Source: Bdellovibrionota bacterium
GTDB lineage: Bacteria; Bdellovibrionota; Bdellovibrionia; Bdellovibrionales; Bdellovibrionaceae
Direction: 5' to 3'
DNA length: 64,000 nt
Assembly: GCA_963170155.1 (NCBI GenBank)
Contig: CAUJGP010000024.1
Location: 372,001 to 436,000 of the forward strand
In this document: in pieces, positions 1 through 64,000 of the stretch
How the letters are laid out: each line of letters begins with the position of its first letter
Numbering within the stretch: the first letter of the stretch is position 1
Notes under the pieces: model-generated
Seen by the model: the letters and a program-made list of their open reading frames with translations, nothing else
Database searches by the model: none
Told to the model about the DNA's origin: nothing
Translations under genes and position numbers: made by a program

Positions 1-795
1 TTGGCGGGCCTTTACGAAAAAACAGCAGGAGAAGTATTTTATCGAGGGCAAAAGCTACCGCAAAAGTATCGTGTGAGCGACTTTGTTCATTTGTCTCGAG
101 AAATTCAGATGATTTTTCAGGATCCTTACTCCTCTCTTAATCCACGAATGACGGTGCGAGAAATCATCGCCGAAGGACCTCGTTTAGCAGGAATGTGGAA
201 GTCTACAGAAGTGACTACAAAGGTTAAGGAATGGTTAGAGCGAGTGGGTCTTGCTGCGGATCATGCTTCCCGTTATCCCCATGAATTTTCAGGAGGTCAG
301 CGGCAGCGCTTAGGAATCGCACGAGCTCTTGCGATGGAGCCTAAGTTCGTTATTTGTGATGAACCCATTTCTGCTCTTGATGTTTCTATTCAAGCACAAA
401 TCATAAACCTGTTGGCAGAACTTAAAGGTAAATTTGGCTTAACTTTGTTATTCATCGCTCATGATCTTTCTATGGTTCGGTATGTAAGCAATCGCATGGC
501 TGTTATGTACTTGGGCTCTATTGTTGAGCTAGGTGAGAGTGATGACGTGTTTTTTTCGCCTAAGCATCCGTATACTCAACTTTTGGTGGGCTCTAATCCT
601 GAACCTGATCCCATTAAAGAGAAGAATCGACCCTATGTTGATTTGCATGGAGAGATTCCAACTCCGGTTAACTTAGGAGTGGCTTGTCGTTTTGCTGGAC
701 GTTGTCCCAAAGTAGGAGATCGCTGCCGAACAGAAACACCCCTTCTGAGGCCGGTGGGCAAAAATCATTTTGTTGCATGTCATTTTGTAGAATAG
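1..795 (+). CDS. Oligopeptide/dipeptide ABC transporter ATPase (OppF/DppF type), 5' end missing
   Basis: Energy-coupling ATPase of a peptide (or nickel/peptide-like) importer, acting on the inner face of the cytoplasmic membrane. The frame is open at base 1 and the Walker A P-loop is absent, so the gene starts outside the window just before the visible part. Seen in order: Q-loop (QMIFQDPYSSLNPRMT, about residues 36-51), signature FSGGQRQRLGIARAL, Walker B VICDEPISALDV, H-loop IAHDLSM, then the C-terminal oligo_HPY region (SPKHPYTQLL and the Cys-containing CRFAGRCP) that is typical of OppD/OppF proteins. Substrate cannot be told from this fragment. Other subunits presumably lie upstream. Confidence 0.9.
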   Translation: MAGLYEKTAGEVFYRGQKLPQKYRVSDFVHLSREIQMIFQDPYSSLNPRMTVREIIAEGPRLAGMWKSTEVTTKVKEWLERVGLAADHASRYPHEFSGGQRQRLGIARALAMEPKFVICDEPISALDVSIQAQIINLLAELKGKFGLTLLFIAHDLSMVRYVSNRMAVMYLGSIVELGESDDVFFSPKHPYTQLLVGSNPEPDPIKEKNRPYVDLHGEIPTPVNLGVACRFAGRCPKVGDRCRTETPLLRPVGKNHFVACHFVE

Positions 796-923
796 CATCT
801 CTATTGGCCCAACAAAATAAGATCTTTTAGCGATGATCTTCAATGCTAGTGGATTAGCTACTGTTCATTTTAAAAGTATTGATTATTCGAGCCCAGTATA
901 AGGCGACCCTTTAGGTCTTTTCT

Positions 924-1421
924 CTAGTATTCGATAAGATGCTTGATGGGATTTCCATTAAAAGTCATAGTGTTTAAATCTTTGAGATTAATGAGTGTTG
1001 CAACATCAATCACTTTAAAGCCAGCACGTTGTGCAACATTAATTGCGGCTTGAAGTGTTCCTCCTGTCGCAAGAACATCATCAATGATAACAATTGAGCC
1101 ATGGCCGGTTTGCATTTCAATGGTAGCTTGGCCATATTCGAGAGTGTAGCTTTCAGCGATTACAGGTGGTGGTAGTTTTCCGGCCTTACGAATAGGAAGA
1201 AAACCCTTCTTATGATAACATGACAGAAGCATTGCTAAAATAAAGCCTCGACTTTCAATGCCCGCAAAATAATCAACATTTTTCAGGTCAATATTTTCAA
1301 TGAGATGTTTCGCAATAAATTCCAATTTTATGGGATCAGCAAGGAGTGGCGAAACATCTCTAAATAAAATTCCTTTTTTTGGAAAATCAGGGAAATCTTT
1401 GATAAACGCTTTTAAATCCAT
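924..1421 (-). CDS. apt: Adenine phosphoribosyltransferase
   Basis: Purine salvage enzyme in the cytoplasm: adenine + PRPP to AMP + diphosphate. At 165 residues it is slightly shorter than the usual 170-185. The N-terminus (DFPDFPKKGILFRDVSPLL) is the conserved Apt opening, and the PRPP-binding loop is seen as IVIIDDVLATGGTLQAA near residues 110-126, with the ESRGF segment before it. It lies alone, convergent with the peptide-transporter ATPase gene and divergent from nothing close; the start ATG is preceded on the minus strand by a GAAAGGATAA-type ribosome binding site. Confidence 0.93.
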   Translation of the reverse strand: MDLKAFIKDFPDFPKKGILFRDVSPLLADPIKLEFIAKHLIENIDLKNVDYFAGIESRGFILAMLLSCYHKKGFLPIRKAGKLPPPVIAESYTLEYGQATIEMQTGHGSIVIIDDVLATGGTLQAAINVAQRAGFKVIDVATLINLKDLNTMTFNGNPIKHLIEY

Positions 1422-1522
1422 AATTTTATCCTTTCAATAATATTCACATTTATTAGATCACGGCTGCAGGTTATGACCTGCAGTCAGGGATGTCGCTTAT
1501 AAGCTGTTTTCTGATAAGAAGA

Positions 1523-1825
1523 TTAATAGGGATAGTGGGTATAGAGGGTGACCGCAACATCGTTTTGCGTGTAATAAGAATGTTTTGTGTTGGCTGGGAT
1601 TTCAATGCGATCGCCGGCTCTTAAAAGGAGTTGAGTCCCTGAGACATTGAGGAGAAGCTCTCCTTCAACGACAATTCGAATTTCTCCAAAGGGGTGTTTT
1701 TTTTCGACAACCCTTTGGTTTTTGAGGAAAGTTTCAACTGTAACGTCATGGCCCTCTGCTTGGAGGATATGACGAAGTCGGTCTATGCTTGGCGAAGAGG
1801 CTGCTTGCCATCTTGAGATTAGCAC
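1523..1825 (-). CDS. Small cupin-domain protein
   Basis: A 100-residue single-domain protein that looks like a cupin beta-barrel: the segment LLRAGDRIEIPANTKHS is the second half of the cupin signature (G-D-x-x-x-I-P-x-x-x-x-H), while EKKHPFGEIRIVVEGELLLNVSG covers the first half with a rather degenerate metal-binding set. The N-terminal part (LISRWQ...RLRHILQAEGHDV) is a short helix region. Such proteins may bind a metal or a small molecule; no reaction can be assigned. It follows apt in reverse orientation about 100 bp away and may share its transcription, since both read on the minus strand with this gene upstream. Confidence 0.6.
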   Translation of the reverse strand: MLISRWQAASSPSIDRLRHILQAEGHDVTVETFLKNQRVVEKKHPFGEIRIVVEGELLLNVSGTQLLLRAGDRIEIPANTKHSYYTQNDVAVTLYTHYPY

Positions 1826-2320
1826 TTTGTGCTCCTTTTTTTTGAAACTTGATGTGGGCTAAACTTTAATCGTTTCAAAGTGGGATAAAAGACAATTAAT
1901 GTTTTTTATGAATAGAGATTAAAGTTAACAAGATTGAAAAGTCAAGATTTGAAATCAGAGTCAAAAAATTTTTAATAAAAAAAGCATAAATTTTTTAAAT
2001 CCTATAATCAATTGGATAGATAGAGTTGAGTACAGCGTTTCCTGAAGAGTCTTTCGCAACATTTTTATATATAAATTATATTTATAAAAAATCTGTTCGA
2101 AAAATATTAAATTGATTTGAACCGCGGAGATTATTGAATTGACTCAATTTGAAATCAAGAAAGCGTAAATTAAAACCAATATTTAGTTATAAATTAATAA
2201 TTTTTGTTTAAAGTTCTATTTTTTGTCTCTTTGTTGAACACCTGCGATTTTCATTGCAGTAAATTCTTTCATATCTTTCAATTCATTTATAAGTATGAGA
2301 GAATACAAGCATAGCATCAT
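1826..2320. other. AT-rich intergenic region
   Basis: About 500 bp of very AT-rich sequence between the divergently read cupin gene and the lipoprotein gene. It must hold the promoters of both. I see no long inverted repeat or convincing open frame; a 25-codon minus-strand stretch around 2010-2080 reads plausibly but has stops on both sides and no start. Confidence 0.5.
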
Positions 2321-2338
2321 ATGCATCAAGGGGGAAGG

Positions 2339-3493
2339 GTGAAGGAAAATCTGCAAAGAGGGATTTTATTTTTAACTCTGAGTTTAGTACTGTCTAGTAC
2401 ATATTTAAACTGTGCAGGTAACAATATGGACCCTATTGGTAATTCTAGTTCAACAAATAACTCTTCACTTGATACTGATCATCAAACTTGTGCTAATGGA
2501 GCTGCAAATGCTCCTTTGTGTACGGTTAACTTTTTTGGTAATTGTATTAATGGAAATGCGAGTCCACCTGAGTGTGGGACAGGAGGAACCTTCAGTAGTT
2601 GCAATGGAGAATTATTGTTGGATGATCCCAATTGCAATAAAGAGCTTAATGTTTTTGTTTCATACTCCGGTCCGCTTTCAAAATACAACCTTCAAATTAA
2701 AATGAATTTTAACCCTGCAGATAACGACAAGAGTGGAGCCATTTTTCTTGTTGCTCAAAAACCAAAGCCAGAAAATAAAGCTGAATTGCTGACATTGTTT
2801 TGCACGAATCCCTGTAATGACAATAGTTGGAAGGAGTGGAATGGTGATTCAACTGTTGATTGGTCTGTCTCAGGTTTAAAGCCTCAAATTGGCGCTTTAG
2901 GTTTACAGGCAGTTTATAATAAAATTGGTGATTTTACTTCTCTCGGTGGTTTTAAAATTCTTGTTGGATATGGTGTAGGGAGTTCAGTTGGTGCTTCTGT
3001 GAGTGAGATGCTCAACTATCGCTCCGTTGCATATCCTCAAGGGCGTTTTATTGAGGCCTTAAGGATTTCAGAGCAAAATATGAGTTTTTCTTTTAGTGGC
3101 CCTAGTGGAGGATCTTATGGATCTCTTAAAAATTATGATTTGTGGGTCAGCATAGCTCCTTCATCTGTAGATTATAGTTTGGCGGGCTATTTGTTCGTTA
3201 TAGCCCAAGATCCAAGTGGACAGGTTCATAAAGCCTATAGATTTAATAGCGCAACGAGTGCCTATGAATGGGTTGATTGGGATGGTAATTCCAATAGTTT
3301 GGGCGATAAATTTTTAAAATATGATTCCGCCATTAAAAATGAATTTTTTAGTATTTATAAAGGCGATGCTACGGGATATAAGGATTGGAAATTATACGTT
3401 GGATATGGGATCGGTTCTAATGCTGTTGGAGCCGGAAATGATTGCATTAATAATAAGAAGTTTAATGAAAAAAATCCTTTTATTATAAAATAA
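2339..3493 (+). CDS. Putative exported lipoprotein with duplicated domain, unknown function
   Basis: Not a family I recognise. The GTG at 2339 is chosen over the ATG at 2321 because the bases between them form a G-rich Shine-Dalgarno (AAGGGGGAAGG). The N-terminus is a signal peptide ending in a lipobox-like STYLNC, so the product is probably anchored in a membrane by the Cys. A Ser/Asn/Thr- and Cys-rich linker of about 80 residues follows. The rest holds two copies of a roughly 130-residue domain, each with a W-x-x-W-x-G-(D/N)-S motif and ending in (I/L)-x-VGYG(V/I)GS. A decayed relative of this domain lies at 6340-6660 on the other strand. Confidence 0.75.
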   Translation: MKENLQRGILFLTLSLVLSSTYLNCAGNNMDPIGNSSSTNNSSLDTDHQTCANGAANAPLCTVNFFGNCINGNASPPECGTGGTFSSCNGELLLDDPNCNKELNVFVSYSGPLSKYNLQIKMNFNPADNDKSGAIFLVAQKPKPENKAELLTLFCTNPCNDNSWKEWNGDSTVDWSVSGLKPQIGALGLQAVYNKIGDFTSLGGFKILVGYGVGSSVGASVSEMLNYRSVAYPQGRFIEALRISEQNMSFSFSGPSGGSYGSLKNYDLWVSIAPSSVDYSLAGYLFVIAQDPSGQVHKAYRFNSATSAYEWVDWDGNSNSLGDKFLKYDSAIKNEFFSIYKGDATGYKDWKLYVGYGIGSNAVGAGNDCINNKKFNEKNPFIIK

Positions 3494-3584
3494 GAGGCTT
3501 GTTTTTCAGGAACCATGAGGGATTTTTATTTTTATAAATGAGTTTTAATTAATAAATTAAAAGAAAATTGTATTGGGGGCTTTT

Positions 3585-6317
3585 ATGTTTTCTTATTTAT
3601 TTAAAAAGTATTCATCGCGGTGGCCAATGTATGTTATTAACATTGCGGTCGTTCTTGTAGTTATAACTTATCAGGCTTGTTCGCAAAAATACTCCCTCAA
3701 TTCACAAAGTCTAACTCTCCCCCCTAAGTGTGATACGGGACGATGTAAAATAGGCCAGTTAAATCCTGAGTTGGATCAAGTTCGTCCTCCAACGAAAGTC
3801 CTTTTTGTTGTCGATAACTCTAGGACAATGCAATTATCTCAGGATTATTTAGCCACTGGTATGCAAACCATGGCTGATGGACTTCGAGGCTATGATGCCG
3901 ATTTTTTCATTTATTCTACGAGTGATCTTCATCAAGACAAAGTTGATGCTAATGGAAATCCGCGTGTCGCTGATGACAAACCAGTCATTAGTTCCACGCC
4001 TCTCAAAACGTGTCGTTGGGTTGAAATGGTCAATGGAAAGCCAGTAGAAAAAAGTGGGAGTGTTTGCCCTAAGGATCAAGCTACAACTTACTCGCTTGAA
4101 AGCATTAACCTCATGAATCCAAGTATTGGTTCTGATTTAAAATTTAGATCTAGTTATAATGAGGCCCAGTTGAATGAGGCCAGTCAAAAGCTTTCTGAGG
4201 GAATTCGAGATGTCGGTGTCGATGGATCTTCTACAGAAACAGGAATTTGTTCTTTAGTCAGGTCTGTTTATAATGAATCCGCTAATGGCTTGTTTCAAAA
4301 AGGTGATAATGCTGCCATGGTTATTTTATCTGATGAGAATGATTTTTCAACACCTCAAAACTGCTTGAGTCGCACAACTCAAGATGAAACCTTTGTGGGT
4401 AAACCCGCTGAATACCAAAGTTGTAATCCCGCGACAGAAAAATGTGATCAAGTCGATTACAGCGTGACCTTTAGTTCTGTAACAGAGCAATTGCCCTATG
4501 CTGAAGTATCCATGAATTATAAATGTGAAACTTTGGGATCTACGAATACTTGTGCTCTTGATGGCAGTTGTGAAACGGTACAATATTCTTTTGAAAATTT
4601 AAGAAACAGAATAAATTACAGTTGTGTATCAAAAGTTCCTTACACAGTGTCTTTTAATCCGGCGCCAACTTATTCTCATACGTTAAAATATAGATGTGAT
4701 TTATATGAAGATGGAATTATCGTAGGGACATCATCGGTAAATTCGTTGCCCTTGAGTGGATCTGTGCCATCTTGTGTGAATGGTGAAGAAAAAGTTTGTG
4801 ATGCCAGTGCGCTTTCAGTAGCTAATAGCAAATGCGTGGGTAAAACAAAGCTGAATGTATCCAGCTGTAAGTTGCAGTGTAATGTAGGATCTGCAACAAT
4901 TGCTAATGCAACTTATGATGATCAAGATCCCTCAGCTCCTGATCGGGATTTAACAAAAACAAATACTCAAATTATTACGAATTGGGCTCAAGCTCAGTAT
5001 CCTGGTTTTTCAATCAAGAGCATCACTCGGGGTTCTGCGGTGAATACAACCGCCCAAAACGCATGGATGGATAATAATTGCTCTTCCGAAAATATAGCTG
5101 GCGACGATTGCGTGACAGGTTCCGCTGAAGCGAATAAAGCTCAATCTCTTTGTGGTGGCAAAAAAGTTGCTTCTTGTAAAAAAAGATGTGCGCGAGAGGC
5201 GACAAGAACAGTATCTTTGAAAAATCCTAAGACCGAAGATACGGTTAATTATTGCACTAATACGAATACTTCCATTAAATTTACGCCTTCTGATCGTGCT
5301 ACGACATACAGTAGCATTAAAGACTTCGCCACTAATACACTGTATGCAAGCCCTCAGACAGCTACCTTGGCATCCTGTACACGAAGAGGCGAGAAATATG
5401 TTTCTACAACTCAAGCAGCTAAAGTCAACTCTACTTCTAGGACTGAATGTGGAGGAAGTTACAGCAGCCTTTTTGATACAACATCTCTATGTAAGGGAAC
5501 CAATCCTAAACAAAATGGGATTACTTCTGGAAGCATTAACTACAGTTGTGTTGATAAAACAAAAACAATTGAAAAAGCTCCTCAATTAATCCAACAGTAC
5601 ACTCACTCTGGTTCTGTAGCAGGGGAAAATATTTGTAACAAAGAATTCAAGGCAAATGGTGTGACTTATTCTTCATTGAAAGCTTATTTCATGACGAAGA
5701 CAGGACGTACCGATACTCCTTCTGCTTGTGTTATTATGAGTGGAAAAAAAGAGGTCGTACCAGCAGGCGTTGTTTCATCTGCAAAAGTGAATCGTCAATG
5801 GACGTTCCCTTTGTCAATGCAATCAGGAGACTCTAAAGCTAACTTGCAAACGGCCTTTCACTCTCGATCGAAAGAGCTTTTTGGAGAGAATGGATATTTT
5901 GTTTCCGCAATTATCAGAGACGCAGTGGAAGACCAAAAAGAATCTTATTGTACCCCACTTGGTGCCGATCAAAGTCTTGGGACCAAATATCGCTCTTTGG
6001 TAGAGGCAACAAATTCAGGATCTTCTGGAGCACTTAGAGGTGATATCACTTCGATTTGCTCTTCTGATTATTCAAACGCACTTTCGTCTGTTTCTAAGTG
6101 GATTAAAGAAACAGTGCGACGTTCATACTATGCGCCTGAAGTCAGCGGAGTAGCTGAAATTTTAACAGTTTCACTGATCCGAGAAGCGACAGGAGAGGAA
6201 AGAGTGCTTACTCTTGGAGTTGATTTTGAAGTCGTCGGTAATAAGATAAATTTTGTTAACCCAGAGATTGATCCTAAGGGCTGGATTATTAAATACGTTT
6301 ACTGGGAGCCTCGTTAA
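3585..6317 (+). CDS. Large Cys-rich lipoprotein with VWA-like domain
   Basis: A 910-residue exported protein. ATG 3585 is preferred over TTG 3573 because GGGGGC sits 4 bp before it. The signal peptide ends in a lipobox (VITYQACS). About residues 65-250 look like a von Willebrand factor A domain: beta-strand KVLFVVDNS followed by R-T (a D-x-S-x-T metal-site motif) and later AAMVILSDENDFS. The remaining two thirds are rich in cysteine with a recurring (N/K)Y(S/K/R)C motif (four clear copies) and two TYSS(I/L)K segments, suggesting small disulfide-bonded modules. Likely a cell-surface or outer-membrane adhesion-type protein; no partner can be named. Confidence 0.75.
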   Translation: MFSYLFKKYSSRWPMYVINIAVVLVVITYQACSQKYSLNSQSLTLPPKCDTGRCKIGQLNPELDQVRPPTKVLFVVDNSRTMQLSQDYLATGMQTMADGLRGYDADFFIYSTSDLHQDKVDANGNPRVADDKPVISSTPLKTCRWVEMVNGKPVEKSGSVCPKDQATTYSLESINLMNPSIGSDLKFRSSYNEAQLNEASQKLSEGIRDVGVDGSSTETGICSLVRSVYNESANGLFQKGDNAAMVILSDENDFSTPQNCLSRTTQDETFVGKPAEYQSCNPATEKCDQVDYSVTFSSVTEQLPYAEVSMNYKCETLGSTNTCALDGSCETVQYSFENLRNRINYSCVSKVPYTVSFNPAPTYSHTLKYRCDLYEDGIIVGTSSVNSLPLSGSVPSCVNGEEKVCDASALSVANSKCVGKTKLNVSSCKLQCNVGSATIANATYDDQDPSAPDRDLTKTNTQIITNWAQAQYPGFSIKSITRGSAVNTTAQNAWMDNNCSSENIAGDDCVTGSAEANKAQSLCGGKKVASCKKRCAREATRTVSLKNPKTEDTVNYCTNTNTSIKFTPSDRATTYSSIKDFATNTLYASPQTATLASCTRRGEKYVSTTQAAKVNSTSRTECGGSYSSLFDTTSLCKGTNPKQNGITSGSINYSCVDKTKTIEKAPQLIQQYTHSGSVAGENICNKEFKANGVTYSSLKAYFMTKTGRTDTPSACVIMSGKKEVVPAGVVSSAKVNRQWTFPLSMQSGDSKANLQTAFHSRSKELFGENGYFVSAIIRDAVEDQKESYCTPLGADQSLGTKYRSLVEATNSGSSGALRGDITSICSSDYSNALSSVSKWIKETVRRSYYAPEVSGVAEILTVSLIREATGEERVLTLGVDFEVVGNKINFVNPEIDPKGWIIKYVYWEPR

Positions 6318-6339
6318 GAGGCCCTCTTCTATCTTTGAG

Positions 6340-6660
6340 TTATTTTTCTGGAATTACAGAGCACATTGTAAACTGTAAAGGGTTGCTTTGAACATTTTTC
6401 CAAGCATCAACCTTGTTGGCTCCAACGCCGTAACCCACATAAATTTGTCCATTTTTATAAGGGAGCAGATCATTTTGATCAAAAATCTTGAATGAAAAAT
6501 GATTTAAATTTGGTTCAGGAAACGAAAATAAAGTATTTTGAATATCTTCAGTTAAAAGAGACCAATCACGACCATTGGGATAATAATGAGTTTTTTTCCA
6601 GGCTGTAGTTTTTTAAGGTTTCATAGTAAGTTGCGATTACCAAATTGGGAATCAGGCATT
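6340..6660 (-). pseudogene. Decayed paralogue of the domain in the lipoprotein at 2339
   Basis: Reading the minus strand from about 6660, one frame gives LVIATYYETLKNY and is then continued in another frame from 6612 to the stop at 6340, which includes TAWKKTHYYPNGRDWS and IYVGYGVGANKVDAW. These match the end of the second domain of the lipoprotein at 2339 (its VIAQDPSGQ, YEWVDWDGNS and LYVGYGIGSN segments). A frameshift near 6612, stops upstream in both frames and no start codon show that it is a remnant. It is convergent with the VWA lipoprotein gene. Confidence 0.7.
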
Positions 6661-6994
6661 CCTTCTTTGTTAATTTAATAGTGATCTAACGGCAAAATCT
6701 ACTGTTTAAGTTAAAATAAATAATTTTAATAGACTAAGGTATATTAAAGTTTTGTGATGCGAAGGATTTTTCAAATTTGGATTACAAATATTATTAACTT
6801 ATTTATGGTGGGTGCGATTTTTCAGGGAATTTTTATTGAATTGAAAAGAAAAAACATGAGTGAGTTTAAAAAATTACGCTGAGGTGATGAAAAATATGTA
6901 ATATGTAAAATTCGAAAAAGTGGTGTTTCTATGGGTAGAAAATCAGATAAATAGGAGCATGGTGAAAATAAACATGATTAAATTTAAAATATAG

Positions 6995-7091
6995 CTTGTT
7001 GCCTTACTCAAATCTTACTTCAGTGAGAACGAACTCCGCTTCTGTTTGATTTGAGTGGCGACAAGGATCTCGCTTTTTTTAATTAAGCGAG
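6995..7091. repeat. Two adjacent inverted repeats in an AT-rich gap
   Basis: The first arm 6995-7014 pairs with 7048-7065 (CTTGTTGCCTTACTCAAATC against GATTTGAGTGGCGACAAG, two unpaired bases and one mismatch), enclosing about 33 bases. It is followed at once by a perfect 7-bp hairpin CTCGCTT/AAGCGAG (7069-7075 and 7085-7091). Together they lie just beyond the stop of the minus-strand gene ending at 7102 and probably form its 3' structure or terminator. The rest of 6661-7101 is AT-rich and shows no gene. Confidence 0.5.
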
Positions 7092-7101
7092 TGGAAACGC
7101 A

Positions 7102-7467
7102 TTAATTTGCGCAAGAGAACTGAGTGACTGTAGCAGGGGCGTGAAAAGGTCCTCGGCCATTATCTTTTTCTACAAGGAAGCTTCCAACATTAGATGTGCA
7201 CTCTGTAATAGCTTTGAACAACGAACAACCATTGCTGCCATCATCTGATGGTCCATGGCTTACAAGGTAGTGTTTTGAACTGTCTTGAGTTACGGCAACA
7301 ATGACACCAGCAGGTTCATTTGAAACTACATAGTCTCCACACTGGCCTACAGCTTCGAAAGCCACATTGTGGTGCTTAATTTCTTGGTGAGCACTTGCAA
7401 TTGAACTCATTCCTGCAAAGGCACAAACAGCCAATAGTGCATTTATTTTTTTAATATTACCGAACAT
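7102..7467 (-). CDS. Small secreted protein, unknown function
   Basis: 121 residues with a clear type I signal peptide (hydrophobic LLAVCAFAGMSSIASA, cleavage expected before HQE). The mature part of about 95 residues contains four cysteines (in GQCGDY, NGCSLF, TECTSN and QFSCAN) that could form two disulfides, so a small periplasmic or extracellular folded domain is likely. A strong ribosome binding site (AAAGGAGAT) lies 4-5 bp before the ATG. No enzyme motif is visible and I do not recognise a family. Confidence 0.75.
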   Translation of the reverse strand: MFGNIKKINALLAVCAFAGMSSIASAHQEIKHHNVAFEAVGQCGDYVVSNEPAGVIVAVTQDSSKHYLVSHGPSDDGSNGCSLFKAITECTSNVGSFLVEKDNGRGPFHAPATVTQFSCAN

Positions 7468-7617
7468 GAGATCTCCTTTGTTATGATACGTTTTGATTAA
7501 AACTCTAGTTATATATTCTTAATAAACCCTGATAAAAGGCGTTAAGGTTTGCTTTTAAATGCATCGGGAACATAGGTCAAAGGCGGAGAATTTTCAAGAT
7601 TTTAAATGGCGTCACTG

Positions 7618-7645
7618 CCTTCCAGCATGAGAAATTCATGGAAGG
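7618..7645 (+). terminator. Terminator-like hairpin with T-rich tail, no plus-strand gene before it
   Basis: CCTTCCA at 7618-7624 pairs with TGGAAGG at 7639-7645, with CATGA/TCATG able to pair inside, followed by ATTTTTAATTTTT. This is the shape of a plus-strand intrinsic terminator. The nearest gene upstream on that strand ends at 6317, so it may end a short unannotated RNA or block read-through toward the next genes. Confidence 0.45.
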
Positions 7646-7927
7646 ATTTTTAATTTTTAGAGCTTATTTTTTGAGTCGTCTTATTTGTGGGATGATCATT
7701 TAAGATATTGGAATATCTTAAGAAGTTCCTGTTTCTAGGTTGAGTTCAAGAATACAGAGGTGCATTTTCTCCGTTATCATCCGGAAGAATAGGGTGAGCC
7801 TAGGGTTTATGAAAAAAAGAATTTTTTTGCTCATAATATGACATTCGCACATTTTACAATGCCCTTTTAGGGTGTTTGAATACCTTGGGATTTAAAAATA
7901 CAAGATGTGTATCCTGATGTAATTTTG

Positions 7928-7953
7928 AGAGTGGGTGGGCGAGAACCCACTCT
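7928..7953. terminator. Hairpin, possible terminator
   Basis: Perfect 9-bp inverted repeat AGAGTGGGT/ACCCACTCT around an 8-base loop, followed on the plus strand by TTATCGTTTT. It lies in the 585-bp gap between two minus-strand genes; apart from this and the neighbouring hairpins the gap holds nothing I can name. Confidence 0.45.
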
Positions 7954-8022
7954 TTATCGTTTTAATAATCACCACGAAACGAAGCTACTTAAAATAAGCT
8001 TACAATATGTAACGCAATAAAG

Positions 8023-8046
8023 AGCCGGTGTTTAATGACACCGGCT
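8023..8046. terminator. Terminator hairpin beyond the GNAT-PilZ gene
   Basis: Perfect 9-bp stem AGCCGGTGT/ACACCGGCT with a 6-base loop, flanked by TTTATTATT on one side and TTTATTG on the other in minus-strand reading. It sits 6 bp past the stop of the minus-strand gene ending at 8053 and is well placed to end its transcript. Confidence 0.65.
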
Positions 8047-8052
8047 TTATTA

Positions 8053-9354
8053 TTATAGGGATGATAGTTTTTGTGGAAGTATTTCGCGCACATCGTAAAG
8101 CAGCTTATTAAAGTCATCTTCAAGATAAGCTACATATTCAATCCAAGATTTTGAATAGGGTTTTTGTAAGGCGATCCCGTATTGATTGGTCGCTGCATTC
8201 ACCCAGCGGATATGACCGTTAAGCAGGATTTTTCTATGAGGAGCGATTTCCACGATAATAGCAATATTACTGCTTTCATTTAGTGTTGAATGCCCACTGA
8301 TTTTTATCCCATTGAGTGATAAATCGAGTATTTTGAAATTTTTATTTTCTATCTGGCAATCCATGGAGGCCAAAAATCGTGATTTCCTTTCACTGTAATT
8401 CGTATGTGCGAAATTGTAAAGGCCCTCTACCTCTTGAATCAAGCTGCGAGGATAAAGTTGCATGATGTAATTGAGTTCTTCTTTTGTTAGACTTGATAGG
8501 ACATCACTTCTTTCTATAAAGAAATATTGGATCATTTCAGGAGTCATATGCGGATCCATTGATTTATGAAAATATCTTTCAGGAAAACTAAAGTGAGTAA
8601 GCTTATGTTGTGTGAAAAAATGAAATAAGTTTTTTGAAAGAGGTTTGGAGTCATAAACTGATTTCATGCGAATGAATACTTTTTCTAAGTCACCATAGAG
8701 TCCCACAGCAGGAGCTCCATTTGCAAAACTATAGGTATCGATAACTTTGCTTTTCACTCTTTCAAAAAGCAGAAATCCTTCATAGAAATCAGCCATGGCT
8801 GGATTTACAGCAATAAATACTTTATGAATTCCCATGTAATTTCTTATGAACTCATAGAAGAATTTGCAAATGGGTAAAAATAATTCAGCGCGACCTCGGG
8901 AAAAATTTTTATCAATAGCCAGGGCGGACACTTCGGCAATGATTTCATCATTTTTTTCGTAAGGAGAGAGGTCAAAGCTTTTTTCCATTGGCAATCCAAG
9001 CCTCGTTTTTCTGATGATGGACATCGTGCCTATAACCTTCTGATTCAAAAGAATAATAATAGTCGTCGTGGATGGGAGTAGAAAATATTTTGTTATTCTC
9101 ATACCACTAGAGTGTGGTTGCATATATCCACATTCAACGTAATTATCATGGAGAATGGAGTAAGCTTGTTCAAATTCTTCTTTTGTTTGTGCAATTTTAA
9201 AGGAAAAGTCATGCGGTACATTGGGCTTGATGTGAACCATGTTTCTCATAACTTTATACCGAAGAAATTTCGGCATAAAGTTAAGAAGCTTTCTCTTGAA
9301 GTTTCGTTTTCTTTGCTTATCTGATGAGAGTACCATTTTTTTATTACTATCCAT
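8053..9354 (-). CDS. GNAT (N-acyl amino acid synthase-like) domain fused to PilZ
   Basis: A 433-residue protein. The ATG at 9354 is preferred to the upstream start at 9465 because AAAGGGGC lies 6 bp before it. Residues about 40-240 resemble the acyltransferase fold of FeeM-type N-acyl amino acid synthases (FEQAYSILHDNYVECGY, then VIGTMSIIRKTRLGLPME, then EVSALAI and a KVFIAVNP segment). Residues about 335-425 are a PilZ-like domain (ERKSRFLAS, then LDLSLNGIKIS, a D-x-S-x-x-G core), the usual c-di-GMP sensor fold. The likely role is an acyl-group transferase whose activity or location responds to c-di-GMP; the substrate is unknown. Confidence 0.75.
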   Translation of the reverse strand: MDSNKKMVLSSDKQRKRNFKRKLLNFMPKFLRYKVMRNMVHIKPNVPHDFSFKIAQTKEEFEQAYSILHDNYVECGYMQPHSSGMRITKYFLLPSTTTIIILLNQKVIGTMSIIRKTRLGLPMEKSFDLSPYEKNDEIIAEVSALAIDKNFSRGRAELFLPICKFFYEFIRNYMGIHKVFIAVNPAMADFYEGFLLFERVKSKVIDTYSFANGAPAVGLYGDLEKVFIRMKSVYDSKPLSKNLFHFFTQHKLTHFSFPERYFHKSMDPHMTPEMIQYFFIERSDVLSSLTKEELNYIMQLYPRSLIQEVEGLYNFAHTNYSERKSRFLASMDCQIENKNFKILDLSLNGIKISGHSTLNESSNIAIIVEIAPHRKILLNGHIRWVNAATNQYGIALQKPYSKSWIEYVAYLEDDFNKLLYDVREILPQKLSSL

Positions 9355-9813
9355 AACCAGCCCCTTTATTTGATCTAAACGAGTAAATGGTTGGGGTATT
9401 ATCTCTATTGCCCATAGGCCCGAGTTAGAAACTTGTCGAAGAAGAATTACCTCAACAGCTAACATTGGCCTTTCATATAACCATTTAAGACCGCTTCAAA
9501 TTTAAATAGTCTTTTGTCTAGGATCTCATAAGACAGGTGAAAATAAAAATTTATGTCAATTTGTGTTCCGAACTGAGAATTTATTTTAATAAACTAATGT
9601 CTAACTCATGATCAATTTTCGTATCCAATGAGAATTATTCATATTTAACAAGAATAAAAATTAATTATAATTTAATTTCACAGCGTTTGCTTTTTTTATG
9701 CCCTGGCAATAGGTCGGATATGAAGTTAAATGGAAACATTATTGTCATTTGCCAATAAATTTAATTCTCACTAGCATCAAGAGAGGGCTCTGGGTTGCTT
9801 GGAGAAGTTAAAA
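9355..9813. other. AT-rich divergent promoter region
   Basis: Separates the minus-strand GNAT-PilZ gene from the plus-strand outer-membrane gene. It should hold both promoters. The open frame that extends the GNAT gene upstream of 9354 lacks a ribosome binding site. I see no repeat or RNA motif here. Confidence 0.4.
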
Positions 9814-10956
9814 ATGAAAAAAAAATCAAAAATAAAATTTATGGAGTTTCTCCAGAGTGTATCAGTTTTAAACTATTTTTCCAAATCAGCCAGGATTGTT
9901 TTGTTTTTTCTAGGAATTTATTTATTGATGGCTCCTGAACAAAGTCACTCTGAAGTTTTTGAATTGTACCGAGGAGCTAGAGGTCAAGGAATGGGTGGAG
10001 CTGATACGGCCGTTGTCAATGATGAAACGGCTCTTTTGATTAACCCTGCAGGGCTGGGAAAGTTAAGAGATTCCATAGGGACCTTATTGGATCCTGAAAT
10101 TGAATTCGGAGAGCGAACCTCAAAGATGTATTTTAAGAAAACTTTTTCGGGATTTACAAATTTAAGTGCCATTAGTCCTGCCTTGGACACCTTTCGTACG
10201 AAACCATATCATTATAAACAACAAATTTTTCCTTCATTTGTGATTAAAAATTTTGGAATTGGTTTGCTGATCAAAGATTCCATGGATGCGGTGATGAATA
10301 GCGATGGAACTATGATTACCGCAAACGCGTTTAGTGATTGGGTTTTGGCGACAGGATTTAATTTTCGTTTTTGGGATGGTCGGATCAAGTTGGGACTCAC
10401 AGCTAAAGCGATTAATCGTGTGCAAATCAGTGGAGAGTTTCCTGTGTCTCAAAGTTTGAAAGTTCAGGATATTGGTCAAGAGGGGTACGGTGTGGGAACG
10501 GACGTGGGTTTAATGCTTTCAGCCCCTTGGGGGTGGATTCCTACACTTTCCGTGGTTGCGAGGGATATTGGCGATACTCGTTTTAATAACACGGGATTTC
10601 GTTATAAATTGTCCGATAAACCAGATCCTTTGAAACAAGACGCTGATGTGGCTGTTGCCTTTTTTCCTATTCATTCCAATCGAGTGCGATCTTCTTTTAC
10701 CTTTGAGCACAAGCATGTAATGACAGCGAGCGAGTATACGGATAAAATGCAGTTGTATCATTTCGGATGGGAAACGAATATAGCAGACCTTATGTTCGTG
10801 CGTTTTGGAATGAATGGGCGTTATTGGTCCACAGGATTTGAAATTGCTTCTGAACGGACTCAGTTTCAATTTGCTTATTTTGCGGATGATGCTAGTACAA
10901 CAACAACAGCCAATGAAGACCGCCGTTGGACCTTTAAAGCTGTTTTCCGGTATTAG
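9814..10956 (+). CDS. Outer-membrane beta-barrel protein (FadL/PorV-like)
   Basis: A 380-residue exported protein. ATG 9814 has GGAG 9 bp upstream, better than TTG 9799. After a signal region ending near PEQSHSE comes the motif RGARGQGMGGADTAVV followed by DETALLINPAGL, the N-terminal signature shared by FadL-type hydrophobic-substrate channels and PorV/TraF-like outer-membrane proteins. The remainder alternates polar and hydrophobic residues and ends in an aromatic residue (FRY), as barrel proteins do. Transported substrate is unknown. It is read alone and is followed by a terminator. Confidence 0.75.
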   Translation: MKKKSKIKFMEFLQSVSVLNYFSKSARIVLFFLGIYLLMAPEQSHSEVFELYRGARGQGMGGADTAVVNDETALLINPAGLGKLRDSIGTLLDPEIEFGERTSKMYFKKTFSGFTNLSAISPALDTFRTKPYHYKQQIFPSFVIKNFGIGLLIKDSMDAVMNSDGTMITANAFSDWVLATGFNFRFWDGRIKLGLTAKAINRVQISGEFPVSQSLKVQDIGQEGYGVGTDVGLMLSAPWGWIPTLSVVARDIGDTRFNNTGFRYKLSDKPDPLKQDADVAVAFFPIHSNRVRSSFTFEHKHVMTASEYTDKMQLYHFGWETNIADLMFVRFGMNGRYWSTGFEIASERTQFQFAYFADDASTTTTANEDRRWTFKAVFRY

Positions 10957-10971
10957 TCGATGTGCTCCTTC

Positions 10972-11001
10972 CTCTCAAAGTTGATGGGGGAGAGTTTTTT
11001 T
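10972..11001 (+). terminator. Intrinsic terminator after the outer-membrane gene
   Basis: Short stem CTCTC (10972-10976)/GAGAG (10990-10994) followed directly by seven T residues, 15 bp past the stop codon. It separates this gene from the convergent kinase gene. Confidence 0.6.
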
Positions 11002-11021
11002 GATGAGCGTCCAAATCTGAT

Positions 11022-13004
11022 TTAGGAAACCAATTTAAACTGTTCAGTGATGTAAGGAACTTTGATCACTAACGTGGTCCCTTTTAGGAGAGCGGATTCT
11101 ATTTTGGCTGTTCCACCCAAATCTTTCACTGTGTGCATAATGGCTTCCATGCCAAGGCCGTTTCCGGATGTTAAAGTGCTGTGCTCGCGGTTGGATAAAT
11201 CTCCCTTAAATATAAATTGAAGGACTTCATTATCAGATAATAAATTGGTGGCGATTCCCTTTGTTCTCAGGCGTTCTCTGATTTTGATGGGATCCAGTCC
11301 TTGACCATCATCTAAAATTCGAATCACTAAAGCGGATTCATTGTAATTGAGATCTGTTTTTTCCACGTGAACTTTAATAGTGATCACTCCAAATTCTTCT
11401 TTATGATGGAATCTTCTCAGTACAGGGCTTTCAATTCCGTGATCTACAATGTTTGTTAGCTGATGGATTAGCGTTGTAAACAGTTCAGAGTAGTGCTCAC
11501 GATGAATGAGCGTATTTCCGCCTTCCACCACCAAGGGTTTAATTTTTTTTCCGAGTTTCATGGCTAAAGCTTGGATAGTTTCTTCAAAGCCTTCGAGAAA
11601 TTGAATGATTGGAACATAAAAAATATCTTTTTCAAAGGAGAGTACAAGTTCATTGAGTTTTGTTTCTGTTCGTAGATTGTTTAAAAAATTTGTAATTGTC
11701 TCCAGTGGGATTTCAACAGATCGTTTGCCATGAATGACTTCATTACCCAGAAGAACCTCGTTGCTTTTGAGAAAAGTTTGAAACTCATAACGAACCTTAT
11801 TAAAATGTGATTGAAGAATATAAAGATTATTCTTTGAAAGCCCTTCGCTTTGGACTTCTAAGAGCAGTTGTTCTGTGTCGTGGCAACTTTGTGCCAAGTC
11901 ATAGATGGCAAATGTTGTCGCTCCGCCTTTGATGGTGTGTAAGCAACGTAAAGCTGTTTGCAGTTGAAACTTATAGTGATCCGATAGTACTTCATTGAGC
12001 TCACTCAAGAGCTTTTGCACGTCAAAGATATAGTGGGTAATTTCTTTTTTTCTTCTGACTACGTTAATCACCATATGGCTGTACGCGCGTTCCCGTTCGG
12101 CTGCTTTTTCAGCCACTTCTAATTCTGTTTTATCAGTGACTACAACCACGACAGATTCCAACTTTGAATTAGCATCATTAATAGGAAAATAGTTTAAAAA
12201 TAAAGAGCGATTATAAGCGTTAAAAACATGATCAGGCCCGAGAGAAACCAAGTCTTTGAAAGGAAGGGTTTCTGAGAATAAGCTTTCTATCCATTTTTGG
12301 ATTTTGACGGCGTTATTGATGTCGGCTTTGATAGCATCCCAGAAGGGTAGATTGGCAGGACTCAAATCCAATAAATTTTCACAAGATCGAGAATGTACGG
12401 ATAAGCACTTACCATGCTTATCAAAAATAAAAAAACCTTGATCCAATGAATCTAAAAGCGCTCGCATAGTAGCATTGAGATTTTCAAATTCTGCTGTTTT
12501 TACCTTTACTTTATGTTCTAGGGTTTTAGAGTAGCGCTCCAATTCCTCGTGAGTTTTGGGGAGATTGCCTGTACTATGTACTTTTTCTTGTGATTCAATT
12601 TTGTATTTCTGATAGGATTTAATTTCTGATTGTGTATTTTTCAAATACACAATCCAAAATTGATTTGTTGCACTTGGCTTAAATGAATCGGGATCTTTAG
12701 ATTTATTTTTAGAATCAACAGTTGTGTAGGGTTGCAGTGCAACTTGTACGCGACCCTTTTTTCCACAGGAGGTTGTGAAATGACTTTCTTTGTAGGGAAT
12801 GGTTTCACTTCTTTTTTCTGATTTTATGAGTTCGTTGAGATCATCGTCAAAATGAATTAAATCCAAAAAATATTTCTCACACAATGCTTCTGATTTTGAT
12901 ATTCCAAATATTCTTTCAGCTTCTGGGTTTAAATAGATAACAGTGCCTCGATGATCGAGAACAAAAGTTGATTCAAGCAGCAAATCAAAAAAATTAAACT
13001 CCAT
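11022..13004 (-). CDS. CheA-like histidine kinase with PAS and Hpt domains
   Basis: About 660 residues. Domains in order: N-terminal PAS (FFDLLLESTFVLDHRGTV, IYLNPEAERIFG), a coiled segment, a second PAS (LLDSLDQGFFIFDKHGK), then an Hpt helix bundle whose phospho-accepting His is in LHTIKGGA, then a CheA-type ATPase with N-box TNIVDHGIESP, G1 box DDGQGLD and G2 box GNGLGMEA. It lacks a CheW-like coupling domain and a P2 domain, so it is not a classical chemotaxis kinase. It probably phosphorylates a separate response regulator after sensing through PAS. ATG 13004 is chosen because GGAG precedes it, while GTG 13016 has no such site. Confidence 0.85.
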   Translation of the reverse strand: MEFNFFDLLLESTFVLDHRGTVIYLNPEAERIFGISKSEALCEKYFLDLIHFDDDLNELIKSEKRSETIPYKESHFTTSCGKKGRVQVALQPYTTVDSKNKSKDPDSFKPSATNQFWIVYLKNTQSEIKSYQKYKIESQEKVHSTGNLPKTHEELERYSKTLEHKVKVKTAEFENLNATMRALLDSLDQGFFIFDKHGKCLSVHSRSCENLLDLSPANLPFWDAIKADINNAVKIQKWIESLFSETLPFKDLVSLGPDHVFNAYNRSLFLNYFPINDANSKLESVVVVVTDKTELEVAEKAAERERAYSHMVINVVRRKKEITHYIFDVQKLLSELNEVLSDHYKFQLQTALRCLHTIKGGATTFAIYDLAQSCHDTEQLLLEVQSEGLSKNNLYILQSHFNKVRYEFQTFLKSNEVLLGNEVIHGKRSVEIPLETITNFLNNLRTETKLNELVLSFEKDIFYVPIIQFLEGFEETIQALAMKLGKKIKPLVVEGGNTLIHREHYSELFTTLIHQLTNIVDHGIESPVLRRFHHKEEFGVITIKVHVEKTDLNYNESALVIRILDDGQGLDPIKIRERLRTKGIATNLLSDNEVLQFIFKGDLSNREHSTLTSGNGLGMEAIMHTVKDLGGTAKIESALLKGTTLVIKVPYITEQFKLVS

Positions 13005-13270
13005 TTTGCTGAGCACTCCATGATGTAAAATATTTTATTACTGCTATTTCTTCGGCATTCTATCAAAAATAATTTAGGACCTTCGTCGGATTGGTTCACA
13101 TTTAGAGAAAAAAACAAAAGAATGTAGACAAAAGTCCTCAATCAAAATTTTAAAATAATCAAATTGAGGTCAATTCCTTGAACTTTTTTGTCTTAATTTG
13201 AAGCAAAAAAATGAAAATCTTGATGAAGTGATTAAATCAAAAAAACAAATTACAATGATTTATATATTTT

Positions 13271-13470
13271 CTATGAATATGATAATTGATTATCACGCAA
13301 TTCATCTCTTAGGCATTGAAGGTTTATGTTGTCGGCATAATAATTTTTTGTTGGTAAGGCAATATGAAAAGTCGTTCCCTTCTTTAAATAGGGTTGAATT
13401 TTTTTTGATGCCTTTATGCGATTATGTTCATTTTTAATGGTGTAGAGGCAAAATTTTGAGATGATCCTAT
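13271..13470 (-). pseudogene. Remnant of a histidine-kinase ATPase domain
   Basis: The minus-strand frame contains FCLYTIKNEHNRIKASK and then KKGTTFHIALPTKN, which matches the last strands of a HATPase_c domain (the G-T-T-F-x-I-x-L-P ending of sensor kinases). The catalytic N and G boxes are absent and the sequence before it is not kinase-like, so only the tail survives. It lies between the CheA-like gene and the insertion sequence; the surrounding 13017-13603 region otherwise shows no gene. Confidence 0.4.
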
Positions 13471-13603
13471 CAAATTTTGATTGAAATTTTACAATCGATA
13501 TAAAGAAAACTTCAAGAACATTGACTGATGATATCCAAATTAAAAGACAAAAAATTTGAAAATTTTTCAAAATAAATTAAATGCCCTTGGGATTGATTTA
13601 GAA

Positions 13604-13611
13604 CTAAGTAG
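13604..13611 (+). repeat. Left copy of the insertion-sequence target duplication
   Basis: CTAAGTAG, repeated exactly at 15281-15288. Because the inverted repeats begin TTCTC and end GAGAA, the duplication could also be counted as 4 bp (AAGT) with 16-bp inverted repeats. Confidence 0.7.
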
Positions 13612-13750
13612 TTCTCATCCGGGAACTCTAAGTATTTGAGATTAAATAAAAAAGCGCATTTTCTAGTTCCCTAAATCTAAATTATTTGCTTTATTTCGAG
13701 TACCGACTTCAAAGAAAACAACAACTTAGAAAAAACAGGAAAGTAAAAAG

Positions 13751-15085
13751 ATGCGCGACATTAGAAGACCACAGCTTGATTTGTTTGTCCAGTACCCCGA
13801 GCACAAATTAGGACAGGAATTGCACCAAATTTCATTAATTTTGGATCGTCACCCTGAGTTTGTTGAATGGGTTCATGTGGATTTAGTGCAAGACAAGAGT
13901 AATACTGGCGATAATGGCATGAGTTCTGAACAGGTATTGCGAGCGGCCATTTTAAAACAGACTCGTGGAATGAGTTATGAAGAGCTTGCTTTTGATTTAG
14001 AGGATTCAGCGTCCACGAGAGCTTTTATCGGCCTCGGCTATAACGAAAAGTATTCCTCGTCGTGTCTCCATTCTAACATTCGTGCCATCAGCGAACAGAG
14101 TTGGGAGGAAATTCAGTTGGCACTTGTGGCCGAATCAAGAGAGACCGGTTTGGAGAGCGGCAAACGAGTACGAATGGATAGCACGGTGGTCGAAAGCCAT
14201 ATTCATCATCCCACGGATGCATCGTTAGTTTACGATGTTCTCCGAGTTTTAAGTCGAGAATTTAAAGCTGTCAGAGAGGCGGCAAATAAGCCTCATTGGC
14301 GCCTTCCAGTTCCGATCAAAGACATAAAGTCATTGCTTTTTAGAATTAATAATTCCCCCAATGATGAACAACGACTCCCTCAATATAAAAAGCTTCTCAA
14401 AATTGCCTCCAAAGTGATGAAGAACCTTCTTGAGCTAATTCCAAAATTGGAAAAAGCAGAATCAGTCTCAGCTGATCAGAGAACTCGAATGCAGGAGCTT
14501 TCTGAATATCTTGAGAAAATTATTTATCAAGCCGATCAACGCGTCATTCGTGGTAAAAAAGTTCCAGTCTCTAAAAAACTTGTTTCAATTTTTGAGCCCC
14601 ATACCGACATCATTGTGAAAGATCGAAGGGAGACCACCTTTGGTCACAAAATTTTCCTCACCTCGGGAGAGAGTAACTTAATTTTGGATTGTCAGATTCC
14701 CAGAGGGAATCCTAACGACAGCGATATGTTTAGTTCTTGTTTAGAAAGAACGAGGGGTGCTTTAGGTCGTATCCCCTTGCAAACAAGCTGTGATGGCGGA
14801 TTTGCCTCAAGGGACAATGTGACTAAAGCTAAATCTCAAGGCGTCAATGACGTCTGTTTTGGAAAGCTCTGTGGAATGAAGCTTCTTGATACCGTCAAAA
14901 GTAGTTGGGTTTATGAGAAGCTCCGAAACTGGCGAGCTGGTATTGAAGGTGTTATCTCTTTTCTAAAGAGAGGATTTGGCCTCAGTCGTTGTTCGTGGAG
15001 TGGTTACGATGGATTTTGCCGTTATGTCAGAGGCGCGGTCGTGGCTTTCAACCTAATGGTGATAGCTCGGGCAGAACTAAAGTAA
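13751..15085 (+). CDS. DDE transposase (ISNCY/IS1182-like group)
   Basis: A 444-residue transposase that moves its own insertion sequence. The N-terminal part resembles the InsH N-terminal (DUF772) region: MSSEQVLRAAILKQ followed by GMSYEELAFDLEDS. The first catalytic Asp is likely in RVRMDSTVVESHIHHPTD, the second in LILDCQIPRGNPNDSDMF or TSCDGGFASRDN, and the Glu in WRAGIEGVISFLKRGFGLSR, followed by the usual WSGYDGF ending. The frame is full length and unbroken. Its exact IS family should be taken as approximate. A short AGGAAAGTAAAAAG leader precedes the ATG. Confidence 0.88.
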   Translation: MRDIRRPQLDLFVQYPEHKLGQELHQISLILDRHPEFVEWVHVDLVQDKSNTGDNGMSSEQVLRAAILKQTRGMSYEELAFDLEDSASTRAFIGLGYNEKYSSSCLHSNIRAISEQSWEEIQLALVAESRETGLESGKRVRMDSTVVESHIHHPTDASLVYDVLRVLSREFKAVREAANKPHWRLPVPIKDIKSLLFRINNSPNDEQRLPQYKKLLKIASKVMKNLLELIPKLEKAESVSADQRTRMQELSEYLEKIIYQADQRVIRGKKVPVSKKLVSIFEPHTDIIVKDRRETTFGHKIFLTSGESNLILDCQIPRGNPNDSDMFSSCLERTRGALGRIPLQTSCDGGFASRDNVTKAKSQGVNDVCFGKLCGMKLLDTVKSSWVYEKLRNWRAGIEGVISFLKRGFGLSRCSWSGYDGFCRYVRGAVVAFNLMVIARAELK

Positions 15086-15156
15086 CTTACTTTAGTTCAA
15101 TAACGAAGATCGATGGAGATGATCAATGGATTGCTATGTCTTGATAAGGGATCACT

Positions 15157-15250
15157 TCGCTTGATGGAGTCGTTTTTTAGAGGGCTACGCATGGAGTTGT
15201 TCTAAAAAATGAGCTTCGATAGCCCTATAAAGAACGACTCCATCAAGCGA
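15157..15250. repeat. Long hairpin in the 3' part of the insertion sequence
   Basis: Perfect 18-bp inverted repeat: TCGCTTGATGGAGTCGTT at 15157-15174 against its complement at 15233-15250. A second pair lies inside (AGGGCTA 15181-15187, TAGCCCT 15220-15226). It lies between the transposase stop and the right end and could end transcription, shield the transposase from outside transcripts or be a transposase recognition structure. Confidence 0.75.
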
Positions 15251-15280
15251 AAAATAAAAGGGGCCATTCCCGGATGAGAA

Positions 15281-15288
15281 CTAAGTAG
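15281..15288 (+). repeat. Right copy of the insertion-sequence target duplication
   Basis: CTAAGTAG, identical to 13604-13611 across the element. Confidence 0.7.
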
Positions 15289-15568
15289 TTTAACCGTCAA
15301 GGAGCGGTCAAAAAGCAACAAAGTGAAGTAAGTGAAAATTTGAATTCAATGGGGAAATCCAATATTGATGCCCAATAAAAAGGTTTTTGCTAAAACGAAG
15401 TATGTCGTTTATACAGAGATTCTTCAAAGTTTGAAATGAAAAAAATTTATTATTTTAGATGTTATCAAAGTTCTCGGATTACTTTTAAAAGGGTATATTT
15501 GTCAGATTTAAAGGTATCAAGATATAAAGACACAATGCAATCATGAGATAGAGAATTTGGAGGTATTG

Positions 15569-16879
15569 GTGGAGCTTCAACATGTAGTCACAGGTTCTGA
15601 TGATAAAAAAATCGTAGTTATTGTTGGTGCGGGATTTGGAGGTTTGAATGCGGCAAAGGCTCTTTCTAACAAATCCAATGTTCAAGTGGTACTTATCGAT
15701 CAAAAAAATCACCATTTATTTCAGCCTCTTCTTTATCAGGTGGCAACGGCGGGGCTCAATCCCGCGGATATTGCTGTTCCTGTTCGTAGTCAATTTTCTG
15801 ACGTGGATAATGTTGCGGTTCATCTGGCCAAGATAACTGTCGTGGATCTGGAGAAAAAAACTCTTCAAGTGGATGGATCTGACAACGAATTTGGGTTTGA
15901 TTATTTGATCCTCGCCTGTGGAGCAAGACACTCTTATTTTGCTCATCCAGAATGGGAAGAGTATGCACCAGGACTGAAAACTCTAGAACAGGCAACAGAG
16001 ATCCGCCGCCGCATTTTGCTTGCCTTTGAACATGCCGAAAACGAATTGGATGAAGAAAAGAGAAAGACACTTTTGAATTTTGTTGTAATCGGAGGAGGGC
16101 CGACGGGTGTTGAGTTGGCGGGAGCTATTGCTGATATCAGCCGAACGGTTCTTGTGCGCGATTTTAAAAGAATCAACCCTTCAACAGCTAAAGTTATTTT
16201 GTTGGAAGCCGGTCCGCGTCTTCTTTCGGCCTTCTCTGAGGACCTATCTGAACATACGAGAAAGGCTTTGACAAGTTTAGGCGTTGAGGTGCGTACACAC
16301 GTGCGTGTTGAAAATATTACGGCAGAAGGTGTCTATGTGGGGACTGATTTTATTCCTACGAAAAGTGCTTTTTGGGCCGCAGGTGTTCAAGCCAATTCGT
16401 TGAATTTGATTCCATCTGTTGATCGAGATCCATCTGGTCGTATTAAAGTCAGAGGTGATCTTTCAATTCCAAATCACCCCGACATTTTTGTGATTGGAGA
16501 TATGGCAGCTATTGAAATGGCTGATGGCAAACTTGTTCCAGGCTTAGCGCCTGCCGCTATTCAGGAAGGAGTTTATGTCGCTCGGGCCATTTTATCTTCG
16601 ATGCAAAAGAAACCTCGTGAAAATTTTCATTATTGGGATAAAGGGCTTATGGCAACGATTGGGAAGAACAAGGCAATTATGCAGGCCGGAAACATACATA
16701 TGACAGGACGCTTCGCTTGGTTAGGGTGGTTTTTTATACATATATTTTATTTAATAGGATTTAAAAACAGGATTAGTGTTTTGCTTCAGTGGACATGGAG
16801 TTATGTTTTTGCAAAACGGGGTTCTCGATTGATCACTGAAAAAGGCTGGAAGCTCTCTCAACAAAAAGAGAAAGCCTGA
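15569..16879 (+). CDS. ndh: Type II NADH dehydrogenase
   Basis: Non-proton-pumping NADH:quinone oxidoreductase, a peripheral enzyme on the cytoplasmic face of the inner membrane that feeds electrons from NADH to quinone. Two dinucleotide folds are visible: VGAGFGGLNAAK near the N-terminus (FAD) and IGGGPTGVELAGAI near residue 175 (NADH). FQPLLYQVATAGL and the C-terminal FAWLGWFFIHIFYL helix pair, which anchors the enzyme, are hallmarks of the family. GTG 15569 is favoured because GGAGG lies 5 bp before it; the TTG codons at 15557 and 15566 in the same frame are alternatives. Confidence 0.93.
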   Translation: MELQHVVTGSDDKKIVVIVGAGFGGLNAAKALSNKSNVQVVLIDQKNHHLFQPLLYQVATAGLNPADIAVPVRSQFSDVDNVAVHLAKITVVDLEKKTLQVDGSDNEFGFDYLILACGARHSYFAHPEWEEYAPGLKTLEQATEIRRRILLAFEHAENELDEEKRKTLLNFVVIGGGPTGVELAGAIADISRTVLVRDFKRINPSTAKVILLEAGPRLLSAFSEDLSEHTRKALTSLGVEVRTHVRVENITAEGVYVGTDFIPTKSAFWAAGVQANSLNLIPSVDRDPSGRIKVRGDLSIPNHPDIFVIGDMAAIEMADGKLVPGLAPAAIQEGVYVARAILSSMQKKPRENFHYWDKGLMATIGKNKAIMQAGNIHMTGRFAWLGWFFIHIFYLIGFKNRISVLLQWTWSYVFAKRGSRLITEKGWKLSQQKEKA

Positions 16880-16902
16880 AGAACATTGGAGTGACAGGAT
16901 TT

Positions 16903-18033
16903 TTATTTTTTGCTTTGTAGAGGGGATGCGAGCACCCCTTTTTGTGGATGCTCTGGAGTAATGAATGAATCTTGTTTATTCTTGAGTTGATATCTCCTTG
17001 TTACCATCATGAAAATATCGTCTGCGGCGACACCGATATTTTCACCTTTATATTTTGACGTGAGCCCCGCGACGAGAGCAGAGGCCGGGGTGCGTGATGA
17101 GTCTGTAGCTTGTGTTTTGGAAGAACCCTTAAGTCCATCAGTTCCCGCATGATCTTCGCTATCGAAGCTATCACCATTAGAACCATAGGAAGATGGATTC
17201 AGTTCTCCCCCATGAGAACCAGTAAGATTTTGGCGTTTTGCTATGTCTTCGACAAGGCCCATGCCTTTTTCATAAGTACCGGGAGGCAACCCCAGTTTGG
17301 CTTCAATAGCGGAACCATTAGAGGCTTCACTCAAAGAGATATTATTGCCATCGGGAGTTGTGATCGCATTTTTATTAAGGTCCACTTTGAAACCATGATC
17401 CTCAATTTTTTTCAAAATTTCTTGGGTAGACGGTATAAGATCATTTTTAGTTGAATTGAAGCTTTTGGTATTAGAGCCTAGGTTGGAGTCGTCAGTGGCT
17501 GCATTGTTGTCTTCATAACCAGTATTTTTGTTGCTGTTTAGCGTGGGGTCATTAATGGCGTCATAAGTGGAAAAATCATTTCCTGACCGTAGATTAGCTT
17601 TCGACGTTTTACCTTGATTAAGAGATTGCAGAAGTGAAAGTGCCGATTGCACCAACATAAATTTACCCATCGCTTTAGAGGAAGGTTCGGGTGAAGACAT
17701 CAATGCCGCTCCTGTTGCGCCAGTGATGCCACTCATGATCATATTGAATCCAGCCCCACTAGATTGCTGTCCAGCTGCTGCACTCGCGCTTTCTGCTGCG
17801 TTAAGGGCATTGGCGAGGTCGCTTCCAGTAATGGTGTTGGACTTCGTTCCTTCCACTCCTTGGGATGGGGTCGTTTGCTGTTGAATTTGAGTATTGATAA
17901 AGGCAGTCCCTTTTTTGGTGGTCTTTTCTGGATCAGATCCAGCATAAGCGAAAGGAAGATAACTTTGTGCAAGGACAAAAGAAGTAATAATAGAAAGTAA
18001 TGAAATTTTATTTATATCATAATAATGTGTCAT
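16903..18033 (-). CDS. Exported Ser/Asn-rich protein, unknown function
   Basis: 376 residues starting with a signal peptide (LLSIITSFVLAQSYLPFAYA, then GSDPE). The mature part is low in complexity, rich in Ser, Asn, Gly and Thr, and includes an Ala-rich helical stretch (NALNAAESASAAAGQQ). One more ordered segment (ILKKIEDHGFKVDLNKN and LGLPPGTYEKGM) may be a small folded domain. It lies 20 bp behind the larger exported gene at 18054 on the same strand, so the two form an operon and may work together at the cell surface. No family recognised. Confidence 0.7.
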   Translation of the reverse strand: MTHYYDINKISLLSIITSFVLAQSYLPFAYAGSDPEKTTKKGTAFINTQIQQQTTPSQGVEGTKSNTITGSDLANALNAAESASAAAGQQSSGAGFNMIMSGITGATGAALMSSPEPSSKAMGKFMLVQSALSLLQSLNQGKTSKANLRSGNDFSTYDAINDPTLNSNKNTGYEDNNAATDDSNLGSNTKSFNSTKNDLIPSTQEILKKIEDHGFKVDLNKNAITTPDGNNISLSEASNGSAIEAKLGLPPGTYEKGMGLVEDIAKRQNLTGSHGGELNPSSYGSNGDSFDSEDHAGTDGLKGSSKTQATDSSRTPASALVAGLTSKYKGENIGVAADDIFMMVTRRYQLKNKQDSFITPEHPQKGVLASPLQSKK

Positions 18034-18053
18034 AGCCTTGCTTCCATTCTGCT

Positions 18054-19592
18054 TTATTCAGGAATAAGGGTTGATCGACTATTTTTATACCCTTTCGAAA
18101 CTTTTTCAAAGATTGTGGGTCCAGCAGAGGGTGTAATTCCTTCGGGGCCTGCGGCTTTAGAAAGAGTTGGATCTTTAGCCCCGCCTGGGAGGTATTGTTG
18201 TAAATCTTCATTCTTTTTGTCGCTACTTCCTCCAAAGTTACCACCATTGCCCGCATAACTAGGACTAGCTCCGTAGTTTGTATCATTACTGACGCCTCTT
18301 CCACCGCCACCACGGGGAGGGTTACTTCCGCCACCGGGGATGCTCAGGCCACCGCCGCCTCCACCGCCAGGAACACCTGCCGATTTAGGTCCCGGAGTAT
18401 CACCGAGATTGGGCATACCACCACTACCATCGTCACCTAGACCACCTAATCCATCCATGTTGAGGTCTGATAAACTTTTGGTGTCGAGAGCAAAATCAGG
18501 GTTAGTGGGGGTCGTGCTTGAGGCTCCACCACCAGTACTTCGAGTGTCTGTTGTGATAGATGGTATTTTACAATAGATAGCATCTTTATTTTTAGGATCG
18601 AGACACTCATCTGGGATCGATGTGGTACAAGTACCAGTGATGTTACAATCACTCAAATCTAATCCTGTATCAAATGTTGCAAAATCCTGTGCACACGCTG
18701 AATTTTTCTGCATCGACATCATAAGTGTACTGAGGTTCATCGCCATTTTTGATGTCGCTTCGTTCGCTGTCGCAGTACATACACGCTTAATCGCCGTTGG
18801 TGAATCTTCATCAGAGTCAATGCTTTCAAGGCTCTCTATTGCCTTTTGCGTACTATAAGCAAGCTTGTTTAATTCTTCTGATTGTTTTGTTTTATTACTC
18901 TCTTCACTCTCTTCGCTCTCTCCTTGATTTTTAGCATTAGAATTGTCGGCATCATGAGTACACGAGAACCCTCTTAATTTGGCTTCTTCTGAGCATGCAG
19001 ATTGTTTGTTTGAGGAGGGGGCTGGAGTTTTTTGATTGGATTGTGCGCTGGTAGTGCCATTATTTAAACTGGATTTGAATTGTGTTGTTGAAAAGGCTAA
19101 GTCATCGAGGTCTTTTTTTAGTAGCTTTGCGATTTTTTCTGCTTTAGAGCATTTATCTATACAATCAGATTTTTGAAAAGCACAGGTGCCTCGTACCCCT
19201 GTTTGAGCCGCTTGAACCATTTTTAAAGCATTAGCAAATTTACTGCATGAAGCACTCATGGCCATGGAGCCAACATCTGCGATGGAGCCAATCATACTGG
19301 AGGCTTGATTCCATGTTTTGTTATTGCCCTGAATACAAACTGTATTTGTATTCAAGTTGCTTTCTTGGCAAGCTCTTAATAAGCTTTGGTAGTTAGCAAA
19401 TTTACTTCTGATGGAAGAACCCTTGACATTAAAATCAGGATTATTATTTGTACTATTTGTGATAGTTTTAATTTCTTGTTCCAATGAGCTTAAAGAATTT
19501 GCGTGAGAAGAATCATTAAAGAAAAGCAAAGAAACAAAAAAACTAAAATTTATAGTTAAAAATGCCAGTCTAAAATACTTATATTTTAACAT
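18054..19592 (-). CDS. Large exported Cys- and Gly-rich protein, unknown function
   Basis: 512 residues with an N-terminal signal or anchor (LAFLTINFSFFVSLLFF). Residues 70-150 hold closely spaced cysteines (RACQES, NTVCIQG, SASCSKF, GTCAFQKSDCIDKCSK); a second Cys set occurs near CNITGTCTTSIPDECLD. The C-terminal third is disordered, with Gly/Pro runs. The design, disulfide-rich head plus flexible tail, suggests an envelope or extracellular structural protein. First gene of a two-gene operon with the one at 16903. No family recognised. Confidence 0.7.
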   Translation of the reverse strand: MLKYKYFRLAFLTINFSFFVSLLFFNDSSHANSLSSLEQEIKTITNSTNNNPDFNVKGSSIRSKFANYQSLLRACQESNLNTNTVCIQGNNKTWNQASSMIGSIADVGSMAMSASCSKFANALKMVQAAQTGVRGTCAFQKSDCIDKCSKAEKIAKLLKKDLDDLAFSTTQFKSSLNNGTTSAQSNQKTPAPSSNKQSACSEEAKLRGFSCTHDADNSNAKNQGESEESEESNKTKQSEELNKLAYSTQKAIESLESIDSDEDSPTAIKRVCTATANEATSKMAMNLSTLMMSMQKNSACAQDFATFDTGLDLSDCNITGTCTTSIPDECLDPKNKDAIYCKIPSITTDTRSTGGGASSTTPTNPDFALDTKSLSDLNMDGLGGLGDDGSGGMPNLGDTPGPKSAGVPGGGGGGGLSIPGGGSNPPRGGGGRGVSNDTNYGASPSYAGNGGNFGGSSDKKNEDLQQYLPGGAKDPTLSKAAGPEGITPSAGPTIFEKVSKGYKNSRSTLIPE

Positions 19593-19753
19593 AAGTTTAT
19601 TTTGAGCTTGTTTTTAGAGATATTCAAGAAAATTGAGTTTGAGTATCAAATTGAGACAGGCCTATATGACAGTTTGAATTATAAAAATAAAGGTTTTTTT
19701 ACTCAAACCGATGAGATATTTGTATGTAAATTTTGTTTAATGGTGAGGTATGA

Positions 19754-20455
19754 ATGAGTTTTATTAGATTATTTATTTTTTTGAGTGTTACGATTAATTT
19801 AGGGTATGTGTATGGACAATCATGTGAAGATTATGAATCTTATAACTTCTGGCCGAATGACCCTATAAAGCGTCACTCTTCCGTGATGGTTGAAGTTTGT
19901 TGTAATATAGATAATCCAGAATATTCGCCTCCTCCTCCCAATATAAAGAGGCTTCAGATCAAATTAAAAGTAGATGACACCATAAAAATTACAGATCTCA
20001 AAAAAGATCCCATGGGTTATGTAATATACCAGTGTGATAAGGGGTCGCCAATTTATCAAAAATGCGTACCCTCTTTTGTATCGGGACGCATGATCGATTC
20101 GGGAGGGCAAAAAGAGATGCCTCTTCGTATTTATCATAAAGATCCCCCTAAGGGTGTATTTTTAGTACAAACAAATGATAGTTCAGGTAATGCCTATTAT
20201 GGATTCCAAGTCCTCAAAGGAGGGGTTGAGATAAAAGGCATCGAAAAGGCTGAACAAATATGTTCAAGATTTGATCCAAAGAAACATCAAGGAGTAACCA
20301 AAGTAAGAAATTTAGAAAAAACCAGTCTTGCTAACAGTGGTGGTGCTACTTTAAATGCTAAGGCTGTGACGGGAGATAAAAATAAGAAGCGTACACCAAT
20401 GCTCAATAAGAATAGTGATGATCTCATGCATGTGGTAGAGGCTGCAAATCAATAA
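19754..20455 (+). CDS. Small exported protein, unknown function
   Basis: 233 residues with a signal peptide (IRLFIFLSVTINLGYVYG, cleavage before QSC). The mature N-terminus has QSCEDYES and VEVCCNID, and further cysteines near IYQCDKG, KCVPSF and EQICSRF, so it is probably disulfide-stabilised outside the cytoplasm. The C-terminal 50 residues are basic and likely unstructured. It is divergent from the exported-protein operon at 16903-19592, 160 bp away, and could belong to the same system. Confidence 0.7.
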   Translation: MSFIRLFIFLSVTINLGYVYGQSCEDYESYNFWPNDPIKRHSSVMVEVCCNIDNPEYSPPPPNIKRLQIKLKVDDTIKITDLKKDPMGYVIYQCDKGSPIYQKCVPSFVSGRMIDSGGQKEMPLRIYHKDPPKGVFLVQTNDSSGNAYYGFQVLKGGVEIKGIEKAEQICSRFDPKKHQGVTKVRNLEKTSLANSGGATLNAKAVTGDKNKKRTPMLNKNSDDLMHVVEAANQ

Positions 20456-20606
20456 AGGCAATACTCTCAGCAATTCTAACAGGCTTACTTATGTGCAGTT
20501 CAGATCCAATTATAATTTGGAATTAATAATGGCATAAATATAAAAGCATTTGAAATGAATTCAACGCTCCCCAAGTTTCGAATAAATCATGATATAAGGG
20601 ATTTCT

Positions 20607-21668
20607 ATGAATAGAAAACCTTATGCGCAATTATCAGACATCATACATAAAGTTTTTTCTGAAACCGATACGACAGGCGCCATTGCAATTACAGGTTCAG
20701 TAGATGAAATTTATTTTATGAAGTCATTTGGGACGGTTCATTGTAGCTCTAATTATCCTGTATCAAACTCGACCTATTTTGATATTCAATCAATCACAAA
20801 AGTTGTTGGAACAATAAACTTGCTAGAAATGTTTTTAAATTCAAATAAAATTAATTTGAATGATAGAATTCAAAAATTCATTCCAGAATTTCAAAAAAAT
20901 AATAAATCAGAGATTTCTATTCGAGATTTAGTGCTGCATCAATCAGGTATTTCTGATGAAGATTTTGGGGGAAGATACAATTCGCCTGAAGAGCTATGGA
21001 ATAGTATGCTTCAAGCACCTACCAGATTCAATCCAGGTGAAGCTGTTGAATACACTGATGTTGGATATCGAATACTGGGCTTATGCCTTGAGCGGTTAGG
21101 AAATAATAATTTAGCAGCTTTATGTAAAGAATTTGTTTGGGATCCTTTAGGAATGAATAATACAACTTACGATATTTCAAGAATAGAAAAAAATTTGGTT
21201 GCTGGAGGACGAAACTCCTGGTGCATACTCGATGATGCTCAAGATCGATTTTTAAATCAATCATTAGGTTGTGATGGTGTTTTCACAACAGGTGATGATT
21301 TGGTAAAATTCTGTAGAAATTGGTTGAAAAAACTTTCTAAAAAAGAATACCGAAGTTCACTGTATAGGAGTGCAGCAGGTTTTTTTGACAAAAATTGGAC
21401 TTGTTATGAATCTTTAGGGCATGGAAGAAAAGTTTTTGGATGGGAACAGCATGATACAAAGCAGAGTTATATTGGTTCTCTTAAAACAGAGTTGACCTTA
21501 GAGAAAGCAGGAGGGGCTGGTACTTTCATTTGTATTCGCCCAGAGCAACAAGATTTTTTTATTTATCTTACAAATCATGGGCGGCCAGATCCATTTTCTA
21601 TGAATTCATGGAATCAATTAATTGTAAATTTAAGAGTAAAAGAAGTTGCTTTAGAGGTTATGTTATAA
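20607..21668 (+). CDS. Serine hydrolase of the beta-lactamase/CubicO family
   Basis: 353 residues of the class C beta-lactamase / D-Ala-D-Ala peptidase fold. The catalytic Ser-x-x-Lys is QSITK (about residue 68); the second motif, usually Y-x-N, is seen as VEYTDVGYRILG, where Asp replaces Asn; LTNHGRPDPF near the C-terminus takes the place of the third motif (H-x-G-like). No signal peptide is evident, so it may act in the cytoplasm as an esterase or amidase rather than on peptidoglycan. The gene is noticeably AT-rich. An AAGGGATTT leader precedes the ATG. Confidence 0.82.
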   Translation: MNRKPYAQLSDIIHKVFSETDTTGAIAITGSVDEIYFMKSFGTVHCSSNYPVSNSTYFDIQSITKVVGTINLLEMFLNSNKINLNDRIQKFIPEFQKNNKSEISIRDLVLHQSGISDEDFGGRYNSPEELWNSMLQAPTRFNPGEAVEYTDVGYRILGLCLERLGNNNLAALCKEFVWDPLGMNNTTYDISRIEKNLVAGGRNSWCILDDAQDRFLNQSLGCDGVFTTGDDLVKFCRNWLKKLSKKEYRSSLYRSAAGFFDKNWTCYESLGHGRKVFGWEQHDTKQSYIGSLKTELTLEKAGGAGTFICIRPEQQDFFIYLTNHGRPDPFSMNSWNQLIVNLRVKEVALEVML

Positions 21669-21749
21669 TGATGAGCTTTAAATTTGAGAGAGTGTCGTTG
21701 TTCAGTTAGTTAAAATTAACGAGACGTTTGTATTCATCAATTGATTATT

Positions 21750-21830
21750 TGGCCTCAGAAAATAAAAAGCTTAAACAGCTAAGTACGGTACGGCATAAAA
21801 TTAAGCTTAATAATTAACATACTGAGGCCA
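21750..21830. repeat. Nested inverted repeat between convergent genes
   Basis: TGGCCTCAG at 21750-21758 pairs perfectly with CTGAGGCCA at 21822-21830; inside, AAGCTTAA (21767-21774) pairs with TTAAGCTT (21801-21808). It lies between the ends of two convergent genes and probably acts as a two-way terminator or RNA-stabilising structure. Confidence 0.5.
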
Positions 21831-21847
21831 GGTCATTTCCAGATCAA

Positions 21848-22660
21848 TTATGGAATGGAGCACTTAAACGAATACTGCCAAATCCCCTGCTGTTTTAAAT
21901 CTGATAAAACAGAACCAGGGGGACAGACCTTCTTTTTTCCAGCACCGCCAGAGCATGTGAATTGAAAAATACCGCTGACATCGCATCTTGCTACAACTGT
22001 GCCAGGAGGAAGAGCGGCGGGAGCTGCGGCGGCATAGGGAATGCTACATTTTTTTGTTGTAGGGTCTACGCTTCCACCCAGATAAAAACAAACTTGGTCA
22101 ATATCGAATTTAGAGGGACTCGGGTCATTGTCCATATTATCTCCACAGGCATCAACGGAAAGATTTGCTGGGTCTGGGCCAGAGGCGCTGACTACAACGG
22201 TTGTTCTTGTGGGGGCTAGTGAAGCGACAAGAGTTGAATGATCTGGATTAACGATTAATTCAACTTTGTAAAGATTAGCGCCGATAGATACAACTTTATC
22301 GATGGCAATATCTTTTATTTTGACTCCAGTATCTGAGTTGGGAAGATCGTTATTGATGGTTATCAGCGGAGGCACGGAAGCGTCACATGAGTCTTTGAGT
22401 TGAGTGAGATTCGTTTTAGAAGTGCTGTTCAGCGTACTCGGAAACATACACGGGCAGGTATTGCTATTTGCGTATAAAGTGGTTAACACCCGTTGAAAAT
22501 CATTTAATTCAATCTTTTGTGCTAAACGCTTTTGTTGCACAAATTGGGAGTTCATAAAGTTAGTGAAGAGCAGTAATGATATGGCGAGAATTCCTAATGC
22601 GACCATAACTTCTATAAGAGTCAAACCATGTTCATTGTTACTTAATCGATTCATGTGCAT
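21848..22660 (-). CDS. Type IV pilin-like / pseudopilin protein
   Basis: About 270 residues. The N-terminus has the prepilin cleavage and methylation motif: EHG followed by LTLIEVMVALGILAISLLLF, with the Glu at position 5 after the cleaved Gly, so it is processed by prepilin peptidase and inserted in the inner membrane. The long mature part with Cys pairs (SNTCPCMF, VDACGDN, VARCDVS) is larger than a major pilin and fits a minor pilin or a GspI/GspJ/PilV-like pseudopilin. The start is taken at the ATG 5 bp after GAGGAG. No other pilus genes adjoin it. Confidence 0.75.
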   Translation of the reverse strand: MHMNRLSNNEHGLTLIEVMVALGILAISLLLFTNFMNSQFVQQKRLAQKIELNDFQRVLTTLYANSNTCPCMFPSTLNSTSKTNLTQLKDSCDASVPPLITINNDLPNSDTGVKIKDIAIDKVVSIGANLYKVELIVNPDHSTLVASLAPTRTTVVVSASGPDPANLSVDACGDNMDNDPSPSKFDIDQVCFYLGGSVDPTTKKCSIPYAAAAPAALPPGTVVARCDVSGIFQFTCSGGAGKKKVCPPGSVLSDLKQQGIWQYSFKCSIP

Positions 22661-23082
22661 ATACATACTCCTCAAAAATCGTATTAATTACCACATCTAT
22701 ATTTTTATGAACTAAAACATATAATCCATTAATCTAGGTTTTATTAAATTTTATATATAAACACATTCTATATTGTATCGATGGCATTCACAAGCAGTTG
22801 CTTATTTAAAGGCATTGAATTTATTAAAAATAAATATAACTAATTGTTATTTATGAAGTAAGTGTTTTTGAGTTGGTGTTTCGAAATGATGCTTGAAAAT
22901 TTTTTTTAAAATCGGATTTTTTGTAGATGATATAAACGTTGTCAATTGTAGCAACAATAATCGAGCTTTAAAGTGATTATAGAGAGCTTTAAGAGGTATT
23001 TTTTTTGCATGTCTATGTTGAATAGAAGAAGTTTTTTGAAAAGTTGTTTCTAAATGGGTTTATTTTTTCTAAGGGGGCGTTC
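22661..23082. other. AT-rich divergent intergenic region
   Basis: Between the pseudopilin gene and the lipoprotein gene; presumably carries both promoters. Very AT-rich, no gene, repeat or RNA motif seen. Confidence 0.4.
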
Positions 23083-23871
23083 ATGACTTCACGTTATAGA
23101 AATAGGAATATTTTTTTCGCTTTTTTAATGACCTTATCTACATTGACTCTACTTCTCTTTTTTCAAAACTGCGGAAAAATTGATATCCGTTCTTCGCCAT
23201 CGGGTGATGACAGCAACTTTACTCCTTCGATTTTAAGTATTTCTACCCAAGAAATTAACACTCAAGATCAAGGGTTAAGCCAAGACGAAGATAACAATCA
23301 AGGAATAAATCTTGAGAATAGTACTGATGATTATTCCCAAGCCTTTAAGGGAATATGTTCTGTTTTTTCTGGTTTGCAGTTGCCATTTCCCAAGGTGAAT
23401 GATGCGAGCGAAGATTTTTTTTCTAATGGTTTAAGTAAAGACATACAAATTGAAAATAAGAGAACTGTTGAAATTGTTGATGCGAGTCGAAATATCAATT
23501 TAATCTCAGCAAATAATGCTAAATTTGTAGAAATTAGTGGAGATTTAACTGTATCGAAAGTGCAAGATATAGAGGTGAGTTCTGTTGCAGGTAAATTAAA
23601 GGTCGCGGCTAATAAGATTACCCGTATTTCAGATGTAACAGGGGATCAGTGCTTGTTTGCTCAAAGTATTGGGGTTGTCTCTAATGTTTTTAATGGTGCT
23701 AGGATTATTGCAAATACAGTAGATGAGATTCGATCAGTCTTTGGTACAGTCCATATTTATCGAGCGCAAGTAAACCGCATAAGTGCTATCTCGGGCACTA
23801 TTTGTTTACATGAGGGCGCTCGTATCAATGATACAAGCTTAGCTCCCCATGCGGTTAAAGTTTGTAACTAA
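23083..23871 (+). CDS. Lipoprotein with beta-solenoid-like repeats
   Basis: 262 residues. ATG 23083 is chosen because AAGGGGGC lies 4 bp before it; the upstream start at 23044 has none. The signal peptide ends in LLLFFQNCGK, a lipobox with Cys about residue 31. After an acidic, Asp/Asn/Gln-rich linker, the last 150 residues show a regular alternation of short strands (TVEIVD, INLIS, FVEISG, DLTVSKVQ, LKVAANK, HIYRAQ, RISAIS) as in right-handed beta-helix or bactofilin-like folds, ending in a Cys-containing TICLHEGAR. Probably a periplasmic or surface scaffold; function unknown. Confidence 0.7.
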   Translation: MTSRYRNRNIFFAFLMTLSTLTLLLFFQNCGKIDIRSSPSGDDSNFTPSILSISTQEINTQDQGLSQDEDNNQGINLENSTDDYSQAFKGICSVFSGLQLPFPKVNDASEDFFSNGLSKDIQIENKRTVEIVDASRNINLISANNAKFVEISGDLTVSKVQDIEVSSVAGKLKVAANKITRISDVTGDQCLFAQSIGVVSNVFNGARIIANTVDEIRSVFGTVHIYRAQVNRISAISGTICLHEGARINDTSLAPHAVKVCN

Positions 23872-24189
23872 TGAGAGTCGCTCAATAATAGAGAAATCTG
23901 AGGCGACGCTTATTCTGACATCATGGTTAATGGTTTAGTGAATTACGGTATTGAGTGCTGATCTGGCTTTAAGGCTAATCTTTTTTGTCTACAGTGGAGT
24001 TGGCTTCTATTGATGATAAGATAAATTATGGTGTTGAGGGGAATGGCTCAAGAACAAAAGACATTAAGAAGTAATCACATCAAATTTGAAAGTAATAAAA
24101 AATAAGGGGCTTAAAACTTCTTTAAAATAGATAAATCCAGGCGCAAGAGAGCGTTGCAAGACTAAAAGCGAACCAAGGAAAGGGTTTGT
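23872..24189. other. Intergenic region
   Basis: 318 bp after the solenoid lipoprotein. A weak inverted repeat (AGTCGCTCA with TGAGGCGAC, 23877-23917) lies just past the stop codon and may help end transcription. Nothing else recognised. Confidence 0.35.
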
Positions 24190-24849
24190 ATGATAAAGAT
24201 TTATTGTTTCATTTTTATTTTAAGTGCATTAGGGTTTTTTGAAAAATCTTATGCATATCAGGAAAATCGGTATAACCTACAAAATGATTGTATCTCGGAT
24301 TTTCGTCATCAAACACGTCAAGTTTTGCATCATCTTCCACAAAGCATAATTTATTTTTTAGAGACAAAAATAAAAAATCCCATGGAAGGTTGGAAGGTGT
24401 TGAGCGATAATGGCGACGCTTACGCGTCCGTTGCGGAGAAGGTGCTTCAGGAGAATGTTCAATTTCCTTATTCATTTTATCATCAGTTGATTAGAAAACA
24501 TTGGTATCAAACAGCAGGAGATTTGAATACTCAGTTAAAATTTGAATCTGTGGCAGAACAACATTTTTTCCAATACGTAGAAATTATTAAAACAGGGTTT
24601 TGGCCAGACTCAGATCAGATTATAAATAGTTATTTGAAGGCCATTCGCAATCACCATCTTGAAGACATAACAGTTTTTGATGCTGCATGGGAGGCTTCTG
24701 GTATGAACAAGGTGCAAACCTGGCAAGCCTTGAATCAGTTGTCCAAGGCGCGAACGGTGCAGCCGACAAGAGCTTGTTTTGAAGTGGATAAAGAAAAAGC
24801 CCGTCGTGTTATCTTTAATAATTTTAAACCTTGGGATTTGAGACTATAG
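24190..24849 (+). CDS. Exported protein, unknown function
   Basis: 219 residues with a signal peptide (CFIFILSALGFFEKSYA, cleavage before YQEN). The mature protein is mostly alpha-helical in appearance, with a run of aromatic and histidine residues (FRHQTRQVLHHLPQ, YHQLIRKHWYQTAG) and only two cysteines (NDCISD, RACFEV). It has no enzyme motif that I recognise. AAAGGGTTTGT precedes the ATG. It stands alone between the solenoid lipoprotein and the FAD enzyme. Confidence 0.65.
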   Translation: MIKIYCFIFILSALGFFEKSYAYQENRYNLQNDCISDFRHQTRQVLHHLPQSIIYFLETKIKNPMEGWKVLSDNGDAYASVAEKVLQENVQFPYSFYHQLIRKHWYQTAGDLNTQLKFESVAEQHFFQYVEIIKTGFWPDSDQIINSYLKAIRNHHLEDITVFDAAWEASGMNKVQTWQALNQLSKARTVQPTRACFEVDKEKARRVIFNNFKPWDLRL

Positions 24850-25019
24850 TTTAATAAGAGGATTCATGCCCAAAAGAAAGATTTAGTCATGGGCATGAAT
24901 CGATTTTGTTGAGCGTGTTGGGGCCTAAGCGCTATTTCTGCAACCTGTTAAAGTCCTGCTAAAGAGGCAAATAGTTTAAACTGCTTGCAATTATTGAAGT
25001 TGTCTCAGAAATTTTATGC

Positions 25020-26159
25020 ATGAATCATATAAGAAAAAAAGATCATATTTACGATGTTGTTATTGTTGGTGCAGGGTTGTCCGGGTTAATCGCTGCGGCG
25101 GCTCTTATGAAGAAGGGTGAAGATGTTTGTATTTTGGATGCTGCGGAATTTCCGGGGGGGCATTCAAGGTTGGTCTCTTCTCCGATTGGTTTAGTTGATA
25201 ATGGATTGAAGTTTTTTCCAGCTCATGCCAACACGACGGAGGCTCTTGAGGGGTTAAATCACATTCTTAATCGTCCCCTTGAGTTTGGCTCTATTGAAAG
25301 TGGACCTATTACTTTTCAAGGAGGGGTGCTTAAGCCCTTCGTTGGTTTTGGCAAAGAGGCACCTGATTTTCATCGAGAACTTTCTTACTTTCTTGAACCC
25401 CATCGTCTAGAGTTATCAAGATGTGTCGGAAAGGTTATCGCAGAGTTGATTCAAGATCTCGGCGAAAGATTTCATCACAGCTCATTGGTGACAAAATATA
25501 TAGGGGGCTCGGATGGAGTTATCCAGTCTGTGGTGGTCAATGGGCAAAAAACAATTTCGGGACGAAAATTTATTCATGCAGTGTCTCCCAAGTCTCTATC
25601 AACGCTCTTAAGTGACGAGCTTGTATCTGTTCGCGCTAAACAAAAAATAGCAAAGGCAGAGTATTGGACCATTCTGGGTCTTGATTTATTTCATCATGGC
25701 ACTGTAACAGAATCTTCTTTATTGCATTTATTGAATGGGACCACGGCTGATGAGTTAGGGCCTTGTGTTGGTTTATTTCATAGCTCCATTCCCTCTGTTA
25801 GTAATAGTGAACTCGTCGTTCAGCATTCTCAATGGATGACTTTTGTGAGTCAGGAAGATGGCGAAAGCCCAGAGTTCATAAGTGCTGCTCTAAAGAAGAT
25901 TAAGCGTCAAATAAAAAGAGCTTATCCTGAAGCTCTTGATCATTTGGTTTCAGAGAGAATTTTAGTAGTTCCCCTTGCTGAAGCGGATTTAGATTTAAAA
26001 TTTGATCGTAATGGCGCTTTCTACGGTATTCCTAATTTGTGGCTCGGTCACGGAAGTGCCTCTGAGGGTTTAAATCTCACTAGCTCCATTCAGCAATCTC
26101 TGCAGGTTGTATCGCAAATTCATAGTGGGAGTAGTGACACAGAAGTGGTGGCGCGCTAG
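25020..26159 (+). CDS. FAD-dependent oxidoreductase (amine oxidase / phytoene desaturase-like)
   Basis: 379 residues. The N-terminal Rossmann fold is clear: VVIVGAGLSGLIAAAAL followed by the acidic strand end CILDAAEFPGGHS, the pattern of flavin-containing amine oxidases, desaturases and protoporphyrinogen oxidases. The C-terminal PNLWLGHGSASEGLNLT resembles the second flavin-contact segment of these enzymes. The middle substrate domain gives no specific signature, so the reaction is unknown. No ribosome binding site is evident before the ATG. The stop codon lies inside a long inverted repeat. Confidence 0.75.
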   Translation: MNHIRKKDHIYDVVIVGAGLSGLIAAAALMKKGEDVCILDAAEFPGGHSRLVSSPIGLVDNGLKFFPAHANTTEALEGLNHILNRPLEFGSIESGPITFQGGVLKPFVGFGKEAPDFHRELSYFLEPHRLELSRCVGKVIAELIQDLGERFHHSSLVTKYIGGSDGVIQSVVVNGQKTISGRKFIHAVSPKSLSTLLSDELVSVRAKQKIAKAEYWTILGLDLFHHGTVTESSLLHLLNGTTADELGPCVGLFHSSIPSVSNSELVVQHSQWMTFVSQEDGESPEFISAALKKIKRQIKRAYPEALDHLVSERILVVPLAEADLDLKFDRNGAFYGIPNLWLGHGSASEGLNLTSSIQQSLQVVSQIHSGSSDTEVVAR

Positions 26160-26206
26160 TTAAGCAACTTAATGAAAGATCCTTAACTAACGATTCCGCC
26201 ACTTTT
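26141..26206. terminator. Long imperfect hairpin covering the end of the FAD-enzyme gene
   Basis: Bases 26141-26164 can pair with 26182-26206 over about 24 positions with few mismatches, including the perfect core TAGTTAAG/CTTAACTA. The stop codon TAG (26157-26159) is part of the left arm. No strong T-run follows, so this may be a 3' stabilising structure rather than a classic terminator. Confidence 0.5.
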
Positions 26207-27120
26207 GAAGAAAGAACTGCCCATTGGGATTTACCCAGAACAGCTCAAGAGTTGGTTTTCAAATCAGGTATTCCTTTTTAGTCATCCATTTAAGCCATTC
26301 TCCGGACATACATGAGCGACTTCAAAGTTGACCTGATTCTTCGTACTGATAGACATAATCCTCAGTACCACCATTATGGCCGCTCGAATGTGACTTCTAG
26401 CGAGCCTACCCCAGAGATCCTCATTCCATATTACCGGAACTTATCGATCTCAACCGCCCCACTTATCGGAGTGGTGGTTGGTTTTATCAATACAATGCAT
26501 TGTGTATGGTGAACAATTCATTGTATTGACTTGTGCAACCACTTTTACTGATGTCGGAGAACATCAATGACCCACAAGTGGTTCCGCGCTTTCATTCAAA
26601 CTCTCGTTCGGCATGTCATCCTTCCACTCTTAAAGAGGCTGCTGGTTGCGTGCATCCAGTCTTCTCCAGCAATTCTAGCCTTCGCTTGCGTTCAAAGCTC
26701 GGCCCTCTTCTTTGTCTCCCGCTTTTCGCTCTTAGCGTTCTTCGACTCATGAGCTTTTAAGGTTCGCTTGTGCTATAACCTGCCGACTTGCCAGAGGTTG
26801 GTACGAATTCAACCTCTTGTCGATCAGCTCCTACTAAAAACGTCACCGTTTCTAGTATTGATCCAGGCTTGGGTGGCAACTGGATAATTCCACCTCGTGG
26901 GCTTTTCACCCACTAGAGTTTCAAATAGCGTCGCTGCCATTGAACACAACTTTCATTAAAGCATAATATGTGCCATTCTCAAAAAAGCCGGAAGGCAGAT
27001 ATATTGAGCTTGAGGTGATAGATGAATGTTATTGCGAGTCGTTTTGACAAAACTCCATGACAAAGTGGCAGGTTGAGTTTTTCAAACTTCTAAACAAGAC
27101 CCACTCTTAGTGGGTTAGTG
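26207..27120. other. Non-coding block with a chain of local hairpins, candidate structured RNA
   Basis: About 900 bp that is GC-richer than its surroundings and has no credible gene; short open frames on both strands are low-complexity and mutually overlapping. It does contain a row of local inverted repeats: GTACTGA/TCAGTAC (26343-26368), GCTCG/CGAGC (26382-26405), GAGATC/GATCTC (26414-26451), CCACT/AGTGG inside AACC/GGTT (26452-26479), TCAATACAATG/CATTGTATTGA (26487-26529) with ATTGT/ACAAT inside, AACCACTT/AAGTGGTT (26537-26583) with GATGT/ACATC inside, TGCTGG/CCAGCA (26640-26671), CGAC+AGAGGTTG with CAACCTCT+GTCG (26784-26822), GTGGG/CCCAC (26897-26913) and ACCCACT/AGTGGGT (27099-27115). 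It does not match rRNA, tmRNA, RNase P, SRP or group II intron landmarks that I know. Confidence 0.4.
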
Positions 27121-27216
27121 GGTGGGTCATATAGAGATCTACTGCCTTACTCCAGAGGTTCATGTCCTGAGCCTCATTTTCATGAGGGGTGCGGGGGTTT
27201 TCATTAAGTAAATCTT

Positions 27217-27246
27217 CTGTTGCCAGAGTCTTTGCTGACGTGTTAC
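27217..27246 (+). promoter_or_regulatory. Possible promoter of the rpsB operon
   Basis: TTGCCA followed after 18 bases by TACAAA, about 125 bp before the rpsB start. The match to sigma-70 boxes is moderate, and other positions in this region remain possible. Confidence 0.25.
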
Positions 27247-27369
27247 AAAGCTCCTTCAACAATAACACACTTTTTTGCACATTCTGGTCCCTTTCCTTCA
27301 TTGAGAGAAGGGCTCAACCGATCTCGGTCCCTGCAAAAAAGGCGGTTTAACCAGAAGGAGATAGCTATA

Positions 27370-28311
27370 ATGGCTCAGGTTACAATGAAAGAAATGTTAG
27401 ACGCTGGCGTGCACTTTGGTCATCAGACACAACGCTGGAATCCAAAAATGAAGCCTTACGTTTATACAGCGCGTGGCGGAATCCATATTATTAACCTTCA
27501 GAAGTCAGTGGTTCGAGCAAATAAAGCTGCGGACTTTGTAAAGTCCATTGCCGCTGATGGCGGTAAGATGGTTTTTGTGGGAACAAAAAAACAGGCCATC
27601 GAACCTGTTCAAGAGGCTGCTCAAAAATCAGGCCAGTACTATGTGACAAAAAGATGGTTGGGTGGAACTCTGACTAATTTTGAGACGATTAAATCCAGCA
27701 TTGATCGCCTTAAAAAGATTGATCAAATGCGTGAAAAAGGAGAATTGGATTTTTTCACTAAAAAAGAACGTTCAGGGATTGAAAAAGAATACTTAAAGCT
27801 TTCCGAATACCTTAATGGAATTCGTGAGATGAAAGACACTCCAAAGGTTCTTTTTGTCGTTGATCTTGTTAAAGAACATATTGCCGTTGCTGAGGCCAAG
27901 AGATTGGGAATTCCTGTTGTAGGGATTGCGGATACTAATTGTAATCCTGAAATCATTGATTACCCAATCCCAGGCAATGATGATGCAATTCGTTCTATTA
28001 AGCTTTTTTCTAATCTTATTGCTGATGCATATTTAGAAGGTGCAAAAGAGTACGAAGCGAAGTTACGAACTCAAACAGACAAGGCTTCTGATGTAAAAGC
28101 TGAAGAAAAAGAAGCGGCTGTTGAGAAGCGAAAAGCCCGTCCAGGATCTAAAAAAGAAAAAGAAGAAAAACCAACATCATCTGGTCCTCAAGTTGTCAAA
28201 GTTCAAAAGCAAAGAAAACTAGTGGCAGCAGGGTTAGCTGAAAAAATTGAAATTGAAGCGGAGTTGGAAGGTTCAGAGGGAGTTATTGAAACGACTGAAA
28301 CCCCTGAGTAG
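27370..28311 (+). CDS. rpsB: 30S ribosomal protein S2
   Basis: Small-subunit ribosomal protein needed for assembly of the 30S head/platform with S1. The start ATG 27370 follows AGAAGGAGATAG. The opening [20 protein letters not shown] and the stretch [18 protein letters not shown] are diagnostic, as is [15 protein letters not shown]. The protein is 313 residues, longer than the usual 230-260, because of a Lys/Glu-rich tail of about 70 residues ([18 protein letters not shown] and beyond) after the conserved domain. First gene of a ten-gene collinear operon, followed by tsf as in most bacteria. Confidence 0.97.
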
Positions 28312-28384
28312 TTTTTTCGTTATCGAAACGGCCTTTGACTGAATAATTTGTTGAAATTAATTTTTTAAAATAGTGGGAGAAGAT

Positions 28385-29332
28385 ATGTCCATAACCGCTA
28401 CGATGGTAAAAGAATTGCGCGAAAAAACAAGCGCTGGAATGCTTGATTGTAAAAGAGCTTTGGAAGAGACCAAAGGTGATTTTGAGGCTGCTGTTGATTG
28501 GTTGAGAAAAAAAGGCCTTTCTGCCGCCGCTAAGAAAGCAGATCGTTTAGCGAGTGAGGGTTTGGTTCAGGTTTATAAATCAACAGATGGTAAAGTTGCG
28601 GTTGCTGTAGAGGTTAACTCTGAAACAGACTTTGTGGCACGCAACGATGGATTTAAGAAGTTTGTTGGTGAAGTTGCTCAGCAAGCAGCAACAAAAGGTA
28701 ATTTGGGCATTCATGAGCCGGCAACTGAGCTCTTGGATACTCCCTATATTCATAATTCTTCAATTAATTTAGCAGAGCATTTAAAACAAGCGATTGCGAC
28801 TATTGGTGAAAATTTAGTAGTTCGTCGTTATGCTAAGTTAACAGCAGACCGTTCTTTGGTTCATACATATCTTCATGGTGAAGGCAAAATTGGCGTGTTG
28901 ATTGATGTGGGAGCCGAACAAGAGGCTGCTTTAAGTCATGAAGCTTTCAAAACTTTTGCCAACGATGTTTGTCTTCACATCGCTGCGATGAACCCAATGG
29001 CAATTTCAGATGCTGAAATTCCTGCTGATGCAAAAGCTCGTGAAAGAGATGTTTTGCTTGGTAAGGCGAAAGAACAAGGTAAAAAGCCTGAAATGATTGA
29101 AAAAATTGTTGATGGTCAGATTAGAAAGTGGTTAGCCGAGAATTGCCTTTTAGATCAAGCCTTTGTCAAAAACCCTGATCTTACTGTAGCGGCTTATCAA
29201 AAACAAATATCATCAACAGTTGGTAGCCCTATTGTGATCAAGAAGTTTGTTCGATTTGAGTTAGGTGCTGGTTTACAGAAGAAACAAGAGAATTTCGCAG
29301 AAGAAGTTGCTGCGCAGATGAAGGGACATTAA
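28385..29332 (+). CDS. tsf: Elongation factor Ts
   Basis: Guanine-nucleotide exchange factor that regenerates EF-Tu-GTP in the cytoplasm. ATG 28385 has GGGAGAAG directly upstream. The N-terminal helix domain ([20 protein letters not shown]) and the core motif [10 protein letters not shown] are diagnostic. At 315 residues it has the long, two-subdomain form with the coiled-coil hairpin (E. coli has 283). It follows rpsB by 73 bp and precedes pyrH by 2 bp. Confidence 0.97.
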
Positions 29333-29334
29333 TT

Positions 29335-30048
29335 TTGGGGAGCTCTGCTTTTAAAAGAATTCTTCTCAAGCTCAGTGGCGAGGCTCTTGCGGGTAAGCAA
29401 GGTCATGGAATCAATACTGAAATTATAAAGCGAGTGGCTCGAGATATTGCAGAAGCTCATCAAGGTGGAACAGAGATTGGGATTGTGATTGGTGGTGGTA
29501 ATATCTTTAGGGGTATTGCCGCTTCCGCAGGTGGAATGGATCGTGCGAGCTCTGATTATATGGGTATGTTAGCAACATGTATTAATGCTCTTGCTCTTCA
29601 AGACGCTTTAGAAAAAGAAGGTGTCCCTACGCGAGTTCAATCAGCCATTGAAATGGCTGAAATTGCTGAGCCCTATATTCGTCGAAAGGCCATTCGTCAT
29701 CTTGAGAAGGGTCGAGTTGTAATCTTTGCCGCAGGAACAGGGAATCCTTATTTTACTACAGATACTGCGGCCGCTTTAAGGGCTGCTGAAATTGGAGCCG
29801 AAGTGATTATGAAGGCAACCAAAGTAAATGGAATTTATGATCGGGATCCTGCTCAGCACTCAGATGCAGTAATGTATGGTGAACTCACTTATATTGAGGT
29901 TCTTAATAAAGGTTTAAAAGTCATGGATTCTACAGCGGTTAGCCTCTGTATGGATAACAAACTTCCTATTTTAACTTTTAACTTAATGACTAGTGGAAAT
30001 ATCCTGAAAGCGACAAAAGGAGAATCCATTGGAACTTTAGTGCGCTAG
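29335..30048 (+). CDS. pyrH: Uridylate kinase (UMP kinase)
   Basis: Converts UMP + ATP to UDP + ADP, feeding pyrimidine nucleotide and UDP-sugar synthesis. 237 residues as usual for the hexameric bacterial enzyme. Seen: [14 protein letters not shown] at the N-terminus (phosphate-binding Lys and SGE), [11 protein letters not shown], the substrate loop [14 protein letters not shown], and [13 protein letters not shown]. It uses TTG as start, with AAGGGA 8 bp upstream inside the end of tsf; this weaker start may set its level relative to tsf. Only 11 bp separate it from frr. Confidence 0.96.
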
Positions 30049-30059
30049 AGGAGGAAACG

Positions 30060-30617
30060 ATGTTAGCAACTTTAAAAACTGAAGCTCAAGAAAAAATGGA
30101 AAAAACAATTGTAGCTTTAAGCTCAGAGTTACAGAAAATCAGAACAGGTCGAGCGCAGGTTTCTATGCTTGATTCCGTTAAAGTGAATTATTATGGCACG
30201 CTTTCACCTTTATCTCAGGTTGCGGCCATTTCAACTCCAGATGCAAAATCATTTTTAATTGCTCCTTGGGAAGTTTCCATTGTGAAAGAAATCGAATCTG
30301 CAATTGTTAAAAGTGATCTAGGTATGGCTCCAATGAGTGATGGTAAAGTGATTCGATTGAAAGTCCCTGACTTAACGGAAGAACGACGTAAAGATTTGGT
30401 CAAACAGACTAAGAAAATTGTTGAAGATGCAAAAGTAGCGATTCGGATGGCTCGTCGGGATGCCAATGAAATAAGTAAAAAGGCCCTTAAGGATAAAACA
30501 ATCAGTGAGGATGAGAATAAAAAATCTGAAGCTGAGATTCAAAAACTAACAGATGATTACATTAAAAAAGTAGATGCTATTGCGGATGAAAAAGAAAAAA
30601 GCATCATGACCATATAA
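30060..30617 (+). CDS. frr: Ribosome recycling factor
   Basis: Acts with EF-G to split post-termination ribosomes. 185 residues, the standard length. LQKIRTGRAQVSMLD (start of the first long helix and its turn), the beta domain PDAKSFLIAPW and the C-terminal helix VKQTKKIVEDAKVAIR with MARRDAN are all conserved family segments. An AGGAGG site lies 4 bp before the ATG. Sits between pyrH and uppS in the operon. Confidence 0.97.
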   Translation: MLATLKTEAQEKMEKTIVALSSELQKIRTGRAQVSMLDSVKVNYYGTLSPLSQVAAISTPDAKSFLIAPWEVSIVKEIESAIVKSDLGMAPMSDGKVIRLKVPDLTEERRKDLVKQTKKIVEDAKVAIRMARRDANEISKKALKDKTISEDENKKSEAEIQKLTDDYIKKVDAIADEKEKSIMTI

Positions 30618-30632
30618 CAAAGAGTTGCGCCC

Positions 30633-31496
30633 TTGCTGAATCATATTGCGATTATTATGGATGGAAATGGACGGTGGGCAAGCGAGCGGAATCGTCCCCG
30701 AGTCTTTGGGCACATCAAGGGTGCTCGAGTTGCAAAAAAAGTGATAACTCAAGCTGTACAATTAGGAGTTAAGAATTTAACTCTTTATGCTTTTTCCACG
30801 GAAAATTGGAATAGACCTCCTGATGAAGTTCGCTTTTTGATTCAACTTCTTCAGCGTTATCTAGCACGCGAAAGGCATCATCTCTTTGAACAGAAGATTC
30901 GATTTAATGTTATTGGTGAATATCATCAATTTCCTTCTGTTGTTGTGGAAGAGATTGAAAAAACAGTAGAGCAAACAAAAAATAACACGGGATTAAACCT
31001 GAACTTCGCACTGAATTATGGTGGTCGGCAAGAGTTGGTTTTTGTCATGCGAGAGTTATCAAAGCAAGTTCTGCAAGGACAACTTGCTCCAGAAAATATT
31101 ACGGAAGCTTTGGTTTCATCAGAGTTAGAGAAACGATCCGTTGGAGAGCCTGACCTGTTGATACGTACTAGTGGTGAGTTGCGCCTTTCTAATTTTTTGA
31201 TTTGGCAATCCACCTATTCAGAATTGTACTTTACGCCGGTATTGTGGCCGGATTTCAATGAAGCTGAATTGTTAAAGGCCATTGAGGCTTATCAAAAGAG
31301 GGAAAGACGATTTGGGCTTACATCGATACAGCTTGAGATGATATCTAAGAATAAAAAAAATTTAAATTCAACATCATTAAAAAACCAGATTGCTTCATTA
31401 AACGACGAGTCTTCCTCCTCTGAAGTTTTTCAAAATCAAACTGAAATTTATAATTATCCACAGGGGAATTTTTTGTCTCAGGGTGGCTTAAAGTGA
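30633..31496 (+). CDS. uppS: Undecaprenyl diphosphate synthase (cis-prenyltransferase)
   Basis: Makes the C55 lipid carrier for peptidoglycan and surface polysaccharide from FPP and IPP at the inner membrane. Motifs: IAIIMDGNGRWA (catalytic Asp), GHIKGA, TLYAFSTENWNRP, LNFALNYGGRQE and RTSGELRLSNFLIWQSTYSELYF's first half, ending with FTPVLWPDF. TTG start. After the conserved part (about residue 235) there is an extra tail of about 50 Ser/Asn-rich residues with no counterpart in typical UppS. The stop overlaps the cdsA start by 4 bp. Confidence 0.96.
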   Translation: MLNHIAIIMDGNGRWASERNRPRVFGHIKGARVAKKVITQAVQLGVKNLTLYAFSTENWNRPPDEVRFLIQLLQRYLARERHHLFEQKIRFNVIGEYHQFPSVVVEEIEKTVEQTKNNTGLNLNFALNYGGRQELVFVMRELSKQVLQGQLAPENITEALVSSELEKRSVGEPDLLIRTSGELRLSNFLIWQSTYSELYFTPVLWPDFNEAELLKAIEAYQKRERRFGLTSIQLEMISKNKKNLNSTSLKNQIASLNDESSSSEVFQNQTEIYNYPQGNFLSQGGLK

Positions 31497-32329
31497 ATTC
31501 TGAAAAAATCAAAAATCTTGGCATCAGAACGGCTTCTGCCTTGATCGCTGCGGCTCTTATGGGCTTAACCTATTTATTCTTTGAACTCGCTGGCATAGTG
31601 ATTTTAGCAATGATTTTGGAGATATTGGTTATCAAGGAAGGTCTTAATTTGATGGACTGGGCCTCGGTCAATAAGAAGGTTAAGTTCTTCTATGGATTTT
31701 TCTTTTACTTAATATTTCTTTTGATCTTATTCGGAGAAGCTTATCGACTTCAGATTTTGACTTTTGCCATTGTTTTTTGTTTAGCTCTTTCTATTCATTT
31801 AAAGGTTCAAGATTTTTCGTTGAAGACGTTGCAGAACGCGCAAGGTGGTTTGTTGGTGGGAATGATTTATCTTTCATTCTTTCCAGCTTTATTGGTTGAT
31901 TTGCTTTTTAAATACCAAGGGGCCGTTTGGTTTATGTCGTTATTGGTAATGGTTTTTGCGGGTGACATTGGTGCTTATTCGTTTGGTATTACGATGGGAA
32001 AGCGGCACGTTCTTCCACAGATTTCTCCTAAGAAGACGTGGGAAGGGGCTATTGGTGGATTTTTAGCGACCTTGTTAAGTGCTTTGATTCTTCATTGGAT
32101 TTTAGAGCTTAGAATTCCGCTTTTTGGATGGCTTTGTATGGCCGGTTTGATTTCAATTTCAGCTCAGACAGGCGATTTTTTTGAGTCTCTCTTAAAACGA
32201 GTGATTAATGTAAAAGACTCCGGTAAAATTATGCCTGGACATGGTGGTTTATTAGATCGAATTGATGGTGTTTTGTTTGCTGCACCCATTATGTCAGTAT
32301 CTTTAAGTTATTTTAATCGATGGATTTAA
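31493..32329 (+). CDS. cdsA: Phosphatidate cytidylyltransferase (CDP-diglyceride synthase)
   Basis: Integral inner-membrane enzyme: CTP + phosphatidate to CDP-diacylglycerol, precursor of all phospholipids. About eight membrane segments. The family signature is complete near residues 235-262: SLLKRVINVKDSGKIMPGHG followed by GLLDRID; SPKKTWEGAIGG lies upstream. GTG start overlapping the uppS stop (GTGA), so the two are translationally coupled. The order uppS-cdsA is conserved in many bacteria. Confidence 0.95.
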   Translation: MNSEKIKNLGIRTASALIAAALMGLTYLFFELAGIVILAMILEILVIKEGLNLMDWASVNKKVKFFYGFFFYLIFLLILFGEAYRLQILTFAIVFCLALSIHLKVQDFSLKTLQNAQGGLLVGMIYLSFFPALLVDLLFKYQGAVWFMSLLVMVFAGDIGAYSFGITMGKRHVLPQISPKKTWEGAIGGFLATLLSALILHWILELRIPLFGWLCMAGLISISAQTGDFFESLLKRVINVKDSGKIMPGHGGLLDRIDGVLFAAPIMSVSLSYFNRWI

Positions 32330-32330
32330 T

Positions 32331-34046
32331 TTGGCATTCAGACAGACAATAAAAATCTCAACATCGCTATTTATCGAAAATCTCAAAGAGCAAGGGGCTC
32401 TGGTTTTTTTATCCGCCACCCTTTTGGTTTTATCAGATTTCATTGCTATTCATTGGATGGGTTTAGCTGAAAAATTTCCACGTCCCCTCTGGGGTCATTG
32501 GTTCCAGGCAGTGTTTTTTTGTTATCTGTTAAATCTATGTTTTTCTAAACGAGCTTTTTTCATTTGGATTCGAGTTTTATTTATTTTTTCTTTTTTGCAG
32601 TGGTTGTGTCTTTCTTACTACGGTAGTTATCTGTCTCCTATGATGATATATCTTTTCTTTCGTGATTTTGCAGAGGTCCTCGAATCCTCTAAAGGAGCTG
32701 GGTCACAAATTATCAAGCCTCTTATTATGGGAACGAGTGGAATGTTTTTGATATGGATTTTGGCTAAACTTCCATTGAGTTTGAGATCGCCATCTTCAAT
32801 ATTTCCAAGTCTTAGATCTCAGCAGTTTTTGCGGTATTTTATTTTCTTTGTTGTGTTATACCCAGTGCCAAGAACCTTTTTTACAGGTCATACCTTTGGA
32901 AAACAAGCTAAGGTGCAAGAGCTTTCCTTGGTTAATTTTTATGGAGCTCTTTCTTATTTTACTGGACGCATTTTACCTGCAAAAGCAAATGCAATCCTGC
33001 AAACTTCTTCTGGAAGCAGGATTACTGACGGCACTGAAAAGCGGGAGGCTCTTAAGCTAGTGGATGCTCATCCGCGCAGGCATGTCGTGTTTATTTTAGG
33101 TGAATCCCTTGGGTTTCGACACTTACAACTTTATGGGTATTCGATCGAGACAACGCCATATTTAACTTCTTGGTATCAACAAAATAAATTGATGTTGCGA
33201 AGGGGCGTTTCGGGAGGGGTTTCTACAGATGTGAGCATTCCAATGTTGATTCATGCCACTTCAGGGATGAATGCGGCTTCTCATGTTGCTTCTCAAGATC
33301 GGTGTCTCTTTAAATTAGCGAAAGAAAATGGCTTTCAGACCGCTTTTATTAGTGTTCAAAATCAAGAGAATTTACAACATATTACCAATTTTTTTTGTAA
33401 TACTTATTTAGATTATTTTAAAGTGGGTGATAATGCTCGAGCTGTGAATGGAGAGCCAACAGCGCTCGATGGGGAACTTTTAAGTGAGATTCAGGCCCTT
33501 TCGTGGAAAAACCCTCAGTTTGTGATTTTGCATCAGCGAGGGTCCCATTCCCCATACGAGATGAGATATCCACCAGAAATGACGCTGAGGCCTATTCAAC
33601 CTTCAGATTCATGGGAAAGTAAATTGGTGAAGCATTATGACAATAGTGTTTACTATACGGATCAAAATCTTATTAGCATTGTAGATTGGATTCGAGCTCA
33701 CAGTGAACTACCTACTGAAGTGATTTTTACATCAGATCATGGAGAAGCACTTGGAGAAGACCAACAGTGGGGGCATGTCATTTTGCATCCGGTTGCTGCG
33801 GAAGTCCCTGTTATTTATTTTCCCGAAGAGGAAGCCTTTAAAACCGCCTTTTCTCAGCAAAAAGAGTGGGTGTCACATGAGTTTGTCAGTTCATTTTTAA
33901 TTCATTTGCTAGGCTATAGCCTTGAGTTGGGTTCTGAGAATCGAATGAACCAAAACTACTTTGTCCTGGGGGCGGATTTAGATGGCCTTGGGGGATTTAT
34001 GAAAGTGACTCCACAGGGAACGGAACTCATTCGAGTTTCCGAATAA
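32331..34046 (+). CDS. EptA-like phosphoethanolamine transferase (sulfatase fold)
   Basis: 571 residues: about five N-terminal membrane helices, then a periplasmic alkaline-phosphatase/sulfatase domain from about residue 245. The metal- and nucleophile-site pattern is visible: VFILGESLGFRHLQLYGY followed by TTPYL, then GGVSTDVSIPML (the Thr/Ser nucleophile region) and VIFTSDHGEALGED followed by WGHV. This fits enzymes that transfer phosphoethanolamine from PE to lipid A or to surface glycans (EptA/EptB/EptC/CptA). The exact acceptor is unknown. TTG start 1 bp after cdsA. It lies between cdsA and rseP, a slot that often holds dxr in other bacteria. Confidence 0.82.
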   Translation: MAFRQTIKISTSLFIENLKEQGALVFLSATLLVLSDFIAIHWMGLAEKFPRPLWGHWFQAVFFCYLLNLCFSKRAFFIWIRVLFIFSFLQWLCLSYYGSYLSPMMIYLFFRDFAEVLESSKGAGSQIIKPLIMGTSGMFLIWILAKLPLSLRSPSSIFPSLRSQQFLRYFIFFVVLYPVPRTFFTGHTFGKQAKVQELSLVNFYGALSYFTGRILPAKANAILQTSSGSRITDGTEKREALKLVDAHPRRHVVFILGESLGFRHLQLYGYSIETTPYLTSWYQQNKLMLRRGVSGGVSTDVSIPMLIHATSGMNAASHVASQDRCLFKLAKENGFQTAFISVQNQENLQHITNFFCNTYLDYFKVGDNARAVNGEPTALDGELLSEIQALSWKNPQFVILHQRGSHSPYEMRYPPEMTLRPIQPSDSWESKLVKHYDNSVYYTDQNLISIVDWIRAHSELPTEVIFTSDHGEALGEDQQWGHVILHPVAAEVPVIYFPEEEAFKTAFSQQKEWVSHEFVSSFLIHLLGYSLELGSENRMNQNYFVLGADLDGLGGFMKVTPQGTELIRVSE

Positions 34047-34113
34047 AAATCATATTAATTTTGTTTATGGCTAAAGCAGATTGAATTGTTGCAAAAAATT
34101 CCCTCAGTCTATA

Positions 34114-34170
34114 CAATACAAATGAGATGATTTCATTTTACGAATACCAATTTCAGGTCATCTTGTATTG
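34114..34170 (+). promoter_or_regulatory. Hairpin in the leader of rseP
   Basis: CAATACAA plus AGATGA (34114-34130, three bases bulged) pairs with TCATCT plus TGTATTG (34158-34170). It ends 20 bp before the rseP ATG, just ahead of its ribosome binding site, and could affect read-through or translation of the second half of the operon. Confidence 0.4.
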
Positions 34171-34190
34171 GTGTTGTGAGGGGACTTATT

Positions 34191-35867
34191 ATGGATATGA
34201 TTTTAAATTGGTTACAAGTAGGGGCAGGCTGGATACTTCCCTTTGTTATTTTGATCAGCTTAACTGTTTTTATTCATGAACTAGGTCATTTTTTAGTGGC
34301 TAAGTACTTTGGTGTGCGAGTTGAGGTTTTTAGCATTGGTATTGGGAAAAAAATATGGAAGCGCAAATGGGGAGAGACTGAATACGCTTTGAGCCTGCTA
34401 CCCATTGGCGGTTATGTGAAGATGTTTGGAGATGTGATGGGGGAGGATATTGATCCTGCACAGAAGCAGTTCTCCTTTGTTCATAAACCTGTGCTTCAGC
34501 GAATTGCTGTGGTTTTGGCAGGTCCTTTAATGAATCTTCTGTTCGCTATCGTTCTTTTTATTTTCATAGCTATGGGTGGAGAAGACCAAAAAGCCCCGAT
34601 CATTGGTGATATCGCTGATTCTTCAGAGGCTTATGCTCTGGGTTTTCGAAGTGGAGATATGGTTGTATCAGTTTCAAAGGATGCAAATTCCCTTGAAAAT
34701 GTAAAGACATGGAATGAGCTGCAACGGTTTTTGAATGGATCCATAGGCCAAGAGGTTTTATTTAAATTAAAACGATTGGATCAAAGTGAGCAGACAGTAA
34801 AAATGATTCCACAAGAAATGCCTGATCATGGTTTACTGAGCCTGAGTAAAACAATGGGAAGCGTTCCGGGGTTCACGAATTTAGCTTCAGGGCCAGTGAT
34901 TGGTATTAAAGCTAATAATTCCTGGGCCTACCAAATGGGTTTAAGAACAGGTGATTTCATTACTAAAGTAAATGGCAAAGACGTGAAGTATTGGCGACAA
35001 GTGCAAGATCAAATGCTTCATACAGAAGTTCCTTATCAATTGGAAGTTTTGAGGACGGATATTGCTGCCGACAAATTTGAGAAGGTGCAGTTAGATATCA
35101 ATGTGAAACCTACAGGAGCTGATTTTTTATCGTTAGGTATTGAAAAAGGGGAGCTTTATCTAGCTAGGGTTATGCCAGGGACTCCAGCCGAGCAAGCAGG
35201 TTTAATGGCTGGAGATCGGCTGCTAGAATTACAAGGACAAACAATTACAAATTGGGAAATTATTCAAAATACAGTCAAAAACTATAAGAAAGAAGATTCT
35301 GGATTGCATTTTAAAGTGCTTCGTGAAGGAGAGGTAAAATCACTGACAATTATACCAGTAATGACTTCAACAACGAGTTCACAAGGTTTGAGAGAAGATC
35401 GTTACACCATTGGAATCATACCGTGGTTATCCCCAAGTGTTCCAGAGATGACGACGATTCAATATGGTTTTTCTGTCGCAGCTCTTCAAAGGGGTATTGA
35501 AAGAACATGGGAAGTCACAGCCATGACTGTACTAAGCATTAAAAAATTATTTAGTGCAGAAATTTCCCCTAAGAATATCAGTGGCATTATTTCTATCGGA
35601 CAGGTTGCAAGTGAAACATTCAAAATTGGTTGGGGTCAATTTTTTAGCATGATGAGTGTTATCTCTATTAATTTATTCATCCTTAATTTATTGCCAATTC
35701 CGGTTTTAGATGGTGGCCACATGGTCTTTTATACTATCGAGCTAGTAAAAGGTTCTCCCTTAAGTCTAAGAAAAATTGAATTGGCTCAAAGATTTGGGAT
35801 TGTCGTTCTTATGAGTCTAATGGTATTTGCTTTATTCAATGATTTTTCAAGAGTCTTCGGACATTAA
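34191..35867 (+). CDS. rseP: Site-2 intramembrane metalloprotease RseP, with three PDZ domains
   Basis: Zinc protease of the inner membrane that cuts anti-sigma factors and leftover signal peptides. The zinc site HExxH is in FIHELGHFLVAKYFGV; the second metal ligand region is LLPIPVLDGGHMVFY near the C-terminus. Between the first helices and the last there are three PDZ-like repeats (about residues 125-215, 220-315 and 320-400), seen by AYALGFRSGDMV, AYQMGLRTGDFI and AEQAGLMAGDRL. E. coli RseP has two, and at 558 residues this protein is about 100 longer. ATG 34191 follows GAGGGGAC. Confidence 0.93.
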   Translation: MDMILNWLQVGAGWILPFVILISLTVFIHELGHFLVAKYFGVRVEVFSIGIGKKIWKRKWGETEYALSLLPIGGYVKMFGDVMGEDIDPAQKQFSFVHKPVLQRIAVVLAGPLMNLLFAIVLFIFIAMGGEDQKAPIIGDIADSSEAYALGFRSGDMVVSVSKDANSLENVKTWNELQRFLNGSIGQEVLFKLKRLDQSEQTVKMIPQEMPDHGLLSLSKTMGSVPGFTNLASGPVIGIKANNSWAYQMGLRTGDFITKVNGKDVKYWRQVQDQMLHTEVPYQLEVLRTDIAADKFEKVQLDINVKPTGADFLSLGIEKGELYLARVMPGTPAEQAGLMAGDRLLELQGQTITNWEIIQNTVKNYKKEDSGLHFKVLREGEVKSLTIIPVMTSTTSSQGLREDRYTIGIIPWLSPSVPEMTTIQYGFSVAALQRGIERTWEVTAMTVLSIKKLFSAEISPKNISGIISIGQVASETFKIGWGQFFSMMSVISINLFILNLLPIPVLDGGHMVFYTIELVKGSPLSLRKIELAQRFGIVVLMSLMVFALFNDFSRVFGH

Positions 35868-36648
35868 GGACATTAAGGATATTAAAGAATGGCTTTGTAA
35901 CTGTGCGGAAGCTTGGAAGCAAAGCCCGTCTCGAACTTTTTTGGCTATTGATTCAAGCACGTCACTGGCCAGTGTGGCCGTGGTGTCTTCAGGAAAAACT
36001 CTTTATTCCGAAGAATGTTTTCGTCAAAAATCTCATAGTGAGTGGATGAATGGTGCTATAGAGAGAGCGATTCTAACTCTTGAGAATGGTTGGCATGCTT
36101 TAGAGTTGATCGCGTTTATTCATGGACCTGGGAGTTTCACAGGGCTTCGGGTCTCTACCAATATTGCAAAAACAATTGCTTATTCTTATGGGCTTCCTTT
36201 GGTGGGTATGAGTAGCTTGGAGATTTTAGCGTACCAGGTGAAGGTCCAAAAAAATCATACAACTCTTGTGCTTCCTGTCATCAATGCTTTTAAGAATAGG
36301 GTTTTTTGTGCGTTGTTTTTGAGATCACAGGATCACTGTGAAATGCTCATTCCCCCTCACGATATTGAAGTTGAAAAACTAGAGTCATTTTTAATATCAA
36401 ATAAAAAAAATTTATTATCAGATTCTATTGTAGTTGTTGGAGATGGATTTACAGCTTATCAAGATGCAATGACATCTTTTTCGCAGCTCAATTTAAAAAG
36501 ATTGGAGGCTTCCCAGGACTTTCCAACGGCAGCATCATTAGCTCAAATAGTTCAGAATCATGCAAAAAATAATTCTTTTCTGCACTGGAAAGAAGTCGTG
36601 CCTGTTTATCTTCGTGCTTCAGCAGCAGAAGAAGCTCTTCGAAAATAA
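35839..36648 (+). CDS. tsaB: tRNA threonylcarbamoyladenosine biosynthesis protein TsaB
   Basis: Partner of TsaD and TsaE in making t6A37 on ANN-decoding tRNAs. The conserved N-terminus TFLAIDSSTSLASVAVVSSG, the HSEWM segment and the GPGSFTGLRVSTNIAKTI motif identify it. The reading frame begins about 35 residues before the usual start: the only ATG codons (35827, 35839) lie inside the end of rseP, and the extension encodes a DIK triple repeat. No clear ribosome binding site is visible, so translation may depend on coupling to rseP; a TTG in the LAID segment is an alternative start. Confidence 0.88.
   Translation: MIFQESSDIKDIKDIKEWLCNCAEAWKQSPSRTFLAIDSSTSLASVAVVSSGKTLYSEECFRQKSHSEWMNGAIERAILTLENGWHALELIAFIHGPGSFTGLRVSTNIAKTIAYSYGLPLVGMSSLEILAYQVKVQKNHTTLVLPVINAFKNRVFCALFLRSQDHCEMLIPPHDIEVEKLESFLISNKKNLLSDSIVVVGDGFTAYQDAMTSFSQLNLKRLEASQDFPTAASLAQIVQNHAKNNSFLHWKEVVPVYLRASAAEEALRK
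35860..35886 (+). repeat. Three tandem 9-bp units across the rseP stop codon
   Basis: GACATTAAG, GACATTAAG, GATATTAAA. The first unit contains the TAA stop of rseP, while in the tsaB frame the units read Asp-Ile-Lys three times. Small expansions here would lengthen the overlap region without frameshift. Confidence 0.7.
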
Positions 36649-36743
36649 AATGGCATAAGTCATCTGAGTCGACCTTTAAAGAGGTCTGATAAGACCAGAA
36701 TTTTTGCTGGTGGATTGCACAATAAGAAGGGGATTGCTAGTCT

Positions 36744-37289
36744 GTGATCATGGCAGTTGACGAGGATATCTTAAACGATTTTAAAAGCGAGACAAAAGAC
36801 CTTGTAAAAGAGCTATTGGAGTTTTTAGAAGAGGCCGATGGTGACCCAAGTGCTTTTGGTAAACTAGAACAGTATGGACAGACCGTGGATCGCATCATGG
36901 GTGGCGCTAAAAGCTTAGCGACTAATTTTATGGAAGATTTTCCTCCAGGACATTTGATTCATCAGATGGGTGACTATGCGGCGCTTTGTAAAGCTGTTGG
37001 GTATAAAGCCTCTCAAATCAGTGAGAATGAACCCTTTTTTAATGTCTGTGTGGCATTTTTATTGGATGCCACAGAGATGTTGCAAAAAATGGTCAATTTG
37101 CTGGGCGCAGATCAAGCCGTCAACGTCAGTTATTTATTGAATAAAACCTTTTTGGATCGTCTTCGATGGATTAATTCACAATTTAAAAGCGACTTGAGAG
37201 CTACTGTTGCGGCAACGGATGCTCAAACACCTAAAAAGATGAATCAATCAGAAATTGATGATCTTCTTAAAAAACTCGGTGTGGGATAA
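36744..37289 (+). CDS. Conserved-looking helical protein, possibly degenerate Hpt fold
   Basis: 181 residues, no signal peptide. The start is uncertain: GTG 36744 lies 11 bp after AAGGGG, ATG 36750 is the next. The first 110 residues look like a helical bundle: DFKSETKDLVKELLEFLEEA, then QYGQTVDRIMGGAKSLATNF, which resembles the Hpt helix of CheA-like proteins but with Gln where the phospho-accepting His would be. The C-terminus (KKMNQSEIDDLLKKLGVG) recalls the short docking peptides of chemotaxis and flagellar switch proteins. A signalling adaptor role is possible; function is not established. Last gene of the rpsB operon, convergent with nfu only 5 bp away. Confidence 0.65.
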   Translation: MIMAVDEDILNDFKSETKDLVKELLEFLEEADGDPSAFGKLEQYGQTVDRIMGGAKSLATNFMEDFPPGHLIHQMGDYAALCKAVGYKASQISENEPFFNVCVAFLLDATEMLQKMVNLLGADQAVNVSYLLNKTFLDRLRWINSQFKSDLRATVAATDAQTPKKMNQSEIDDLLKKLGVG

Positions 37290-37294
37290 GTTTT

Positions 37295-37867
37295 TTAATT
37301 GATAGGAACAACAACAATCTCAGGGTTAAATTCATCTTTGAGAATTCCTTCGATAGCCATGAGTGTACCTTCGGTGGCACTAGGGCAAGTCCCACAAGCG
37401 CCTTGATAATAAACATAAAGTTGAGGGTGTTCGTATTTAATGATTTCGATATCACCGCCATCACCTTGCAATCCGGGTCGAACAGTGTGGTCTAATATAT
37501 CTTCAATTTGTCTTAACTCCGGCGAAAGACCTTCTCTTTTTTTCTGTTTTTCATCTTCAGCTGTGATATTAGGATTGTGAATGGGCATGTCTCTTTGAAT
37601 AACGGCACTGACAAGATCGCTTAAAGTATCAAAGGGAACTTCAGGAGCATGAGTAATGGTGATCACATTCGAAAAAAAGTGAACTTGCGTGACACCTTGC
37701 AATTGCAAGAGATCTTTTGCCATAACGTGGCTACCGCATTCTGATTCCTCAGAAAAAGTTGCTTTTCCTTGCATAAGAACTGGACGATCGAGAATAAATT
37801 TCCATGCATAAGGGTTAGGAGTCGGTGAGATACGGATAAGAACTTGTTGTATTGATTGTTCGTTCAT
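37295..37867 (-). CDS. Nfu-type iron-sulfur cluster scaffold/carrier
   Basis: Carries assembled Fe-S clusters to target proteins. 190 residues in two domains: an N-terminal Nfu_N domain (RISPTPNPYAWKFILDRP to about residue 95) and a C-terminal NifU-like domain (VRPGLQGDGGDIEIIKYE) with the cluster-binding C-x-x-C in GACGTCPSAT. Such two-domain Nfu proteins occur in mitochondria and many bacteria. Its start overlaps the end of sufS by 4 bp (ATGA), making it the last gene of the Suf operon. Confidence 0.93.
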   Translation of the reverse strand: MNEQSIQQVLIRISPTPNPYAWKFILDRPVLMQGKATFSEESECGSHVMAKDLLQLQGVTQVHFFSNVITITHAPEVPFDTLSDLVSAVIQRDMPIHNPNITAEDEKQKKREGLSPELRQIEDILDHTVRPGLQGDGGDIEIIKYEHPQLYVYYQGACGTCPSATEGTLMAIEGILKDEFNPEIVVVPIN

Positions 37868-39084
37868 GTGAGTAAATCCTTTGCTTTTATAAGTCCTGAA
37901 ATGAGTTTCTCAATTTCTTTTTCAGTATTGTAGATGGAAAAAGAGGCCCTGATGCTTCCCGTGATGTTCATCTTTTTGAGAATGGGTTGAGTGCAGTGGT
38001 GTCCAGTACGGACAGCAATGCCTTGTTGGTTTAGGATAAAGCCAACATCGCTAGGATGAAGATGATTGAGATTGAAAGCGAAAACAGGAATCTTTTTTGT
38101 TATTTGCTTAGGGCCATAGAGAACGAGTCCAGGGACACTTTGGAGTTCTGTAAGGGCTTTTTCAACCAGTTGAGTTTCATGTTTTTCAATCGCTTCAAAG
38201 CCAATTTTTTGAATAAAATCAATAGCGGTCCCTAAGGCGATAGCGCCTCCAACGTCAGGAGTTCCTGCTTCGAATCGAAAAGGTGTGACGTTAAAAGTGG
38301 TTTTGTCAAAGCTCACAGAGGAAATCATGCTTCCTCCCGTTTGATAAGGTGGGAGCTTTTCTAAATGAGCTTTTTTTCCGTAGAGGACACCGATGCCAAA
38401 GGGTGCAAACATTTTATGGCCTGAGAAAACATAAAAATCAGCATCCAATGCTTTAACATCGACTTTTATTTTTCCAACGGCTTGAGCTCCATCTACGACA
38501 ACCAACACATTTTGGGTGTGGGCGAGCGTAATGATTTTTTGAAGATCAATGATGTTACCCAAATGGTTCGAGGCATGTGTGAGTGCCAGAATTTTAGTCC
38601 GAGAATTCATTAAAGATTTGAGCTGTTCCTCTGTGACATCACCTTCCTGTGTAGTTTCTAGGATTTTGAGGACTAATTTTTTTTGATGAGCGATTTGTTG
38701 CCAAGGAACGATATTGGCATGATGTTCAATGTCTGATAAAATAATTTCATCACCTTCTTGCAGGGATTCACTGAGACTATAAGCAAGAAGATTGATTCCT
38801 TCTGTAGTGCCTCGAACAAAAACAACTTCTTCTGTGCTCGCATTGATGAAATCCGCCACTTTATGGCGAGCTTGCTCAAAAAATTCAGTGGAAAGATCAC
38901 TTAAATAATGGGCCCCTCGGTGAACATTTGCAGCTTCATAACTATAAAACTGAGTTAAACGGTCTATGACCACACGGGGTTTTAGAGAAGTTGCAGCACT
39001 GTCTAAATAAACTAAAGGCTGCTCATTTACTTTTTGAGTTAGGGCAGGAAATTCAGATCGAATGTGTTCGATATTAAAGTTCAT
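37864..39084 (-). CDS. sufS: SufS-type cysteine desulfurase
   Basis: PLP enzyme that takes sulfur from cysteine for Fe-S assembly. The ATG at 39084 overlaps the sufD stop (ATGA) and has AAGGA upstream, better than the ATG at 39102. LVYLDSAATSLKPRVVIDRL and ANVHRGAHYLS are typical of group II (SufS) enzymes; the PLP lysine is in FSGHKMFAPFGIG and the catalytic Cys in AVRTGHHCTQPIL. About 406 residues, normal length. No SufE or SufU is in the cluster, so the sulfur-relay partner must be elsewhere. Confidence 0.95.
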   Translation of the reverse strand: MNFNIEHIRSEFPALTQKVNEQPLVYLDSAATSLKPRVVIDRLTQFYSYEAANVHRGAHYLSDLSTEFFEQARHKVADFINASTEEVVFVRGTTEGINLLAYSLSESLQEGDEIILSDIEHHANIVPWQQIAHQKKLVLKILETTQEGDVTEEQLKSLMNSRTKILALTHASNHLGNIIDLQKIITLAHTQNVLVVVDGAQAVGKIKVDVKALDADFYVFSGHKMFAPFGIGVLYGKKAHLEKLPPYQTGGSMISSVSFDKTTFNVTPFRFEAGTPDVGGAIALGTAIDFIQKIGFEAIEKHETQLVEKALTELQSVPGLVLYGPKQITKKIPVFAFNLNHLHPSDVGFILNQQGIAVRTGHHCTQPILKKMNITGSIRASFSIYNTEKEIEKLISGLIKAKDLLT

Positions 39085-40445
39085 TGGAAATCCTTCATCC
39101 AAAATTCTTTGATGCGCGATTTTAGATAATTGGGGACGCTTTTAACGGTGAGTTCATCACAGAGTTCCATTAAAAAACCTAAGCATAACATGGAACGGAC
39201 TTTTTCTTCGGAAATCCCGCGGCTTTGAAAGTAAAATAATTCATCGGGATTTAAAGAGCCAACAGTAGCTCCATGGGTTGCTTTGACGTCATCAGCGTAA
39301 ATTTCAAGTTCTGGCTTAGTATCAACCTCTGCGGTGGAACTGAGAAGTAAGCTTTGATGAAGTTGCGAACAATCTGTTTTTTGTCCCGCAGGATGAATTT
39401 TTATAAAACCATTGAAAATGGCTCTCGATTGGTCGGTCAGTAAATTTTTAAAAATCTGTTGGCATTGGTTGGCTGAATTTGAAAACTCAATGCGAGACGG
39501 TTGGTCGATAACTCCGTCTTTTTGAGAAAACCCAAAGCTGTGTATGATCATTTCAGCATCAGAGCCTTCTGTTCGGATATTCAATTCGTTTCTCTTCCAA
39601 CCCTCACAAAAGATTCCTTGAAGATAATGCAGCTTTGATTTGTTTTGCAGGGTGATGTGGGTGCGATGCGTGTCTTGGTGCGAAGCTGGAGTTTCACTCC
39701 ATTGGATGAAGTTTAAATGAGCTTCATCTTCTATTTGTATGAGGCTTGTGGAGTTATTCCACGAAGACCCTGATACACCATGTGCATTTGATTCTAGGGA
39801 AGAGGTAACCATGTGTGTTTCTATCAACGTAGCTTCAGATCCTTTTGCGCAAGAAACAACAAACCGTGTTTGGAATAGGGGATTCGATGAGCTATCCGAT
39901 GAATGAAGATAAATGAGATGCAAGGGTTTTTTGAGCTTAGCTTGTTCGTTGATTTTTAAAAAATAACCATCCTCAAAATAACTTAAATTGAGGGCTTCGA
40001 GTTTGTTTTCTTCTGTTTTAAATGAAGACGAATCAATAAGACCCTGTTCTAAGGCTTTTTTTAGGCTGATTATTTGAAAGTGAGGGGATATCAAGCCATT
40101 TTTAGAATCTTCAGAAAGAATGATTTGTCCTTGATGAATGATAATTGTTTCAAAACGAGGATCAATAAAATCTTTAAGTGAGGCTCGAAGAGTTGCTTGT
40201 ATGGCATTAAAATCAAGAGGGTTTTTATTTGTTGTTACATCTTTTTTATCTTCAGAGATCGCATTGATTTGCGGGAGGTAGTCACCTTGAAGTTTATGTG
40301 TTGGTGAATATCTCCATAATTCCATTTTTTTGGATGGCCAGTTCAGTTCTTCAAATTTTTTAGACGCAAGTTTACGAATGAAAGCGTGAGTTTGAGGTTC
40401 TCCGGATCGTTGATTTAGTTGTTCACTCATTTTAATTAAATTCAT
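39081..40445 (-). CDS. sufD: Fe-S assembly protein SufD
   Basis: Component of the SufB-C2-D scaffold complex. About 454 residues of beta-helix-rich core ending in the conserved SufBD region: EIYADDVKATHGATVGSLNP, then FYFQSRGISEEKVRSMLCLG, where the His of THGAT is a known functional residue. The N-terminal start is placed at the ATG (40445) 7 bp after GAGGA; the ATG at 40466 is an alternative. It overlaps sufS by 4 bp and follows sufC by 75 bp. Confidence 0.94.
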   Translation of the reverse strand: MNLIKMSEQLNQRSGEPQTHAFIRKLASKKFEELNWPSKKMELWRYSPTHKLQGDYLPQINAISEDKKDVTTNKNPLDFNAIQATLRASLKDFIDPRFETIIIHQGQIILSEDSKNGLISPHFQIISLKKALEQGLIDSSSFKTEENKLEALNLSYFEDGYFLKINEQAKLKKPLHLIYLHSSDSSSNPLFQTRFVVSCAKGSEATLIETHMVTSSLESNAHGVSGSSWNNSTSLIQIEDEAHLNFIQWSETPASHQDTHRTHITLQNKSKLHYLQGIFCEGWKRNELNIRTEGSDAEMIIHSFGFSQKDGVIDQPSRIEFSNSANQCQQIFKNLLTDQSRAIFNGFIKIHPAGQKTDCSQLHQSLLLSSTAEVDTKPELEIYADDVKATHGATVGSLNPDELFYFQSRGISEEKVRSMLCLGFLMELCDELTVKSVPNYLKSRIKEFWMKDFQ

Positions 40446-40520
40446 TTTTGTATCCTCAATTTTCATCTTGCAATTCTACTTTTATGCGCAGTTATTTGAT
40501 GGCCTTTTGTTTATTTATTT

Positions 40521-41270
40521 TTACAGAAGCCAGTCATATCCTTTTTCTTCTAATTTCAAGGCTAAGCTTTTATCACCCGTTTCAATGATTTTTCCATCGG
40601 CAAGGACGTGCACAAAATCGGGTTGAATGTAATTGAGCAGCCTTTGATAGTGAGTGATGAGTAGAATGGAATTATTTGGCGTGCGCAACTTGTTGACTCC
40701 GTCAGCAACGATTCGAAGGGCATCAATATCCAAACCCGAATCCGTTTCATCAAGAATGGAAAAACGAGGGGAGAGCACGGCCATTTGTAAAATTTCATTT
40801 CTTTTTTTCTCTCCGCCTGAAAAGCCAACATTGACCGAACGATCTAAAAATTCTGGCTTCATATCGACTAACCTCATTTTTTCAAGGGCATAAGTCCTGA
40901 AATCAGTCTCTTTCATTTGATCAGCACCATGATGGAGACAAAGAGCTTTGAATGCCTCATAGAGAAAGTTGAAATTACTGACGCCTGGCACTTCAATGGG
41001 GTATTGGTAAGCTAAAAAAACGCCTTCTTTCGCTCTGACATCAGGTTCTAGCCCAAGAAGATCAGTCTTTTGAAAATTGATATCATATAAAACTTCTCCT
41101 TCAGTCACTTCGTATGAAGGATGACCTGCGAGGACTTTAGAGAGGCTGCTTTTGCCAGAGCCGTTGGGTCCCATAATAGCATGGGTTTCCCCCGCTTTTA
41201 TGTTTAAATTAATGCCTTTTAAAACGCTTTTATCTCCGATTTTTGCGTGAAGATTTTTTATTTCAATCAT
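40521..41270 (-). CDS. sufC: Fe-S assembly ATPase SufC
   Basis: Soluble ABC-type ATPase that drives conformational change in the SufBCD scaffold. 249 residues as expected. Walker A GPNGSGKSSLSKVL, signature VGFSGGEKKRNEILQM (with the FSGGEKKR form typical of SufC), Walker B FSILDETDSGLDID, and the H-loop LLITHYQRLLNYI. Lies 111 bp after sufB, the largest gap in this operon. Confidence 0.97.
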   Translation of the reverse strand: MIEIKNLHAKIGDKSVLKGINLNIKAGETHAIMGPNGSGKSSLSKVLAGHPSYEVTEGEVLYDINFQKTDLLGLEPDVRAKEGVFLAYQYPIEVPGVSNFNFLYEAFKALCLHHGADQMKETDFRTYALEKMRLVDMKPEFLDRSVNVGFSGGEKKRNEILQMAVLSPRFSILDETDSGLDIDALRIVADGVNKLRTPNNSILLITHYQRLLNYIQPDFVHVLADGKIIETGDKSLALKLEEKGYDWLL

Positions 41271-41381
41271 TTTTATGTACCTCTAATTTTCATTTCAATC
41301 AATTACAGTCTGCTTTTAATCAATCTGGTGTGATCTCTTTTATTATCCTGTTTATTCCGCAGAATTATTAAAGTCGTAATC

Positions 41382-42800
41382 TCACCCGATGCTGTTTTCT
41401 AGTTTCATTTCGATCAATTTGACAGCTTCAATAGAAAACTCCAAAGGAAGTTCCTTAAAAACTTGATGGCAAAATCCATTTACTAACATGGAAATTGCTT
41501 TTTCATTATCAAGTCCCCTCGATTGCATATAAAAAAGTTGGTCTTCTGAAATGCGAGAAGTGGAGGCTTCATGTTCTAGTGTTGCGGAGGGATTTTTCAC
41601 TTCAATATAAGGAATTGTATGCGCGCTGGATTTATCTCCAACAAGCATTGAATCACATTGAGAATAATTCCGGGCATTTTGGGCACTGGGTAGAATTTTA
41701 ACGAGGCCTCGATAGGTGTTGGAAGATTGACCCGTTGAGATTCCTTTTGAAATGATAGTGCTGCGAGAATTTTTTCCAATATGAATCATTTTAGTTCCTG
41801 TATCCGCTTGCATGAAGTCATGAGTCAGGGCAACAGAATAAAAGTGAGCCTCTGTATCTTGACCTTGCAGAATCACACTAGGGTATTTCCATGTGATGGC
41901 CGAACCAGATTCTACTTGCGTCCACGAAATTTTCGATTTGTTACCAGAGCATTTTCCTCTCTTGGTTACAAAATTATAAATTCCTCCCTTACCCTCTTTA
42001 TTTCCTGTGTACCAATTTTGAACTGTGGAGTATTTGATCTCAGACTGTTCCAAGGCTATGAGTTCAACAACAGCAGCATGCAATTGATTTTCATCTCTTT
42101 GGGGAGCCGTGCAGCCTTCGAGGTAATTTACAAAGCTTCCTTCATCGGCAATGATCAAAGTCCGTTCGAACTGCCCTGTTTCTTTGGCATTGATTCTAAA
42201 GTAAGTGGATAAATCAATGGGACACCGAACTCCTTTGGGAATATAAACAAAAGATCCATCAGTAAAAACGGCTGAATTGAGAGCTGCATAAAAGTTGTCA
42301 GTCAAGGGGACAACTGAACCAAGGTATTTTTTAACGAGATCAGGATACTTTTGAATGGCTTCAGTAATGGAGCAAAAAACCACGCCTACTTTTTCAAGTT
42401 CTTCTTTGTGAGTTGTGGCAATGGAAACACTGTCGAATACCACATCCATTGCAACACCGCTGATCCTTTTTTGCTCTTGAAGTGGAATTCCTAAACGTTC
42501 AAAAGTTCGAAGAAGTTCAGGATCGAGCTCATCTAGATTCTTAGGAGAATTCTTTTTTTGTTTTGGTGCTGAGTAATAGCTGATATCCTGAAAATCAATG
42601 GTCTCATAGTGAACTTTAGCCCAATGAGGTTCAACCATGCTTTTCCAGTGATGAAAGGCCTTCAAGCGAAATTGAAGTAAAAATTCGGGTTCATTTTTCT
42701 TTTGGGAGATCCAACGAATAGTCTCTTCTGTCAGTCCTTTAGGGGCTGTTTCTGATGAGATGTTAGTTTCAAATCCATACTTATACTCTGTATTATTCAT
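41382..42800 (-). CDS. sufB: Fe-S assembly protein SufB
   Basis: Core scaffold subunit on which new Fe-S clusters are formed together with SufC and SufD. 472 residues. Conserved segments: [57 protein letters not shown] and the C-terminal [20 protein letters not shown] followed by GLD. The start overlaps the stop of the Rrf2 regulator gene by 4 bp (ATGA), so the regulator and scaffold are translated together. Confidence 0.97.
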
Positions 42801-43393
42801 AGTTCTGTTTCCGTTTCTAAAGATTGAGGGTGTATGAGAGAGCTTTCTTTTTGCGGCAGTTGCTTTTTTCTTGAATTGTCACGTTTTAAGATCTGTGGGC
42901 TCTCACTTTGAGAAGAAGGCAGAGATTCAAGTCCGTGGTTAAGTTCTTTTAATGGAACATTCAGCTCTATGGAAGTGGATGGGGCAGGACGTTGGTTTTC
43001 TACAATCAATGAATGTACGGTAAGGCTTTGATAGAAGGCCATCAATTGATCGTTAAGATTTTGAACGGGGCTTACTATATTGCATTTTTGTTTAATGTGA
43101 CATGATGAAGAAAGACAGCGTACAAGTTTCAAAGGCCCCAGAATCAACACAGACAGATCGTAGAAAGTAACTTTAGCCAAGTCTTTGATAATGATATAAC
43201 CACCACTGACTCCTTGTGTGGAATGAAGCCAACCATTGTGAGCGAGAACTTGTAGAATGCGGGCAATGGTATCAAAGGAACATCCATAGGTGTCGGAGAT
43301 TTCTTTAGCTGTAGAGATCTCCCCAGGTCTTTTGCGAGACATGTGTTTAAGGGCTATGAGCGCGTATTCTATTTTACGGTTCATCTTAAACAT
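42797..43393 (-). CDS. Rrf2-family Fe-S-sensing regulator of the suf operon
   Basis: 198 residues. N-terminal winged helix of the Rrf2/IscR family ([18 protein letters not shown], then [20 protein letters not shown] and [14 protein letters not shown]). The cluster-binding region has three cysteines in [12 protein letters not shown], spaced C-x4-C-x5-C, close to the C-x5-C-x5-C of IscR, so it probably binds a [2Fe-2S] cluster and represses the operon when clusters are plentiful. The C-terminal 60 residues are a Ser/Pro/Gln-rich tail not found in IscR. GGGAGAAG precedes the ATG. First gene of the suf operon. Confidence 0.9.
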
Positions 43394-43596
43394 ATTTCTT
43401 CTCCCGAAGATTAAAGTCGTAAAAGGCGTCTTTTTTAGACGTCTTTTGGGTTGTAGGCCTTCTTGGTTATCTCTGTGTGTTTTCTCTTTTCGTATCGTTG
43501 ATTCAAGAGAAGGTTCAGCAGTAAATGGAATTCAGAAGGATCAGTCGCGGAAAGAGGTGTAAACGAAAATCAATTGAAATTCACCCATTTTCTTAT

Positions 43597-43621
43597 AAAT
43601 AAGACAAAAAAAGTCGTATTT
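43597..43621. promoter_or_regulatory. IscR/Rrf2-like 25-bp palindrome upstream of the suf operon
   Basis: AAATAAGAC and GTCGTATTT separated by seven A residues; eight of nine positions are symmetrical. The layout, ATA-x-GAC ... GTC-x-TAT over 25 bp, matches the IscR-type operator. It lies about 205 bp before the regulator start. AAAGTCGTAA half-sites also occur at about 43413 and 41366. Self-regulation is inferred. Confidence 0.5.
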
Positions 43622-44276
43622 AGAGGGTATTTTATAAAAGTTCTCTATCTTTGGCGTGAGTGGACTTTGATTTTATCAGTAAAAGGGATTATGGATAAGT
43701 ACAACTACCATTTTATATAGTAATATTAAGTGGTTATAGGGATACTTAAGGTGTGCCCTCTCCTTGACGAATAGGACAGGCCAAAAAGAATCACTATCTT
43801 GAGTTTTTTCTTAAATAAAATAAAGCAGACTCGTTTTTGATTATTTGATTAAAGGTTGAGCTTTTATAGAACTTGATGGTCGTTCTTACTCCAAGTCTAA
43901 AACTAAATACTAACTTCGTTATACTTCTCTGATTGGGCGAGGTGAAATCATCTTTTTTATTTTTTCAAATGAAGTTAACGGACCTTTTTCAATAAGAAGA
44001 GAGTATGTCTGAGATTTTTTTGACTCAATACTTTATTAGTCGTGGCTCCAGTTATTATGCTTGTTTGATCAAGAAAATTCATACAATTTACAACTCACAA
44101 CTAAGATAAATAAAAATTATTTTTATAAGCTATTAACTTCAGAGAGAACCTTTTTGGTGTATAAATTTTTGACAATACGATACTAAATAGAGCTGTCTTA
44201 TTGATATGCACAGTCAGGTTTCATTGATAGGTTTCTTGGCATTTAATTTGCTTATTACAATCTCTGAGGTGCTCCT
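43622..44276. other. AT-rich intergenic region
   Basis: Between the suf operator and the next plus-strand gene. Very AT-rich. A TTGACA at 44171 has no good partner box at the expected distance. No gene, RNA or strong repeat is visible. Confidence 0.35.
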
Positions 44277-45311
44277 ATGAGATTGACCAATATTAAATTA
44301 TTATTGTTTATTTTAATGAGTATTAAAATACCGTTAGTTTCTGCACAACAAATTTCTCGGGAGTCATCGGCAATAAGTTCAATGCATTATACGACTAAAG
44401 GTTCGGAAAGCACCTATGAAAAAAATAGAGTGTCAGATGCAAATGCAAAACAATTCGAGATTAATTATAAAGTTACAGGAAACACGGGAAACAATAGTAA
44501 GGACGAGTTTCAATTATCCATGACAGTCAATCGCTCTGAAAAGCAAGATTTAGCGAATGCTTTTAGCGATTATCAGAAAGCCCTCAATGATCTGAGAGCC
44601 AATGCAGCTCAAGAGAGCACGAAAGTAAGGCCATGGGCAGCGCTGGGTCAAACTATGCGACAATTTCCTTTGGAGTTTGTGGGTTTCCAAGCCGGTCTTG
44701 GTTTTATGGCTTTGGTTGAGATGACGTTCCGTTATCATAATAATCCTTTGGCTTTTCAACAGGCTTTGGAAACCTTAACGCTTGAAAATTCCATGGGGGC
44801 ATTTTCATTTTTTGCTTTTATGTATGCAAGTCGGCTTTCGATGCCTGTGTGGATTAAACTTATTCAGAGTCCTCAAATTAGAGCTTATTTTCCAATGTTC
44901 ATGGGTATGCTAGCGTCTAATTTTTCGCATATGTATTTAGAGCCGCTGCTTCCATGTGCTAAAGACGTTATTAATCGATTAGATCCTGCACACTCTGTCA
45001 ATAGAGTGGAATTAGATCGGGGGACTCCCAAATCTTGTTCTCAGGCCTACGACGAGTTGGTGATGAATGGAAATTTCGCTCAAATGGCACCGATGCTTAT
45101 TTCGGGGCTTCTTTCAATGCCCGTGTCTTCTGCGATTCAGTCAACTTTTAGAAGCTTGGCAGAAATAGCGAAGAAAGAGCCCATTACAGAAATGGTTAAA
45201 GATAATAATGGAAATTCTAAAAAAGTTTTCAATAAAGCAGGTCAAAGCTTTTTTTCTAAGGAGTTCAGGGCGTCCTGGAATAAAATAACCAATTTTATTC
45301 CAGGTTTTTGA
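44277..45311 (+). CDS. Exported/membrane protein, probable 5' part of a gene split by TGA
   Basis: 344 residues: signal peptide (LLLFILMSIKIPLVSA before QQIS), a hydrophilic stretch, then three or four membrane-type helices (LEFVGFQAGLGFMALVEM region, GAFSFFAFMYASRLSMPVW, FPMFMGMLASNFSHMYLE, MLISGLLSMPVSSAI). It ends at TGA 45309-45311 after NKITNFIPGF. The same frame continues without interruption into the next open frame, starting NQKIIKAVADKLAHTAVG. Function unknown. Confidence 0.65.
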   Translation: MRLTNIKLLLFILMSIKIPLVSAQQISRESSAISSMHYTTKGSESTYEKNRVSDANAKQFEINYKVTGNTGNNSKDEFQLSMTVNRSEKQDLANAFSDYQKALNDLRANAAQESTKVRPWAALGQTMRQFPLEFVGFQAGLGFMALVEMTFRYHNNPLAFQQALETLTLENSMGAFSFFAFMYASRLSMPVWIKLIQSPQIRAYFPMFMGMLASNFSHMYLEPLLPCAKDVINRLDPAHSVNRVELDRGTPKSCSQAYDELVMNGNFAQMAPMLISGLLSMPVSSAIQSTFRSLAEIAKKEPITEMVKDNNGNSKKVFNKAGQSFFSKEFRASWNKITNFIPGF

Positions 45312-45371
45312 AACCAGAAAATTATAAAAGCGGTCGCTGATAAATTAGCACATACTGCTGTTGGAGCTGTC

Positions 45372-48122
45372 GTGTTTGTCGGTATAGCCGACACACTCAT
45401 TGTGTATCCCATTGTCAATAAAGGATGGGTGGCTTTGGTGGATGGGCCGCAAATGCGCGATACATCTAAACAGATGGAGTCGGATTTGTGGAATTTGAAA
45501 TTGAAACAATGGAGCGACCAGGAAATTTTAAACTCTCAAGATTCTGAAAGCGTCTGTATTAAAAATGAACACACTGGAAGCTTAGAGTGTTTTTATGGTT
45601 TCCCCGCGAAAATGCATCATTTTCGAAAGTTGATGACTCAGTGGAGGCAGAAGCATATGGAGTCTGCTCAAATGTCTCATCAGGCATGGAACATGAAGTT
45701 TTCAAAAATGACCTCTGCTTACGAAGGGGCTTATCACACCTATAATAGGGTTTTAACCGATATCCTCACATTTCAAAAACAAAAAGAACAGGGCCTTGAT
45801 ACTTCAATGCAACACACGGATCAGTATTTTGGAGTAAAACCTCTTGAATATAAAGCAATGGATATGTTTTCTCTCGAAGGCTTTAGGTCTGAAACAGAAG
45901 AAAATCGAAAGTCATACATTCAGGATTGGAGAAATTCCGCGCAGAAAATCAAGAAAGATCTAGCCGCTTATCGAGAAAAAGAAAAAAACAACGTTCTTCC
46001 TCGAGAACTTCAAACATTGGAATTGATTTCTTCGTATTGGAACCCGCGCGAAGCTGCTGAAAATATCAAGCAGATAAAAGCGTTTCTGGAAGGGAAACCT
46101 CAGTCGCCTGGAGTGAGAGTGGAGAATCTGAAGTCCATTTGCAAAGATCAATTTCGAATGAATGAGCAAATTTTTAGAAAACTAGTTAATAAATCTGTCG
46201 AACAAAGGACAAGCACTGAAACATTGAAAATCAAAGAATGTTATGAGCATTGGGTGGCGAAAGAGACTATGAGCTTTCTTGAAGGCACCAAGCTTTATTC
46301 AAAATTGATCAATGAAAAGAACGGTTTTAAAAGCCTACCAAGTTCAAGCCAATTTATTATATATAACATAAAAAAATCTATGAGCGCAGCCACTGCGCAC
46401 CTTGTGGATTGGCAAGAAGTAAAATTATTTACGCCCGATCAATTTTTGGATGCGCCCGATGCTGCAAAATTACTTCAGGTTGAAAGAGTTAAAAAAACGG
46501 CTCGGTGGATTAAAGATGAAATTTCAAGTCTACAAAAAAATGGGCAAAGAATGAATGCTGATCTCAAAAAAATAGAAAAAGTGGGTCAGCTTTTGGATCT
46601 CACTGAAGAGTCCTCGATGGAAACAACGATTAATGATCTTTTGTCAGGAACATTGAAGCCAGGAAAAATTCCTTTGTTAAGAAGAGCTCTTCATCGTTTT
46701 GGTTCAGATAGTTTACCTATTTTAGGACGTCTGAATGGTCAAATTTCTCAAATTGAATTTGATAGAATTCTCGACAGCTTGCTGGAAAATAACATTAAAG
46801 AAATTATCGAAAGTCGCTCTTATTGGAGAGCGCAAAAAGAAGCAAAAACGATAAAAGGTTTGGATGAGCTTTTTGTATTGATGAAGCCTAAGAGTGTTCA
46901 TCAGGATTCCGCAGCAGGTCGATTAGTAGCTAAGTTAAAAGAGAACATAGGATTTGTAAGGCCGATCAAAGAGAAGGGACGGGCCTACATGAAAAATTTT
47001 GAAGTCCATTCTATGTATACCAGATATTACGACATGATCGATTATCCCAAAAAACCAGGGCGTTATCCTTTGGAAACCCCAGCTGAATATTTTGTTTATC
47101 AAATGATTTGTGGACCAGATCCAGAAATTGGCGAGTCTTTAATTAAAAAGAGTTTTATTGGTTATGATACATTTATTCCTCCTAAAATTCGCTCGATTGA
47201 TCATTCAATGAATCATTTTTGCAATTCTTCATACTTTGATGCCTTTGCTGGAGCATCGAACAAAACAATGTATACGGATGCATTTCAAGTTCTAACGACG
47301 AAGGGTGAAAAAAAATCTTACACTGGTGTATTGGAATATCTGGCAGACAATATACGGACAAGGGTGCTGGATTTTAATACGATGTCAAATAACCTCTCTC
47401 TGTGGTGGGACTCTGAGGTTTCACCTCAATTGAATACTTTTTTTAATTCCTACTCTAAAGATTATGTAGAGGTTATAAAAAGTTTAGAACAATCTCTGAC
47501 GAAAAGTGGAGACCTTCACGGCTCCAATCCCATTTCTGAGAGTCCAATTATGTCTCTTAAACAAGAGGCAAAATTCTATTTAACAATTCTTAATGAAATG
47601 ATGAATGACTTAGGTAAACAAAAAAATATTGCATCTACTTACCCTGAACAAAACCTTTCTCATCGTCAACGTGTTTACCCTGAAGCTCCTCTTATGGATC
47701 ATTTTCCTGATGGAAGGCGGTCTTTATTTAAAGCTTTAAGATTATCCCCTCAAGTTTTTGATCTGGAAGCATTGGCGAGTGAAACGGCTAATACGACCGA
47801 AAAGAAACTGAATGGCGTTGCTTTACCAATTATGAAGTATGACCAATCGCTTACGGAGATTACCGATCTCTTTTTCAAACCCTCCAATCAAAATATTTCG
47901 AAGTTATCGAAAGTGTATGAAGATTCCCTGAATAAATTTGAAGTGCTATTTCAGGAAATAGAAAGTCTGACGGCACCGGAACATTGGCAGGGTTTAACAA
48001 TCCAACAGAGAGAAATCATCACTCAATGCTTAAAAGGGCTTAAAGATATTCAAATGGAGCTGAGAGGTTATCAGTTATTTGTCACTTTGTTGAATTATAA
48101 AACACCGAGTTTTGGTGAGTGA
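45372..48122 (+). CDS. Large protein of unknown function, probable 3' part of the same split gene
   Basis: 916 residues from GTG 45372, which has GGAG 5 bp upstream. The frame is identical to that of the gene ending at 45311, and the 20 codons between the TGA and this GTG look coding, with a membrane helix running across the proposed start (VGAVVFVGIADTLIVYPIV). The rest is largely helical and charged, with cysteines in scattered pairs (SVCIKN, LECFYG; MICGPD, HFCNSS) and no motif I recognise. It may be translated separately or be the distal part of one interrupted gene of about 1,280 codons. Location across the inner membrane with a large periplasmic part is likely. Confidence 0.65.
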   Translation: MFVGIADTLIVYPIVNKGWVALVDGPQMRDTSKQMESDLWNLKLKQWSDQEILNSQDSESVCIKNEHTGSLECFYGFPAKMHHFRKLMTQWRQKHMESAQMSHQAWNMKFSKMTSAYEGAYHTYNRVLTDILTFQKQKEQGLDTSMQHTDQYFGVKPLEYKAMDMFSLEGFRSETEENRKSYIQDWRNSAQKIKKDLAAYREKEKNNVLPRELQTLELISSYWNPREAAENIKQIKAFLEGKPQSPGVRVENLKSICKDQFRMNEQIFRKLVNKSVEQRTSTETLKIKECYEHWVAKETMSFLEGTKLYSKLINEKNGFKSLPSSSQFIIYNIKKSMSAATAHLVDWQEVKLFTPDQFLDAPDAAKLLQVERVKKTARWIKDEISSLQKNGQRMNADLKKIEKVGQLLDLTEESSMETTINDLLSGTLKPGKIPLLRRALHRFGSDSLPILGRLNGQISQIEFDRILDSLLENNIKEIIESRSYWRAQKEAKTIKGLDELFVLMKPKSVHQDSAAGRLVAKLKENIGFVRPIKEKGRAYMKNFEVHSMYTRYYDMIDYPKKPGRYPLETPAEYFVYQMICGPDPEIGESLIKKSFIGYDTFIPPKIRSIDHSMNHFCNSSYFDAFAGASNKTMYTDAFQVLTTKGEKKSYTGVLEYLADNIRTRVLDFNTMSNNLSLWWDSEVSPQLNTFFNSYSKDYVEVIKSLEQSLTKSGDLHGSNPISESPIMSLKQEAKFYLTILNEMMNDLGKQKNIASTYPEQNLSHRQRVYPEAPLMDHFPDGRRSLFKALRLSPQVFDLEALASETANTTEKKLNGVALPIMKYDQSLTEITDLFFKPSNQNISKLSKVYEDSLNKFEVLFQEIESLTAPEHWQGLTIQQREIITQCLKGLKDIQMELRGYQLFVTLLNYKTPSFGE

Positions 48123-48172
48123 TTGATGGTCTTAAACATGAAGACAAAGAGACAATAATCATTCAGCTTTAA

Positions 48173-48203
48173 ATAGTTAATTTTATTAGCAAAAATTAAC
48201 TAT
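48173..48203. repeat. Perfect 12-bp AT-rich inverted repeat
   Basis: ATAGTTAATTTT at 48173-48184 against AAAATTAACTAT at 48192-48203, 7-base loop. It lies about 50 bp after the large gene and 110 bp before the next; on the minus strand a T-run follows, on the plus strand an A-run. Either a terminator of modest strength or a regulator site. Confidence 0.4.
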
Positions 48204-48311
48204 AAAAAACACTGACTATGTTTTTTGAGATGAATGAACAAATAGTGAAGTGGAATGGAATTTGAAAGAAAACAATCAAGACTATAGAGATTCAATAAAT
48301 AAGGAGTTATT

Positions 48312-48965
48312 ATGAAGCAAAAGCAATTTATTATAGGTATGGTCACTGCTGTGACTATTTTTGCTCAAGGAAGTTTTGGGCAAAAAAATAATAGTTATAA
48401 GCCTGTAAAACCCACAGAAAGCAGTATCGGGAATCTTTCAAAAGAACACCACTTAAAGTTGAATGAAAGACTGAGTGATAAAGAATTAAAACTTTCTGCC
48501 TCTCAACAAGAGGTGCTAAGGCTAATAAAAAATCCTTCAGTCATTGATGGGTACATAAAACTTCTTGAGTCACAAAAAGTGCCAGACAATATTCGTGTGT
48601 CTTTAAGGCAATTATTGGATAAACAGAATGACAAAGAATTTAAAAATGAAGCGAATGAACTTATTGTACTGTTTTCAGAGGTTGGTTCATTGTTACATGT
48701 GTCGATGGACGTCGCTGTTGAACGCATGAACCTTCTTTTCAAGTTCTTAGAAGTTTCAGCGAAGCATCCAGAATATTATAAAGAAAATAAAGAACTTGAT
48801 GCCTCTAAGAGTAAAGATCAGAAAGGGCCAGGACCGGCTTCTTATGGAGAGCTTCTCACGTCTTTCAGAATGGAACTTCGAAATGGCCCACGACACCCAG
48901 CGGATATTCTTGTCAGTCTTTTGGGTAAAGAGAAAGCCAATGCTTTATTGAAATGCGAGGGATAA
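48312..48965 (+). CDS. Small exported helical protein, unknown function
   Basis: 217 residues with a signal peptide (FIIGMVTAVTIFAQGSFG, cleavage before QKNN). The mature part is hydrophilic and helical (LNERLSDKELKLSASQQEVL, LFSEVGSLLHVSMDVAVERM) and contains a single Cys near the end (LLKCEG). AAGGAG lies 5 bp before the ATG. It follows the split gene at 44277-48122 on the same strand and may be functionally linked. No family recognised. Confidence 0.7.
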   Translation: MKQKQFIIGMVTAVTIFAQGSFGQKNNSYKPVKPTESSIGNLSKEHHLKLNERLSDKELKLSASQQEVLRLIKNPSVIDGYIKLLESQKVPDNIRVSLRQLLDKQNDKEFKNEANELIVLFSEVGSLLHVSMDVAVERMNLLFKFLEVSAKHPEYYKENKELDASKSKDQKGPGPASYGELLTSFRMELRNGPRHPADILVSLLGKEKANALLKCEG

Positions 48966-49025
48966 AATAAATAAAATTGCAGCGATGTATTTTATTTACA
49001 GTCACTACTTTTTAAAAATGATTTG

Positions 49026-49059
49026 ATTTGGATGCCATATAAAGATGTGGCATCCAAAT
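49026..49059 (+). terminator. Strong hairpin after the small exported protein
   Basis: Perfect 12-bp stem ATTTGGATGCCA/TGGCATCCAAAT with a 10-base loop, followed by TTTC. Located 60 bp after the stop codon; separates the exported-protein genes from the toxin-antitoxin patch. Confidence 0.6.
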
Positions 49060-49252
49060 TTCAAAATGGAGAATAAATATTGTTTTTTTCTCCATGAGAC
49101 CAATGGCCTTTTCAAATTTCACCTTTTTTGTTCTAGATCACCGATACTTTGCTGAGCTTAAAGCTCATCATGTCCAGGCTCACAAGGTGAGTCCATCTTC
49201 AATATATAAGTTTTAAAGCTCATTTTAGCTCATTCACCCATTATTTAGAAAC

Positions 49253-49281
49253 TTGCTTTATGCGCCTAAAAGGCATACAAT
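49253..49281 (+). promoter_or_regulatory. Promoter of the toxin-antitoxin pair with palindrome in the spacer
   Basis: TTGCTT, 17-base spacer, TACAAT. The -10 box ends only 6 bp before the toxin ATG at 49288, so transcription should begin at or next to the start codon. The spacer carries TATGCGCCT-AAA-AGGCATA, an imperfect palindrome well placed for binding by the ribbon-helix-helix antitoxin. Confidence 0.55.
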
Positions 49282-49287
49282 GGGTTC

Positions 49288-49566
49288 ATGAAGGTTGCGT
49301 GGAAACCCGAGAAAAATGAATGGCTTAAAAAGGAGAGGGATCTTTCCTTTGAAAAAATTGAAGAAGCCATTACTTCTGGGCGATTCATCGCTGTTCTAGA
49401 AAATAAAAATCATAAGAATCAAGTAATTCTCGTTGTCGAGATAGATGGATATGTGATTGCTGTTCCAGCTCTGATAAAAACAAGGGTTATTTTCTTTATG
49501 ACTGCCTACCCTTCGAGTATGCTCACAAAGAAGTATGGGAGAAAAAATGAACGCAAAAAAAATTAA
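49288..49566 (+). CDS. BrnT-like toxin
   Basis: 92-residue basic protein resembling the RelE-fold RNase toxin BrnT: opening VAWKPEKNEWLKKERDLSFE (BrnT proteins begin W-D-x-x-K-x-x-x-N with F-E following), then a beta-sheet half (NQVILVVEIDGYVIAVPALI, IFFMTAYPS). If so it cuts mRNA and slows growth when free. The match is to the general pattern, not to all BrnT residues. It overlaps the antitoxin gene by 20 bp. No ribosome binding site is seen, fitting a leaderless mRNA. Confidence 0.65.
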   Translation: MKVAWKPEKNEWLKKERDLSFEKIEEAITSGRFIAVLENKNHKNQVILVVEIDGYVIAVPALIKTRVIFFMTAYPSSMLTKKYGRKNERKKN

Positions 49567-49897
49567 AAGAACGCTGGCTCTTACTCCTGAAGAGTTAAGT
49601 CTGGAAAAAGAAATTGGAGCTGGTGAGTGGACCGAAGCTCCGACAAGCCTCAAGCGCGAAATCATAGCCAATCTACAAGAAAGCGTTGCTAAAAGGAACC
49701 GTGAGGCGCGAGTTAACATTCGCATGACTCCCGAAACGCTGGAGCTAATTCAAAAAATGGCAGCTAAAGAAGGCATTGGTTATCAAACTCTCATGGGGAG
49801 CGTTCTTCACAAGTACGCACACGGACTTTTTATCGGAATCGAGGACGTGAAAAAAGTTGTAACATCGCTGAACTTAAAAAAAGCGAGTTCGAAGTAA
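49547..49897 (+). CDS. BrnA/CopG-like ribbon-helix-helix antitoxin
   Basis: 116 residues. The C-terminal half is a ribbon-helix-helix DNA-binding domain: ARVNIRMTPETLELIQKMAA followed by KEGIGYQTLMGSVLHKYAHG; the N-terminal half (LTPEELSLEKEIGAGEWTEA) is the acidic toxin-neutralising part. Toxin-then-antitoxin order fits BrnT-BrnA systems, in which the antitoxin represses its own promoter. ATG 49547 is used because GGGAGA lies just upstream within the toxin gene. Confidence 0.75.
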   Translation: MNAKKIKRTLALTPEELSLEKEIGAGEWTEAPTSLKREIIANLQESVAKRNREARVNIRMTPETLELIQKMAAKEGIGYQTLMGSVLHKYAHGLFIGIEDVKKVVTSLNLKKASSK

Positions 49898-49916
49898 AAT
49901 AAAAAAAGACAGTGTT

Positions 49917-50513
49917 TTATTTCTTGCGACGCGATTCTTTATTTTTCAGTTCAACTTCAATTTTAAGCATGTGGCGGTTGATTGCCTCGCCGACGATGCT
50001 TCCCACCTTTCTCACGTCTTGAGCTAGAGTACGAGCCGACCGCTCATGAAAATTAAAATTATCCAATTCCATTTTAATTTCTCGTTGAAGACGTGAACTC
50101 GATAATTTTTTCTTTGGCTTTGCCTTTGACTCAAGCTTAGGTTCCACAACGGTCGTCTCAATTGGAGGCTCAATCGAAAAACTTTCCTTTTGGGTTATCG
50201 GGATTAATGACAGTGCTCCACAGAGAACTCCTCTTAAATTCTGCGGGATTATTGCCCGAGGTAATTTCAATGGCATCGCTTTGTGCACAATGCGGGCGGC
50301 TTCTACTTCGGCCTCTATGAGTTCATCTATAACGAGGGAGAGAGGCTTTCTAGAAGTTACTAAGAGATAAAGAGCAAGTATGTTGGTTAAGAGAGACTTG
50401 ATTGCATCTTCAGTTTGCTCTTCAACCTTCTCAGCGAATGGCCTTTGTCTCCATTCATTTTGTCTGCACAGTCGTTTTAAATTCCTGACGGGTAGTTGTC
50501 TGATTGGCTTCAT
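49917..50513 (-). CDS. Hypothetical protein in the accessory patch
   Basis: 198 residues, basic at both ends, no signal peptide. ATG 50513 has AAGGGAGA 3 bp upstream. The first 100 residues look helical with one hydrophobic stretch (IKSLLTNILALYLLVTS, LSLVIDELIEAEVEAARIV); a Pro/Glu/Lys linker follows, then a charged helical tail (SSRLQREIKMELDNFN, KVGSIVGEAINRHMLK). Not recognised. It is convergent with the antitoxin gene, about 20 bp away, with AAATAAAA/TTTTATTT pairing between them as a likely shared terminator. Confidence 0.55.
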   Translation of the reverse strand: MKPIRQLPVRNLKRLCRQNEWRQRPFAEKVEEQTEDAIKSLLTNILALYLLVTSRKPLSLVIDELIEAEVEAARIVHKAMPLKLPRAIIPQNLRGVLCGALSLIPITQKESFSIEPPIETTVVEPKLESKAKPKKKLSSSRLQREIKMELDNFNFHERSARTLAQDVRKVGSIVGEAINRHMLKIEVELKNKESRRKK

Positions 50514-50710
50514 CAATCTCCCTTCACTTATTGATTGGTGTGGGCATTGATTTTAACGGGTAAATTTCTTATTAAACACATACTGATAAGTGTGTGTTTG
50601 AGGGGTTTTAGCTAGGTAATTCAATCAAGTAGAAATTTAAATTTAGAGCTTAAACAAAAATAAAACTCTACTAGCCTGTACCATAAATCACAGCCAAATC
50701 TATCATACTT

Positions 50711-50833
50711 GATATTAACATCAGTTATTTTCAACGGCTTGAAGGTAAAGATTTTCCGAGTGTCGGTTTAGATGTGATCGCAAAGCTGGCCCGTGCACTT
50801 AAAGTAAAACCCGAGGAGTTTTTCGAAGATTAA
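50711..50833 (+). pseudogene. C-terminal stub of an XRE-type regulator
   Basis: The frame reads DINISYFQRLEGKDFPSVGL then DVIAKLARALKVKPEEFFED and a stop. This is the end of a helix-turn-helix of the Cro/CI (XRE) family, where Y-x-x-x-L-E-x-G-x-x-x-P-S is followed by L-x-x-I-A-x-A-L-x-V. The first helices are missing and a stop lies 24 bases upstream in frame. The remainder of 50517-50936 shows no gene. Confidence 0.65.
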
Positions 50834-50936
50834 AACTTCCCAAATCTCGCAAAAGAGCGGTCCTGGAAATCCTCGGTTATGAATCTCAGCACAAGTTTAA
50901 GCACACCTATCACATTAAGTTTAATGTCGGGGTGTA

Positions 50937-51314
50937 CTATTGGTTAGCATCTTTTTCATCTTCTCTTGATGTGGATTTAATAAGAGGATTCAGAGTTTCA
51001 GGCTTGATCGTGATAGGTGAGTAAGGCCATAGATTGCAACAGGCATTTTCATCGAAACTGGTGAGCTTCATTGAGCCAGCATTCAATGCCTCTGCATTGG
51101 GAGTAGAAAAAACTGCGGCAAGCTCTGTAGGTTCTCGTTTTTCTGCATTTAAATTAGGATCATTGGATGCCGCCCACGGATTATCCGTTGACGTTTTTCC
51201 ATCTTTTGAAGCAATGGCAGGTGGTTTGTTGGAGTTTGAACTCTTTTCATTAGCGTTCACAGTTAATGCTGTTATTTGCATGAAGAAGATAAAAATTGTT
51301 AATAATATTCTCAT
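50937..51314 (-). CDS. Small exported protein, unknown function
   Basis: 125 residues: signal peptide (LLTIFIFFMQITALTVNA, cleavage before NEK), then a Ser/Asn/Pro-rich segment that is probably unstructured and a short C-terminal part with a Cys pair (NACCNLWPYSPI). No known family. It lies 120 bp before the Rhs-type gene on the same strand and may be its neighbour in transcription. Confidence 0.6.
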   Translation of the reverse strand: MRILLTIFIFFMQITALTVNANEKSSNSNKPPAIASKDGKTSTDNPWAASNDPNLNAEKREPTELAAVFSTPNAEALNAGSMKLTSFDENACCNLWPYSPITIKPETLNPLIKSTSREDEKDANQ

Positions 51315-51435
51315 TTTAAAAACCTCTCATCTGTGAATTTTATACCGTAACTTTATCATTCTAAAGGCCTTGTGAATTCATTTTAATCATCAAGTCCATA
51401 TCATGAGAAATGAGCGACGCTCCAATTTACTTTCG

Positions 51436-53085
51436 CTAGTTAAACACTTCTATAGTGGCAGGAGCAATAACATCAAGCAAATTGTTAAATGTACTAGCAA
51501 CTTGTTTTGCAACGAGGGGACCGTCTGGACTTTCTGCTTTATCAATTTCACCATTATTTTTATAACTGATTCTTATGGTACCTAGCTGGGGGCGCGTTAC
51601 AATGGCCGGCTTCCCGAATTTTTCTTCATAAGTGATATTAACGATTTTTTTAGCTTGGTCTTCAATGGTTTTGATTCTTCCCTTGTTGTCATAAGTCAAA
51701 TTCACAGTTTGGCCATCTGTATTTTTCGCAAAATCAAGGTTTCCTTTGGAGTCATATTTGAATTCAGAGATTCTTTCACTGACTTTTTTTCCTTTGTCGT
51801 TGAAAAAGGTAGTTTGTACTTTTCTGGTTTTACTGACTTTGGGATCGTACTCATAAACCATTTTAGAGAACGGAGTGGTTTTTTCCTTCAATAATCCGTT
51901 AGGATAATAGTCGAAGTCAAATCGTTCATTTCCTCGTCTGATCATGATAGGTTTTCCAAAAACTTCATGAAATCCAATTTCATTAGCGACTCCATTGGTG
52001 ACAGTGAGAGTTTTCGCTAAGTAGGTGACGCCGTCTTTGCGAACTTTGTGAATGAATTCAAACTTAGTGTTATTAACGACTCTTTTATCACATTTTTTTT
52101 CAACGGTAGACCAATAGTGATTGATGGGGTCGTTTTTTGAAGATTCGTAGCTATAAGTTTCAATGCAATTGTTTCGATCTTTGTAGCTCATAACCCAATC
52201 TTTAGTTTTATCATAAGTTAATTGAATATTGGTTTTATCAGGCCATGTTGCCATTGTCATATTATGGAGTTCATCATACGTGTATGTATAAATATTTCCC
52301 CAAGCGTTGTTCACCCATACTAAATTATCTAATTTTTCAAATTTATATTCTACGGTGATTCCACTAGGACCAGAGATCGTGGATAATTTTTTATTGGTGT
52401 TATATTTGAAGACAAGGCGACGACCATTGTTGTCAGCAATGTCTTTTAAGAGGGCACCATCGTAGGAGAGCCTTAAAAAATTATTGTTTTTGTCATGGAT
52501 CGCGATAAGCCGTCCTCTAAAATCAAAACGTTGAAAGGTGCCGTCAGCAAGCTGCCTTAAATAATAATCTTTTGTGAGTGTGATATTTTCAACTTCTTTA
52601 CCATTGGCGTAATAAATAGCTCCCTCTTTGGCCTTAGAGGTGAGATTGTAGTTCAGCGCCATTTGAATTCGCAGTCTTGAATCCTGCAACAAATTTTTAC
52701 GAAGAGAGGCTAGGTATTCCTCGGAACGTTTGCTCTCGGCTTTGACTTTTTTAATGATTTCTTGAATTAAGAAATCAATATCTTTGGAGCCATAGTTTTT
52801 GGTGGTGTAAGTGATTTCAAGTCCCGCACCACATTCAAAAACCTTGAGGGTATTATCAGGGCTGATAATTAATTTCGTTTCGAACTCAGAACACCACCCA
52901 TACCCGAAAATACCAACAAAAAGCGTACGACTATTATAGGTACGAAGGATTTTCATCTCATAACCGCCACCGGGAACTTTTAAGTCAGTCCATGAAGTTG
53001 AAAAATTGGCATTTTTCATATCAATAATGGCTTGAGAGTTAAGACTAAATAAAAATACTAAAAGTATGCCCGAAATCCATTTCAT
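51436..53085 (-). CDS. Exported Rhs/YD-repeat protein
   Basis: 549 residues with a signal peptide (ISGILLVFLFSLNSQA). The N-terminal part resembles the DUF6531-type opening of Rhs proteins (GGGYEMKILRTYNSRTLFVG, then IFGYGWCSEFETKL). Then come YD-like repeats (YTYDELHNMTMATWPD, FDYYPNGLLKEKT, FKYDSKGNLDFAKNTDGQ, LTYDNKGRIKTIED) that build a beta-cage. It is far shorter than full Rhs toxins and ends without the PxxxxDPxG core or a toxic tail, so it is more likely a surface or structural protein. Follows tadB by 28 bp. Confidence 0.82.
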   Translation of the reverse strand: MKWISGILLVFLFSLNSQAIIDMKNANFSTSWTDLKVPGGGYEMKILRTYNSRTLFVGIFGYGWCSEFETKLIISPDNTLKVFECGAGLEITYTTKNYGSKDIDFLIQEIIKKVKAESKRSEEYLASLRKNLLQDSRLRIQMALNYNLTSKAKEGAIYYANGKEVENITLTKDYYLRQLADGTFQRFDFRGRLIAIHDKNNNFLRLSYDGALLKDIADNNGRRLVFKYNTNKKLSTISGPSGITVEYKFEKLDNLVWVNNAWGNIYTYTYDELHNMTMATWPDKTNIQLTYDKTKDWVMSYKDRNNCIETYSYESSKNDPINHYWSTVEKKCDKRVVNNTKFEFIHKVRKDGVTYLAKTLTVTNGVANEIGFHEVFGKPIMIRRGNERFDFDYYPNGLLKEKTTPFSKMVYEYDPKVSKTRKVQTTFFNDKGKKVSERISEFKYDSKGNLDFAKNTDGQTVNLTYDNKGRIKTIEDQAKKIVNITYEEKFGKPAIVTRPQLGTIRISYKNNGEIDKAESPDGPLVAKQVASTFNNLLDVIAPATIEVFN

Positions 53086-53112
53086 GACAATTCTCCTAAA
53101 ACATGAGTCTAC

Positions 53113-53988
53113 TTACACCTTTATTGTAACAATGGATCGAATCATTAATCCACCAATAACTTGCAGGGTTAACATAAGAAATAACAGAGCAACACCTCTG
53201 GGATTTGTAAATAGAGGCTTGATATAGTTAGGGTCTAGAAAGGCAAAGCCCAACAAAATAATAAAGGGAACGGAGGTAATGATCAGTCCTTGCATCATCC
53301 CTTGAGTTGTCATGGCTTGAATTTTCTTCTCTACTTTTTGGCGCTCTCGAATAGTAACAACTATGGTTTCAAAAGTTTCTCCCATGTTACCGCCGGTTTC
53401 TTTAAGAATATTGACAGCGGTCACGAACATCTGAACGTCGGGTCTAGGAATACGATAAGAAAGTTCTAATAAGGCTTCTTCTACGCTTCGTCCAATGCGA
53501 ATTTGCGACAAAACTAAACCAAATTCCTGTGAAATGGGGTTCCCTAGATTGTCCACCACTCTTTCCATTGTTTGAGTAATGCTCAAGCCGGCCTTGATTC
53601 CATTCGCCATGATCGTCAATCCATCCACCATCTGATCCACGAATAATGCCGCTCTTTTCTCTTGAAGTTGTCTCACATATAAAAGCGGCAAATTCCAACC
53701 CATGATACCAATCACAGTTCCGATGGCTAAGCCTAACAAGACATTTGGCCAAGCAAGTAAGATACAAACGAAACCGAGGCCAAAGCTGAGAAGGTAAATA
53801 AGAATTGTTATTTTCTTTTTGTCTATGTCGACAAACATGGCATCCATGCGCCGGAACATTTCATCTCTTTGACCAATACTTTTGGTGCCGAGCCAGGATG
53901 TGAGCTTTGCTTCCCATTGGTAAATGAGAACAAAAATAAAAAAACCAAAGAGAGGTGTGGCAATCCAATCATTCATCAAAAAGCGCAT
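53113..53988 (-). CDS. tadB: Tad/type II secretion F-domain protein TadB
   Basis: Inner-membrane platform protein of a Tad (Flp pilus) or related secretion machine, on which the ATPase acts. 291 residues with hydrophobic segments at both ends (LFGFFIFVLIYQW, ILIYLLSFGLGFVCILLAWP, GLIITSVPFIILLGFAF, ALLFLMLTLQVIGGLMI) and the T2SF core FVDQMVDGLTIMANGIKAGL, then LLELSYRIPRPDVQMFVTAV and ETGGNMGETFETI. It lies 32 bp after the TadZ-TadA fusion gene. Other Tad genes (flp, rcpA, tadV) are not in the window. Confidence 0.88.
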   Translation of the reverse strand: MRFLMNDWIATPLFGFFIFVLIYQWEAKLTSWLGTKSIGQRDEMFRRMDAMFVDIDKKKITILIYLLSFGLGFVCILLAWPNVLLGLAIGTVIGIMGWNLPLLYVRQLQEKRAALFVDQMVDGLTIMANGIKAGLSITQTMERVVDNLGNPISQEFGLVLSQIRIGRSVEEALLELSYRIPRPDVQMFVTAVNILKETGGNMGETFETIVVTIRERQKVEKKIQAMTTQGMMQGLIITSVPFIILLGFAFLDPNYIKPLFTNPRGVALLFLMLTLQVIGGLMIRSIVTIKV

Positions 53989-54020
53989 GACAACAATCTC
54001 CTATCCATTTCTCTTCTCAT

Positions 54021-56264
54021 TTACGTTCCTGATTTTTTCAGAGCTGGGTTGTTGGCAGATGGTGGAGGGGGAGTGGGGCGCTTGGGAGGAGGAACAACCC
54101 CTGACTGAGGAGTCGCCTGAGAGGAAGGGGCTCCTTGGCCGACCACTTTAGGATCATTTGAAAAAATATCACGAGGGATCATGACTCCTTTTGCTTCTAG
54201 TTTTTCAATAAAGGTGGGGATGTGCCCTAAGGCTTGAAATACGCCTTGGATCCTTCTATTTTTGTCGTATCCCGTTTCTTTAAATCGAAAAATTTCAGCG
54301 AGAGTGACAATATCACCCTGCATCCCCACCACTTCGGTGACGGATAAAATTTTTCTTGATCCGTCAGACAATCGAGAAATTTGCACAATCAAGTTGACGG
54401 CGCTGGCGACTTGCTCACGAATGGCTTTCACCGGAAGATCCATGCCCGCCATCAAGCAGAGGGTTTCAAGGCGTGCAACACATTCTCGAGGGCTATTCGC
54501 ATGAGTCGTGGTCATAGAGCCATCGTGACCCGTATTCATAGCTTGTAACATATCAAGAGCCGCTCCATCTCGACATTCACCGACAACAATGCGATCGGGT
54601 CGCATGCGAAGAGCGTTTTTAATGAGATCACGGATGTGTACAGCGCCAGATCCTTCCATATTTGCGGGTCTAGTTTCCAACCGGACAACATGTTCTTGTT
54701 GAAGCTGAAGTTCAGCGGCATCTTCTACAGTGACAATGCGTTCATTGATAGGGATGAAGCTTGAAATCATATTGAGGAGGGAGGTTTTACCTGAGCCAGT
54801 TCCACCGCTGATCACGACATTCATGCCGTTCTCAACGCAGATTTTTAAAAAATCGACCATGGGCTTGCTTAAACTGCTGTATTCTAAATATTTTTCTGCA
54901 GTAATGCCACCTTTTTTAAATTTCCGAATCGTGAGGGCTGGGCCATCGATAGATAAGGGCTCAATGATAGCATTGACTCGACTGCCATCTTTGAGTCGAG
55001 CATCAACGTAAGGAGTTTTTTCATCAATACGACGACCAATGGGGGTGACGATCCGTTCAATCACGTTTCTTAAATGAATATTAGATGTGAAAGTCACAGG
55101 TGTTAGTTGCACTTTACCAGAACGTTCAATGAAGATTCTCTTATGTCCGTTGACCATGATTTCCGTTACTGTTTGGTCGGCGAGAAGGTCTTCTAATGGA
55201 CCAAGGCCCAGGGCTTCATCAAGGACTTCTTTAATCACTCGAGAGCGTTCATCGCGTGCAATATTCGGAGACTCTCGATCGACAATAACAGTGATCGTTT
55301 GAAGGGTTTTTTGTTCGAGGGCTTTTTCTTTGCTTGGATCCCCTTGAGTGTCAGTGATGCCTTTTTTTAGATCCATGGCTTTGATTAATTCAGAATGAAT
55401 CTTTAATTTAAGTAAAGTTCTTGGATCTAGTTTGTCTTTTGCTTCCCCGTCATTTTGCGATTGAGTTGGAGAGGCTTGAAGAGGACCTCTCGCTTTGGAC
55501 ATTTGTTTGAGCCTTTGTAAAATACCACCGGTTAATTTTCTGACAAGCTCATGATGTGCTGCCGAGACAGGGGTTTGATTGGAGGTAAACACAAAGGGTG
55601 CTGATTTTTGAATGCTGCCGTTGACCGTGATGTCATCCAGAGGAATCGTTCCTAGAAATGGAATTCTGAGACTTTGAGTGATTGACTGAGGGTTAAGTCC
55701 ACTGGAACCCATTTTATTGATAACCAACTGCATGAGATCCATAGGAATGGTTTGTGTTAACAGATCATTGATAAGCCTTTGGGTGTGGTTGACCACGAGA
55801 AGATCAGGCGCTGTAACGACAAGAACGCTGCTTGATTCCATAATAAAATTTAATTGAAGAGAGCCTATGTCATGGCCAATATCCACTATGATGAATTTAT
55901 AAATACGACTTAAATTCTCGAGTTGTTTATTCAATAAATCATTATCGACCATCAAAACTTCTTCGGGTCCTCGCACAGCAGCTAAGTAGTGAATGCCACT
56001 GGGGTGCGAAGATACAATCTGAGGTAGTGTTTGAGGGGTGATGGGTTGGGTGAATTGAGAGACCTCGCTTAAATTCTTTGCGGGCTTGACTCCTAATAGA
56101 ATATTTTGATCACCGCAGCTTTTGGCATCAGCATCAATCAGTAAAACCTGCTGCCTTAATTCTAATTGAAACGCAATAGCTAGATTAGCCGCTAGCACAC
56201 TTTTGCCAACGCCCCCTTTTCCTCCGGTGACACAAATCAAATGGCATTGCGGGTTAATAGCCAA
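54021..56264 (-). CDS. Fused TadZ/CpaE-like and TadA/CpaF ATPase
   Basis: 747 residues joining two proteins that are normally separate. Residues 1-250 are a ParA/MinD-like domain (CVTGGKGGVGKSVLAANLAI, VLLIDADAKSCGDQN, IIVDIGHD), as in CpaE/TadZ, which localises the machine. From about residue 300 comes the secretion ATPase CpaF/TadA: GTGSGKTSLLNMIS Walker A, ERIVTVEDAAELQLQQEHVV, the Walker B-like PDRIVVGECRDGAALDML and the His box GHDGSMTTTHANSP. A Pro-rich tail ends the protein. TTG start with GGGAGA upstream. Energises TadB next door. Confidence 0.9.
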   Translation of the reverse strand: MAINPQCHLICVTGGKGGVGKSVLAANLAIAFQLELRQQVLLIDADAKSCGDQNILLGVKPAKNLSEVSQFTQPITPQTLPQIVSSHPSGIHYLAAVRGPEEVLMVDNDLLNKQLENLSRIYKFIIVDIGHDIGSLQLNFIMESSSVLVVTAPDLLVVNHTQRLINDLLTQTIPMDLMQLVINKMGSSGLNPQSITQSLRIPFLGTIPLDDITVNGSIQKSAPFVFTSNQTPVSAAHHELVRKLTGGILQRLKQMSKARGPLQASPTQSQNDGEAKDKLDPRTLLKLKIHSELIKAMDLKKGITDTQGDPSKEKALEQKTLQTITVIVDRESPNIARDERSRVIKEVLDEALGLGPLEDLLADQTVTEIMVNGHKRIFIERSGKVQLTPVTFTSNIHLRNVIERIVTPIGRRIDEKTPYVDARLKDGSRVNAIIEPLSIDGPALTIRKFKKGGITAEKYLEYSSLSKPMVDFLKICVENGMNVVISGGTGSGKTSLLNMISSFIPINERIVTVEDAAELQLQQEHVVRLETRPANMEGSGAVHIRDLIKNALRMRPDRIVVGECRDGAALDMLQAMNTGHDGSMTTTHANSPRECVARLETLCLMAGMDLPVKAIREQVASAVNLIVQISRLSDGSRKILSVTEVVGMQGDIVTLAEIFRFKETGYDKNRRIQGVFQALGHIPTFIEKLEAKGVMIPRDIFSNDPKVVGQGAPSSQATPQSGVVPPPKRPTPPPPSANNPALKKSGT

Positions 56265-56497
56265 AGTCTAATCTCCCATTTTTTAGAGGTTTTTAATCAA
56301 ACGCTAGAGTCATTACAATGCTTCCAACCTCTTTTTTTATAATGAAAACCATTTATCATTATGAGGGATAAATAATTAAGACCCAACAGTTTTAATTTAT
56401 AAACTAGACTTATAAAATATAAGAAAAGTAAATTGAGAATAGTTTGAATAAATCCTTATGACCTATGTCGCGTTCCAAGGTTTCTGATGGAATTTTT

Positions 56498-58399
56498 TTA
56501 ATGATCGGCAAGAACTTCATTTTTATGGATTTGAATAAAGCGAGGGAGAACTTCATCGGGTGTTCCTATTGAATGAATCTCTCCATGTTGAAGCCAAACA
56601 ATGCGATGGCAGTTTTCTAACGTTGTGAGGCGATGAGCGATGATCAACTGGGTTCGGCCTGCGAAAAAATTTTGCGTGGCTTGAACCATGATTTGCTCGC
56701 TTTGCGGATCGACGGACGCCGTTGCTTCATCCATGATAACCACGGGAGAATCTTTGAGAAGACTTCTTGCAAGGCAAAGAAGTTGCCTTTCTCCCTGACT
56801 GAGATTTTTGCCCCGTTCTTCAATTTTATGTTCTAGTCCGAGAGATAGATTTTTATACCAATCACTCAGCCCTACTCGTTCAAGGCTGATCATGAGTTGC
56901 TCACTGGAAATAGTTCCTGTCAGATCAAGATTATTTCTCAGAGAACCTCTGAATAAAATAGGATCTTGTGGAATTAAAGTAATAAGCTTCCTGTAATCTG
57001 TTAAATTAATATGCTGAGGGGTTGGTGGTTGATGAGAGTTTAAATAGGGAAGCCATCCATTAATCGTGATTTGACCTTTTGTCAGAGGATAAAGATAAAA
57101 CAAGGTTTGAATGAGGCTGGATTTACCACTCCCCGTTTTACCTATAATCCCAATACGTTCCGAAGCTTTGATTTCAAGATTAATATTTTTGAGGACCCAG
57201 GGTAAATCCTCCCGGTAACGGAAAGAGAGGTTTTCAATTCGAATAGGACAGGGGCTTTTTGAAAAATTTGCGGGTTTTTCAAAAGGCTGAAGAGGAGGTT
57301 CTGTCGCTGTCCAATGAGGGGTTTGAAATTTTGCATGAGCAGGAAGACGCTCTCCGATTTCAATAGGAAGATGCAGGTAGTGATCAAGTCGTTCCGTCCC
57401 CACCAAAGCCTCATCGAGCTGAGCTAACCATTCAAAGAACGTTTGCACGGTGCTCCCCGAGAGCATGATAAAGGTAAAAGCAACTCCAATCGCCCCCACG
57501 CTCACTAAATTATTTTGCAGCAGATAGTAGGAAGACATTCCTGTGATGAAGAGGAGGATCGAAGTAAGACCACTAATTTGAAATGAAAAAAAGGTTAGTT
57601 TTTTGAAAGTTTTCAGTCGTTGATCCAAAAATAAATCATTCAGATGCAGGAACCTTTTCAGAAAAGAAGATTGGCGAAGATAAGTGCGGATAGTGGATGC
57701 GCCTATCGCTGTTTCAGCATAATGGGCAATGGAAGGGGTGCGACTGACGGAAAGATCGCGTCGTTCTTTTCGGATGCCATCTTGATGATGTTTAAACACC
57801 CAATAGTTGCAGCCAATAATGATTCCCACAAGAATAAGATAATAAGGACTTGCGATAGTGATTAAGAACACCATGACTATTAAATCAAAAACAAGAGCGA
57901 TAAATTCAGCGAGAGGACCGCCAAATAATCGAAAAATATTACCATAATCACTGGAAAATCGGGTGATGATTCGTCCAGCCGGTGTGGTGTCAAAAAAAGA
58001 CATGGGGTATCTTGATGTTCGAAAAGTGACTTCATCGTAAATACGACTGATTGCGAGGGCTGAGGTTCGCGAAAAACCCATTCGAAATAAAAGGGTGAGG
58101 ATAAAGCCAATACAGCTGAGTACCAATAGAACAGAAATATAATCATTGGAGGTCCAAGATATGAACCAAGCGGGAGGAGGCTTGCAATCTTGTTGATTTT
58201 TACAAAAAGTATCCACCCAATAGCCAATGAGGTTGGTATTGAAGAGCAATGCAAGGCGACCGATAAAACCAATTACAAAAAGAAACAGAATTTTACTGAG
58301 AAAAGGAGCATAAGCCATCATAAGAGTTCTAAATATTTGATGTTTATAACTTCCCTTGAACTCAGTTTCTTTTTGTTGAAAATTAATTTTCGACTTCAT
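56498..58399 (-). CDS. ABC exporter half-transporter, catalytic partner
   Basis: 633 residues: six-helix exporter membrane domain (residues about 30-330), then an ATPase domain with Walker A GKTGSGKSSLIQTL, signature NLSQGERQLLCLARSL (non-standard LSQGE), Walker B VVIMDEATASVDPQ with the catalytic Glu, and H-loop IIAHRL. The helix and NBD pattern is close to MRP/ABCC-type and TM287/288-like exporters. It overlaps the upstream half-transporter by 17 bp, so the two form a heterodimer that probably pumps lipids, peptides or drugs out across the inner membrane; the substrate is unknown. Confidence 0.87.
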   Translation of the reverse strand: MKSKINFQQKETEFKGSYKHQIFRTLMMAYAPFLSKILFLFVIGFIGRLALLFNTNLIGYWVDTFCKNQQDCKPPPAWFISWTSNDYISVLLVLSCIGFILTLLFRMGFSRTSALAISRIYDEVTFRTSRYPMSFFDTTPAGRIITRFSSDYGNIFRLFGGPLAEFIALVFDLIVMVFLITIASPYYLILVGIIIGCNYWVFKHHQDGIRKERRDLSVSRTPSIAHYAETAIGASTIRTYLRQSSFLKRFLHLNDLFLDQRLKTFKKLTFFSFQISGLTSILLFITGMSSYYLLQNNLVSVGAIGVAFTFIMLSGSTVQTFFEWLAQLDEALVGTERLDHYLHLPIEIGERLPAHAKFQTPHWTATEPPLQPFEKPANFSKSPCPIRIENLSFRYREDLPWVLKNINLEIKASERIGIIGKTGSGKSSLIQTLFYLYPLTKGQITINGWLPYLNSHQPPTPQHINLTDYRKLITLIPQDPILFRGSLRNNLDLTGTISSEQLMISLERVGLSDWYKNLSLGLEHKIEERGKNLSQGERQLLCLARSLLKDSPVVIMDEATASVDPQSEQIMVQATQNFFAGRTQLIIAHRLTTLENCHRIVWLQHGEIHSIGTPDEVLPRFIQIHKNEVLADH

Positions 58400-60179
58400 G
58401 AGAGACCTTGGATTTTTCAGTGGATTGATGGGTTTCTATAAAGTATTTGAATTTAATGGATGATTGAAGGAGTTCATTCAAAGTCCCTTGAGCAAGGATT
58501 TCTCCATCTTCCAAAAAGAAAATACGGTCTACTTCCTTCAAGGCAGAGAGCCGGTGGGTCGTCAAAATACGAGTTTTGTGAGCCCATCGACCTTTTAGGA
58601 GGGATTGCATGACTTGAGCCTCTGTATTGACGTCAAGAGCGCTTAGGGAATCATCCAGCAGGATGACAGGGCAGTCGTAAAAATCAGCTCGGGCAATGTT
58701 GACTCTTTGTTTTTGCCCCCCGGAGAGATTAACACCTCGTTCTCCAATCTCAGTATCAAGACGTTCAGGGAAAGGTTCTTGATCCAAATTTAATTGAGAG
58801 AGTTCTAAACAATGGTAAATTCGAGAATCCATTTTGCTGTTGACGTCATAGTCGAAGGCAATGTTGTCTCGCAGGGTGGCGCTCATAACAAAACCCTCTT
58901 GGGGGACGTAAGCAAAATGACGACACAGTTCTTGATGGGATGCCGAAAGGATGTTGCGGTGATTGATCCGATAGACGTCCATACTGGCTCCTGTTTCGCC
59001 TATGAGCGAAAGGAGCAGCAAGGATTTACCGCTACCGACTTCTCCAACAATAGCCACAAATTCTTTTTGTTTAATTGAAAAATTGATGTTTTTTAGAAGA
59101 TGTTCTTTTCCGATTTTTAAGTTTAAATTTTGTACTTCTATGGAAGGGCCTTCTGTTTCTGTGTTGGTTTCATCAGCGGAAACGCCATGGGGCCATTCAC
59201 GCCCTTGGTTTTGTAATTGAAGAAAATGGCCGATTCTTTTCAAAGAAGTCCATCCATCAAAACCAAAAGTGAAAAACCAAGGTAATTGGCGGAACGGGCG
59301 TGATAAAAACACTCCGAGAATCCATAGCAAGCTGAGGAGCTCCCCAGGCGTGACTTGTGATTGATGGTGATTGACCAGCACGGTAATGGCTACGATGTTA
59401 ATGATGAAAGTGGCTGTGGATGAAATGGAATTCATGGTCTGTCCATTCGTGACCATCGCGACTCTATTAGTGGTTTCCTTGACCCTCATGGCATGGATTT
59501 TAGTTTCAAAAGCATCGATCCAACCCATAACTTTTAAGGATTTAATGTTTAGAATCCACTCATTAACCAAGCCTAATCGATCAGCCGCCAATTGTTTAAA
59601 TCGTGTAAAGAATTTTGATTGTCTTAATGCCAAATAACTGTTGATGAAAATGATAACTCCCATCGTTAACAGCACTTGAGTCAATGGAATTTCAAAAAGT
59701 AAATGAAGTGCTAATGGAGCTAAAATAAGAGGAAAGAGAGTGGCAGCCCCTATGGGTAAGGATTGTTCTAAAAAAATGGTGGCTCCCATCACATCAGTGG
59801 CGTAAAGGGACACCATCTCTCCCACGGTTTTTCCTTGCAGGCTATCGGGGTGCAGGGTCATTGTTTTTTCATAGAGTTTTTTGGACAAGATTTGTTGTGA
59901 AAGGATGGATTCCTTCATACCAATGTAGTTGGCGATGAATCCGACTCCCTGGGAGAGCAGGAGAAAGCAAAGAGCAATGAGCATTAATAAAAAAGGAGAA
60001 AGTTGGCTTTCAAAACCGAATAAATCTTTAGAGGGAACAGAGAGAAGTGAATCAATAAAATGTTTTTGGATGTAAGGGCCTAAAATACCAAAAAGAGCGC
60101 TGAGAAAACTTAATAAGAGTATGCCCAGCCGCCATTGCCAGCGGTGTAAAAGAATCAAGCGAAATAACTGTGAAGCCAT
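58383..60179 (-). CDS. ABC exporter half-transporter, partner with degenerate ATP site
   Basis: 598 residues, exporter membrane domain then ATPase domain: Walker A GEVGSGKSLLLLSLIG, signature NLSGGQKQRVNIARAD (canonical), Walker B VILLDDSLSALDV in which Asp replaces the catalytic Glu, and H-loop LTTHRL. Together with its partner at 56498 this gives one complete ATP site (partner's Walker motifs plus this signature) and one degenerate site (this Walker B plus the partner's LSQGE), as in asymmetric heterodimeric exporters. First gene of the pair. Confidence 0.87.
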   Translation of the reverse strand: MASQLFRLILLHRWQWRLGILLLSFLSALFGILGPYIQKHFIDSLLSVPSKDLFGFESQLSPFLLMLIALCFLLLSQGVGFIANYIGMKESILSQQILSKKLYEKTMTLHPDSLQGKTVGEMVSLYATDVMGATIFLEQSLPIGAATLFPLILAPLALHLLFEIPLTQVLLTMGVIIFINSYLALRQSKFFTRFKQLAADRLGLVNEWILNIKSLKVMGWIDAFETKIHAMRVKETTNRVAMVTNGQTMNSISSTATFIINIVAITVLVNHHQSQVTPGELLSLLWILGVFLSRPFRQLPWFFTFGFDGWTSLKRIGHFLQLQNQGREWPHGVSADETNTETEGPSIEVQNLNLKIGKEHLLKNINFSIKQKEFVAIVGEVGSGKSLLLLSLIGETGASMDVYRINHRNILSASHQELCRHFAYVPQEGFVMSATLRDNIAFDYDVNSKMDSRIYHCLELSQLNLDQEPFPERLDTEIGERGVNLSGGQKQRVNIARADFYDCPVILLDDSLSALDVNTEAQVMQSLLKGRWAHKTRILTTHRLSALKEVDRIFFLEDGEILAQGTLNELLQSSIKFKYFIETHQSTEKSKVSHEVEN

Positions 60180-60266
60180 GAAGAACGACTCTATCTATAA
60201 TTTAAGTTTCTGTCATGCCTATTCTATGGTTTTAATGTCTTTTCAAGAAGGACATCACGCCAGCGA

Positions 60267-61022
60267 TTATTTCGCTTTAATGTATTCCTCTACCATCCAT
60301 CGACGAATGGTTTTTGTCACAGACGGCTGAATTCCCACAAAGTTGATATTTGCTGTAAATTTATCTTTGTGTTTTTGGTGCTCCTTGCAATTAATTACTT
60401 TCGCTACAATTTCACGGATTCCAAAGCTTTCAAATTGCGGAATAATGACGGTGAACACTTCTCCCGCTGAAAGTCGCTCGTCAATGACGATCTTTGCGCC
60501 GGCTTCTGAAAGCCCTTCTAAATCATAACGATAGGCGAGTTTTACCGAAGAAGTAATGGGAGCAAAATAAAGCTGGTTTTCTTTAGAAAACTCAAGCCCC
60601 GTAATGTTATTGATTTTTTGAGCTACAATGGGCATGTCCAGCGGTTTGATAAAAACATCATCATAACCTGCAATGAGGCAGTTTTCTAAATCATTATTAT
60701 TTAGATTACTGTTGGCTAATAGAAAAACTCTCATCTCTTTAGAGTTTGTAGCCCCATCTTCCATCTCTGTGTATAAACTTTGAAGCCACTCTTGAGGGGT
60801 TGCTGAACCCATGCAAGCTTGGTCAATGATCATAAATTGATATTTTGCTTTTTTGAGTTGTTCTACTGCTTTGGGTCGATTTTGAGCCAAACTCATTTTA
60901 GGAGGCGAACCTCCTTTTTGTTCTTCTCCTTTAATGAAGGAGTCAACGACCATAACAATGCTCATGTTCTCGTACACAAAAATAAATCCGGCGCGTCCAG
61001 CACTTGTTGCATTGGCATTCAT
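60267..61022 (-). CDS. Receiver-like and PilZ-like signalling protein
   Basis: 251 residues. Residues 10-140 resemble a response-regulator receiver: likely phospho-accepting Asp in QFMIIDQA, and the conserved Lys in DVFIKPLDMPIV, though the acidic pair at the first strand is weak (FIFVYEN). Residues about 155-250 look like a PilZ fold (YDLEGLSEAGAKIVIDERLS, then IREIVAKVINCKEHQK), with no clear R-x-x-x-R at its start, so c-di-GMP binding is doubtful. Probably links phosphorylation to motility or envelope output. It lies 90 bp before the ABC exporter pair on the same strand. Confidence 0.65.
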   Translation of the reverse strand: MNANATSAGRAGFIFVYENMSIVMVVDSFIKGEEQKGGSPPKMSLAQNRPKAVEQLKKAKYQFMIIDQACMGSATPQEWLQSLYTEMEDGATNSKEMRVFLLANSNLNNNDLENCLIAGYDDVFIKPLDMPIVAQKINNITGLEFSKENQLYFAPITSSVKLAYRYDLEGLSEAGAKIVIDERLSAGEVFTVIIPQFESFGIREIVAKVINCKEHQKHKDKFTANINFVGIQPSVTKTIRRWMVEEYIKAK

Positions 61023-61444
61023 GGTTTTTATTCCTTTTCAAATACAACGGTCATAACAATGAATTCTTTTGTCGTTTCTAAGAAATTTGATTCCTTCTAA
61101 ATGAAAGAAAATTTCATAAGAAACAACACCTTAATGTTATTGGAGCATAAGTTTTGTTGTAATGTCGAACAATAAAACCCTTGTGAGTCATCGTTCGATG
61201 TAGTTTTTGACAAAAGTCTAGCCTGTAGAGAGGTGTGTATTTTATCTTGTATTGGGATTTCATCGATGAAATTCTTTTCAAAGCTGCATATTGCAAATTA
61301 CGAGTTGAAAAATTGGATGATCGTCAAGAAGAAGAACATCGAAAATCCAATGAGCAAAGTGACTCCGCTGCTTGTTTTGAAAAAGCCCTCATTGGCATCC
61401 TTTATTAACGGTTTGAGGGAGATGTGATTTAAAGGAGGGCGTTT
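61023..61444. other. Divergent intergenic region with short overlapping frames
   Basis: Separates the receiver-PilZ gene from the nucleoside transporter gene and should hold both promoters. Short frames exist in several phases: a 57-codon GTG frame at 61235-61408, a frame with ATG 61266 ending at 61427, and a minus-strand frame to 61114. They overlap and none has a ribosome binding site, so I cannot choose one as real. Confidence 0.35.
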
Positions 61445-62707
61445 GTGTCTATCTTAAGATCCGTTTTAGGTTTAGGTATTTTAGTTTCAATTTGTATTTT
61501 ACTCAGTTCAAATAGAAAAAAAATTTCATGGAAAGAGATTGGATACGTCCTTGGTATACAAATCTTATTTGCATTTTTTGTACTCAAGGTTCCAGGGGTT
61601 GTAAGCGTTTTTAATTATATTTCTAGTTTTTTTGTTTTGGTTCTAGATTTTACGAAAGAAGGGTCACATTTTTTATTTGGTGAACTGGTCGACACCCAAT
61701 CGAACGGATTTATTTTCGCATTTCAAGTTTTACCCACGATCGTATTTTTTTCTGCTTTGACCACGCTTTTTTATTATTTAGGCATTTTACAAAAAATTGT
61801 TTATGGCTGTGCTTGGGTTATGTCAAAAGGGGTTAGATTGTCGGGAGCAGAAAGCCTTTCCACAGCAGGGAATATTTTTTTGGGACAAACCGAGGCGCCT
61901 CTTCTCATTAAACCTTATTTAGCAGGAATGACTCGTTCAGAACTTCTCTGTATCATGGTTGGTGGAATGGCTAACATTGCAGGGGGTGTTTTAGCGGCTT
62001 ATGTGGGTTTTCTTGGAGGTGATGATCCTATTCAAAGACAAATGTTCGCAACGCATCTTCTTTGTGCTTCTATCATGTCCGCTCCGGCAACCATTTTAGT
62101 TTCTAAGATTTTAGAGCCAACTCTCAATCGTGAAGCCTTGGACACTCGCTTAGCTAAGGTCGAAAATAAATCAGTGAGCGGGGATAATATGATTGATGCT
62201 TTATGTGTCGGAACGACAGAAGGTGTTTCCCTAGCGATCAATGTGGGAGCGATGCTCTTAGTCTTTACAGCGGTTGTTGCGATGGGAAATAGTATCGTCC
62301 ATGGTCTTGGGAATTTATTGGTAGGTGAAGGAGCGAATTGGAACCTGCAAAGTCTTTTGGGAACACTCTTTGCGCCCTTGGCTTGGGTTATTGGAGTGAA
62401 CTCTGAGGATATGATAAAAGTTGGGCAGCTATTAGGAGAGAAAACAATTTTAAATGAATTTTATGCCTACGGCTCTTTAGCTAAATTCAAAGCAGCAGAA
62501 GCATTTCTTCATGAGAAATCTTTAATTCTTGCAACTTACGCTCTCTGTGGATTTGCGAATTTCGCCTCGATTGGAATTCAGGTTGGAGGAATCTCGCAAA
62601 TGGCCCCCAACCAAAGGAAAAATCTTTCAGAACTAGGGATCAAGGCTCTCATCGGAGGAACTATTTGCACTTTAATGACAGCAACCATTGTGGGTGCTTT
62701 TTATTAA
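61445..62707 (+). CDS. Concentrative nucleoside transporter (NupC/CNT family)
   Basis: 420-residue inner-membrane protein that imports nucleosides with H+ or Na+. The family core is plain: STAGNIFLGQTEAPLLIKPY, followed by MVGGMANIAGGVLAAYVGFL, then MSAPATILVSKIL and ALCGFANFASIGIQVGG. About ten membrane segments. GTG start with AAAGGAGGGCG just upstream, a strong site. It would serve a predator or scavenger well by taking up prey nucleosides, alongside apt elsewhere in the window (inference). Confidence 0.93.
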   Translation: MSILRSVLGLGILVSICILLSSNRKKISWKEIGYVLGIQILFAFFVLKVPGVVSVFNYISSFFVLVLDFTKEGSHFLFGELVDTQSNGFIFAFQVLPTIVFFSALTTLFYYLGILQKIVYGCAWVMSKGVRLSGAESLSTAGNIFLGQTEAPLLIKPYLAGMTRSELLCIMVGGMANIAGGVLAAYVGFLGGDDPIQRQMFATHLLCASIMSAPATILVSKILEPTLNREALDTRLAKVENKSVSGDNMIDALCVGTTEGVSLAINVGAMLLVFTAVVAMGNSIVHGLGNLLVGEGANWNLQSLLGTLFAPLAWVIGVNSEDMIKVGQLLGEKTILNEFYAYGSLAKFKAAEAFLHEKSLILATYALCGFANFASIGIQVGGISQMAPNQRKNLSELGIKALIGGTICTLMTATIVGAFY

Positions 62708-62766
62708 GGCGTCCTCGAGAAGAGACCCTCGAATACACATCCAATTCATCAAATTTAATTGGAACT

Positions 62767-63126
62767 TTAAATAGGCTTATATAGAGCCATATAAGGTGCT
62801 AGCATTGCTAATAATAGGATTACAAAAAGAAGAATCCAAGAGGGCATTCTTTTTGCTAATCCAATGGCAAATCCAAGAGCAAGCCAAACAGCTAATTTAA
62901 CGTGAATCCAAGGAGGAAACCCGCCAATCTGTAAGCGAGCCAACATTCCAAACCCACCAACAAGAAGAAATAGCATTCCTAAACCGTGAATAATATAAGC
63001 GGCAGTACGAGGTTTACCTTGAAGTTTGAGCCCCGCAATAGCTGGGATAAGAATTCCACCAATTCCAAAAAATAACATCATATATCCTAAGTAGTGCATC
63101 ATTTTATAGGTTTGGTAACTGAACAT
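62767..63126 (-). CDS. Small four-helix membrane protein
   Basis: 119 residues with four hydrophobic segments (YMMLFFGIGGILIPAIAGL, GLGMLFLLVGGFGMLARL, HVKLAVWLALGFAIGL, ILLFVILLLAMLAPYMALY). Histidines near helix ends (KMMHYLGY, YIIHGLG, PWIHVKL) are positioned as in small SirB2/CopD-like membrane proteins, but no family can be assigned safely. Strong GAGGAGGC site 3 bp before the ATG. Confidence 0.65.
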   Translation of the reverse strand: MFSYQTYKMMHYLGYMMLFFGIGGILIPAIAGLKLQGKPRTAAYIIHGLGMLFLLVGGFGMLARLQIGGFPPWIHVKLAVWLALGFAIGLAKRMPSWILLFVILLLAMLAPYMALYKPI

Positions 63127-63262
63127 AGCGCCTCCTCATGGTTTTTGAGTTAATGTAATTCCTTTTTGTCAGCTTTAACACGGTTCATTTTAGGGCCATA
63201 GATAGACTGACTTTTATGAAGAGGCAATTGAAAATAATTTGGATGAGATGTTGGCATCAAAG

Positions 63263-63309
63263 AAAAAACCTCTCATGGTGAAAAATTGATGAAGTTTTAT
63301 CATGAGAGG
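63263..63309 (-). terminator. Terminator of the Arg/Asp-repeat gene
   Basis: CCTCTCATG (63269-63277) pairs with CATGAGAGG (63301-63309), with further pairing inside. On the minus strand the hairpin is followed by six T residues. It lies about 80 bp past the stop at 63389. Confidence 0.7.
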
Positions 63310-63335
63310 GTAAAAAACATTTGAAATTTTTGAAG

Positions 63336-63368
63336 TTGCACTGGTGGTTCATCACCAGTGCAATTTTT
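63336..63368 (+). terminator. Strong plus-strand terminator without an obvious gene
   Basis: Perfect 11-bp stem TTGCACTGGTG/CACCAGTGCAA around GTTCAT, then five T residues on the plus strand. The last plus-strand gene ends at 62707, so it may end a small RNA made from about 63130-63360 or late read-through. In minus reading it forms part of the 3' region of the next gene. Confidence 0.6.
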
Positions 63369-63388
63369 CGATAGGTCGTGTAAATTAA

Positions 63389-63913
63389 TTATCTTAATTT
63401 ACACATTCCATTTTCTCCTAGAATCCATACGAACCGTCCTCGCTCACAACGGAAAGCAATTCTCATGGATGTTTGGCGATACCCTGGAGTTGTAACGTAA
63501 GAGCAAATATCGCCTTCTCTTGTATATTGACAGTCTGTGTAGGCCCTAACATTTCTAAGTTGGTTATCCACCTTACATAATAAGGTTACAGCTTCATCTC
63601 GACAGCCGCCTCGTCCACGGTCAAAATCATCACGTCCACGTCCATCTCGGTCTCTACGGTCGCGGTCATCACGTCCACGCCCATCACGATCTCTGCGGTC
63701 GCGATCATCGCGTCCTCTGCGATCGTCATGACCTCTGCGGTCGCGATTTAAGTTAAAATCTGCAGAGCTTAAAAAGGAGCTCATTAATTCTTCCTGGATA
63801 TTGCTATCCTGAGAAAGTGAATTATTTGCGGTGGTGGAAGCCGACGCTGCAATTCCCATGTTGGTGATTGCAAATACAGATAAGGCAAGGATCTTGGATT
63901 GGATACTTTTCAT
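63389..63913 (-). CDS. Secreted protein with Arg/Asp-rich tandem repeats and Cys-rich C-terminus
   Basis: 174 residues: signal peptide (ILALSVFAITNMGIAASA), a short linker, then about 50 residues made almost wholly of Arg, Asp and Gly with a 15-residue unit (RDDRDRRDRDGRG) repeated at least twice, then a C-terminal domain with six cysteines (GGCRDEA, LLCKVD, TDCQYT, DICSYV, FRCERG, GMCKLR). The repeat should be a flexible, highly charged polyampholyte; the Cys domain probably folds with three disulfides. AAGGGGGAATTT precedes the ATG. Function unknown. Confidence 0.75.
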   Translation of the reverse strand: MKSIQSKILALSVFAITNMGIAASASTTANNSLSQDSNIQEELMSSFLSSADFNLNRDRRGHDDRRGRDDRDRRDRDGRGRDDRDRRDRDGRGRDDFDRGRGGCRDEAVTLLCKVDNQLRNVRAYTDCQYTREGDICSYVTTPGYRQTSMRIAFRCERGRFVWILGENGMCKLR

Positions 63914-64000
63914 AAATTCCCCCTTTGTACATTGTTAAGTTAGTATCATAGTGACACTACAAAGAAGTAGTTAAGCAAAACCAATGCCAGAAGAAGGAAG

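What the first reader, a model, noticed from the sequence alone, without database searches (positions are those of the whole stretch)
26207..27120. About 900 bp of non-coding DNA with at least ten consecutive local hairpins upstream of rpsB
This block has no believable gene, is GC-richer than its flanks, and carries a row of mostly perfect, sometimes nested inverted repeats (the best is an 11-bp stem at 26487-26529 with a further 5-bp stem inside, and a two-part stem at 26784-26822). Random AT-rich spacer does not look like this. It could be a large structured RNA (either strand), a decayed ORF-less retroelement, or a long leader of the ribosomal operon. I found no landmarks of rRNA, tmRNA, RNase P, SRP or group II domain V.
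Basis: partly seen in the sequence, partly recalled or inferred. Interest (0 to 1): 0.68.

Follow-up and report, generated by a model that had tools for sequence, protein, structure and literature searches.

The report
Free-standing group II intron-derived RNA
The block is a gene for an ~800-nt folded RNA that has the body of a self-splicing group II intron but no exons, no intron protein and its own sigma-54-type promoter; relatives occur across one bacterial phylum, often beside stress genes, which suggests that a selfish intron was turned into a cellular RNA.

Summary
On the MINUS strand, 26949-26144, lies a ~800-nt RNA with group II intron architecture, domains 1 to 6 in normal order. Rfam's group-II-D1D4-4 passes its cut-off. 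Nine copies (mostly 60-79% identical) support 235 pairs, 122 with compensatory changes (shuffles 50.5±4.9, slid controls 25-33), including an alpha-alpha' kissing loop. A structure from the other eight predicts the window copy (86% paired; 41 of 52 double changes compensatory). Covariance models find about 47 matches in 29 of 369 genomes of the phylum (Bdellovibrionota, by contig titles), one group apart from RT-bearing introns (support 94/93). No exon seems to remain: a sigma-54 -24/-12 motif sits at a fixed distance upstream in 31 of 41 copies, placing the start within ~2 nt of the intron's 5' end. The RNA ends in a terminator-like hairpin; 8 of 22 hosts have no detectable RT. Neighbours are often stress genes (Hsp20, CBS, RtcB). 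I found no earlier report. Transcription, catalysis and function are untested.

The parts
26960..26975 (-). sigma-54-type promoter TGGCAC-N6-TGCT (-24/-12)
   Evidence: Same motif at fixed distance in 31 of 41 copies (27 of 37 plus 4 seen), about 0.023 expected per copy; 3 matches in the 64-kb window, 0.52 expected. All 21 genomes tested hold an RpoN gene.
26144..26949 (-). the RNA: group II intron-like domains 1-6, no ORF; start predicted from the promoter, end from the terminal hairpin
   Evidence: not shown experimentally.
26942..26947 (-). 5' end motif GUGUUC, at the place of the intron's GUGYG
   Evidence: ordinary introns of the same D1 type have GUGCG about 25-35 nt before the Rfam match, the same distance.
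26585..26933 (-). domain 1
   Evidence: Covarying helices 2-21; Rfam RF02003 inside.
26768..26915 (-). Rfam RF02003 group-II-D1D4-4 match, 51.1 bits (gathering 49)
   Evidence: the other eight close copies also exceed the cut-off.
26878..26885 (-). alpha loop AUCCAGUU
   Evidence: Pairs with 26661-26655; three pairs change on both sides among nine copies.
26655..26661 (-). alpha' loop ACUGGAU
   Evidence: As above.
   Evidence: Helices 22-26, 31 of 45 pairs with a change on both sides.
26414..26451 (-). domain 3
   Evidence: Helices 27-28.
26248..26412 (-). domain 4, no open reading frame
   Evidence: Helices 29-34.
26214..26246 (-). domain 5: AGC triad (26245-26243), G-U wobble, 2-nt bulge (26224-26223), pentaloop UAAAU
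   Evidence: Nearly invariant in nine copies; helix 35 100% paired; comparison across the phylum.
26144..26203 (-). terminal hairpin at the place of domain 6, with an A (26149) opposite C; in many relatives followed by a T-run
   Evidence: Helices 36-37, 98-100% paired with compensatory changes; for the terminator form in relatives. The window copy lacks the T-run.

Best explanation
It is an independent gene for a large non-coding RNA that descends from a group II intron. Inferred: sigma-54 RNA polymerase, switched on by an activator, starts within about two bases of the intron's first nucleotide, so there is no 5' exon to splice. Shown by covariation: the RNA folds into the group II six-domain core, including a loop-loop contact in domain 1. 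It ends at a terminator-like hairpin that stands in for domain 6. It encodes no protein and does not appear to need the intron's reverse transcriptase. It is inherited with its surroundings inside genera. Its work is most likely done by the RNA itself, as a stress-regulated structured RNA or RNP; this last step is inference from the promoter type and the neighbours.
For: Group II identity: RF02003 over cut-off; six consecutive domains with 122 of 235 pairs compensated; leave-one-out test on the window copy; D5 with triad, wobble and bulge. No exon and no intron protein: promoter at fixed distance in 31 of 41 copies; 5' end at the GUGYG place; no RT ORF in the copies inspected; no RT detected in 8 of 22 host genomes. 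One lineage. Same gene downstream within genera (archease-RtcB in G180/G181, carboxylase in G307/G312, the same small protein in G279/G281).
Against: No expression data. In most other copies a same-strand gene begins within 150 nt downstream, which also fits a leader. The window copy lacks a T-run after its hairpin and is among the most diverged (61-67% identity, 89% paired), so it could be at the edge of decay. The copies of family f12 and G126 lack the sigma-54 motif.
Confidence: 0.63

Rival explanations
1. It is a cis-acting leader: sigma-54 polymerase transcribes the RNA together with the downstream stress gene, and folding or the terminal hairpin decides how much polymerase reads through. 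The window copy has lost its gene.
For: A same-strand gene starts within 150 nt in about 29 copies against about 9 with a convergent neighbour. Those genes recur: Hsp20 in G008, G015, G019, G310; CBS-domain proteins in G014, G015, G114, G180, G182; archease-RtcB in G180, G181; an FtsH-like protease in G313. In G015 two tandem copies each precede one gene, hsp20 and CBS.
Against: Downstream genes differ widely. Several copies have a convergent downstream gene, one at the same locus in G307, G312 and G315. In G004 the CBS gene is broken but the RNA is intact. An 800-nt group II core is far more than an attenuator needs.
Confidence: 0.23
2. It is an ordinary ORF-less group II intron that still splices from a longer transcript, helped by an intron protein in trans.
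For: Full domain order, AGC triad, a domain-6-like hairpin with an A opposite C. The own genome has one RT-bearing intron.
Against: Promoter abuts the 5' end; no interrupted gene at the loci examined; some f22 copies have perfect hairpins without a bulged A; 8 of 22 hosts have no detectable RT; the own genome's RT intron is of another Rfam class (RF01999).
Confidence: 0.08
3. The window copy is a relic of a once mobile intron, kept only by chance.
For: It is diverged, has no T-run, and 11 of 52 double changes break pairs.
Against: 41 of 52 double changes keep pairing; D5 is nearly unchanged; the promoter motif is intact.
Confidence: 0.06

Closest known systems
Bacterial group II introns of the Rfam RF02003 (group-II-D1D4-4) type
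   Same: Domain 1 sequence and fold, domain order, D5 triad and bulge; RT-bearing relatives occur in the same phylum.
   Different: No exons, no RT, own promoter and terminator-like end, different D6; separate lineage.
ORF-less bacterial group II introns such as C.te.I1 of Clostridium tetani (PMC4424553, PMC3919590)
   Same: Ribozyme core without an intron protein.
   Different: C.te.I1 splices from an interrupted surface-layer gene; the RNA described here has no exons. PMC4424553 calls C.te.I1 the only independent case among over 1,500 copies.
Circularly permuted group II RNAs (PMC8637638)
   Same: ~900-nt group II-derived non-coding RNA in bacteria.
   Different: Order there is D5-D6-D1-D2-D3-D4 and they make RNA circles; here the order is D1 to D6.
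Large structured bacterial RNAs OLE, ROOL, GOLLD (PMC12286853)
   Same: Large, ornate, stand-alone RNA; OLE is stress-linked.
   Different: No match to other Rfam families at gathering score; the fold here is group II.

Membership tests
group II intron | six helical domains in order D1-D6 | tested here: met
group II intron | Rfam D1-D4 model above gathering score | tested here: met
   RF02003 51.1 bits, cut-off 49; close relatives 53-73 bits.
group II intron | Rfam D5-D6 model RF00029 | tested here: not met
   No match even at E up to 5 in the window or 1 in the relatives; the RT-bearing introns L005 and L118 do match.
group II intron | D5 catalytic triad AGC/CGC and 2-nt bulge | tested here: met
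   AGC in the window copy; AGC or CGC in most copies; AAC in G217/G219 and UGC in G307/G312.
group II intron | GNRA loop on D5 | tested here: not met
   Pentaloop KAAAW in the close copies; the RT-bearing intron of G075 also reads GAAAA there.
group II intron | 5' end GUGYG | tested here: inconclusive
   GUGUU in the window, G093 and G066; AUGUU in the other six close copies.
group II intron | D6 with bulged branch-point A | tested here: inconclusive
   A opposite C in f1 and several f12 copies, absent in several f22 copies.
group II intron | flanking exons with IBS-EBS pairing | tested here: not met
   Promoter abuts the 5' end; no interrupted gene at the loci examined. IBS-EBS pairing itself was not scored.
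group II intron | intron-encoded protein | tested here: not met
   No RT-like ORF in the element; none in relatives inspected.
group II intron | self-splicing | not testable with these tools
   Needs in vitro transcription.
circularly permuted group II RNA | order D5-D6-D1-D2-D3-D4 | tested here: not met
   D5 lies 3' of D1-D4.
sigma-54-dependent gene | GG-N10-GC promoter at -24/-12 | tested here: met
   RpoN present.
sigma-54-dependent gene | transcription lost without RpoN | not testable with these tools
   Needs an rpoN deletion.

The most novel reading that the evidence does not exclude
An exonless group II ribozyme that is still catalytic and acts in trans on other RNAs during stress: domain V stays nearly unchanged among the nine close copies while much of the rest varies, and in one genus the gene lies directly before archease-RtcB, an RNA ligase pair.
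Probability: 0.17. Interest if true: 0.95.

Novelty: new variant of a known kind. Interest (0 to 1): 0.82.

Why it matters
Group II introns are regarded as ancestors of the spliceosome, whose RNAs are thought to be group II pieces cut loose from their introns. The review PMC4424553 states that in bacteria the ribozyme form apart from the retroelement form is known from one example. A phylum-wide lineage of exonless group II RNAs with their own promoter would be a natural case of a selfish intron RNA becoming a host RNA, and makes that transition testable. It may also add to the short list of large bacterial non-coding RNAs.

Tried and rejected
Leader of rpsB: wrong strand. Hidden or decayed protein gene: no RT-like ORF; pairing is what is conserved. 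OLE, ROOL, HEARO, RNase P and other known RNAs: no Rfam match at gathering score other than group II. MicroRNA matches are far below cut-off. Circular permutation: D5 lies 3'. Plasmid or viral origin: no match in PLSDB or IMG/VR (one D5 pattern). Trans help from a related intron protein: unlikely. Loss of RpoN as the reason for the missing motif in f12: rejected, RpoN is present in all f12 genomes tested; by eye those copies carry a sigma-70-like promoter at the same place, not tested statistically. Weak R1 hits in G102 and G076 were not accepted; G102's overlaps an RF00029 match just below its cut-off. Extra folding controls timed out. One protein-family call failed on coordinates. Loci in G136 and G328 are possible members but not confirmed.

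Full report
OBSERVATION. The region 26160-27219 has no believable gene, is slightly GC-richer than its surroundings and is full of inverted repeats. As RNA the minus strand 26950-26145 folds at -275 kcal/mol against -223.5±6.9 for shuffles (z -7.5); the plus strand gives z -5.0 (20 shuffles each).

IDENTITY. Rfam's only match in the window at gathering score is group-II-D1D4-4 (RF02003) on the minus strand, 26915-26768. BLAST against 100 related genomes found long matches, mostly 66-72% identical, in seven of them, one with two tandem copies (G015). Alignment of the nine elements shows a shared start and end: a TGGCAy-N6-tGC motif, then (A/G)UGUUC, domain 1, and at the 3' end a nearly invariant GAGCUGYUCUGGGKAAAWCCCAAYGRGCAGUUC followed by a covarying hairpin. 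The latter sequence has the features of domain V: AGC triad, G-U wobble, two-base bulge; its loop has five bases, not a GNRA tetraloop.

STRUCTURE. RNAalifold of the nine copies gives a wheel of six domains. On the structure counted, 95.1% of cells pair, 122 of 235 pairs have changes on both sides (shuffled 50.5±4.9; slid controls 25-33), and the covariation score is 0.435 against 0.246±0.008. Because that structure comes from the same alignment, I derived one from the eight others and tested it on the window copy: 86.0% of 228 pairs form, against 35-45% for slid versions; of 52 pairs where the window copy differs on both sides, 41 still pair. A loop-loop contact inside domain 1 (AUCCAGUU/ACUGGAU in the window), which I identify as alpha-alpha' from general knowledge of group II introns, is kept by double changes in G093 and G014. 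Domain 4 has no RT-like ORF.

DISTRIBUTION. Covariance models of the 3' part (R1, R2) were run over the phylum. R2 finds about 47 matches of at least 45 bits in 29 of 369 genomes, while the RT-bearing introns it also touches score at most 41; not all 47 were inspected one by one. Contig titles of matching loci name Bdellovibrionales, Pseudobdellovibrionaceae and Oligoflexia MAGs (one is titled Streptomyces griseus, which I take to be a labelling error). The scan used one D5 pattern and cannot exclude relatives elsewhere. RF02003 also finds ordinary introns with RT ORFs in the phylum. On a tree of domain 1 sequence the 25 free-standing copies form one group, support 94/93; two of the intron rows are long branches, so this is good but not final evidence of one origin.

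NO EXONS, NO INTRON PROTEIN. The motif at the start fits sigma-54 promoters (GG-N10-GC, -24/-12). It occurs 37-62 nt (mostly 41-43 or 58-62) upstream of a fixed point in 27 of 37 copies where the script found its anchor, and in four more seen; chance gives 0.023 per copy. The ten without it are nine of family f12 plus G126. The predicted start lies within about two bases of the place where ordinary introns of this type have GUGCG. In f12 copies a sigma-70-like promoter can be read by eye at the same place. The 3' end is a hairpin that in many copies is followed by a T-run; in some f22 copies it is a perfect stem without any bulged A. The window copy has no T-run. Eight of 22 host genomes hold no detectable RVT_1 domain; seven of these are 95-98% complete (G004, G093, G126, G171, G279, G281, G307) and one is 81% complete (G014). 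RpoN is present in all 21 genomes tested.

SURROUNDINGS. In the window the RNA is divergent from rpsB and its terminal hairpin overlaps the end of a convergent FAD-dependent oxidoreductase gene. Elsewhere a same-strand gene usually follows within 150 nt: Hsp20 (G008, G015, G019, G310), CBS-domain proteins (G014, G015, G114, G180, G182), archease and RtcB (G180, G181), an FtsH-like protease (G313), a regulator with a sigma-54 activation domain (G093), carboxylases (G306, G307, G312) and others (Pfam confirmed Hsp20 in G015, G019 and G310, CBS in G015, G114, G180 and G198, archease and RtcB in G180; the rest named by eye or by similarity). Universal stress, BON, ribosome-hibernation-like and baeRF proteins are also near. 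Within genera the same gene follows, so the element appears to move with its surroundings rather than by transposition. At one locus shared by G307, G312 and G315 the downstream gene is convergent, and in G004 the CBS gene is broken while the RNA is intact.

MECHANISM. Shown: group II fold conserved by selection; no RT ORF; conserved promoter motif; terminal hairpin; one lineage. Inferred: transcription by sigma-54 polymerase; an RNA of about 800 nt without splicing; a stress-linked role of the RNA itself. The main rival is a cis-acting leader for stress genes. D5 stays nearly fixed among the nine close copies but its triad varies in distant ones (AAC in G217/G219, UGC in G307/G312), so catalysis is possible near the window copy and doubtful as a family-wide function.

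KNOWN KINDS. PMC4424553 describes ORF-less group II introns as rare in bacteria, with C.te.I1 the only independent one. PMC8637638 describes circularly permuted group II RNAs with another domain order. Searches of open-access full texts found no exonless group II RNA with its own promoter; subscription papers were not searched. By features tested it is a descendant of group II introns but fails as an intron (no exons, no protein, promoter at the 5' end); I therefore call it a new variant of a known kind.

Noticed in passing
window 44237-44252 (+) and 63974-63989 (-): Two further TGGCAYN6TGCW sites, upstream of ORFs 44277-45311 (+) and 63389-63913 (-); possible sigma-54 promoters.
   Followed up: no
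L021 2260-3525 (-), own genome contig C35: An ordinary RT-bearing group II intron of another Rfam class (RF01999 plus RF00029) in the same genome.
   Followed up: partly
window 13751-15085 (+): ORF of 444 aa that by eye looks like a DDE transposase of an insertion sequence.
   Followed up: no
L018 4441-6734 (-): Two tandem copies of the RNA in G015, one before hsp20 and one before a CBS-domain gene, each with its own sigma-54 motif.
   Followed up: yes
L044 and L101: In genus g83 a copy lies directly before archease and RtcB, an RNA ligase operon.
   Followed up: partly
L119, L120, L125: In genus g140 a copy lies a few hundred bases before a gene that by eye looks like an ECF sigma factor.
   Followed up: no
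window 26976-27370 (+): Long non-coding stretch before rpsB, with a terminator-like hairpin on the minus strand at 27115-27099; possible S2 autoregulatory leader.
   Followed up: no
L048: Contig CALQIT020000065.1 is titled Streptomyces griseus but carries this element; probably a mislabelled MAG.
   Followed up: no
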